Shown here one piece after another: positions 1 to 31,919 of a stretch of 31,919 bases of DNA (its first letter is position 1; each line of letters opens with the position of its first letter). Source of the DNA: a virus. The notes under the pieces were generated by a model, which saw only the letters and a program-made list of their open reading frames with translations, did not search any database and had not been told where the DNA came from. The position numbers and the translations under genes were made by a program. The DNA lies in IMG/VR virus record IMGVR_UViG_3300020221_002860, positions 1 through 31,919 of that record. One strand, written 5' to 3'.

Positions 1-2
1 TG

Positions 3-692
3 CAACTGCGTCCTTACAAGAATCTGCAAGAGATGCTGTACGATGACGAAGGCAACTGGCGTCACAGCAAGATGAACAAGACGGCTCTCACTGCTCTGTG
101 CAAGATTGATGCTTTGACTTCCTTAGAAGATTTTAACTTAGGACGCGTCAATAATCATAAGCAGCTTCTCATGGCTCTGACTGACGACAAGAACTACGAG
201 ACTCTTCGCCGCGGTTTGTACGGACTCACTTCATCACAGTTGAAGAAGAAGGCCAAGGCGGGAGAGAAGATCGAAGCTTTCTTGGATTTGACTCTCGCTG
301 ATCTGACCGAGGTTGAAGACTGGTCTCGTGAGGAGAAGATTGAGATGTGCAAGGATTTGACGCAGTCTGTGGACACTGACCTCTTGTTCCCCCCAGCTGT
401 GATGGAAAAGATCACTGAAAAGAATGTTCCGAAACTCCATGATGTACCAGCTGGCGCTGAAGGCATAGGTTGGTTCTGTGTGTCTGAAGTGCAGGTCAAG
501 AAGACTAAGAATGGCAAGATCTTTTATAGAATCAAAGCTACGGACGACGAGCATCGTTCGGCATGGCTTCGAGCCTGGGGCACTCCCAAGGAAGAGATTC
601 GACCCTATACACTTTGGGTCGCACAAGTTCAGCATGATCCTAATTGGGGATTTTCAACTTCTGTCTACAAGATGAGAGAGCTGGTCGGCTGA
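3..692 (+). CDS. DNA polymerase III alpha subunit-like, C-terminal part (5' truncated by window edge)
   Basis: The reading frame is open from base 3 with no stop before it, so the gene enters from upstream; the first internal ATG is at 33. The visible part resembles the C-terminal region of bacterial-type DnaE replicative polymerases. A helical segment with the pattern KMNKTALTALCKIDALTSLED looks like the helix-hairpin-helix part after the palm and fingers domains. Then comes a linker and an OB-fold-like stretch (GWFCVSEVQVKKTKNGKIFY, then an aromatic- and Trp-rich strand region), as in the DnaE OB domain that binds single-stranded template. The catalytic PHP and palm domains would lie upstream and are not visible. 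The stop at 690-692 directly precedes the next gene's ribosome binding site. The family is inferred from pattern recognition; the polymerase core cannot be checked here. Confidence 0.65.
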   Translation, partial: QLRPYKNLQEMLYDDEGNWRHSKMNKTALTALCKIDALTSLEDFNLGRVNNHKQLLMALTDDKNYETLRRGLYGLTSSQLKKKAKAGEKIEAFLDLTLADLTEVEDWSREEKIEMCKDLTQSVDTDLLFPPAVMEKITEKNVPKLHDVPAGAEGIGWFCVSEVQVKKTKNGKIFYRIKATDDEHRSAWLRAWGTPKEEIRPYTLWVAQVQHDPNWGFSTSVYKMRELVG

Positions 693-700
693 GGAAATAC

Positions 701-1612
701 ATGACAACACAATTTCCCATTCGTTACGTGATCGTAGAAGGTCCTGATCTGTCTGGCAAAACTACCTTTATTAGACAATTGCATAAGGCAACGGGTTTTT
801 ACTATAATATTCAGGATCGTTCCTGTCTCTCTATGATGTGTTATGCTAAGCAATACAGTCGCGACATTGAGACGCAAAAGCAATTCTTACGTGAAGAACT
901 GTCTGATCTAAACAACTTCTTTGTCATTTTATTGCCCTCAGAAGAGGTCCTCTTAGACCGCCTCGCATTTCGAGGAGATGAATTTCAGAACGCTTCTTCG
1001 GTCGTGACTCTTAGAAAGCTGTTTGAAGAAGAAGTCGATAAGATTTCTCACATGCCTAACGTGCTTGTGATCAGAAATATTGCTTCTGCTGAGCAGCTTG
1101 CTGAGTACATCGGTCATCGACTTCGTTCATATGAAAGGTCCAATCCCAACGAAGTCGGTGCCATGACTTCTACGTGGGTTAACGGCGTGAAGCACACAGA
1201 AGAACAATTGAAATTTAAGATGTGTATCAGTCCTGAATACTCTGATGCTACCATTTTAGACAATCCGCATGAGGGTGAATACTACAAAGGCATCATGAGA
1301 AAATGCTGTGACATCATTGATGATGAAGTGAGCGGTAAGAATCCGTATGGTAAGCCGCAAGATCTTGACTCCCGTCGCTTCTACTATTCAAGCGATTCCT
1401 GCATATCTTCCATTCATTTTATGCCTCGAGATGGTGACTTGAAAGTTCTATGCACTCTTCGTAGCACTGACGTCAGAAAGAACGGATCAATTGACACAAG
1501 ATTCTTAGCACATCTGTCATCGTACGTGTCAAGAAAATTCAGATGGCCTGTCAAGAATATTCATCTCTATGTCAATTTTAACAGTGCACACGTGAGACAA
1601 GATTTAATTTGA
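701..1612 (+). CDS. Fused P-loop dNMP kinase and thymidylate synthase/dCMP hydroxymethylase-like protein
   Basis: 303 aa. The frame is open upstream to 644, but ATG 701 follows the DnaE stop with GAGGA at 691-695, so 701 is preferred. Residues 1-150 form a thymidylate-kinase-type P-loop domain: Walker A GPDLSGKTT, a DRS motif, and a lid-like DRLAFRGDEF. Residues about 155-303 match the core of thymidylate synthase without gaps over 32 positions: DSRR (R225, R226), Cys234 at the place of the E. coli nucleophile Cys146, then RSTDV (Arg166 region), then HLY (H288, Y290) matching dUMP-binding H207/Y209. The position of Asn177 is Asp265; Asp at this site is the known signature of T4-type dCMP hydroxymethylase. 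The N-terminal part and C-terminal tail of the synthase fold are missing, so activity is uncertain. Likely role: making and phosphorylating a (possibly modified) pyrimidine deoxynucleotide. Confidence 0.7.
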   Translation: MTTQFPIRYVIVEGPDLSGKTTFIRQLHKATGFYYNIQDRSCLSMMCYAKQYSRDIETQKQFLREELSDLNNFFVILLPSEEVLLDRLAFRGDEFQNASSVVTLRKLFEEEVDKISHMPNVLVIRNIASAEQLAEYIGHRLRSYERSNPNEVGAMTSTWVNGVKHTEEQLKFKMCISPEYSDATILDNPHEGEYYKGIMRKCCDIIDDEVSGKNPYGKPQDLDSRRFYYSSDSCISSIHFMPRDGDLKVLCTLRSTDVRKNGSIDTRFLAHLSSYVSRKFRWPVKNIHLYVNFNSAHVRQDLI

Positions 1613-1615
1613 CGT

Positions 1616-1621
1616 TATAAT
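1616..1621 (+). promoter_or_regulatory. -10-like TATAAT just upstream of the first epimerase gene
   Basis: A perfect TATAAT ends 6 bases before the ATG at 1628, which puts the expected transcription start on or next to the start codon. No Shine-Dalgarno sequence precedes that ATG. No convincing -35 box is visible. Confidence 0.4.
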
Positions 1622-1627
1622 TGCTTC

Positions 1628-2623
1628 ATGACAAAAATTTTGATCACTGGAGTTGCAGGTCTACTTGGAAATAACTTGTCAAGGCACTTGATTGACAAGG
1701 GTCATAGGGTTGTAGGTATAGATGATTTTAGTGGAGGCTACAGAGACTTAGTAGATCCTAGAGTTCACCTTTATGAATGCAACCTGATCGACGACAAGAT
1801 TGTGACCCAAATATTCGCATCTGAAAAACCAGACTACGTATTTCACTTCGCAGCATACGCTGCTGTAGGATTGAGCCCTTTCATCAGAAGGCACAACTAT
1901 GTGAACAACGTCGTTGCTTCAGCAAACGTGATCAATAGTTGTATTAATCACGGCGTAAAAAAACTAATATTTGCAAGTTCGATGGACGTCTACGGAACAC
2001 AAGATCCTCCCTTTACTGAAGATCAGCGCCCCTTGCCCGAAGATCCTTATGGTATCGCCAAGTATGCGGTCGAACAAGACATTCATGCTGCAAATAGACT
2101 GTTCGGTTTGAAATATACCATAGTTCGTCCACACAATGTCTTTGGTGTCTACCAGAATATTTGGGATAAATACCGGAATGTAATAGGCATCTGGATTAGA
2201 CAGAGCTTGTCTGGGCAGCCTCTGACCATATACGGTGAAGGCAAACAGATGCGGTCTTTCTCAGACGTCGATTTTTACATGGAACCATTTGAAAAATTAA
2301 TGGAGATGGGTGATGGTGAGATTTTTAATATTGGTGCTGATAGCTACACATCTATCGCCGAGGCTGCAAGTAGATTTCAGTCTGTTGCAAAGCATAGTGG
2401 TCTTGACACTTCGATCGTGCACCTTGAGCCTCGCGATGAAGTTTTAGTTGCTTATTGTGATCACACAAAAGCTAAGAAACAGCTAGACTTTAAAGACAAT
2501 ACACAATTTGAAAGTCTTGTCAATAAGATGATTATATGGGCAAAACAACAACCGCAGAGGCCCATCAAATTGATGGAATATGAAGTAGAAAAGAGAATGT
2601 ACTCTTATTGGAAGAAGAGATAG
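1628..2623 (+). CDS. NAD-dependent sugar-nucleotide epimerase/dehydratase (extended SDR)
   Basis: 331 aa, full length for an extended short-chain dehydrogenase/reductase. The N-terminal Rossmann motif GVAGLLG (residues 8-14) binds NAD. The catalytic set is visible: Ser in FASSMDVYG (residues 115-123) and Tyr141-x3-Lys145 in YGIAKYAVE. The region RPHNVFGVYQN matches the substrate-binding segment of UDP-glucose 4-epimerase-like enzymes. The likely substrate is a UDP- or dTDP-sugar; the exact sugar cannot be read from the sequence. A second SDR follows 25 bases downstream, so the pair may act in one sugar pathway, either for glycosylated DNA bases (compare the hydroxymethylase-like domain upstream) or for surface glycans. 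The start has no ribosome binding site but a TATAAT hexamer nearby. Confidence 0.85.
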   Translation: MTKILITGVAGLLGNNLSRHLIDKGHRVVGIDDFSGGYRDLVDPRVHLYECNLIDDKIVTQIFASEKPDYVFHFAAYAAVGLSPFIRRHNYVNNVVASANVINSCINHGVKKLIFASSMDVYGTQDPPFTEDQRPLPEDPYGIAKYAVEQDIHAANRLFGLKYTIVRPHNVFGVYQNIWDKYRNVIGIWIRQSLSGQPLTIYGEGKQMRSFSDVDFYMEPFEKLMEMGDGEIFNIGADSYTSIAEAASRFQSVAKHSGLDTSIVHLEPRDEVLVAYCDHTKAKKQLDFKDNTQFESLVNKMIIWAKQQPQRPIKLMEYEVEKRMYSYWKKR

Positions 2624-2648
2624 TATCTGGGAGTAAGGAGAAGAAAAG

Positions 2649-3602
2649 ATGGTTAAGGCGCTTGTTACGGGTGGAGCTGGTTTTATTGGCAGTAATTTAG
2701 CTAATACCTTACACTCTATGGGTTGGCATGTTGAGATAGTTGACGATATGTCAAATGGATATGTGCAATTTTTACATGTTGATTTGAGATCAACTCGACT
2801 TTGCATGGATGATTTCACATGTCCTGAAATTCTTAACAGAATTGAGAACAAAGAGTATGACTATGTGTTTCATCTGGCAGCAAATCCAAGAGTTTCTTAT
2901 TCTATTGAAAAACCTGCAGAGACACATGAAGTTAATGTCCTCAAGACTCTACGCTTAGCCGATTCATGCAAAGGCAACGTTAAACGATTCGTCTTTGCCG
3001 CGTCTTCATCTTCATACGGTGACGCAAAGTTTTTACCAACTTCAGAAGAATGTCCTGATAATCCTCGATCTCCCTATGCTTTACAAAAAGCAATTGTTGA
3101 AAAATATCTGAAGCTCTATAGCGAGATCTATAATCTAGACTCTGTTTGTCTTAGATTCTTTAACGTCTTTGGGCCCAATCAATTAGGAGACTCTCCATAT
3201 TCGACTGCAATATCTGCATGGCTGACTGCGATAAAGCGCGGCAAATCTATGAGATCAGATGGCGATGGGTCACAGTCACGAGACATGTGTTACGTTGACA
3301 ATGTCGTAGATTGCTTGATTAAATCAGCCCTTATAGAAGGTAAACTTAACGCTGAGATCTTAAATGTAGGTGTAGGCGAAGTCGTAACTAATGCAGCCAT
3401 ATTGAAATATTTAATGCGTCGTTATCCTCAGGCGACTTCACATAATGCTCCATGGCGACCAGGCGATGTTATGCATACCAAAGCTGACATAACCAAAGCA
3501 AAAAAGCTCGTAGGTTACGAACCTAAAGTAAATGTTTGGCAAGGTTTAGATATGACAGTTGATTGGTATGAGAATAATTGGGAGTGGCTCAAGAATCTTT
3601 GA
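2649..3602 (+). CDS. NAD-dependent sugar-nucleotide epimerase (UDP-glucose 4-epimerase-like SDR)
   Basis: 317 aa extended SDR. The NAD-binding motif GGAGFIGSNL sits at residues 8-17, the conserved HLAA segment near residue 75, the catalytic Ser in FAASSSSYG and Tyr143-x3-Lys147 in YALQK. RFFNVFGPNQ is the typical substrate-loop signature of UDP-glucose or UDP-N-acetylglucosamine 4-epimerases. The segment RDMCYVDNVVD is also characteristic (RDFxYVxDVV). The start is supported by AAGGAG about 8 bases upstream. It is only distantly similar to the preceding SDR, so the two are probably different enzymes rather than a recent duplication. The sugar substrate is unknown. Confidence 0.87.
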   Translation: MVKALVTGGAGFIGSNLANTLHSMGWHVEIVDDMSNGYVQFLHVDLRSTRLCMDDFTCPEILNRIENKEYDYVFHLAANPRVSYSIEKPAETHEVNVLKTLRLADSCKGNVKRFVFAASSSSYGDAKFLPTSEECPDNPRSPYALQKAIVEKYLKLYSEIYNLDSVCLRFFNVFGPNQLGDSPYSTAISAWLTAIKRGKSMRSDGDGSQSRDMCYVDNVVDCLIKSALIEGKLNAEILNVGVGEVVTNAAILKYLMRRYPQATSHNAPWRPGDVMHTKADITKAKKLVGYEPKVNVWQGLDMTVDWYENNWEWLKNL

Positions 3603-3611
3603 GGTGTAAAA

Positions 3612-4181
3612 ATGCTAAATGCACCAGAGTTTATTGTCTATACAGGTCCGATGTTTTCTTCAAAAACATCAAGTTTACTATCATCTCTGGAGAGATACAA
3701 GTACCAAAATAAAAAAGTAGTTCTATATAAACCTGAAATGGATGACAGATACAGTGTTTCTGAGGTTGTCACTCATGGCGGTCACAAGATGTCTGCTTTT
3801 TGTGTAAAGGGAGGTGCTGATATCATTGAACATCTAGCAACGCTGAATGAGAACCCACACGTCATTGCAGTTGACGAAGCATTCATGCTGCCTGGCGTAG
3901 CAGAGACTCTAATCTGGCTTTATAGAAATGGCTACACTATTGTAGTGTCTTCTCTAGATCTTTCTGCCACGGGCGCAGTATTTGAAGAAATTGAGAAGAT
4001 GATGATTTGGGCAACAAAAGTTGAAAAATGTACTGCAGTTTGCACAGCATGCGGTAGAGACGCACCCTACACACATAAGAAGCAATCGGGCGGCGACCTC
4101 ATTGAAGTGGGTGGCTCAGAGCTTTATGAGCCAAGATGCTTTTTGCATCATCTTCATATTGACAAGAGACTTTCAGACTAG
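3612..4181 (+). CDS. tdk: Thymidine kinase (type II, TK1 family)
   Basis: 189 aa, the usual length for type II thymidine kinase. It phosphorylates thymidine to dTMP with ATP. The P-loop GPMFSSKT is at residues 12-19, the DDRYS and THGG segments follow, and VDEAFML holds the catalytic Glu and Walker B Asp. SSLDLSATGAVFE matches the conserved strand before the lasso loop. The zinc ribbon is seen as CTACG plus a second pair near the C-terminus (YEPRCFLHH). GAGG lies before ATG 3612. The next gene, dCMP deaminase, starts 2 bases after the stop, forming a pyrimidine salvage pair common in large phages. Confidence 0.92.
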   Translation: MLNAPEFIVYTGPMFSSKTSSLLSSLERYKYQNKKVVLYKPEMDDRYSVSEVVTHGGHKMSAFCVKGGADIIEHLATLNENPHVIAVDEAFMLPGVAETLIWLYRNGYTIVVSSLDLSATGAVFEEIEKMMIWATKVEKCTAVCTACGRDAPYTHKKQSGGDLIEVGGSELYEPRCFLHHLHIDKRLSD

Positions 4182-4183
4182 TC

Positions 4184-4609
4184 ATGGAAAGACCGAGCTG
4201 GCCTGAAACATGGATGAAGATCGCTTGGAATATCTCTGAGAGATCATATGATTCTCGACTAAAAGTTGGCGCTATAGTCGTATCTGACGACAACACCAGA
4301 CTTCTTTCTTTGGGTTACAATGGTAATTATCGAGGAGGGCCAAACAAGCCTGAAAGCGATGAGCCAGGCTTAAGTGGAATGATACATGCTGAAGTCAATG
4401 CTCTGATAAAATGCGATTACAACTTTAATAGAAAAAAGATCATGTATTTGACGCATTCGCCCTGCGTGTCGTGCTCTAAACTTATTGTTAATGCAGATAT
4501 TTCTACGGTAATTTATGATGTTGACTATAGAGATCTTTCTGGTTTGCAGATACTTAGAAATTCAGGAGTTGAAGTAATTAGATTGAATGACTTAATAATT
4601 ACATCTTGA
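4184..4609 (+). CDS. Deoxycytidylate (dCMP) deaminase
   Basis: 141 aa zinc-dependent deaminase that converts dCMP to dUMP. The active-site motif HAEVNAL provides a zinc ligand (His68) and the proton shuttle (Glu70); SPCVSC supplies ligands Cys94 and Cys97. The N-terminal half carries KVGAIVVSDDNTRLLSLGYNG, typical of the dCMP deaminase branch. Translation is probably coupled to the thymidine kinase gene 2 bases upstream. With the kinase/synthase-like fusion and thymidine kinase it forms a pyrimidine dNTP supply block. Substrate preference for dCMP over cytidine is inferred from the branch signature and context. Confidence 0.88.
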   Translation: MERPSWPETWMKIAWNISERSYDSRLKVGAIVVSDDNTRLLSLGYNGNYRGGPNKPESDEPGLSGMIHAEVNALIKCDYNFNRKKIMYLTHSPCVSCSKLIVNADISTVIYDVDYRDLSGLQILRNSGVEVIRLNDLIITS

Positions 4610-4620
4610 GAAGTTGTGCA

Positions 4621-4914
4621 ATGAAAAAAAAAGATAACGATATCATCAGGATTATGCGCGAAGAGTGGAATGCTAAAATAGCATTACTCGAAGAAGAAGT
4701 TGACATCATGTTTAATGCTAAGGTTGACGATAATAAAAAATCAGTCATCAGCCCGGGTTTAAAGTTAAAAAGCAAGGACGAGAAAATTCTATACAAAGTA
4801 ACAGCTGTCAGCATAAGAGGTGTGGACTTACGCCCACCAGAAGGTCCCGAGGACGGCTCTAAAGATTTTTTTGTTGACAAAGATACACTGGAGAAAAATT
4901 ATGAACTCGACTAA
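4621..4914 (+). CDS. Small protein of unknown function
   Basis: 97 aa. A TTG at 4606 is possible, but ATG 4621 is preceded by GAGAAG at a good distance. The N-terminal half is a charged helix (about residues 5-35). The C-terminal half is beta-rich (LKLKSKDEKILYKVTAVSIRGVDLRPPEG) and ends in a short helix and the tail NYELD, suggesting a small barrel such as an SH3-like fold. No function can be assigned. The last 14 bases overlap the start of the superoxide dismutase-like gene, so the two are probably translated together. Confidence 0.65.
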   Translation: MKKKDNDIIRIMREEWNAKIALLEEEVDIMFNAKVDDNKKSVISPGLKLKSKDEKILYKVTAVSIRGVDLRPPEGPEDGSKDFFVDKDTLEKNYELD

Positions 4915-5632
4915 AAAAAATAACAATATACTCGGTGTTGATGTCAACAGCATTATAAAGAACACGTTAAAGAGTCAAAAAAAATCTGATTTAGGTACAG
5001 AAATGCAAGCTCTCGACGAGGCGTTTGTTCATGAACCTAAACAATTTAAACAAGTGACAGAGTTCTTATCTGAGAAAGCAAAAGCTGCTCACATTGAGCT
5101 TTACAAAGGTTACATCGAGTCTTTTAATAAGATTTCTTCGAAACTTGATTCTGTCAACAGATCAGAAACTAACTCAAGGCATTCTGACTACAGATCTCTA
5201 AAGCTTGACGAGGCGTACAATCTAAATGGTACTTGGCTGCATGAACTTCATTTTGCAAATGTTTTTGACCCGCATTCAGAAATTGTCATGGATTCTCAGG
5301 CTTACCTTAAGTTGCAGAGAGATTTTGGTACTTTTGAAGACTGGCAGCGTGATTTCATTGCTGCCGGGTTAAGCTCTGGCAATGGTTGGGTTGTTACAGG
5401 TTTTAATATGTTTTTAAAGCGGTACGTTAATACCATTGTGAGTCACCACAGCGGCGATATACACATGGGATTATATCCTGTCATAGTCGTTGATATGTGG
5501 GAGCATGCCTATTTTAGAGATTATTTGACAGACAAGAAATCATACTTGATGGCTCAGATGAAAGAACTTAATTGGACGGTAATTGAAGATAGATTTAAGA
5601 AGTCTGAAGCAATAGCACAGGTGCTTAAATGA
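4901..5632 (+). CDS. Fe/Mn superoxide dismutase-like protein
   Basis: 243 aa, slightly longer than the usual 190-210 aa because of a Lys/Asn-rich N-terminal extension of about 40 residues. The C-terminal domain signature DMWEHAY (residues 198-204) is the Fe/Mn superoxide dismutase D-x-W-E-H motif, with Asp198 and His202 as metal ligands. FGTFEDWQRDFIAAG matches the FGSFxxFxxxFxxAA segment and SGNGWVV the SGWxWL strand. His117 in HELHFANVF corresponds to the second ligand, and His64 with Tyr71 to the N-terminal ligand and gateway Tyr, although that segment is one residue shorter than in E. coli FeSOD. Known reaction: superoxide to peroxide and oxygen. ATG 4901 has GGAG 6-9 bases upstream. It could instead be a structural protein using the fold. 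Confidence 0.75.
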   Translation: MNSTKKNNNILGVDVNSIIKNTLKSQKKSDLGTEMQALDEAFVHEPKQFKQVTEFLSEKAKAAHIELYKGYIESFNKISSKLDSVNRSETNSRHSDYRSLKLDEAYNLNGTWLHELHFANVFDPHSEIVMDSQAYLKLQRDFGTFEDWQRDFIAAGLSSGNGWVVTGFNMFLKRYVNTIVSHHSGDIHMGLYPVIVVDMWEHAYFRDYLTDKKSYLMAQMKELNWTVIEDRFKKSEAIAQVLK

Positions 5633-6174
5633 CTAGCAAAAGTAAATTATCGATTGTGCAGTTAAGAAAATTAATCACTGAAGAAGTTCAGAAGAGTCTT
5701 TTCGAGGCTGTCAATAAAAACAAAGAATTAGCGGACGATTCCCTTGACACGCAGGTCGATAAATATCTTTCTTCATACGAGGTAAATGCTAAGCAAGAAA
5801 AAAGAGAAGCTTTTGATTTTAGGCAATCTATGCGTGATTTTCTTACAGAAGCTGAAGAAGACGAAGACACAGAGGACAAAAAAGAATCTGTTAAAAATCT
5901 TAAGCTTAAAGATATCAACATTCCCATTTTTACGAATGACGTGATGCGTCTTGTGGTCAACTATGACAGCCTGCTTGAAATCAGAGATACAATTCTTAAA
6001 CGAGCACTAAATTATTTAGCTAAGAATTATAATAATGAAACTACAATGGCTTTTAAAGATGAGCTCTTAGAGACGCATGGCGTCGTGCTTGACAAGTCTA
6101 AGCAAGATATTGATGATGAAAATTTTGCTGCTCCTAAAGCCGGTGCAGCCGGCCCTGCGGGAGGCGCCGGTTGA
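5629..6174 (+). CDS. Unknown protein with N-terminal LRKLITEEVQ motif
   Basis: 181 aa, starting in an ATGA overlap with the preceding stop. Near the N-terminus (residues 12-24) it carries LRKLITEEVQKSL, one of the recurring amphipathic motifs in this window. A highly acidic stretch follows (around residues 72-86), then a predicted helical region (DVMRLVVNYDSLLEIRDTILKRALNYLAKNY), and an Ala/Gly/Pro-rich C-terminus. No enzymatic motif is visible. The composition (short terminal motif, acidic low-complexity part, compact helical domain) would suit a minor virion or scaffold-associated protein, which is an inference. Confidence 0.7.
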   Translation: MTSKSKLSIVQLRKLITEEVQKSLFEAVNKNKELADDSLDTQVDKYLSSYEVNAKQEKREAFDFRQSMRDFLTEAEEDEDTEDKKESVKNLKLKDINIPIFTNDVMRLVVNYDSLLEIRDTILKRALNYLAKNYNNETTMAFKDELLETHGVVLDKSKQDIDDENFAAPKAGAAGPAGGAG

Positions 6175-6494
6175 GACACGACATTTTTCAAGATCGAAAG
6201 AGTATTCATATTAAGCTGAGCAAAGAAGCTTTCGCAGCGTTACGAGAGAAGCTCTTTAAGTGCGGTCTGACAATGCAAGATGTCTTTGAGGAGTTAGCAG
6301 ACATAGTTCTGTCAGATAGTTCTAGGGCAGATCGATTAATTCATAGTATTGTGAAGAAGAAGATTAAAGAGCAGATAGACGGCGTAAAAAAGAACGATAA
6401 AAGACGACCGATAGATGAATTTGATGCAGAGACGCTTTACAATCTCATAGAAGAGGGTCAAGAGCTAAATGAAGAAAGAACCAGCAGCAAGTGA
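6171..6494 (+). CDS. Putative ribbon-helix-helix-type DNA-binding protein (TTG start)
   Basis: 107 aa. The start is TTG at 6171 in a TTGA overlap with the previous stop; GGGAGG lies about 6-11 bases upstream, and the next ATG would remove the conserved part. Residues 11-50 (SIHIKLSKEAFAALREKLFKCGLTMQDVFEEL) have the strand-helix-helix pattern of ribbon-helix-helix proteins: a short basic beta strand, a first helix and a second helix after a Gly turn. The C-terminal half is charged. It could be a small regulator; target and partners are unknown. The 3' end overlaps the next gene by 26 bases. Confidence 0.6.
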   Translation: MRHDIFQDRKSIHIKLSKEAFAALREKLFKCGLTMQDVFEELADIVLSDSSRADRLIHSIVKKKIKEQIDGVKKNDKRRPIDEFDAETLYNLIEEGQELNEERTSSK

Positions 6495-6846
6495 AGATAC
6501 TCTTTTAAATCTTTTGGTCGCTTGGCTGAACAGATCTTCAGAAGCTAACAAAAATAAAACCGATTCAAGTGCTGAAAAATTACAAAAAAATTTAGACGAA
6601 AACATGCCTTTAAGCAAAACTGTTCTTGTTCTAACAGAAACTTTAAATAAATGTGTTCAAGAAGTTTCTAAGATAACAAATACACTCACAACAACTGTGA
6701 ATGCAGTCAATCAACATGCTGCAATGATAGAGGAAATTTATGCTGTTCAAAATGCTATATTACAGCTGCTGAAGTCAAATGTAGTCACAGCATCAGCTTC
6801 TAAGGAAAAAGATATTAATAAGAAAAAAACTGAAAAACCCAACTAA
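6469..6846 (+). CDS. Small helical protein of unknown function
   Basis: 125 aa, overlapping the previous gene by 26 bases. The protein is Ser/Thr/Asn/Lys-rich with a long central helical stretch (about residues 45-105) of heptad-like hydrophobics, suggesting a coiled coil, and a Lys-rich tail. GAGGGT lies about 10 bases before ATG 6469. No motif or family is recognised. It immediately precedes the membrane-protein group. Confidence 0.6.
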   Translation: MKKEPAASEDTLLNLLVAWLNRSSEANKNKTDSSAEKLQKNLDENMPLSKTVLVLTETLNKCVQEVSKITNTLTTTVNAVNQHAAMIEEIYAVQNAILQLLKSNVVTASASKEKDINKKKTEKPN

Positions 6847-6853
6847 AGTATTT

Positions 6854-7288
6854 ATGCCGCACATTTTATTCAAAATTTGGTCAGTCTTAAAGAAACACTG
6901 GCAACCCATCATTGTTGCTATTGCAGCTATCATTGTTATTTGGCAAATTAGAAGTTTTTTTGTCAATAGAGAAGATGACTTATTGCAAAGAGAGCGCGAT
7001 CTCTTAACAAAACTAGAAGAACTGGACATGGATCACAAGACGCAGATTGAAAAAATTAAGAATGCCTATGCCGAAGAGCAAAAGAGGCGAGAAGAAAATG
7101 TTAGACGTCTTGAAGAAGATCTAAAAAATTCTAAAGAAAAATACTGCACACTTTTGAAAGAATTTGAAGAAAAGAAGCGCCGCAAAATTAATAATATTGT
7201 AAAAGACTACGGCGAAGATCCTGCAGGTTTAGCAGAAAAAGTCAAAAATGCTACAGGATTTGAGATACTTCTACCAGAAGGGTTTTAA
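6854..7288 (+). CDS. Membrane-anchored coiled-coil protein (possible inner-membrane spanin-like)
   Basis: 144 aa. One transmembrane segment near the N-terminus (about residues 17-33, PIIVAIAAIIVIWQI) is followed by a long charged coiled coil (about 36-115) rich in Glu, Lys and Arg. This layout, an N-terminal anchor plus periplasmic coiled coil, is that of phage Rz-type inner-membrane spanins. It is also common in unrelated anchored proteins. The next gene encodes an exported protein and the one after that a two-span membrane protein, so the three may form a lysis module. No lysozyme or amidase is seen nearby, so the role is tentative. Confidence 0.6.
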   Translation: MPHILFKIWSVLKKHWQPIIVAIAAIIVIWQIRSFFVNREDDLLQRERDLLTKLEELDMDHKTQIEKIKNAYAEEQKRREENVRRLEEDLKNSKEKYCTLLKEFEEKKRRKINNIVKDYGEDPAGLAEKVKNATGFEILLPEGF

Positions 7289-7292
7289 AATA

Positions 7293-7790
7293 ATGTTAAA
7301 AAAGTTAATTGCAATTGTTTTGACTGCAACTGTTCTGTGTGCTTCTACTTCAGCCTCGGCCCAAAAATCAAGCACGATTTCGCCAGAAGCTGATCAAACT
7401 GCTAGAATTTCACCATTGAGAAAAGGTAATCCTGCGCCGTTTACTGGCGTCTTATTTTCGCCAAAGGCTACAGCAACAGTGATTGCAGAGCTGGAATCTT
7501 TTGATGAAAAGATGAAAATTGAAGTTGACAAAGCTGTGAGAGATGTCATCTCAAAGAATCAATTTGAGCTAAATGAATCAGAGTCTAGGTGCATAACATC
7601 AAAAACTATCTTACAAGCAGAAATTGATACAAAATCCGCAAGAATAAAACGTTTGTCAAAAGACGTGGCTGACGCTCAGTCTGCTGCTGCAAATCCACCA
7701 AGCAGAGTCTTGTGGGCCGGCCTCGGTGTCATTATAGGTGCAGCAACTACAGTTTTAATAACTTTTGCAGTAAACCAAGCATCTAAATAG
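7293..7790 (+). CDS. Exported protein with signal peptide and C-terminal membrane segment
   Basis: 165 aa. The frame extends to 7248, but ATG 7293 (just after the previous stop) gives a classic signal peptide: MLKKL, a hydrophobic core, then a predicted cleavage after ASA near residue 23. A conserved-looking segment ISPLRKGNPAPFTGVLFSP follows, then a helical region with one Cys, and a C-terminal transmembrane helix (about 138-160, WAGLGVIIGAATTVLITFAV). The PAPF-x-GVLxSP pattern is one I associate with small phage membrane proteins near lysis genes, but no function is established. It lies between a coiled-coil membrane protein and a two-span membrane protein. Confidence 0.65.
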   Translation: MLKKLIAIVLTATVLCASTSASAQKSSTISPEADQTARISPLRKGNPAPFTGVLFSPKATATVIAELESFDEKMKIEVDKAVRDVISKNQFELNESESRCITSKTILQAEIDTKSARIKRLSKDVADAQSAAANPPSRVLWAGLGVIIGAATTVLITFAVNQASK

Positions 7791-7828
7791 TAAATTGTTG
7801 CCTATTTAGAGTCGGAGTTCTATCTGCT

Positions 7829-8113
7829 ATGAGCGAAGACGCAAAGACTGAAAAACAATTAAAACCATCTAGACAACAAGCTTCAAAGCTTTGGATCATA
7901 GGCACCGATGGCAAGACATCGATTAGTGCTACATTCGCAACTATTGCTTTCTTTGCAACAACTGTGGCTTATGTCGCATCGATAATTGAAGGATACGGTG
8001 AACTAAAATTTAGAGCATTTGATGTTGCAGCTTGCGGAGCTTACATGATTCCAATCTTGTCGCTCTATTTCGGTCGTCGCTGGACTGAAAAAACTTCAAA
8101 GAAAGAGGATTGA
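7829..8113 (+). CDS. Two-span membrane protein (holin-like topology)
   Basis: 94 aa. Two hydrophobic segments (about residues 34-54 and 66-83) are separated by a short loop, with charged ends (basic/acidic N-terminus, RRWTEKTSKKED C-terminus). Size and topology fit class II holins, but also many small membrane proteins. CGGAG lies about 11 bases before ATG 7829. It follows two other membrane or exported proteins and precedes a large soluble protein whose start lies 2 bases after its stop. The lysis role is inferred from topology and context only. Confidence 0.6.
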   Translation: MSEDAKTEKQLKPSRQQASKLWIIGTDGKTSISATFATIAFFATTVAYVASIIEGYGELKFRAFDVAACGAYMIPILSLYFGRRWTEKTSKKED

Positions 8114-8115
8114 AG

Positions 8116-9306
8116 ATGGAGTCGATGAGAAAAACAGGGGTGTCTGTAAAATCGAGATTTGATCAAGCACCATATGTGCCCGATGAACAGAAAGATCAAC
8201 CAATTAAACCCACAGGTGTTGTTGATCCATCTGCAGCCGCGGTTGATCCAGATAACAAGAATTTCGTCCCTTCGTCAAAAGATGAGCTTAAGATAGCTGT
8301 ACAGACCATGCTTTCTGACTTAAATGACTTAGAGATACCAAGAGCTTACGAATTAATTAAAAAATCTATTGATAAAATGCGTGAGGAACAGACAATGAAG
8401 AAAAAGAAGGAATCTAGCGTTGAAGAATCTCTCAGACTAAAGGTTAGAAATATGTTGTCTGAATATTGGGCTAAAGAGAACGGTGAAATGGTGTGGAAGG
8501 GCGCTGGACCTGCACCGAAACTCGCTTCTGGAGCAGCTGTTCAAAAATTCTCTGCAGATGATCCAAAATATCAAGCTGGTCTAAAGCGGCTCAGATCAAC
8601 ATGGTCTCCTGAAAGAGAGGGGCGTTATGACGCATCTGACTCCGATGCCATGTTAAAAGCAATTGCAGCTAGAGTTAAATCAGAGGATCCTGTTGGATCA
8701 ATTAAGAGGGCTGCACGCTACCTAAAAGATAACGTACCTGGCGATGTTGGGACAAATCTTAATGTAGTAATTGATGCTCTCTCTGAATTTAATCCTGATG
8801 CAGCAAGAAAGATGAAATCTGCTTTACAATCTCAGCCTAAGCTTCTTCCAAAGGAAGCACAGACTGGTGACATGTCACGCGATGAAATTGCAAAAGTCAT
8901 GGGTGTCAAACATGGCACCAATATTAGAAACTTAGAAAAAGTTGCAATGGAGAAGCTCAAAAAAGTCGCTGACATTCAAGGTGGCGATGTTCAGACAATA
9001 TCAATGAAAGATACTGCAAGCATCGCGGTGATGTATGCTATGCAGGATTTTATTGACGTGGTCACCGGTCCGGCGAAGGGCCTCTTTTCTCCCGATGACA
9101 TTGAGTTGTTTAAGTCAAATCCAGAGATGGCCACAGAATTAGCAACTTTTAGAATTTTTCTTAATCCGTATTTAGATGTGCTTGTGGAAGACCCAGAAAA
9201 TGCATCTGCCCGAGCTCAAGCTAAGGCCGAAGGAATGTTAGCGTTAAAGGCAGAGCTCAAGCGTGCCGTGAAGGGTAAATCAGAAGAATTTGCTAATTTA
9301 ATGTGA
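8116..9306 (+). CDS. Unknown 396-aa protein with sigma region 4-like helix-turn-helix
   Basis: 396 aa. ATG 8116 has GAGGA 6 bases upstream and is preferred over TTG 8110. Three parts are visible: a proline-rich, low-complexity N-terminus; the terminal-motif-like sequence SLRLKVRNMLSEYW at residues 105-118 after a Lys-rich linker; and a helical C-terminal domain. Residues about 253-285 (MSRDEIAKVMGVK, then RNLEKVAMEKLKKV) have the pattern of a sigma-70 region 4 helix-turn-helix, as in 'yeEIAelLGvs..rvrqie.kAlekLr'. No other sigma regions are seen, so it is not a complete sigma factor. It may be a DNA-binding virion protein or transcription adaptor. Confidence 0.6.
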   Translation: MESMRKTGVSVKSRFDQAPYVPDEQKDQPIKPTGVVDPSAAAVDPDNKNFVPSSKDELKIAVQTMLSDLNDLEIPRAYELIKKSIDKMREEQTMKKKKESSVEESLRLKVRNMLSEYWAKENGEMVWKGAGPAPKLASGAAVQKFSADDPKYQAGLKRLRSTWSPEREGRYDASDSDAMLKAIAARVKSEDPVGSIKRAARYLKDNVPGDVGTNLNVVIDALSEFNPDAARKMKSALQSQPKLLPKEAQTGDMSRDEIAKVMGVKHGTNIRNLEKVAMEKLKKVADIQGGDVQTISMKDTASIAVMYAMQDFIDVVTGPAKGLFSPDDIELFKSNPEMATELATFRIFLNPYLDVLVEDPENASARAQAKAEGMLALKAELKRAVKGKSEEFANLM

Positions 9307-9311
9307 TTAAT

Positions 9312-10076
9312 ATGAATTTAAACTGCAGAAAAGAGATTGTAGCAGCTGTACAGTACAATCCAAAAATCTTAGATGTGTACCATAATCTTAGAATGGGCCA
9401 ACAGCTTGCATTTGAAGCTGCAGCGAAGGGTGCAGGCGTCGTTGTGTTACCAGAGCTCTGTGTTAGTGGTTACGTTCTACGTGACAAACAAGAGGCAGCG
9501 AGCTGTGCTCAAACAGCTGATGGGTATCAGACGCAGGCGTTCGTTCCCATTGCCAAGAAATACAATACTCACGTCGTTTTTGGGTTTGTTGAGCTTAAAG
9601 AAGGAAAACTGTATAACTCATCTGCAATAGTATGCCCAGACGGTCGAGTTGTAACTTGTCAAAAACACAACTTGTGGGGCAGCGATTTTTTGTGGGCAGA
9701 AGCAGCTGATAATTTGACGCCTGTCGTTGTTACTCGAGCCGGCCGCTTGGGCGCATTAATTTGCAGAGATGCAATAAACAACTATAGAGACACTTATGCG
9801 TTTTATCAAGATAGTCATCGCTTTTACAAGAAGGGCGCTGTAGATACTATTGCTCTTTTAACCAACTGGGGTTCTGATTATGGCTACCCTGACTCAACTT
9901 GGGTAGAACTCTCAGAAGATACTGACGCAAATGTAATTGTTTCTAACAGAGTTGGCAAAGAGAGAGACATGGAATACAAGGGCGGTTCATGTGTCGTTGA
10001 TAGAAATAAGAAAGTCTATACACATGGCTCATCCTTCAATGAATCAGCAGTAGTAGGGGGTTATGTCATATTGTGA
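9312..10076 (+). CDS. Carbon-nitrogen hydrolase (nitrilase superfamily amidase)
   Basis: 254 aa from ATG 9312; a GTG at 9303 overlapping the previous stop is an equally possible start. The nitrilase catalytic triad is complete: Glu48 in VVLPELCVSGY, Lys118 in CQKHNLWG, and Cys151 in GALICRDAIN. The family hydrolyses amides and nitriles (N-carbamoylputrescine, omega-amides, the glutaminase domain of NAD synthetase). Residues around the Cys (CRDAINNYRDTYAF) do not settle the substrate. The protein stands alone with no fused NAD synthetase domain. It overlaps the next gene by one base. As a phage gene it would be an auxiliary metabolic enzyme; the pathway is not clear. Confidence 0.82.
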   Translation: MNLNCRKEIVAAVQYNPKILDVYHNLRMGQQLAFEAAAKGAGVVVLPELCVSGYVLRDKQEAASCAQTADGYQTQAFVPIAKKYNTHVVFGFVELKEGKLYNSSAIVCPDGRVVTCQKHNLWGSDFLWAEAADNLTPVVVTRAGRLGALICRDAINNYRDTYAFYQDSHRFYKKGAVDTIALLTNWGSDYGYPDSTWVELSEDTDANVIVSNRVGKERDMEYKGGSCVVDRNKKVYTHGSSFNESAVVGGYVIL

Positions 10077-10444
10077 TGAAAACTCTTACAGATCTTCATG
10101 AATCTTTTATCAACAAGGCCCGTGAGCCCATTGTAAAAGGTATATTGCCAGTGCAGCCTAAAGAAGGTTTTCTTCCTGTTGTTGCTGTCAACACGTGGAA
10201 AAAATCTGAAGATTACTACGTTAAAAAATTTGAGTTCAGAGTTCAAACTCACAGAAATGAGTTTATCAAGCAACTTCTTGAATACGAAGATGAAGTAAAT
10301 CACAATGCAAAGATGGTGATTGATGAAGGTACAGTAGTTTTAATGCTTCAGACCAAAGATCTCAAAAGGATAACTGAGATTGATAAAGAGTATGCCAAAT
10401 ATGCAGATGCCGCGTATAAAGATGTAGTACTTATCCCGGAGTAA
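10076..10444 (+). CDS. Pterin-4a-carbinolamine dehydratase-like protein
   Basis: 122 aa, starting in a TGATG overlap with the amidase gene. Residues about 45-115 fit the pterin dehydratase (DCoH) fold: WKKSEDYYVKKFEFR, a helix with F-I-K-Q-L-L, then EVNHNAKM where the family has the NHHP active-site loop, then VVLMLQTKDLKRITEID where the family has a strand plus TH-x2-GLT-x-D. The second loop His is replaced by Asn, and the TH His by Lys, so dehydratase activity is doubtful. It may be a binding or structural derivative. The assignment rests on pattern matching by eye. Confidence 0.45.
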   Translation: MKTLTDLHESFINKAREPIVKGILPVQPKEGFLPVVAVNTWKKSEDYYVKKFEFRVQTHRNEFIKQLLEYEDEVNHNAKMVIDEGTVVLMLQTKDLKRITEIDKEYAKYADAAYKDVVLIPE

Positions 10445-10446
10445 TT

Positions 10447-10857
10447 ATGCTAGATCAAGATACTACTCGTTTGCTGGTGAGCGAAGCACTAAAAGATAGA
10501 TTGGCTATAAAAGAAAATGATCAATCTGTTATTACGACGGAGTCTATGATTGTCATAGAGCTTTTTTTGACTTTTGAAGATGACAAGCTGTCATTTACAG
10601 GTCCGGTAATCGATATAGAAGTCGTTTCAAATTCAGCTGTCTGCATTCAGCTAAAGTCAAGCATTCAAGATGGGTATGAACTATTTTCTATTTTAAATCA
10701 AAACATCTATAAATGTGCTGAGTACAACATGAACTACCTAGAGCACTCCGTCGGGTCAACTGGCCCTTATAAGATTTCATTACAAAAAATGACGAATTTT
10801 GATTACGTAAAAAATCAGTGCTTATTGAGTATTGAACTAATTAAAATTGAGCAATAA
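10447..10857 (+). CDS. Protein of unknown function
   Basis: 136 aa, with GGAG 6-9 bases upstream of ATG 10447 and only 2 bases after the previous stop. The N-terminal TRLLVSEALKDRLA is helical; the rest looks like alternating beta strands (FLTFEDDKLSFTGPVIDIEVV, VCIQLKS, KISLQKM, CLLSIELIKIE), which suits a beta-sandwich or small virion protein. No motif is recognised. Confidence 0.6.
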   Translation: MLDQDTTRLLVSEALKDRLAIKENDQSVITTESMIVIELFLTFEDDKLSFTGPVIDIEVVSNSAVCIQLKSSIQDGYELFSILNQNIYKCAEYNMNYLEHSVGSTGPYKISLQKMTNFDYVKNQCLLSIELIKIEQ

Positions 10858-10876
10858 TTAACTTAGAGGTAATCTG

Positions 10877-11473
10877 ATGCATCCTTCAAAAACAAGAATC
10901 AATATAGCAGATGTCCTAAACAGCATTTTTAAAGAAAGCATTGACGCCGTAAAAAAGAAGTCAAAACGCTTGGTCGAAGCTGATGAATCAGATCCTTTTG
11001 ATACCAAAGCAGGCGGAGAAGAATCTGAGAAGGATTCAGAGGCTTCCGACGAGGATGAAAGTAAAAAAATTGCCAACAAAGAAGATTCTGAAAAGTTAAA
11101 AGCTGGAAACATAACTGTAGAAGACGTTGTTGAAAAGCTCAATGCCATTAGGTCAGGTAAGTCTTATAAAGACGAAGAAATTATGGGCAAGTTGACAGAA
11201 TATGTCAAGAATCTTAGCGATGCTGAGAAAACAGCGCTTTTAGCATTTTTGAAGGCACTGTCACAGATCGTAACAGGTGAAGTCGCTTCAAAAGACGTCG
11301 TGAAGCCCTCTGACAAGCCAGTCGACGTCAAGATAGAGAAGCAAACCACTGAGAAGAAGGTTACCATAAAGCCTACTGTCATAAAGAAGCAATCTCCAGA
11401 AGAGGACAAGGAAGAGAAGACTCCCGCAGAAGACACTAAGGGCCCAGTTCCGATCGTAGCTAAAAAGAAGTGA
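10877..11473 (+). CDS. Highly charged protein of unknown function
   Basis: 198 aa. GAGGT precedes ATG 10877. A short helical N-terminus (NIADVLNSIFKESID, residues 9-23) is followed by an acidic, Ser/Asp/Glu-rich segment to about residue 75. A compact helical part comes next (VEDVVEKLNAIRSG through TALLAFLKALSQIV), then a Lys/Glu/Pro/Thr-rich repetitive tail. The composition recalls scaffold or internal virion proteins, but there is no specific signature. The N-terminal segment is a weak variant of the recurring terminal motif. Confidence 0.6.
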   Translation: MHPSKTRINIADVLNSIFKESIDAVKKKSKRLVEADESDPFDTKAGGEESEKDSEASDEDESKKIANKEDSEKLKAGNITVEDVVEKLNAIRSGKSYKDEEIMGKLTEYVKNLSDAEKTALLAFLKALSQIVTGEVASKDVVKPSDKPVDVKIEKQTTEKKVTIKPTVIKKQSPEEDKEEKTPAEDTKGPVPIVAKKK

Positions 11474-11482
11474 GGATTAGCA

Positions 11483-11668
11483 ATGAAAACTGTTGATTCT
11501 GTAGACATTATTTTGAGCTCAGGTGACGTCGCGACTATAGAGATGTCAGCTGCGCTGTTAGAGCAGATAAGAGCTGCATTTAATCTTCAAAAAGATCAGC
11601 GTCCCACAGCTTCACAAGTGAAATATTTTCTAGCAAGATCAATGCAGAACGCGCTGGAGATGCAGTGA
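11483..11668 (+). CDS. Small protein of unknown function
   Basis: 61 aa, with GAGGA upstream of ATG 11483 and coupled by a one-base TGATG overlap to the next gene. It has a short beta segment (VDIILSSGDVATIEM) followed by two predicted helices (AALLEQIRAAFNL and ASQVKYFLARSMQNALEM). No family is recognised. Confidence 0.55.
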   Translation: MKTVDSVDIILSSGDVATIEMSAALLEQIRAAFNLQKDQRPTASQVKYFLARSMQNALEMQ

Positions 11669-11952
11669 TGCAAGATTTCGACTTTAAAGAATATATTAGA
11701 TTGATCCTGGGAGAAGCCCGGATCAGAGAGGCAGACATCACTGGTGATAGAAAAGTTCCTTGGGGATGTTCAGATCACATTGAAGATCTCGAGCGCCGAG
11801 TTTCAGATGCAGAATATTGGCGCAACAAACACCCGCGGGGTTCAGTCAAGAGATATCACTGGGGATCGGTGCTAAAGCATCTCAAGGAAGAACTCAAATC
11901 AGCCCGGAAATCTGCCGATCAAAAGCAGCTTCAAGAAAAAGACGAGGAATAA
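11668..11952 (+). CDS. Small protein with N-terminal FKEYIRLILGEA motif
   Basis: 94 aa. ATG 11668 in TGATG with GGAGA upstream is chosen over GTG 11665. Residues 6-17 (FKEYIRLILGEA) are a clear copy of the recurring terminal motif. The L-G-E triplet is followed by Ala, like the T4 prohead protease recognition pattern (L/I)-x-E. The remainder is charged and helical, with Trp/His-containing segments (VPWGCSDHIEDLERRVSDAEYW) and a Lys/Glu-rich tail. It may be a packaged or capsid-associated protein, by inference. It ends directly against the start of the ligase-like gene. Confidence 0.6.
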   Translation: MQDFDFKEYIRLILGEARIREADITGDRKVPWGCSDHIEDLERRVSDAEYWRNKHPRGSVKRYHWGSVLKHLKEELKSARKSADQKQLQEKDEE

Positions 11953-13143
11953 ATGGGCGGCGCAGCCGGTCACCTTCAGCATCTTTACGAAAACAGAGCG
12001 CTCACCTTTAAAGAACTTAAGCAGATTTTGACTCATGCTGCTACGGGGCGCCTCGAAGAGGCCACAGAGAAGTTCGACGGCATGAACTTGATGTTCACCT
12101 GGGACTTTGCGACAAATTCTCTGCGCGTCGCTCGCGCCGACGGCGACATCAAGCGTGGCGGCATGAATGCTAAGGCATTGTCTGATAAGTTTAAAGGTCG
12201 CGGACACATCTCTGAGGCATTCAACACAGCTTTCAAGGTCCTGCGTGGTGCACTAAGTGCGCTTTCATCGTCAGACAAGCGACGCATTTTTGGGTCTTCA
12301 AGAAATCGGTGGTACTCTGCTGAGGTCATCTACACCGAGAACCCAAACGTCGTGAATTACGACTGTAACGCCGTGACATTCCACAAGTGGCCTGTCAAAT
12401 CAATTAGTGGTGATCGTGTCGTCATGATCGAGTCACCGCAAGGGGTAGAGGCTCTCGTAGAGAAAGTTGGCAAAATGCAGCGCGCTCTTCAGCACTCTTC
12501 GTGGAAGATCTCAGGACCTCGAGTCGTTCGTCTACAAAAATTGTCTGACGGAAGTGTTCTGAGAGAATCACTCACAGAGCTTGATGTCGTTATGCGTCGC
12601 GCGGGTGTGACCGATTCAAACACAGTCGGTGACTATCTTCGAGCTTTGATCCATGAGAACGCATCAGATCTCATGTTGTCGCCTCGAGTTACCGAGATGA
12701 TCGTGTCTCGGTGCATGGGAGATGAGTATGCGCCTACACTAGTTGACATCAAAAAATGTTTGGATAAATCAGAATATGTTACAGCGAGACAATTTGTAGA
12801 GAATTGTCCTAAGCTTTTCAAAGAACACGTTCGCCCCCTGTCAAGAGCTATCAATATTCTGGCTGTGGAGATGCTGAAAGGTTTGCAGTCTTCTCTAGTG
12901 GAAAATTCTAGCGAGGAGGTCGACCGAATTAAGGCGGCAGTGGAGGCTAAGATTCGTCAAGTTGAAGAGTCGGGTGACGACGCTGCTATGCACTTGGTCG
13001 AGGAGCAGCTTGACAAGATGGGAGACATCAGCAACATTCAGACACCGATTGAAGGCGTAGTCTTCATGTGGAAAGGCAATGCCTATAAATTTACAGGCAA
13101 TTTTTCAGCAGCCTGCCAGATCTTGGGCCTATTTAGGTACTAA
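11953..13143 (+). CDS. DNA/RNA ligase-type nucleotidyltransferase-like protein
   Basis: 396 aa. ATG 11953 directly follows the previous stop with GAGGA 4-8 bases upstream. The N-terminus GGAAGHLQHLYENRALTF is followed by EKFDG (residues 39-43), matching ligase motif I KxDG with Lys40 as the candidate AMP-accepting residue. SAEVIYTEN resembles motif III, and near the C-terminus EGVVF (about 367-371) and YKFTG (about 378-382) resemble motifs IV and V, in the correct order. Between them lies a long helical insertion. The family would form an enzyme-AMP intermediate and seal or modify nucleic-acid ends. The exact substrate is unknown. Codons are slightly more GC-rich than in neighbours. The following gene shows a possible nuclease signature. 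Confidence 0.6.
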   Translation: MGGAAGHLQHLYENRALTFKELKQILTHAATGRLEEATEKFDGMNLMFTWDFATNSLRVARADGDIKRGGMNAKALSDKFKGRGHISEAFNTAFKVLRGALSALSSSDKRRIFGSSRNRWYSAEVIYTENPNVVNYDCNAVTFHKWPVKSISGDRVVMIESPQGVEALVEKVGKMQRALQHSSWKISGPRVVRLQKLSDGSVLRESLTELDVVMRRAGVTDSNTVGDYLRALIHENASDLMLSPRVTEMIVSRCMGDEYAPTLVDIKKCLDKSEYVTARQFVENCPKLFKEHVRPLSRAINILAVEMLKGLQSSLVENSSEEVDRIKAAVEAKIRQVEESGDDAAMHLVEEQLDKMGDISNIQTPIEGVVFMWKGNAYKFTGNFSAACQILGLFRY

Positions 13144-13150
13144 AATTGTT

Positions 13151-13156
13151 TAAAAT
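13151..13156 (+). promoter_or_regulatory. -10-like TAAAAT before the 13165 gene
   Basis: TAAAAT follows ATTGTT and ends 8 bases before ATG 13165. No Shine-Dalgarno sequence is present between them, so the transcript would be leaderless or nearly so. Confidence 0.35.
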
Positions 13157-13164
13157 TAAATATT

Positions 13165-13917
13165 ATGAGTAATTTACTTAAAAATTATCTTAAACTCGTC
13201 ATTGAAGGTGGAGCATCTGCTGAAAGACAAGAGCAGGGAATCATTCAAGCAATCAATAAAATTGCATCTCCCAAAAAACCAATTACAGTCACAGCAGGTG
13301 GCGTTTCTATTGACAATGTTGTAGGTGCCAGTAAGATGTCAGGACTTAGCAGCCTAGGACAAGAGCCTTACACAGATGTCATATTCATGCTGATGGGAGG
13401 TGGAACAGTTAACATCTCTGCAAAGGGCTCCTCGGTGCCTTCCTTGGCCGGCGGCGGTCTTGTGGCACTTCAAGTTCTTGTCCCAGACATCATTGAAAGA
13501 TTTCTGGTCAAGGCAAGAGCTGCGCTGGCACAGAGCTACAAGAACGGCGAGATGGGCGCTCCTGACGTATTTGGTAAGATAACTGGCAAAGATGCAATAA
13601 AAATCTTGCGCGGCAATGAAGAAATGGGTGGCCCGATCGATTACATGTATCAAGGTCCAATGGACGTAAAGGCTACAATTGGAAAGAATGTAGTGATGCT
13701 GGATGGAGCTCTTACGCCTATTGCTGCTTATGCCAAGACCCACGATCTCTATCTGCGTGCACGAAAACGACGCATTGATCAGCCAGTAGATCTCAAAAGC
13801 GTTGATGCCAATGGCTATCCTTTGCTTTTTGGCAAGAGTCCGTCTAGGGGTGATAGTGGTCGACGCATAGTAATAGCAGATCGACCATCTAGCAATGCTA
13901 TTCTCGTCGAAATTTAA
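13165..13917 (+). CDS. Unknown protein, possible PD-(D/E)XK nuclease fold, N-terminal LLKNYLKLVIEG motif
   Basis: 250 aa. The N-terminus LLKNYLKLVIEGG (residues 4-16) is a copy of the recurring terminal motif. Residues about 69-92 (YTDVIFMLMGGGTVNISAKGSS) have a D-x(n)-[S]-x-K arrangement (Asp71, Lys87 at the end of two strands) similar to PD-(D/E)XK nucleases, though the middle acidic residue is not obvious. A Gly-rich segment (SLAGGGL) follows, then a helical part and a basic C-terminus. Its end abuts the convergent minus-strand gene with no gap. The nuclease idea is weak; the family is otherwise unrecognised. Confidence 0.6.
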   Translation: MSNLLKNYLKLVIEGGASAERQEQGIIQAINKIASPKKPITVTAGGVSIDNVVGASKMSGLSSLGQEPYTDVIFMLMGGGTVNISAKGSSVPSLAGGGLVALQVLVPDIIERFLVKARAALAQSYKNGEMGAPDVFGKITGKDAIKILRGNEEMGGPIDYMYQGPMDVKATIGKNVVMLDGALTPIAAYAKTHDLYLRARKRRIDQPVDLKSVDANGYPLLFGKSPSRGDSGRRIVIADRPSSNAILVEI

Positions 13918-14520
13918 TTAATCAGCTAGCACAAGAGAGACATAGCGACGCAGTAGAGATTCTGTTGTCGCTGTTTTCTTTTTTGCTTTGAGTATATCAA
14001 TGATCTCTTTGCTGAATTTTCTCACGCTAGGCGGTAACATCTTAGCAAAGTTTTTCACGTCACCTGCTTCAAGATAGGCTCTCATCATCGTGCCGCTAAT
14101 ATCAGGCGTCTCCTGTCCTCTCGTCACACCACGTGTGATAATTTGCCCTTTGCCTTGAAGCCGAGGTGCATATTTCATAAGAGACTTTTCGCTGTACTTC
14201 TGGATATCCTCACTGTCAGAATAGATGGTGAACGTATCTTTGGACTTGGCCTTTTCAGCCTTCTCAAGCTCTTGCCACACAGCTGCGACAGGCACGCCTA
14301 CGTCGATCATCTGAACGTTACCGGGCAATGAAGGCCGGACAAACTTATCGATAATTTGTTGCATGTCAGCACCGTACAACGGCATCTCGCCCTTCCTAAG
14401 ACGATCAGCAGTTGAGCTAAAAACTAAAACAGCGTCATTTTCACCAGCTGCCATTCTCACTAGAGCATCATGACCCGCATGGTACGGCTTAAAACTTCCA
14501 GGTACTAATCCAATCTTCAT
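13918..14520 (-). CDS. HIGH-type nucleotidylyltransferase (NMNAT/cytidylyltransferase-like)
   Basis: 200 aa on the minus strand; the frame extends further, but the ATG at 14520 starts exactly at MKIGLVPGSFKPYHAGH and avoids the divergent Nudix gene. GSFKPYHAGH (residues 8-17) holds the HxGH motif that binds the nucleotide phosphates, and ISGTMMR in the C-terminal half is the ISSTxxR-like motif. Such enzymes transfer a nucleotidyl group to NMN, nicotinate mononucleotide, phosphopantetheine or glycerol phosphate; the substrate cannot be fixed here. The C-terminus ends in ESLLRRYVSLVLAD, a C-terminal version of the motif seen at other N-termini. Divergent from a Nudix hydrolase 39 bases away. 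Confidence 0.8.
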   Translation of the reverse strand: MKIGLVPGSFKPYHAGHDALVRMAAGENDAVLVFSSTADRLRKGEMPLYGADMQQIIDKFVRPSLPGNVQMIDVGVPVAAVWQELEKAEKAKSKDTFTIYSDSEDIQKYSEKSLMKYAPRLQGKGQIITRGVTRGQETPDISGTMMRAYLEAGDVKNFAKMLPPSVRKFSKEIIDILKAKKKTATTESLLRRYVSLVLAD

Positions 14521-14547
14521 TAACGTATATTTATCTGTTATGCAAGG

Positions 14548-14553
14548 TAAGAT
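14548..14553 (+). promoter_or_regulatory. -10-like TAAGAT before the Nudix gene
   Basis: In the 39-base divergent gap between the nucleotidylyltransferase and Nudix genes, TAAGAT ends 6 bases before ATG 14560. The gap must hold promoters for both directions; on the minus strand an AAATATA-type sequence lies just before the other ATG. Confidence 0.3.
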
Positions 14554-14559
14554 ACTGTC

Positions 14560-14955
14560 ATGAGAGACGAAATTTCCTGCGGTGCTGTTGTCTATCGGTT
14601 GAATCCTGCTCCGCAGATTCTGCTCGTCAAACAGAACGAAAGCTGCTGGGGAATACCGAAAGGACACATGGAGACAGGTGAATCATTTCTTCAAACAGCT
14701 TATCGAGAAGTAAAAGAAGAGACAGGAATTAAGATTAAGGCAATTAGCAGATTACCTCACATCACTATAAAGAAGAAGAGATTTCGCAAGACAGTAGTTC
14801 CGTACCTTGCCGTGCAAATTTGCAATGCTACACCTCGGTGCGATGACAAGAATAGTGAGGTAATTGACGTGGGATGGTTTGACGTGAATTGTCTTCCTCC
14901 CGTCTTGAAATCTCAGATGCCTATAATTGAGGCAGCTCTCTTACTAATTGGCTAA
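14560..14955 (+). CDS. Nudix hydrolase
   Basis: 131 aa. A complete Nudix box is seen at residues 35-57: G-x5-E41-x7-R49-E50-x2-E53-E54-x-G56, within GHMETGESFLQTAYREVKEE. The family hydrolyses nucleoside diphosphates linked to another group (dNTPs, ADP-ribose, Ap4A, NAD, RNA caps). The N-terminal AVVYRLNPAPQILLVKQNESCWGI is closest in feel to Ap4A- or MutT-like branches. It lies divergent to the HIGH-type nucleotidylyltransferase. A fused NMNAT-Nudix enzyme exists in NAD metabolism, so the pair may act on NAD-type compounds, an inference from neighbourhood only. Confidence 0.88.
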   Translation: MRDEISCGAVVYRLNPAPQILLVKQNESCWGIPKGHMETGESFLQTAYREVKEETGIKIKAISRLPHITIKKKRFRKTVVPYLAVQICNATPRCDDKNSEVIDVGWFDVNCLPPVLKSQMPIIEAALLLIG

Positions 14956-14992
14956 CATAATAGATTTACTAGTAGATATTTACAAAATAAAA

Positions 14993-16129
14993 ATGAAAAC
15001 TCAGCAAGACAAATTACTTAGAGAGTACATTAGACGCACCCTAAAACGAAAACTTATTAACGAGGATTCGTACGGCGAAAGTTTGACTACAGCTTTCATG
15101 GATAGCGGTCAAATGATACAGCCCAGTTTTTATTCTGGGGGTCAAGATCCTGGCCCTCTTTTAAAAGCCTTTGTAGAGCCCTTTACTGATGTATTTAAAA
15201 CTGCTGTAGCCGGTGTCAAGGAAATTACGACAGACGTCGCAACTTTGCTACGAATTGCATTTGAAGCTGTTGTGACTACTATCGTGCCATTTATTTCTGC
15301 TGACTATCAAGCAATTTTTGATAGACGCGACAAGAGAATGGAAGATATAAAGCGCGAATATGAAGACGTCTATAGCCGCACAGATGCTGCGCTCGGAGAT
15401 GATGCCAAATTGATGGGTTTCATGCTCAATCCAGCTGCATTTTTAGCTGGATCTGCAGCGCTCAAAGCACCCGCTGCAACTAAAGAATTACTGTCCATAG
15501 CGACAGGTGGTGCATCTGATAATGCGCTATCTGGCGCAAAAGAATCTTGGGATTCAATTCAGCGTGCTATACTAAATGACAGAATCGGCAAAAAAGAAGC
15601 TCAAAGTAGAAAAAATGATGTCTATGCACAGCTAATTGCGTCTCTTTCAGGAAGAGGCAAGAATGAATCTTATGTGAATAATCGTCGCAAAAAATTGCTC
15701 GAAGAACCAGACAAAGGAAAAGACGGTAGCTTTGACGATTTACTCAGAGATGTTTTAAAAAATGAAAAAGTAGTTCAGGTTTTAGCTCAAAAGATAAAGA
15801 GCAATCCTCGAATGAAAGAAATGACTAAAAAACTTTCAGACATAGAGAAAGAAACGCTGGTCGCTGCAGAACAATCTGCTGAAAAATTTACAAAAGAAGT
15901 CAGCTCAATTGATGGCATAAAAAAATTAGCTGCAAAAGATGCAAAAGGTAAAAAAGCCATAGAACAGATAAAAGATCCTGGCACTGAAAAAATGCTGATT
16001 GACAGCGCTAAAAAAGCTACTTCGCAAATATTCACTTCGACACTCGCGGCAAGAATGAAAATGTTGCCCCCAGAATCTCAAGAATACAAAGAATATCAAA
16101 AGGCTTTTCAAAAGGTCTCAATGCTCTGA
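14993..16129 (+). CDS. Putative virion protein with N-terminal LLREYIRRTLKRKLINED motif
   Basis: 378 aa. ATG 14993 is chosen over TTG 14948 because it places the conserved motif (LLREYIRRTLKRKLINED, residues 8-25) at the N-terminus. A central hydrophobic/amphipathic region (about 50-110, VEPFTDVFKTAVAGVKEITTD through AVVTTIVPFISADYQAIF) could associate with membranes. A second hydrophobic patch (NPAAFLAGSAALKAP) follows, and the C-terminal half is a Lys-rich helical repeat-like region. A motif plus amphipathic helices suggest a packaged, possibly ejected virion protein; no family name can be given. The start has no ribosome binding site. Confidence 0.6.
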   Translation: MKTQQDKLLREYIRRTLKRKLINEDSYGESLTTAFMDSGQMIQPSFYSGGQDPGPLLKAFVEPFTDVFKTAVAGVKEITTDVATLLRIAFEAVVTTIVPFISADYQAIFDRRDKRMEDIKREYEDVYSRTDAALGDDAKLMGFMLNPAAFLAGSAALKAPAATKELLSIATGGASDNALSGAKESWDSIQRAILNDRIGKKEAQSRKNDVYAQLIASLSGRGKNESYVNNRRKKLLEEPDKGKDGSFDDLLRDVLKNEKVVQVLAQKIKSNPRMKEMTKKLSDIEKETLVAAEQSAEKFTKEVSSIDGIKKLAAKDAKGKKAIEQIKDPGTEKMLIDSAKKATSQIFTSTLAARMKMLPPESQEYKEYQKAFQKVSML

Positions 16130-16148
16130 ACAATTTTTGCTGCTAGTG

Positions 16149-16154
16149 TATGAT
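16149..16154 (+). promoter_or_regulatory. -10-like TATGAT before the GapR-like gene
   Basis: GTG-TATGAT ends 8 bases before ATG 16163, and no Shine-Dalgarno sequence lies between. It begins the run 16163-17260. Confidence 0.35.
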
Positions 16155-16162
16155 AGCAAATC

Positions 16163-16453
16163 ATGCCAAAGAAGCAGCTTAAAAATTACAACGTCGCAAT
16201 CATGCAGCCCGATGAGATCGGTGCTCTGCGTGAGCTCGTAAAAGAGTTTGTCACAAGAATAAATACGGTTGATAATGAGATCGAATTACTCAAGGGTGAT
16301 CGCAAGGAGCTCATCGAAGAGTATTCTGAGAAACTTGATATTAAAACACTTCAAGCTGCGCTGAAGGTTATCAAGATTCAGAATGAAGTCACGCACAGAG
16401 ATACTTTTGATCTTTTTCTTGAGGCTCTCAATGAAGGGAACGAACCATCTTGA
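16163..16453 (+). CDS. GapR/DUF2312-like small DNA-binding protein
   Basis: 96 aa. Residues about 20-92 follow the DUF2312/GapR pattern: an N-terminal coiled-coil helix (LRELVKEFVTRINTVDNEIELLKGDRKELIEEY), a short linker with the 'D-x-KxLxxxxKxxK' type segment (LDIKTLQAALKVIK), then a final helix (FDLFLEALN) matching the family's 'LYLxAL' end. GapR of alphaproteobacteria is a nucleoid-associated protein that clamps overtwisted AT-rich DNA, and T4 UvsW.1 belongs to a related group. For a phage it would act near replication forks. The usual conserved Arg cluster after the second helix is less clear, so confidence is moderate. Confidence 0.5.
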   Translation: MPKKQLKNYNVAIMQPDEIGALRELVKEFVTRINTVDNEIELLKGDRKELIEEYSEKLDIKTLQAALKVIKIQNEVTHRDTFDLFLEALNEGNEPS

Positions 16454-16830
16454 AGTCTAAAAAGAAAGAAGTAAAAGAAGAAGATAAGATCAGAAAGACA
16501 AAAATTTTTGAGCTCAAGCTCACAAAACTTGAGTTAGTTCATCTTCGTGACATGTTGAGTATCTTGTTTCCATCTCCCACTGAAAAAACAATTAGTCAGG
16601 CAATGGCAGAATCTGAAGATCGAGTTTTCGAAGAAAATTCTTTATGGAAGAAAATTGCTGCTCTCTGCGTAGACGCTCAATTGCCAATCGATGATGAAGC
16701 GCCCGATTATGCTGTCATGCCAGTTGGACCCGCTCCAATGGGTATATTCATGTTGGGGCAAGAAGATGCGCCTCAAGAGATGCATTCTTTTTTGAAGTCC
16801 GAGGAAGACAAAGATAAAGAAGAGGAATGA
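16450..16830 (+). CDS. Protein of unknown function (TTG start)
   Basis: 126 aa. TTG 16450 overlaps the previous stop (TTGA); the next ATG would cut into the well-structured segment FELKLTKLELVHLRDMLSIL, so the TTG is preferred. The protein has a basic N-terminus, a helical core to about residue 76 (with LWKKIAALCVDAQ), then a Pro-rich part (APDYAVMPVGPAPMGIF) and an acidic tail. No function is recognised. It sits in a short operon between the GapR-like gene and another unknown. Confidence 0.6.
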   Translation: MKSKKKEVKEEDKIRKTKIFELKLTKLELVHLRDMLSILFPSPTEKTISQAMAESEDRVFEENSLWKKIAALCVDAQLPIDDEAPDYAVMPVGPAPMGIFMLGQEDAPQEMHSFLKSEEDKDKEEE

Positions 16831-16831
16831 T

Positions 16832-17260
16832 ATGTACGAAATTGGTCAAGTAGTCTTTGTTGTTTTAAGCAAAAAGCAACAAATTTTTCCTATGCAAGTT
16901 GTAGAAACTGTTACCAAGAAAACTTTGCAAGGTGAAGAAATTAAGTACTGTTTGCAGGCAGGGTCTGACAAGTCAACAAAGATCATGCTCGATCAAGTCG
17001 ATGGAGAGATCTTTACATCTTCTGAAGATGCAAGGTCTACACTTATAGCACGTGCTTCTCTTCAGATAACTAGACTAGTAGATTCAGCAGTGAAAAAAGC
17101 CAAAGATTGGTACGCTGAAGAAGCAAAACAAGAACTCAATGAGCTTGAGATCAAAGAACCTAAGATTTCTTTCATCGAACAAGATTCTGTTCAAGATGAG
17201 GTGGTTTTACCAGATGGAAATGTGGCACGTATAAAATTTCCAACAATTAAAGCTGTTTAA
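16832..17260 (+). CDS. Protein of unknown function
   Basis: 142 aa, ATG 16832 with GAGGA upstream. The N-terminal half is beta-rich (IGQVVFVVLSKKQQIFPMQVVETVTKKT, then GEEIKYCLQAG), suggesting an SH3- or KOW-like barrel. A helical segment follows (about 72-105) and a beta-rich end (EVVLPDGNVARIKFP). It ends the 16163-17260 operon. No catalytic motif is seen. Confidence 0.6.
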   Translation: MYEIGQVVFVVLSKKQQIFPMQVVETVTKKTLQGEEIKYCLQAGSDKSTKIMLDQVDGEIFTSSEDARSTLIARASLQITRLVDSAVKKAKDWYAEEAKQELNELEIKEPKISFIEQDSVQDEVVLPDGNVARIKFPTIKAV

Positions 17261-17312
17261 TCGTTAAATAGTCGCGGCACAAGGCAGTATCTTTTCTCGA
17301 ACTCATAATAAA

Positions 17313-17347
17313 GTGGAGGTCCCCCGGGCAGGACGGGGATGGCCCAC
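17313..17347 (+). promoter_or_regulatory. GC-rich stem-loop in the leader of the adenylosuccinate synthetase gene
   Basis: Inside an otherwise AT-rich gap (17261-17373) there is a GC-rich element that can fold: GTGG (17313-17316) with CCAC (17344-17347), and GTCCCC (17319-17324) with GGGGAT (17335-17340, one G-U pair) around a 10-base loop. It lies 26 bases before the GTG start, upstream of the GGAGA ribosome binding site. It has no U-tract, so it is not a classic terminator. A regulatory leader role is a guess. Confidence 0.35.
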
Positions 17348-17373
17348 CAAGTCATCAACGCTGGAGAATTAAA

Positions 17374-18384
17374 GTGATCAATTACGCAGATGTTATAGTC
17401 GACCTTCAGCAAGGCGATAGTGGCAAGGGAAAGATAGCGAATTATTTGACACAAAACGGCGAATACACGCACGTCATTCGTTACAACGGCAGCAACAACG
17501 CGGGACACACGATCTACTTAAACGGAGAGAAAGTGGTCACGCACGCAATTCCAGTGGGTGTGCTGCACGGAATCAAGAGCATCATAGGTCCGGGTTGCGT
17601 GCTCAATGTTAAACACTTCTTTGAAGAGTTAAGAGAGCTTGAAGAGTGCAACGTCTACGTGAGAGATTTAGTGAAGATCTCATCCAATACACACATCATT
17701 ACAGACGATCATCTGCTAGAAGACTCAAAAGAAGTTCTCATTGGTACCACGCGTCGAGGCAATGGGCCCGCTTACCGAGACAAATACGGTCGTAGAGGAA
17801 TTCGAGCTTCACAGATTCCTGATCTGCGGCACTATCTCGTTGACGTCTATGAAGAGCTTCATTTGTCGCAGAATGACAGCAGAATACTGTTTGAAGGCGC
17901 GCAGGGGTTTTACCTGGACATAGATTGGGGAGATTATCCGTATGTCACCTCGTCGCACTGCACAGCAGGTTCTGCCGTTATGAATGGTGTGCCGCCTCAA
18001 AAGATCAGACGAATATATGGCGCAGCGAAGATCTATGAGACTTACGTGGGTTCTAAAAAATTTGAACCTGAAAACATCATCTTTTCTAAGATTAGAAATT
18101 TGGGTAACGAGTACGGCGCCACGACGGGAAGACCCAGACAATGCAATTGGCTAGATGCTGATAAGCTAGTCAAAGCTGCACGTGTCAACGGTGTCACGGA
18201 TCTCATCATGAGTAAAGTAGACGTTCTTCGTGAACTTGAGGCTTGGTGCTTGTACAGCAACGGTGCCGTCGTTACCTTCAATTCAGAGAAATCGATGATG
18301 GAATTTTTAATCAGCAAACTTGACGGAATTGTTCTGTACTGGAGCGACGATCCTGAGAGTATCGGTCGAATTGTGCCCTCATGA
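17374..18384 (+). CDS. Adenylosuccinate synthetase-like protein (short phage PurA/PurZ-type)
   Basis: 336 aa from GTG 17374 (GGAGAA 6-11 bases upstream); cellular PurA is about 430 aa, while phage PurZ-type enzymes are about this short. Family motifs: GDSGKGK (residues 14-20), NNAGHT with His45, IGTTRRGNGPAYRDK, GRRGIR, FEGAQG, YPYVTSS, GATTGRPR for aspartate binding, and SKVD for the guanine base of GTP. PurA joins IMP and aspartate; PurZ makes the precursor of 2-aminoadenine from dGMP. The catalytic Asp of GDEGKGK is kept (Asp15), which favours PurA-like chemistry, but the next residue Glu is Ser16, unlike PurA. The substrate is open. It is transcribed apart from the preceding operon. Confidence 0.85.
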   Translation: MINYADVIVDLQQGDSGKGKIANYLTQNGEYTHVIRYNGSNNAGHTIYLNGEKVVTHAIPVGVLHGIKSIIGPGCVLNVKHFFEELRELEECNVYVRDLVKISSNTHIITDDHLLEDSKEVLIGTTRRGNGPAYRDKYGRRGIRASQIPDLRHYLVDVYEELHLSQNDSRILFEGAQGFYLDIDWGDYPYVTSSHCTAGSAVMNGVPPQKIRRIYGAAKIYETYVGSKKFEPENIIFSKIRNLGNEYGATTGRPRQCNWLDADKLVKAARVNGVTDLIMSKVDVLRELEAWCLYSNGAVVTFNSEKSMMEFLISKLDGIVLYWSDDPESIGRIVPS

Positions 18385-18407
18385 TCTTGTACACTTTATT
18401 GATTTTT

Positions 18408-18413
18408 TATAAT
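18408..18413 (+). promoter_or_regulatory. -10-like TATAAT before the cysteine-rich protein gene
   Basis: TATAAT at 18408-18413 with TTGTAC at 18387-18392, a 15-base spacer. It lies 20 bases before ATG 18434 in an AT-rich gap. Confidence 0.4.
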
Positions 18414-18433
18414 AAAATTTGGTATTTCATTTT

Positions 18434-18901
18434 ATGAAGAGAAAAAAATTAGATTTAATCATTGTCGTCGCACTTCCCGTGCTAGTTACTGTTGGATGGT
18501 GTTCACTTGTTTGGGACGATCCATCAGCAAGTATTGAGAATAAAGATTATAGACGCGCTGATCAATTGACTGTCGACAAACTTGATTTTTTTCTTGAGAC
18601 AAAAGAAGAAACTACAAACACTCCTGTTAGCGCAAGCAGCACAGAAAATTACCAAGCGGCCGCGCCTACATCAATGCCTACAGCGGGAAAAGAAAAAAAG
18701 CCCAGACCTGTCACTGCTGCTGACACGGGCCCCACTGACTGGCATGACGATCCTGCACTTGATGACGAACTCATCGGAAGCTGCGGAAAAAGATTCTGTG
18801 ATTGTTCTGACACTCACGAGGCTTGCAATTCAGAGAAAGATTGCTGTAATGGTTATGAATCATGCATCGAAGAAAGATGTGAAAGGTACGAGGATTATTA
18901 A
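18434..18901 (+). CDS. Exported or membrane-anchored protein with C-terminal cysteine-rich (knottin-like) domain
   Basis: 155 aa from ATG 18434 (a TTG at 18419 is less likely). A basic start (MKRKK) and a hydrophobic segment (residues 6-26) form a signal anchor or signal peptide. A long Thr/Ser/Ala/Pro-rich low-complexity linker follows. The last 38 residues hold eight cysteines, including CDC and DCC in the order C-C-C-C-CC-C-C, with a spacing (ACNSEKDCCNGYESC) like small disulfide-knotted domains of secreted proteins. Disulfides would need an oxidising compartment, consistent with export. There is no recognised family; it could be an envelope or virion-surface protein. No ribosome binding site is obvious. 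Confidence 0.65.
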   Translation: MKRKKLDLIIVVALPVLVTVGWCSLVWDDPSASIENKDYRRADQLTVDKLDFFLETKEETTNTPVSASSTENYQAAAPTSMPTAGKEKKPRPVTAADTGPTDWHDDPALDDELIGSCGKRFCDCSDTHEACNSEKDCCNGYESCIEERCERYEDY

Positions 18902-18954
18902 TGAAGAAGATGTTGCCAGAACAAATAGATCATTTACCTAAGCAGCTCAGCTGA
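18901..18954 (+). CDS. Possible 17-residue peptide (uncertain)
   Basis: ATG 18901 overlaps the previous stop (TAATG) and GAGGA lies 6-10 bases before it. The frame codes for MKKMLPEQIDHLPKQLS. A second short frame follows (ATG 18964 to TAA 19014, 16 residues). Both could be chance; the good spacing of the ribosome binding site is the only support. Confidence 0.2.
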   Translation: MKKMLPEQIDHLPKQLS

Positions 18955-19021
18955 ATAGCTTACATGAAACAAAAGAAGCAATATCGACCTCGTGTCATAA
19001 GTTATATGCAGTAAATTGCAA

Positions 19022-19351
19022 ATGTCAGAAAGCATGTGTTACATTAGGACCAATAAGGATAACCTACCTTCTTCGATGTATGAAAATAGAAGACCGACAG
19101 GTCGCGGTCATGTAAAACAATTCACTCAAGAAGAATTTGAGTTTGTTAAAGCTGAGTACGAGGTAGGAGTGTCCGCTAGCAAAATTGCCCAAAAATGGGG
19201 TGTAGATCATCATAAAATCTTGAGGATGATAAGAAGAGACTCACCCGAAAATCTGACTAACAAAGGCAGAAAATTGCGTCCTAAAACTGACGAAGAGAAG
19301 AAAAAACTAAGCGAAGCTGTTAAAAGATCTAGACTTGAAAGGAAAAATTAG
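19022..19351 (+). CDS. Helix-turn-helix DNA-binding protein
   Basis: 109 aa from ATG 19022; ATGs at 19034 and 19076 in frame are possible alternatives. Residues about 35-75 (FTQEEFEFVKAEYEVGVSASKIAQKWGVDHHKILRMIRR) form a helix-turn-helix of the resolvase/transposase or homeodomain-like kind. The C-terminus (TDEEKKKLSEAVKRSRLER) resembles NUMOD-type DNA-binding modules found at the ends of homing endonucleases. No nuclease domain is present, so it may be a regulator or an orphan module. It ends 1 base before the start of the glycosylase gene. Confidence 0.6.
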   Translation: MSESMCYIRTNKDNLPSSMYENRRPTGRGHVKQFTQEEFEFVKAEYEVGVSASKIAQKWGVDHHKILRMIRRDSPENLTNKGRKLRPKTDEEKKKLSEAVKRSRLERKN

Positions 19352-19352
19352 A

Positions 19353-20198
19353 GTGCCCGAAGGCCCAGAGCTCAAACATTCTCGCGATAGACTTAGAGAA
19401 GTGCTTGTCGACAAGTATGTTACCCGTTTGATTTCTTCTCCTTCAGGACGTTATAAGACAAAGATGCCCGAAGGTATGTCTGAGATTGCAAAAGATTTAC
19501 CGCTGAAGGTCGAATCAATCGACACGAAAGGTAAGTTCATGTGGTGGACCCTTGCAGGCAAGACTAAAACTTGGTATGTGTGGTGCACTTATGGTATGTC
19601 TGGGCAGTGGTCCAAACAGTCAGGAAAACACGTCAGCTTCATTGTTGAATTCAATGGTTCAGGAGAACTTGCCGCGCCGGATCAATGCAAATTATTCTTC
19701 AATGATGCTCGGCGATTTGGTACCATAAAATTTGTTAATAATCAGATGCAGCATGATAAGAAGCTACGTTCACTTGGCCCCGACGTTTTAGAAGACCCAC
19801 CGATTGATCCAGAAGTATTTGCAAAAAGAATTCTTAATAAACCTAATCGAACAATTGCAGAAGCGCTCATGGATCAATCTTGTGTCTCTGGCGTAGGAAA
19901 TTATCTAAAGTCAGAAGTACTTTATAGAGCAGGAGTAGCTCCACACAGAGTTGTCACAGACATATCTTCTGAAGAAATACTAAGCCTGTGGTCTGAGGTC
20001 ATTCTATCATGCAGAGAATCTTATGCAGATCATGGCGCATCGCTCCGCACTTACAAGACTGTAGACGAAGAGAATGGAAATGCTCAGTTCTTTTTTAGAG
20101 TGTATGGACTAAAACAGTGTGCTGCAGGTCATCCAGTTCGCCATGAAGAAACTGCTGATGGAAGAACTTCATGGTGGTGCGAAACTTGTCAAAATTAA
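19353..20198 (+). CDS. Fpg/Nei-family DNA glycosylase
   Basis: 281 aa. GTG 19353 is chosen because it gives the essential N-terminus M-P-E-G-P-E, where Pro2 is the nucleophile and Glu3 the acid; the longer frame from 19335 would block it. AGGA lies about 10 bases upstream. The beta-hairpin Lys is seen in DTKGKFMWW, the helix-two-turn-helix in MDQSCVSGVGNYLKSEVLYRAG, and a C-terminal zinc finger in QCAAGHPV then WWCETCQ. The family excises oxidised bases and cleaves the abasic site. Fpg (8-oxoG) and Nei (oxidised pyrimidines) cannot be separated by eye. A phage copy would protect or repair viral DNA. Confidence 0.9.
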   Translation: MPEGPELKHSRDRLREVLVDKYVTRLISSPSGRYKTKMPEGMSEIAKDLPLKVESIDTKGKFMWWTLAGKTKTWYVWCTYGMSGQWSKQSGKHVSFIVEFNGSGELAAPDQCKLFFNDARRFGTIKFVNNQMQHDKKLRSLGPDVLEDPPIDPEVFAKRILNKPNRTIAEALMDQSCVSGVGNYLKSEVLYRAGVAPHRVVTDISSEEILSLWSEVILSCRESYADHGASLRTYKTVDEENGNAQFFFRVYGLKQCAAGHPVRHEETADGRTSWWCETCQN

Positions 20199-20214
20199 AC
20201 TATTTTCTCAAAAT

Positions 20215-20223
20215 TGCTATATT
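20215..20223 (+). promoter_or_regulatory. Extended -10 promoter TG-C-TATATT
   Basis: TG at 20215-20216, one base, then TATATT at 20218-20223 gives an extended -10 element in the 49-base gap after the glycosylase gene. The predicted start is near 20230. A short frame begins at ATG 20232 and overlaps the start of the next gene (20248). Confidence 0.45.
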
Positions 20224-20247
20224 TAAATTTGATGACTCAAGGTCGTT

Positions 20248-20523
20248 ATGAACTCAGACATGGCAACAAAAAGTAGTGCAAAAGGCTGGAAGATTGGTGA
20301 AAAATCTACAGAATTTCAGATGCACAAGTCTCAGCTGTCTGCAACTAACATTAAAAAAGTTTTAGATTATACAGAGCATCGTCTAAGAATCTTTGTTCAA
20401 AGAATTTCTGATGATCAGCAGCGAGAAACTCTTCTCAACGTCATTAAAAAATATTGCAAGGGTGAAGTTGCTGTCGCATGGAAAGCAGGAAAACCTGTCT
20501 GGATTAACGTGACTAAAGATTGA
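20248..20523 (+). CDS. Small protein of unknown function
   Basis: 91 aa from ATG 20248, with AAGG about 7 bases upstream; ATG 20260 in the same frame is an alternative. It is basic, with a helical centre (NIKKVLDYTEHRLRIFVQRISDDQQRETLLNVIKKYC) and a short beta end (EVAVAWKAGKPVWINV). No family is recognised. It precedes groEL, with a 42-base AT-rich gap between them. Confidence 0.6.
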   Translation: MNSDMATKSSAKGWKIGEKSTEFQMHKSQLSATNIKKVLDYTEHRLRIFVQRISDDQQRETLLNVIKKYCKGEVAVAWKAGKPVWINVTKD

Positions 20524-20565
20524 TTTTTTTATACAACTATAAGATTTGACATAAATTTTGAAGAC

Positions 20566-22200
20566 ATGTACGTCAACAACGAACAACCAAAAGCTACAAA
20601 GGTAGTTTTTTCTTCTGAGGCACGAAAATCACTCTTTCAGGGCATGCAAACAGTTGCACGTGCCGTAGGCAGCACGATGGGCCCTCGAGGCAAAACTGTC
20701 CTCATACAGCAAGAACCTAATTCGCAACCTGTCATCACAAAAGATGGTGTTACAGTTAGTAAATCTATTCACTTAAAGACTCCCATTGAGCGAATGGGCG
20801 CTCAACTCATAAGAGAAGCTGCATCTCAAACAAATGACATCGCAGGTGATGGTACTACAACTGCCACAGTTTTAACTTTTTCTATGGTCAGATCTGGTCT
20901 TAAGCTCTTAGAAGCTGGCTACGATGCTAAGGTTCTTTGCTCTGGCATATCAAGAGCGGCAGATGCTGTATCAAATCTTCTCAAAGTAGGTGCTAAACAG
21001 CTTACTACAGTTGAGGAAATTGCTCAGATTGGAACTATTAGTGCAAATGGTGACGAATCTATTGGTCAACTGATCGCAGATGCTATGACCAAAGTAGGTC
21101 ACGACGGAATCATCACAGTTGAAGAAGCAAAGAGCATGCAAACTCAGCTCGACGTAGTTGAAGGAATGCAGATCGATAGAGGTTATCTGAGCCCCTACTT
21201 CGTCACTAACTCTGAAAAGATGCACGCTGCTTACTCTGATGCTAAAGTCTTGCTTGTTGATCAGAAGCTCAACAGCATGCGCGAAATGATTCCTTTGCTT
21301 GAAAAGGTCATGCAATCAAAAGTTCCACTACTTGTTGTTGCAGATGAGGTAGAAGGTGAAGCTTTGCAGGGCTTAGTGGTCAATCGAGTCAATGCGCATC
21401 TTCCTGTTGTTGCGATAAAAGCACCCGGGTACGGTAAGAGCAGAGAAGAATTCATGAGAGATATTTCAGTCATGACAGGTGCAAAGATAGTATCTCCTGC
21501 GACAGGACTCTCGATAAGCAAGACTACAATGACGGACCTAGGCACGTTGAAGAGTCTCTTAGTTGATGCAAAAACTACGACAATGGTGGGCACAGGTGCG
21601 ACCAAGGAAGTAATTAACACGCACGTAGAAGAACTCAAAACACAACTACAGGACATTACTTTAGCACAAGAAGAAACAGATAGACTTCGATTAAGAGTTG
21701 CCAGGCTTTCTTCAGGCGTTGCTGTTATCAAGGTCGGCGGCTCGACGGAGCTTGAAATTGTCGAAACAAAATACAGAATTGAAGACGCACTGAATGCGAC
21801 CCGAGCGGCCGTTGAGGAGGGCATCGTCCCTGGCGGTGGCATGGCTCTTTTTGAGATCTGGAGAGAATTAAGCGAAGACAAAGAAGACTGCTGGAAGCAG
21901 TTTGGAATTGGTGGCTCGATTGTGGCCGATGCATGCCTTGCACCCATTCAAAAAATTACTGAGAATGCTGAAAAAAGTCATGAAGTAATCATTAATGACC
22001 TAGTCAGACATAAGAAAGATCCTGCAGCATCGAGCGTGGGTTATAATGCTGCCTCTGAAGAGTATGTCAATATGATTGAAGCTGGAATTATCGATCCAGT
22101 CAAAGTGACACGCACTGCCCTTAGAAATGCCGCTTCTGTTGCTTGTACTTTTTTGTCTTTAGATGCTGTAATTGTTGAGGATGACGCCGAAAATGAATGA
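20566..22200 (+). CDS. groEL: GroEL-type group I chaperonin (60 kDa)
   Basis: 544 aa, full length for GroEL. It forms a barrel that folds proteins using ATP. Nucleotide-binding motifs are intact: GDGTTTATVL with Asp95 (E. coli Asp87), and RIEDALNATRAAVEEGIVPGGG, whose Asp matches E. coli Asp398. The apical and intermediate parts are present (VEGMQIDRGYLSPYFVTNSEKM). The C-terminus is VEDDAENE, without the Gly-Gly-Met repeat tail of cellular GroEL. No groES is nearby, as in the chaperonins of some jumbo phages, which can act without a co-chaperonin. It likely folds virion or host proteins during infection. The start at 20566 has GAAG 3-6 bases upstream. Confidence 0.96.
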   Translation: MYVNNEQPKATKVVFSSEARKSLFQGMQTVARAVGSTMGPRGKTVLIQQEPNSQPVITKDGVTVSKSIHLKTPIERMGAQLIREAASQTNDIAGDGTTTATVLTFSMVRSGLKLLEAGYDAKVLCSGISRAADAVSNLLKVGAKQLTTVEEIAQIGTISANGDESIGQLIADAMTKVGHDGIITVEEAKSMQTQLDVVEGMQIDRGYLSPYFVTNSEKMHAAYSDAKVLLVDQKLNSMREMIPLLEKVMQSKVPLLVVADEVEGEALQGLVVNRVNAHLPVVAIKAPGYGKSREEFMRDISVMTGAKIVSPATGLSISKTTMTDLGTLKSLLVDAKTTTMVGTGATKEVINTHVEELKTQLQDITLAQEETDRLRLRVARLSSGVAVIKVGGSTELEIVETKYRIEDALNATRAAVEEGIVPGGGMALFEIWRELSEDKEDCWKQFGIGGSIVADACLAPIQKITENAEKSHEVIINDLVRHKKDPAASSVGYNAASEEYVNMIEAGIIDPVKVTRTALRNAASVACTFLSLDAVIVEDDAENE

Positions 22201-22208
22201 TTTAAATC

Positions 22209-22427
22209 ATGCGCGTTGGTGCATTAGTAGCAAAAAAGTCAAGATGGGGTGTTGACTCACGACTTGTAGGTTTAATTGTGTCCAAGTCTAAAGAAGGTAG
22301 CTGGATAGTTTTGTGGACACTGGGGGATAAAAAATACAAAATTCAAGCTCATATGGAGTCTGCGCTAATTAATCTTCATGAAATTTCAGATGAAATAATT
22401 AAAGTTCGTACTCAAATCATGTTGTAG
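22209..22427 (+). CDS. Small beta-rich protein of unknown function
   Basis: 72 aa, beginning 8 bases after groEL. The pattern VGALVAKKSRWGVDSRLVGLIVSKS then WIVLWTLGDKKYKIQAH suggests a small SH3-like barrel. It is not GroES (about 95 aa with a mobile loop), despite its position. No ribosome binding site is evident; coupling to groEL is possible. Confidence 0.55.
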   Translation: MRVGALVAKKSRWGVDSRLVGLIVSKSKEGSWIVLWTLGDKKYKIQAHMESALINLHEISDEIIKVRTQIML

Positions 22428-22434
22428 CACAATT

Positions 22435-22443
22435 TGTTATACT
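22435..22443 (+). promoter_or_regulatory. Extended -10 promoter TG-T-TATACT
   Basis: TG 22435-22436, T, TATACT 22438-22443, in the 72-base gap after the 22209 gene. The predicted start near 22450 lies 3 bases before a short frame (22453-22503). Confidence 0.45.
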
Positions 22444-22452
22444 TTTAATTAA

Positions 22453-22503
22453 ATGCGTGTAATTATAACAATTAGTTGTCAGGAGAATTTAAAGATTAGA
22501 TGA
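22453..22503 (+). CDS. Possible 16-residue leader peptide (uncertain)
   Basis: ATG 22453 opens MRVIITISCQENLKIR and stops at TGA 22501-22503, overlapping ATG 22500 of the next gene (ATGA). It starts almost at the predicted transcription start and contains CAGGAG, the likely ribosome binding site of the next gene. This could be a translationally coupled leader, or chance in AT-rich DNA. Confidence 0.25.
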   Translation: MRVIITISCQENLKIR

Positions 22504-22748
22504 GCATTGACATTGGTGATCTAGTAACGATAAGAAAGAATAAGTCTGAACTAAATTCGCTTGGCATTGTCATAAAGAAACATAACACAAATCGTGGCTT
22601 AGAAAAATCTAAGCACGTTAATCACATTATTAATTATCTTCCACAGATATTTTACGTGTATTCTTATGACTCGGTGTCTCAAGGACCATATCTGCGTTCT
22701 GATCTTTTTTTGCATCAATCTTACGACCAAGATCGCGTCGAGACATGA
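22500..22748 (+). CDS. Small protein of unknown function
   Basis: 82 aa from ATG 22500, with GGAG about 12-15 bases upstream. It starts with a beta-rich segment (IDIGDLVTIRKNKSELNSLGIVIKKH), like the entry strands of SH3/KOW-type folds, and has a Tyr/Ser-rich second half. It ends in an ATGA overlap with the next gene. No family is recognised. Confidence 0.55.
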   Translation: MSIDIGDLVTIRKNKSELNSLGIVIKKHNTNRGLEKSKHVNHIINYLPQIFYVYSYDSVSQGPYLRSDLFLHQSYDQDRVET

Positions 22749-23143
22749 AAAAACAAATTCAGATACGTGCTACAACGCTTGAACTGCCTGCATACATTGC
22801 GCATCTATCGCAAGGCGAGATAGACAGCATTATTTTATCTGGTGACACAACTAATAAAATAGTTGCATCGGGTATGCACCCTAGAGATGGAAAAGTTTTG
22901 TTGGTTCTATCATCAGGGTTGATTAAAACATTTGACGCTGACAGCTATTATATTCCTCCCCGAAAATACATTCCTAGCGCTGATGGCAGCACGGTTTTTC
23001 TGCCTAATGAAGACGGTCGATGGCCTGGCACTTGCGTCGGATTCACAGTGCAATCCTCGTGGTTAATCTCAAAAAGCGAGTCTGCGTTTTCAGAGTCCGA
23101 ATTGCTATTAAACAATAGAACTCTTGGAACTATGCAGCTTTAA
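22745..23143 (+). CDS. Protein of unknown function
   Basis: 132 aa starting in an ATGA overlap with the preceding gene. It is mainly beta strands with Gly turns (IRATTLELPAYIAHL, KVLLVLSSGLIKTFDADSYYIPPRKY, STVFLPNEDGRWPGTC). It has no catalytic motif that I recognise. It could be a small virion or binding protein. Confidence 0.55.
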   Translation: MKKQIQIRATTLELPAYIAHLSQGEIDSIILSGDTTNKIVASGMHPRDGKVLLVLSSGLIKTFDADSYYIPPRKYIPSADGSTVFLPNEDGRWPGTCVGFTVQSSWLISKSESAFSESELLLNNRTLGTMQL

Positions 23144-23151
23144 TTAAAAAT

Positions 23152-23160
23152 TGTTACAAT
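23152..23160 (+). promoter_or_regulatory. Extended -10 promoter TG-T-TACAAT
   Basis: TG 23152-23153, T, TACAAT 23155-23160, just after the stop of the 22745 gene. The predicted start near 23167 falls on a tiny frame ATG-ATA-TAA, 16 bases before the ATG of the IF-1 gene. Confidence 0.45.
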
Positions 23161-23182
23161 GAAAGGATGATATAAAGTACAG

Positions 23183-23515
23183 ATGATCGAGGTAAGAAAT
23201 AATAGTAATAATAATTTTGAGAATTATGATTTTGAAGGACCTAAAAGGTCTAAGAATAAAAGCAAATATAAAAAAAATCAGTCATTTCTTAAAAAAGAAG
23301 AAAGAGACGATAGAATGATTCTTAGCGGCGTTGTTGAAGAAGCTTTGCCGGGAACATGGTTTCATGTAAAAATTAACAGTGGCGATGTGCTAGTTTTAGC
23401 AACTCTCAGTGGAAAAATGCGGCAAAATCATATACAAATTCTGCCAGGTGATAAAGTCACTATTGAAGTTTCACCATATGACACATCGCGCGGACGGATT
23501 GTACGTAGAAATTGA
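23183..23515 (+). CDS. infA: Translation initiation factor IF-1 (with N-terminal extension)
   Basis: 110 aa. Residues 45-110 match IF-1 over its whole length: MILSGVVEEALPGTWFHVKI (cellular IEMEGTVxEALPNxMFRVEL), then a strand with VLVLATLSGKMRQNHIQILPGDKV (cellular HISGKMRKNYIRILPGDKV), then EVSPYDTSRGRIVRR (cellular ELTPYDLTKGRITYR). IF-1 is an OB-fold protein that binds the 30S A site with IF-2 and IF-3. Residues 1-44 are an Asn/Lys-rich basic extension not found in cellular IF-1 (about 72 aa). A start at Met45 would give a bare domain, but the upstream ATG 23183 follows a good -10 element. It likely biases initiation toward phage mRNAs. Confidence 0.88.
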   Translation: MIEVRNNSNNNFENYDFEGPKRSKNKSKYKKNQSFLKKEERDDRMILSGVVEEALPGTWFHVKINSGDVLVLATLSGKMRQNHIQILPGDKVTIEVSPYDTSRGRIVRRN

Positions 23516-23527
23516 AAGGAATTAAAA

Positions 23528-23674
23528 ATGCATAATTGGGCAATGTCACATCCATACCTTACTTTTACATTAGCGCTGTTTTGGATTCTCATGTTAAACA
23601 ACGTTTTGATGGGTCTCATTAAGCCAGATGCTAAAAATGAAGAAAATAACGCTGACAAGATAGAAAAAGATTAA
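23528..23674 (+). CDS. Small single-span membrane protein
   Basis: 48 aa from ATG 23528, with AAGGA 8-12 bases upstream, right after IF-1. One hydrophobic helix (about residues 10-31, including LTFTLALFWILMLNNVLMGL) is followed by a charged tail (KPDAKNEENNADKIEKD). Spacing and ribosome binding site make it a convincing small gene. The function is unknown. Confidence 0.55.
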   Translation: MHNWAMSHPYLTFTLALFWILMLNNVLMGLIKPDAKNEENNADKIEKD

Positions 23675-23722
23675 GAAAATTTCTAATCTGCAATCGGGCC
23701 ATTGTCAATGTGAGATTTTCTT
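23673..23722 (+). terminator. Imperfect hairpin after the small membrane protein
   Basis: AAGAAAAT (23673-23680) pairs with ATTTTCTT (23715-23722), with an inner CAAT/ATTG stem around CGGGCC. There is no strong U-tract after it, so it is only a weak terminator candidate ending the 23183-23674 unit. Confidence 0.3.
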
Positions 23723-23753
23723 GTCTAAACATAAATCTTCATAGTTAGTCATT

Positions 23754-23762
23754 TGTTAATAT
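23754..23762 (+). promoter_or_regulatory. Extended -10 promoter TG-T-TAATAT before the HNH gene
   Basis: TG 23754-23755, T, TAATAT 23757-23762. Close behind it a 7-residue frame (ATG 23767, MIIWGLL) ends in TGA 23788-23790, overlapping the GTG start of the HNH gene (GTGA). Confidence 0.4.
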
Positions 23763-23786
23763 TTAAATGATTATCTGGGGTTTACT

Positions 23787-24176
23787 GTGATAAAAAAGAT
23801 TGTCTCAAGTTTAAGTAAGATTCACTCTCGCATACGTGAGAAAGATAAATCTCGTTCCCGATCGCCGAGCTGGGATAAAGTTAGAGATGCACATTTAGAA
23901 TGTCATCCCGTTTGTGCTGCTTGTGGAGCATCTGATAATCTTCAAGTGCATCATATAATTCCTTATCGCGTCGAAGCCTCACGAGAGCTAGATCCTTCAA
24001 ATCTGATAACTCTCTGCATGGGTAAACACGATTGCCACTTACACGTTGGGCATGGTGGATCTTTCAAGTATTACAATCCAAATGTGATCAGTGATGCCTT
24101 GCTATTCAGTGCTTCTTTTTTTAAAAGACGAGATAAACTGATCGCAGAAATTAAAAAAAGACGACAAAAATTTTAA
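23787..24176 (+). CDS. HNH endonuclease
   Basis: 129 aa from GTG 23787 (GGGG 6-10 bases upstream). The HNH core is clear: CAAC (Cys43, Cys46) as the first zinc pair, VHHI (His55, His56) as catalytic strand, DPSNLITLC with Asn72 and Cys77, then KHDCH as the last part. The N-terminus is basic (SRIREKDKSRSRSPSWDKVRD) and probably contacts DNA. Free-standing HNH nucleases of this size are common in phages as homing endonucleases, and related ones serve in DNA packaging. No terminase is near, so homing or a general nicking function is more likely. The stop overlaps that of the convergent minus-strand gene. Confidence 0.88.
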   Translation: MIKKIVSSLSKIHSRIREKDKSRSRSPSWDKVRDAHLECHPVCAACGASDNLQVHHIIPYRVEASRELDPSNLITLCMGKHDCHLHVGHGGSFKYYNPNVISDALLFSASFFKRRDKLIAEIKKRRQKF

Positions 24177-24523
24177 TCTATTTCTTCGAGTGATTCTACG
24201 TCTACGTCTATGTCTGATTCTGTAGTTGTTATTTCTGAAGGTGCAGACGGAGCAGGAGGCGCTTGCATTCCTATGTATGCAGCAGGATCATCTGGTCTGA
24301 AATCACCACCAGTCGCCTTGTCACCCGGAGATTTGTACCAATATCCGTAAATATCGACCTCCCTCTCGATGTTGTAATTGTCGTAGGGTTCACCGGCTTG
24401 TGTTGGATCATTTGACACACCTGGCCCTGCAGAGTCTGTCTGTTTAATTGATCTTTGTCTACGTTTACTTTCGAGAATTAACCTTATGTACGATCGCAGT
24501 GAATTATTCTGATTTTTTCTCAT
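24173..24523 (-). CDS. Small protein with N-terminal SLRSYIRLILESK motif
   Basis: 116 aa on the minus strand. The frame opens at 24598, but ATG 24523 lies 1 base after the stop of the upstream gene and puts the recurring motif SLRSYIRLILESK at residues 8-20. The motif is followed by a basic stretch, a Gly/Pro/Asp-rich part with YGYWYKSPGDKATGGDF, and a Pro/Ser/Glu-rich acidic C-terminus. Low complexity outside the motif suggests a packaged or scaffold-like protein. It forms a two-gene operon with the next entry. Confidence 0.6.
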   Translation of the reverse strand: MRKNQNNSLRSYIRLILESKRRQRSIKQTDSAGPGVSNDPTQAGEPYDNYNIEREVDIYGYWYKSPGDKATGGDFRPDDPAAYIGMQAPPAPSAPSEITTTESDIDVDVESLEEID

Positions 24524-24524
24524 G

Positions 24525-24713
24525 TCAACATCCGCACTGTTCTTCATAGTCGACACTAAATTCTTCAAGCTCTTCATTAAATTCACGTTCTTCATCATCG
24601 GAACCTGTTGTTGCTAATGGACTCATACTCCAAGCCGCATCCAGGTTACCCTCCCGAATAGATTCGTTGATGAGAAGTCTTATTGTGTCTCTAAGAATTT
24701 TTAAGGAATTCAT
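24525..24713 (-). CDS. Small acidic protein with N-terminal ILRDTIRLLINES motif
   Basis: 62 aa on the minus strand from ATG 24713. The N-terminus holds ILRDTIRLLINES (residues 6-18), again the recurring motif, with I-N-E at its end. The rest is acidic (GSDDEEREFNEELEEFSVDYEEQ) and ends in CGC. It is followed after one base by the 24523 gene, whose product carries the same motif, so the two may act together. Divergent from the DUF5522-like gene. Confidence 0.6.
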   Translation of the reverse strand: MNSLKILRDTIRLLINESIREGNLDAAWSMSPLATTGSDDEEREFNEELEEFSVDYEEQCGC

Positions 24714-24776
24714 AGATTGTAAATATGGTTGATTAAACGCTAATACTTAAAGATCTAACAGATTAAAGTGTAATTA

Positions 24777-24962
24777 ATGAATTTAGAAGAGGGCATAGAC
24801 TGGTATCGCGATCCAGATACAGGTAATTTTGTGTGGACTTCTAAATTCTTAATTGATCGTGGTTTTTGCTGTCATGGTGGATGCAGGCATTGTCCTTACG
24901 ACGAAAATGGCCTAGTGAAATATGATTATTCGATTAATGTAGACAAAAATAGTCATGAATGA
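24777..24962 (+). CDS. DUF5522-like small cysteine-rich protein
   Basis: 61 aa. The core WTSKFLIDRGFCCHGGCRHC (then PY) is the typical pattern of the small DUF5522 family in bacteria, with four close cysteines (CC-x3-C-x2-C) likely binding a metal. The family function is not known. TAAAGT ends 7 bases before ATG 24777 and no ribosome binding site is seen. Confidence 0.65.
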   Translation: MNLEEGIDWYRDPDTGNFVWTSKFLIDRGFCCHGGCRHCPYDENGLVKYDYSINVDKNSHE

Positions 24963-25192
24963 TCGTCTATGTTAATTCAGATTTACGTTCTCATCAATTT
25001 TAACGAGGATGCATCTTGGCGCTGTCAAAGAAAAGTCACAAAAATGCACATATCAACTTGATACGTGTATTTAATCAACATTCTAAGAAATCGCGGCCGC
25101 TATTCCTTCTTTGTTTCATGCAAGTTATTAACTTTTAAAAAACAAAAGATAATCAAAATTTAGGTGATTATTTATAATCAGAAAGATAACTC
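24963..25192 (+). other. 230-base gap with a possible small frame and a promoter
   Basis: No clear gene. A 40-codon frame from TTG 25016 (GAGGA upstream) to TAA 25138 is possible but uncharacteristic. A TATAAT at 25173-25178 lies 14 bases before the YhbH gene and is the likely operon promoter. Confidence 0.4.
25173..25178 (+). promoter_or_regulatory. -10-like TATAAT of the yhbH-spoVR-prkA operon
   Basis: Perfect TATAAT, 14 bases before ATG 25193, after an AT-rich stretch. The -35 region is not clear. GAAAGA just before the ATG could serve as a weak ribosome binding site. Confidence 0.4.
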
Positions 25193-26359
25193 ATGAGTAT
25201 TTTTCGAGAACACAAGACTGTCGCAGATCGAACTGCATCAGATCGGCGGCGTCATAAAGAAAAAATTGAACGAGCCATCAGAGAAGGCATACACCACATT
25301 GTCGCAGACGAAAGTATCATTGGAAAAGATGGCAAGCAAAAGTATAGAATACCAGTCCGAGGTATCAAAGAATATCGATTTGTTTATGGCGACAACGGCA
25401 AGCAAGTAGGATCAGCCCCAGGAAAAGACGTAAAGCGGGGTCAAAAAGTTGGTAATCAGCCAGCTGATGGACAAGGACAACCGAGCAAGGCTGGTGGTGA
25501 TAAGGGCGAAGAATACTACGATGTAGAAATTACGCACGAAGAATTAGCAAATTATCTGTTTTCAGAGCTGCAACTTCCTGAACTTCAAAAGCGACAACTT
25601 AGTAATATAGACACAGAAAAGCTGAAGAGAAAAGGATACAGAACTGAGGGCATCATACCCCGTCTCGATAGAAAAAAGTCTGCAATTGCCAGAATTAAGC
25701 GCATGAAGGCAGCAGGTTTTGATGCAGAAAAAGACGAAGAGGGTAAAAGCTTTCCATTTCATGAAGATGATTTAAAATATAGACATTACAAGGTCACTAA
25801 AAAGCCTTGCACAAATGCTGTTATTTTTTTCGTTATGGACGTTTCAGGTTCCATGTCACAAGAAAAAAAGTTTTTGGCTCGATCATTCTTTTTCTTGCTC
25901 TACCAGTTTCTCAGACTCAAGTACGAAACGCTAGAAGTCGTATTTATATCACACGATACTGATGCACAAGAAGTTGAAGAAAAAGATTTCTTCCAAAAAG
26001 CTTCGATGGGAGGCACACGCGCATCGTCTGCTTTGACTTTGGTTTCTAGCATTATGAGCGAGAGATTTCATCCTAACTCATGGAATGTTTATCTATTCCA
26101 ATGCTCTGATGGTGATAATTTCCAAGAAGATAATGAGAAATTTCTTGATGAGGTCAAAAAACTTATCACTTCAATACAGCTTTATGGCTACTGTGAAATA
26201 GAACCGGACGCTAATTGGTCTACAGCTGCTGACAAGATATTCTCTTTGTTGAAACCGCTACAGAGCAATAAGCTTAGGCAAATGAGAATACAAAAACAAG
26301 AAGACGTTTGGCAGAGCTTTTTAAGTTTAATGAGCGGTAATACAATGGAGAACGGCTGA
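25193..26359 (+). CDS. yhbH: YhbH/YeaH family (DUF444) von Willebrand A-like protein
   Basis: 388 aa, the family's usual length (B. subtilis YhbH, E. coli YeaH). The N-terminal region has ADRTASDRRRHKEKIERAIREGI and IPVRGIKEYRF, followed by a Gly/Lys-rich linker (about 70-105). The C-terminal half contains the MIDAS-type metal site DVSGSMS (Asp216, Ser218, Ser220), HDTDAQEVEEKDFF, GGTRASSAL and SDGDN, all typical of DUF444. In bacteria these proteins work with the PrkA kinase in starvation, sporulation and stationary-phase responses. Here it is the first gene of an operon with SpoVR (TGATG overlap) and PrkA. Confidence 0.93.
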   Translation: MSIFREHKTVADRTASDRRRHKEKIERAIREGIHHIVADESIIGKDGKQKYRIPVRGIKEYRFVYGDNGKQVGSAPGKDVKRGQKVGNQPADGQGQPSKAGGDKGEEYYDVEITHEELANYLFSELQLPELQKRQLSNIDTEKLKRKGYRTEGIIPRLDRKKSAIARIKRMKAAGFDAEKDEEGKSFPFHEDDLKYRHYKVTKKPCTNAVIFFVMDVSGSMSQEKKFLARSFFFLLYQFLRLKYETLEVVFISHDTDAQEVEEKDFFQKASMGGTRASSALTLVSSIMSERFHPNSWNVYLFQCSDGDNFQEDNEKFLDEVKKLITSIQLYGYCEIEPDANWSTAADKIFSLLKPLQSNKLRQMRIQKQEDVWQSFLSLMSGNTMENG

Positions 26360-27666
26360 TGGATTATAAACTTTCCGACCTTGAAGAATGGGATGAAAGA
26401 ATCATTAAACTTGCCAAGACGCACGGACTTGATCCATATCCTTTAGACTACGAAGTTATTGATTACCACGAGATGATAGGCGCTATGGTCCATCACGGCA
26501 TGCCATCGATGTATTCTCATTGGTCGTTCGGTAAATCGTTTGAACAGACGATGAACCGTTATAACCTCGGCGCGGAGGGTTTACCATACGAGCTCATCAT
26601 TAATAGTGATCCTTCGTTAGCTTACTTGATGAGAGAGAATCCGTTATACCTCCAGATTCTTATCATGGCTCATTGTGTTGGTCACTCTGACTTCTTTAAA
26701 AATAATAGGATGTTTAAGAACACTAGGCCTGAATCTGTCATTCAACGGTTACGAGCAGCTAAGAAAAGGATACAAAAATACGTAGAAGATCCACACATTG
26801 GTATTGATCTCGTTGAAAGAACACTGGACGCGTGTCAGGCTCTTCAGTTTCAAACGACGAAATATGGTCAAGTTCGTAGACCACACGAAGAAATAAAAGC
26901 AGAGTACATCGAGTTGATTAATAACGATAAGGACGAAAGATATAAGAATTTTAATATCAACATGTATCCTATTGAACCCGATTATGACTTATTGGGATTT
27001 ATAGAGGAAAATGCCGATATTGCTGACTGGAAACGCGATATCATCCACATTTGTCGTGAAGAGGGCCAATATTTCTGGCCGCAGATTCAAACTAAGATCA
27101 TGAATGAAGGCTGGGCTTCTTATTGGCATTATACGTTGTGTCATGAATTAGACCTCCCAGGTGAGCTTCACCTACCTATCGTCAAGATGCATAATGCAGT
27201 GGTTAGACCGCACATCGGTTCTATTAATCCATATCATCTTGGATTTTATCTATTTCAAAAAATAAAAGAACGTCATGGAATCGACGAGTGTTTCTTGGCA
27301 CGTGAAGTCTGCTACGATGCGTCATTCTTACGTCAATATCTTACTGAAGAAGACTGCGTTGAACTAAATCTTTTTAGCTATTCTGCGAAGAAGAAGTCAA
27401 GCGTCACAGTTGATGATGTTTCAGACGAAAAAGGTTGGAAAGAAGTCAAAGAGGATCTCATCAAAAATGTGTCGGGCGGCTCAATACCTGTCGTATATGT
27501 TGATGAAATGAAAAGAGATGGCATGTTGGTTGTAAGACACGAGCATGACGGACGAGATCTTGAATTAAAACATGCCAATGAAGTAGTTGAACACATTAAA
27601 TGTCTCTGGAATAAGCAGGTAAAATTCTACACTATTGTAGAAGAAGAACCTTGGGAAATTGATTAA
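26359..27666 (+). CDS. spoVR: SpoVR family protein
   Basis: 435 aa, near the normal length of SpoVR/YcgB. Typical segments: GMPSMYSHWSFGKSFEQT, LAYLMRENPLYLQILIMAHCVGHSDFFKNN, EGQYFWPQIQTKIMNEGWASYWHY, and NPYHLGFYLF. The His/Glu-rich motifs recall metalloproteins, but no activity is established for the family. SpoVR is involved in spore cortex formation in Bacillus, and E. coli YcgB is a stationary-phase protein of the same regulon as YeaG/YeaH. GGAG precedes the start, which overlaps the YhbH stop by one base. Confidence 0.95.
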   Translation: MDYKLSDLEEWDERIIKLAKTHGLDPYPLDYEVIDYHEMIGAMVHHGMPSMYSHWSFGKSFEQTMNRYNLGAEGLPYELIINSDPSLAYLMRENPLYLQILIMAHCVGHSDFFKNNRMFKNTRPESVIQRLRAAKKRIQKYVEDPHIGIDLVERTLDACQALQFQTTKYGQVRRPHEEIKAEYIELINNDKDERYKNFNINMYPIEPDYDLLGFIEENADIADWKRDIIHICREEGQYFWPQIQTKIMNEGWASYWHYTLCHELDLPGELHLPIVKMHNAVVRPHIGSINPYHLGFYLFQKIKERHGIDECFLAREVCYDASFLRQYLTEEDCVELNLFSYSAKKKSSVTVDDVSDEKGWKEVKEDLIKNVSGGSIPVVYVDEMKRDGMLVVRHEHDGRDLELKHANEVVEHIKCLWNKQVKFYTIVEEEPWEID

Positions 27667-27685
27667 TCAAATACATGACAATAAG

Positions 27686-27691
27686 TACAAT
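27686..27691 (+). promoter_or_regulatory. -10-like TACAAT just before prkA
   Basis: TACAAT ends 6 bases before ATG 27698 in the 31-base gap between spoVR and prkA. The start lacks a ribosome binding site, so an internal, leaderless promoter is possible. Confidence 0.3.
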
Positions 27692-27697
27692 AAAACC

Positions 27698-29632
27698 ATG
27701 AGTATCAAGAAACAACTTCTACAACAAATCAAAACTGCAAGAGAAGAATCGAGTAGAACTCAGAAATTCTCAGGAAATTTGCTGGATTACATTGAAATTG
27801 TTGAAAAAGATTCAACAATCGTCAAGTCTGCTCACAAGCGACTTTTTGACGTAATTTCATCGCATGGTTCTTATACTTTGCCGGATTCTGAACCCAGAAA
27901 GAGCAAGATCTTCGACGGTGAGCAGATAAAGATTCACAAGTACTTTGAAGGTGAGTTCTTCGGGATGGAGACAGTCGTCGAGAAAGTCATGAGCTTCTTG
28001 TCTTCCGCCGCTCACAAGGGTGAAGAATCTCGACAAGTTCTCTTGCTCATGGGACCTGTCGGCGCAGGTAAATCAGCTCTCACCGAGCACATTAAGAAAG
28101 CGCTCGAGGGCGAAAAGTATTATGCGCTGAAAGGCGATCCCCACCGAGGCGAACCCCTTCAATTAATTCCTCGATCGCTTCGACCCTCCGTCGAATCCGC
28201 ACTAGGCGTAAAGATCGATGGTGATATCTCCCCAGTTGCGCGTCACAAGCTCCTCAACGATTATGGAGGAAAATATGAAGATTTTGAAGTCGAAGAAGTT
28301 ACTTTTTCTCAGCGTGGCCGTCGGGGCGTCGCTTCTGTGCCTCCGATGGATGCAAACTCCCAAGACGTTTCGGTCCTCATCGGGTCAGTCGACATCTCGA
28401 AGCTCGACAAGTTTGCCGAGGATGATCCACGCTCACTCTCACTAAACGGTGCGTTCAACGTGGGCAACCGGGGCGTCGTCGAGCTCGTCGAGGTCTTCAA
28501 GAACGAGATCGAGTTCCTCCACACCATCATCACGGCAACCCAAGAGAAGAGGGTTCCTTCACCTGGCAAGTCGGACATGTTGCACTTCGACGGTGTCATC
28601 CTCGCTCACTGCAATGAGGCCGAATGGAACAGATTTAAGTCAGAACACACAAATGAAGCCATCATGGATCGCATTGTGAAGATATCTGTACCTTACTGTC
28701 TTGAACTCAATCAGGAGATAAAAATCTACGAGAAGATGTTGGGTAAATCTGAATTCACATCGCACATCGCACCGCATACCTTAAAGATTGCTTCAATGTT
28801 CTCGGTGATGAGTCGTCTTAAAGATTCTGCCAAATGTGATATCCTCACGAAGATGAAGATCTACAACGGCGAAGATGTTCTTGAAAAAGGGCGAGTGCGC
28901 AAGGTCGACATCAAAGACCTACGCGAAGAGGCGAAGCATGAGGGCATGGACGGCATCTCAACTCGTTTCATAACTAAGGCTCTCGATAATGCTCTCACAG
29001 CATCTGATAAGAATATGATTACACCGATCTCCGTCATGGATTCATTGACGAAGATGGTAAAAGAACAGCTTGTGGATGAACAGTTTAAGTCAAAGTGCCT
29101 TGAACTCCTCCAGAAGACAATTCGCGAAGAATATCTAAAGATTCTCGAGAATGAGATCGCAAAAGCATTCATCTCAGCTTACGAGGAGCAAGCACAATCG
29201 TTGTTTGAGTCTTATCTTGATAACGCAGAAGCTCACACCACGAGAACGAAGCTAAAAGACAAAGTCACAAAAGAAGAACGAAAGCCTGATGAACAATTTA
29301 TGATTTCCATTGAAGAACAAATCGGTGTTACTGGCTCTGCAAAGGACGGCTTCCGATCTGACGTCACAGCATACATGTTTGCAAAAATGAGGCGAGGCGA
29401 AAAAGTTATTTACTCTACTTATGAACCACTTAAGAATGCAATTGAATCTTATTTGATTTCTTCTGTGCGGACAATGGCAAGAATAGTGACTAAGTCAAAA
29501 ACTAGGAATGATGATCAACAGAAGAAGTACAGTGATATGGTTGAAACTATGATAAAAACTTACTCGTATTCTCCGGAATCCGCAGAAGAGATATTAATCT
29601 TTGCCGCAAATAATTTGTGGAGGGATTCATGA
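27698..29632 (+). CDS. prkA: PrkA family serine protein kinase / AAA+ ATPase (YeaG-like)
   Basis: 644 aa, matching YeaG and PrkA (about 630-645). ATG 27698 is preferred over TTG 27659 because it gives the usual N-terminus. The AAA+ module shows Walker A GPVGAGKSAL (residues 119-128) and a PrkA core with LNGAFNVGNRGVVELVEVFK and ILAHCNEAEWNRF, followed by the C-terminal PrkA domain (VSVPYCLE-type segment, then FITKALDNALT). PrkA-type proteins phosphorylate Ser/Thr targets and influence starvation survival; ATPase or protease activity has also been reported. The centre (about 28080-28625) is clearly richer in C-ending codons than the flanks. Last gene of the operon. Confidence 0.94.
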   Translation: MSIKKQLLQQIKTAREESSRTQKFSGNLLDYIEIVEKDSTIVKSAHKRLFDVISSHGSYTLPDSEPRKSKIFDGEQIKIHKYFEGEFFGMETVVEKVMSFLSSAAHKGEESRQVLLLMGPVGAGKSALTEHIKKALEGEKYYALKGDPHRGEPLQLIPRSLRPSVESALGVKIDGDISPVARHKLLNDYGGKYEDFEVEEVTFSQRGRRGVASVPPMDANSQDVSVLIGSVDISKLDKFAEDDPRSLSLNGAFNVGNRGVVELVEVFKNEIEFLHTIITATQEKRVPSPGKSDMLHFDGVILAHCNEAEWNRFKSEHTNEAIMDRIVKISVPYCLELNQEIKIYEKMLGKSEFTSHIAPHTLKIASMFSVMSRLKDSAKCDILTKMKIYNGEDVLEKGRVRKVDIKDLREEAKHEGMDGISTRFITKALDNALTASDKNMITPISVMDSLTKMVKEQLVDEQFKSKCLELLQKTIREEYLKILENEIAKAFISAYEEQAQSLFESYLDNAEAHTTRTKLKDKVTKEERKPDEQFMISIEEQIGVTGSAKDGFRSDVTAYMFAKMRRGEKVIYSTYEPLKNAIESYLISSVRTMARIVTKSKTRNDDQQKKYSDMVETMIKTYSYSPESAEEILIFAANNLWRDS

Positions 29633-29696
29633 ATAATTTCAACCACTTAGACGTCTCACGTTAATTTACCATACATTATTAGTTACTAACTTTAGA

Positions 29697-29730
29697 AAAC
29701 CGCATACTTAATTGTATGCGGTTTATTTAT
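29697..29730 (+). terminator. Strong hairpin terminator of the prkA operon
   Basis: AAACCGCATAC (29697-29707) pairs perfectly with GTATGCGGTTT (29714-29724) around TTAATT, followed by ATTTATTT. The ATG of the GIY-YIG gene (29716) lies inside the right arm of the stem. Confidence 0.85.
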
Positions 29731-30579
29731 TTAGCAAAAAACTTGTTAGATGGCAAGTGTTACGTAGGACAAACGAAAGATTTTAAAGAAAGAGTAAGAG
29801 GACATCTTAAAGAGGCAGAGATTGGTAAAGGTTTTAAATTCCATGCTGCAATTAGAAAACACGGAAAAGAAAACTTCATATTTGAAATAATAGAGGAATG
29901 TGATGATGATCTCGCAAATGAAAGAGAAAAAATCTGGATAGAAAGATTTGATTCTTTCACGAGGGGCTATAACCTCACCACTGGCGGTGATTGTTGCTTT
30001 CAATTTTCAGAAGAAACGATACAAAAAATTCGTGAAGCAAATTCGAATTCGTCTGATGAACAACGATATATCAAAGGTTCTGCTTTTCGTGGCAAGCACC
30101 TTTCCGAAGAGCACAAGCAAAAGCTTCGTGAAGCCAACAAGGGTAAAAAACCCCCTCCGCATTCCGAAGAAACTCTTCGTAAAATGTCAGAATCCATGAA
30201 GGGAAAGAACGTCGGCCCTAAATCCGAAGAACACCGTCAGAAACTCTCCGCAGCTCACAAGGGTAAGAAGCTCTCCGAGGAGCACAAGGCGCAGCTGCGT
30301 GAATACAGGGCTTCAGAAGAGACGCGACGCCGTTTGTCCGAGGCAGGAAAAGGCAGAGTCGTGTCTGAGGAGACTCGTCGAAAAATGTCAGAATCCATGA
30401 AAGGAAAGAAGTTCGACTCTCCTTCTCAAGAGACGATTGAAAAAAGAACTGCAAAAACAAGAGGCAAAAAGAGAACCAAAGAACAAAAACAAAGAATGAG
30501 AGATGGTTGGGCTCGTAAACGCGAAGAAAAACAAAGATCATTAGAGGCGCAAGGTCTACAAGAAAACTCTTCTAGTTAA
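29716..30579 (+). CDS. GIY-YIG homing-type endonuclease with NUMOD3 repeats
   Basis: 287 aa. The GIY-YIG nuclease domain occupies residues 1-95: FIYLAKN then GKCYVGQT (the split GIY and YVG), Arg26 and His30 in KERVRGHL, the downstream Glu, and GYNLTTGG near residue 80. After it come about eight short repeats of the NUMOD3 type (SEEHKQKLREANKGKK, SEETLRKMSESMKGKN, SEEHRQKLSAAHKGKK and so on) to about residue 270, which wrap DNA in the minor groove. The order matches phage free-standing homing endonucleases. The ATG lies within the terminator hairpin and has no ribosome binding site, so translation may be limited. The repeats are GC-richer than the nuclease domain. Confidence 0.93.
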   Translation: MRFIYLAKNLLDGKCYVGQTKDFKERVRGHLKEAEIGKGFKFHAAIRKHGKENFIFEIIEECDDDLANEREKIWIERFDSFTRGYNLTTGGDCCFQFSEETIQKIREANSNSSDEQRYIKGSAFRGKHLSEEHKQKLREANKGKKPPPHSEETLRKMSESMKGKNVGPKSEEHRQKLSAAHKGKKLSEEHKAQLREYRASEETRRRLSEAGKGRVVSEETRRKMSESMKGKKFDSPSQETIEKRTAKTRGKKRTKEQKQRMRDGWARKREEKQRSLEAQGLQENSSS

Positions 30580-30587
30580 CTAAAATA

Positions 30588-30632
30588 AAGGCCGGTAGTT
30601 TTCTTCTTACCGGCCTTATTTGTTTTTATTTT
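30588..30632 (+). terminator. Hairpin terminator after the GIY-YIG gene
   Basis: AAGGCCGGTA (30588-30597) pairs with TACCGGCCTT (30608-30617) around a 10-base loop, followed by a T-rich tail (ATTTGTTTTTATTTTTT). It ends the homing endonuclease transcript and may also serve the minus-strand frame that stops inside it. Confidence 0.85.
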
Positions 30633-30723
30633 TTAAATGTCTATATGCATAAACGACGCCTGGAATCACAAATGTCCATGGTGTCAGTAGTAGAATACTA
30701 ACTATCAAACCTTTTGTGCCCAT
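30616..30723 (-). CDS. Possible small membrane protein (35 aa)
   Basis: Minus-strand frame from ATG 30723 to a TAA inside the terminator. It codes for a basic-ended single hydrophobic helix (LIVSILLLTPWTFVIPGVVYA, residues 6-26, then YRHLKNKNK). A TATGAT lies 9 bases before the ATG; no clear ribosome binding site. It fills much of the gap between the GIY-YIG and protease genes. Plausible but unproven. Confidence 0.4.
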   Translation of the reverse strand: MGTKGLIVSILLLTPWTFVIPGVVYAYRHLKNKNK

Positions 30724-30826
30724 GTTCTAAAAATCATAGTTAATTTATTTTATTTGTTTGATTCGACGTACAATTAAGCATACGTATCTATGTTGTCAAA
30801 TTTAATTTATCTTAAAGAAGTAACAC

Positions 30827-31528
30827 ATGAACACATGCAGCAATAAAGTGCGTATTATTTTAGTATCTTTTGCAATTGCTCTTATGGGGTGCGTATGCGC
30901 CCGACCCAACATAAAAACTTCTTCACAAGATGAAGGCAGAAAAAACTTTATTAGAGATCTTGAAAGCAGAACAGTTGCACTAGTGACAGATGATGGTTCT
31001 GGCAAATTAAAGCCTTATTGCAGTGGCGTATGGATAGACGGCGAAAAATTCCTCACAGCAGCACACTGCGTCAATAATAAATTATTGTCTTTTTATATGA
31101 CGAAAGAGGATCTTGAAGCCGGGAATACACTGAGCGATGGCACTTTAAAATTAGCTTCTTTAATAAAAATTAGCGAAAGAGATGACTTAGCACTCTTTTT
31201 AGTGCCCAATAAAATTTCTAAAGAACCAATTCAAATAAGCAAAGATGACCCTTGGGTTGGAATGCGGCTTCACATAATAGGTCACACGTCAGGAATGTGG
31301 TGGTCTTACATAGAGGGTTTAATTTCAGCAAGCACAAAATCTACAATCAACGAAAACAGAGTTGGTTCGATACAAGTATCTGCACCTGTCTGGATGGGTA
31401 ATTCTGGTGGTGGTGCATTCGATGAGCAGGGTAGGCTTGTGGGTTTGTGCTCGTGGATGATAGTTTCTGCACCGAATATTAGTTTCTTCATCCCCGCAAG
31501 CGTGATAGAAAATTTCTTAAAAAATTAG
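30827..31528 (+). CDS. Trypsin-like serine protease, probable lipoprotein
   Basis: 233 aa. The N-terminal signal MNTCSNKVRIILVSFAIALMGC ends in a lipobox-like LMGC (Cys22), so the protein is likely exported and lipid-anchored, or secreted. A chymotrypsin-fold domain follows: His80 in FLTAAHCV, Asp120 in ERDDLALFLV, and Ser193 in GNSGGGAFDE, a complete triad. Cys65 and Cys81 could pair, as in trypsins. AAGAAG lies about 6-11 bases before ATG 30827. The substrate is unknown. Exported proteases are unusual in phages; it could act on the host envelope, on competing phages, or on virion proteins. Convergent with the next gene. Confidence 0.85.
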   Translation: MNTCSNKVRIILVSFAIALMGCVCARPNIKTSSQDEGRKNFIRDLESRTVALVTDDGSGKLKPYCSGVWIDGEKFLTAAHCVNNKLLSFYMTKEDLEAGNTLSDGTLKLASLIKISERDDLALFLVPNKISKEPIQISKDDPWVGMRLHIIGHTSGMWWSYIEGLISASTKSTINENRVGSIQVSAPVWMGNSGGGAFDEQGRLVGLCSWMIVSAPNISFFIPASVIENFLKN

Positions 31529-31536
31529 AATTTTTT
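31519..31536. terminator. AT palindrome between convergent genes
   Basis: AAAAAATT (31519-31526) and AATTTTTT (31529-31536) form a short hairpin that covers the overlapping stops of the protease and minus-strand genes. It gives U-runs in both directions, so it may be a weak bidirectional terminator. Confidence 0.35.
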
Positions 31537-31830
31537 CACGACAATACCAAACTTTTCTAGGTCGTCAATATTGAATGCATACCATCGCTCGAGCGTTTTG
31601 TCCCATGAATTGACCGTTTTCTCGTTAATCATCTCTTTAAAAGTGCAAATAGACTGCGTTTGTTTTCCGCTGACTTTCTTAGATACAAGAAAATCTTGAC
31701 CCACTGACACAGTCCACTTCCCCTCGACTACTGCATCTTGTAGAATTTGAGCTGCAATTTTTCTGGGTCGCGGCTTTCTTGGTGCCCTCTCTTTCTTTTC
31801 TTTGACTGCTTCTTTTCTCTTAATTGTCAT
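31525..31830 (-). CDS. Small basic protein of unknown function
   Basis: 101 aa on the minus strand from ATG 31830, which overlaps the stop of the next upstream gene (ATGA) and has GGAGA 8-12 bases before it. The N-terminal 25 residues are very basic (IKRKEAVKEKKERAPRKPRPRK), suggesting nucleic-acid contact. The rest appears alpha/beta (WTVSVGQDFLVSKKV through WYAFNIDDLEKFGIVVKKF). No family is recognised. Confidence 0.6.
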   Translation of the reverse strand: MTIKRKEAVKEKKERAPRKPRPRKIAAQILQDAVVEGKWTVSVGQDFLVSKKVSGKQTQSICTFKEMINEKTVNSWDKTLERWYAFNIDDLEKFGIVVKKF

Positions 31831-31919
31831 TCTGTTGTCTCCAATGCCAATACCACGTCAAGGCGTGATCGTTGGGTGCGCTTGATGGCATCTTGTTGAG
31901 CACGAATATATCCCAAAAA
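31827..31919 (-). CDS. C-terminal end of an unknown minus-strand gene (cut by window edge)
   Basis: The minus strand is open from the window edge to TGA 31829-31827 and codes for the last 30 residues of a protein (LGYIRAQQDAIKRTQRSRLD, then VVLALETTE). The ATGA overlap with the following gene supports a real operon. The product cannot be identified. Confidence 0.45.
   Translation of the reverse strand, partial: FLGYIRAQQDAIKRTQRSRLDVVLALETTE

Follow-up and report, generated by a model that had tools for sequence, protein, structure and literature searches.

The open reading frame at positions 701-1612 (+ strand) of the window, the complete 31,919-bp IMG/VR virus record analysed here, encodes a protein of 303 aa plus stop in which a P-loop kinase is fused to a shortened thymidylate synthase (TS) fold, hereafter the mini-TS. 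About 35 further full-length fusions were recovered, all in uncultured phages. The kinase::mini-TS travels with an odd second ThyX (ThyX2), which suggests an unrecognised route to a modified cytosine base in phage DNA. Tentatively, we propose that the fusion is bifunctional and serves a cytosine-modification pathway of phages, in which the mini-TS would modify dCMP at C5 together with ThyX2 and the kinase would act on the product. The open-licence literature searched yielded no description of TS fused to a kinase, of a TS fold as short as 150 aa or of a dCMP pathway linked to ThyX.

The ATG is preceded by GAGG at 691-694 and by the C-terminal end of a gene for a DnaE-like DNA polymerase III alpha subunit (3..692, +; equivalent to L121 3466-7065, 1199 aa, and L134 3470-7084), which lies directly upstream of the fusion in all nearer homologues. 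One relative has a DnaE gene (L197 111-7027) broken by several intein- and homing-endonuclease-like insertions. Downstream of the window's fusion are two NAD-dependent epimerase/dehydratase (SDR) genes of the sugar-nucleotide type (1628-2623 and 2649-3602, +; PF01370, 2.1e-50 and 9.9e-50), a thymidine kinase (TK) gene (3612-4181, +; PF00265, 2.4e-39) and a dCMP-deaminase-like gene (4184-4609, +; PF00383, 2e-19), the last two being syntenic in relatives. This gene order, with TK and dCMP deaminase adjoining the fusion, is fitting for dCMP metabolism; no sugar-transferring gene was identified adjoining the window's fusion copy. A nucleotidyltransferase-like gene (CTP_transf_like, weak) on the opposite strand (13918-14667, -) is kept in G001 and G002, two records collinear with the window, at ~50% identity. 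The window also carries a PurZ-like adenylosuccinate synthetase gene (17374-18384, +; phrog_1211, E 3.7e-69; N-terminal GDSGKGK), suggesting 2-aminoadenine metabolism. Close relatives of this PurZ are encoded by 318 stretches in viral contigs, and its best match among phage records is LR756501, a 735-kb phage. 2-Aminoadenine (Z) DNA was rejected as a general partner of the fusion, PurZ being present in just 2 of 21 fusion records, although the window itself carries one.

Residues 1-146 (701..1138, +) form a TMK/YorR-like P-loop kinase domain with a shortened NMP-binding segment. Within the P-loop EGPDLSGKT (residues 13-21; 737..763, +), E13, G14, D16, G19 and K20 are invariant in 21 homologues, as are D39 and R40 of the DRS motif of TMK-like kinases (residues 39-41; 815..823, +). 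The N-terminus matches the thymidylate kinase family phrog_761 (E 1.9e-11), a profile of four orthologues found YorR in the PDB (2.2e-7), and the kinase half aligned structurally with YorR at Z 13.4 over 139 residues. Family models scored below their cut-offs (PF02223, 17.7 bits versus 27 required by Pfam; TIGR00041, 21.3 versus 83.25 required by NCBIfam). Between the P-loop and the DR motif the fused kinase has 17 residues, compared with 45 in YorR, 47 in the G002 kinase and 53 in RB69p045, and at ~30 residues shorter it is without the usual NMP-binding segment. With this segment absent, it is possible that the fused kinase does not act as a dNMP kinase of the classical kind.

The C-terminal half is a TS-superfamily fold according to structural modelling. 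Sequence searches had little to offer: PF00303 gave no match at E<=1 in the fusion protein or the window, HMMER against PDB sequences missed the TS half even with a four-sequence profile, and a single-sequence alignment with E. coli TS was marginal (z about 2, in SD above shuffles). An AlphaFold2 model of residues 145-303 (1133..1609, +), built from nine orthologues, reached a pLDDT of 91.5 and a pTM of 0.89. The PDB matches listed by Foldseek all belonged to the TS superfamily, led by EfTS (9.7e-7) and the HY126 dCMP hydroxylase 9iqu (1.0e-6), and the top matches were TS, CMP-hydroxymethylase or dCMP hydroxylase structures. VIA aligned 135-147 of the 159 mini-TS residues at Z up to 11.5 (the CMP hydroxymethylase MilA, 5b6e, 11.5; 9iqu, 10.8; 9iqc, 10.7). 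The confidence of the model and its TS-superfamily neighbours indicate that the fold is real, and together with the phrog_761/YorR-like N-terminus they bear out the initial annotation, which had described a kinase fused to a shortened TS and proposed structure prediction as a check.

That annotation had the fold lacking both the N-terminal part and the C-terminal tail of the synthase. The tail is indeed missing, but the domain does contain the first helix and the first strand of TS, aligned from TS residue 1; the order in the model is helix, strand, helix, SRR strand. By model and alignment, what is absent besides the tail is the middle of the fold (about E. coli 42-108), the stretch that in TS bears the catalytic Glu58 helix and folate contacts. 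In T4 gp42 the corresponding Glu60 is catalytic and is conserved in all TS/CH/dCH members, and the folate contacts include Trp82 and Tyr96 (PMC6400193); the segment with the Glu60 helix and both of these contacts is missing from the 159-residue mini-TS. A self-contained folate-dependent hydroxymethylase is unlikely for this reason.

The nucleotide-binding residues of the fold are retained. Arg225-Arg226 (1373..1378, +) correspond to EcTS Arg126-Arg127 and by equivalence form the phosphate site, Cys234 (1400..1402, +) is by equivalence the nucleophile Cys146, Arg254-Ser255 (1460..1465, +) match EcTS Arg166-Ser167, and His297 in an NSxH motif (1589..1591, +) matches EcTS His207. Asp265 (1493..1495, +) occupies the position of E. 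coli Asn177 and of Asp179 in T4 gp42, which protonates cytosine N3 (PMC6400193). It lies 31 residues after the Cys and at Arg+11, both spacings being identical in E. coli TS; His297 lies 63 residues after the Cys, compared with 61 for E. coli His207. All of these residues, as well as Glu191 of an E..YY motif (1271..1273, +), are kept in 21 aligned and 15 further full-length fusions, an invariance that spans ~36 sequences down to 34% identity and makes a chance occurrence of Asp265 at the Asn177 position untenable. Glu191 could possibly stand in for the missing catalytic Glu58/60. Counterparts of EcTS Tyr209 and R21 are not visible in the mini-TS. At the E. coli Asp169 position, Asp257 is Asp in the near group and Asn or Glu in many other homologues; the matching Asp171 of T4 gp42 makes a water-mediated pterin contact (PMC6400193), and RB69p048, a flavin-type enzyme according to its PDB title, has Asn there. 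The mini-TS looks to have kept the dCMP-binding half of the fold with the nucleophile and a cytosine-type Asp.

R225, R226, C234, D265 and H288 are found where the initial annotation placed them, and its assignment of Asp265 to the Asn177 position holds. The gapless alignment with the TS core that it described extends from C234 to D265, with an 11-residue gap between DSRR and the Cys. Its HxY motif at His288 did not survive comparison with orthologues, which have A, L, S and other residues there; the conserved His is His297, with no Tyr209 equivalent. The dCMP-hydroxymethylase signature it proposed stands as regards the cytosine-type Asp and the closest profile (hhalign with the mini-TS profile: T4-gp42-type hydroxymethylases, E 1.2e-8; full-size TS of syntenic phages, 7e-5; RB69p048-type 5-hydroxy-dCMP synthases, 6.5e-4; canonical TS, 0.3), but not as regards a stand-alone hydroxymethylase, given the absent Glu60, Trp82 and Tyr96 stretch.

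Single-sequence searches with the whole protein returned no relative in viral contigs or in 35 PurZ-selected records and, in phages, one weak kinase-only match (GR1) and nothing else. Relatives were reached using SDR1 as synteny bait, which yielded three orthologues with 48-74% identity, and subsequent profile scans gave the 21 aligned full-length fusions and 15 more, with a few near-identical pairs among these. The TS-part profile had no match in bacterial and archaeal genomes, and the full fusion profile matched on two archaeal-MAG contigs. A fusion-like match with 34% identity (L334 6001-6891) comes from a contig that bears the label Euryarchaeota MAG PBHZ01000014 and may be a mis-binned virus. 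An origin of the fusion by deletion of a carbamoyltransferase block of the G002 type was rejected, the fusion being both widespread and old and P0002, the small TS-like protein of G002, showing no relation to the mini-TS that hhalign could measure (E 0.2).

A full-size TS fold (PF00303) is absent from all 26 fusion records, the window included, and present in all six syntenic non-fusion relatives. G001 and G002 encode their kinases separately; their full-size TS, of 333-336 aa, lies between SDR2 and TK and carries Asp at position 177. Full-size TS genes also occur in G043-G046, and those sequences that were read have Asp177. These enzymes (L106 1474-2475, L107 1219-2229 and L210-L212, with Asp at the Asn177 position) are probably dCMP-hydroxymethylase-like, and with full-size TS and PurZ together two modified bases may coexist in G001 and G002. 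In G002 a block on the minus strand (L118 782-4955) between DnaE and the SDRs encodes the kinase, an ATP-grasp+HAD protein, a NodU-type carbamoyltransferase and a 217-aa possibly TS-like protein, and in the Bacteroides phage BF494P1 (L234 1542-4818) the order is carbamoyltransferase, P-loop kinase, dCMP hydroxymethylase; carbamoylated hydroxymethyl-dC is a possible product of such blocks. In G001 the carbamoyltransferase block is replaced by a gene for a 341-aa protein of glycosyltransferase-like appearance (L111 978-2003) between the kinase and SDR1.

Fusion records that reach upstream of DnaE contain ThyX2, a second, divergent ThyX of 322-327 aa with about 67-84% mutual identity. Five fusion phages also have a canonical ThyX, and the full-size-TS records with a ThyX match (G001, G043-46) have canonical ThyX only. 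A scan for ThyX2 gave 111 loci, of which 80 were kept, with the fusion 4-9 kb downstream in 23; whole-record searches of 28 other ThyX2 records revealed the fusion in 16, including one kinase-only case at a contig end. Among records of at least 40 kb, the fusion was present in 31 of 35 with ThyX2 versus 0 of the 5 shown with canonical ThyX only. The Fisher value for this co-occurrence, about 2e-4 (calculated by hand and leaving out records G020 and G027), overstates independence since the records are phylogenetically related, and the co-occurrence may stem in part from shared ancestry. In the remaining four ThyX2 records of this size class no fusion was detected, and all four may be incomplete. 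Two further genes near ThyX2 have conserved positions in fusion phages: one for a 315-aa protein whose C-terminal half is HAD-like, adjoining ThyX2 (L223 1323-2270), and one for a 151-aa nucleoside deoxyribosyltransferase-like protein (L223 4375-4830), the GR1 homologue of which is so annotated.

The cultured Geobacillus phage GR1 (OK896991) encodes a ThyX2 (UDY80709) with 45% identity, and the stop of its gene overlaps the start of the next, for a 'hypothetical' protein of 151 aa (UDY80710) with mini-TS profile scores of 31.6 and 28.2 bits. Its motifs follow in order (EPYY, YSSDECISTIHF, QRSS, EDDVQF, MPHV), with Gln replacing the second Arg of the RR pair. A stand-alone GR1 kinase of 145 aa (UDY80706) matches the fused kinase (46.6 bits), and within about 6 kb there are the kinase, a nitroreductase (UDY80708), a glycosyltransferase and the nucleoside deoxyribosyltransferase-like gene. 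This separate, overlapping gene shows that the mini-TS also exists unfused and coupled to ThyX2. The GR1 'RNase HI' was rejected as a hidden mini-TS, being a true RNase H. A search through the text of the endolysin paper on GR1 turned up no DNA-modification test of this phage.

Under the proposed function, the invariant residues and fold imply that the mini-TS would bind dCMP, with Asp265 recognising cytosine N3/N4 and Cys234 adding to C6 under the control of Asp265, so that C5 would be activated. Because the part with the folate contacts and catalytic Glu is missing, both the redox chemistry and the unit transferred, carbon or oxygen, would come from outside, most likely from ThyX2, a role we infer from the co-occurrence and the gene overlap in GR1. 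The fused kinase would then carry the modified dCMP towards the dNTP. In a narrower and rather doubtful version, ThyX2 and the mini-TS are the two components of a single enzyme: the TS fold would bind and activate dCMP, and the flavoenzyme with the ThyX fold would provide the oxygen or one-carbon unit.

An unlikely alternative, though the strongest of those considered, is that the mini-TS is a small flavin-dependent 5-hydroxy-dCMP synthase of the RB69 type fused to its kinase. Structures 9iqu and 9iqc are among the closest folds, both families share SAHV at the His motif, many fusion members have Asn at the Asp169 position, a TMK-like kinase lies within a few genes in RB69 and PEi20, and GR1 carries the nitroreductase and glycosyltransferase. 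Yet the profile similarity is weaker than to the hydroxymethylases (6.5e-4 versus 1.2e-8), RB69p048 retains an entire 238-aa fold, and outside GR1 the linkage is to ThyX and not to a flavin reductase. More doubtful is a non-catalytic mini-TS that serves as a nucleotide-binding or specificity domain in place of the kinase's lost NMP-binding part. The ~30 residues missing between P-loop and DR motif fit such a role, as does a TS half that retains the phosphate and base pocket and has lost the catalytic-Glu segment. It is disfavoured by the invariant nucleophilic Cys, which like His297 exceeds the needs of binding, and by GR1, where the mini-TS is apart from the kinase and overlaps ThyX2 instead.

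Slightly less probable again is the view of the initial annotation that the fusion is a self-contained, folate-dependent dCMP hydroxymethylase like T4 gp42, joined to a kinase for hydroxymethyl-dCMP. The Cys and Asp177 signature, the best profile similarity and the full-size hydroxymethylase-like gene that takes its place in syntenic relatives all speak for it; against it, the segment with catalytic Glu60, Trp82 and Tyr96 (PMC6400193) is missing, Asp169 is not conserved in the fusion family and ThyX2 is left unexplained. That the fusion acts on dUMP/dTMP to supply thymidylate in the ordinary way, ThyX2 being no more than an additional thymidylate synthase, is very improbable: TK and dCMP deaminase adjoin the fusion and TIGR03283, the model of the short thymidylate synthase of methanogens, gives a weak match (E 0.0025, far under cut-off), but the Asp at the Asn177 position is invariant, five fusion phages already own a canonical ThyX, and the ThyX motif of ThyX2 is not the canonical one.

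The family has discarded the middle of the TS fold across dozens of large phages, and a ThyX paralogue stands where relatives have retained a full-size TS of the hydroxymethylase-like kind. Should the proposed cytosine-modifying function be true, phages would have a further, new way into modified cytosine, and studies of defence and counter-defence a new target; if ThyX2 and the mini-TS are indeed one enzyme, two unrelated thymidylate-synthase folds would jointly carry out a new reaction on cytosine, and the kinase for the product would be fused on. The cultured GR1 makes the pathway directly testable.

TS-fold enzymes open the known phage dC-modification routes to hm-dC and 5-hydroxy-dC, and a kinase is next to the synthase in the known C-modifying phages RB69, PEi20 and BF494P1. 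T4 gp42 deoxycytidylate hydroxymethylase and its phage relatives share with the mini-TS the TS fold, the Cys nucleophile and Asp at 177/179, but are full-size proteins (the three used have 226-253 aa), with the folate site and catalytic Glu60, and form a single-enzyme system with neither kinase fusion nor ThyX partner. A TS-superfamily 5-hodCMP synthase has been described in Mosigvirus (PMC13390438), and RB69p048 is nearly identical to the phage HY126 dCMP hydroxylase (9iqc, 9iqu). This 5-hydroxy-dCMP synthase type resembles the mini-TS in its close fold, Asp177, SAHV motif and, in RB69 and PEi20, a TMK-like kinase near by; it differs in its 238 aa, intact N-terminal half and weaker profile similarity, and in having the kinase as a separate gene. 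MilA gave the best structural match (Z 11.5 over 142 aligned residues, 3.1 A) and takes cytosine nucleotides as substrate, as proposed for the mini-TS, whereas it has about 320 aa and a complete folate site and belongs to secondary metabolism. The SPbeta YorR and thymidylate kinases have the same P-loop kinase fold as the fused kinase, and YorR shares with the fusion an RGD(E) motif; YorR is stand-alone, and the fused kinase is short of it by ~30 residues of NMP-binding segment. ThyX2 passes the PF02511 cut-off (E about 1e-18 to 1e-21) but has 322-327 aa where canonical ThyX proteins from the same phages have 222-267 aa, and its motif is altered to RHRAG(T/S)FAAQCTGDR, a departure from the canonical ThyX motif (RHRAGTFAAQCTGDR).
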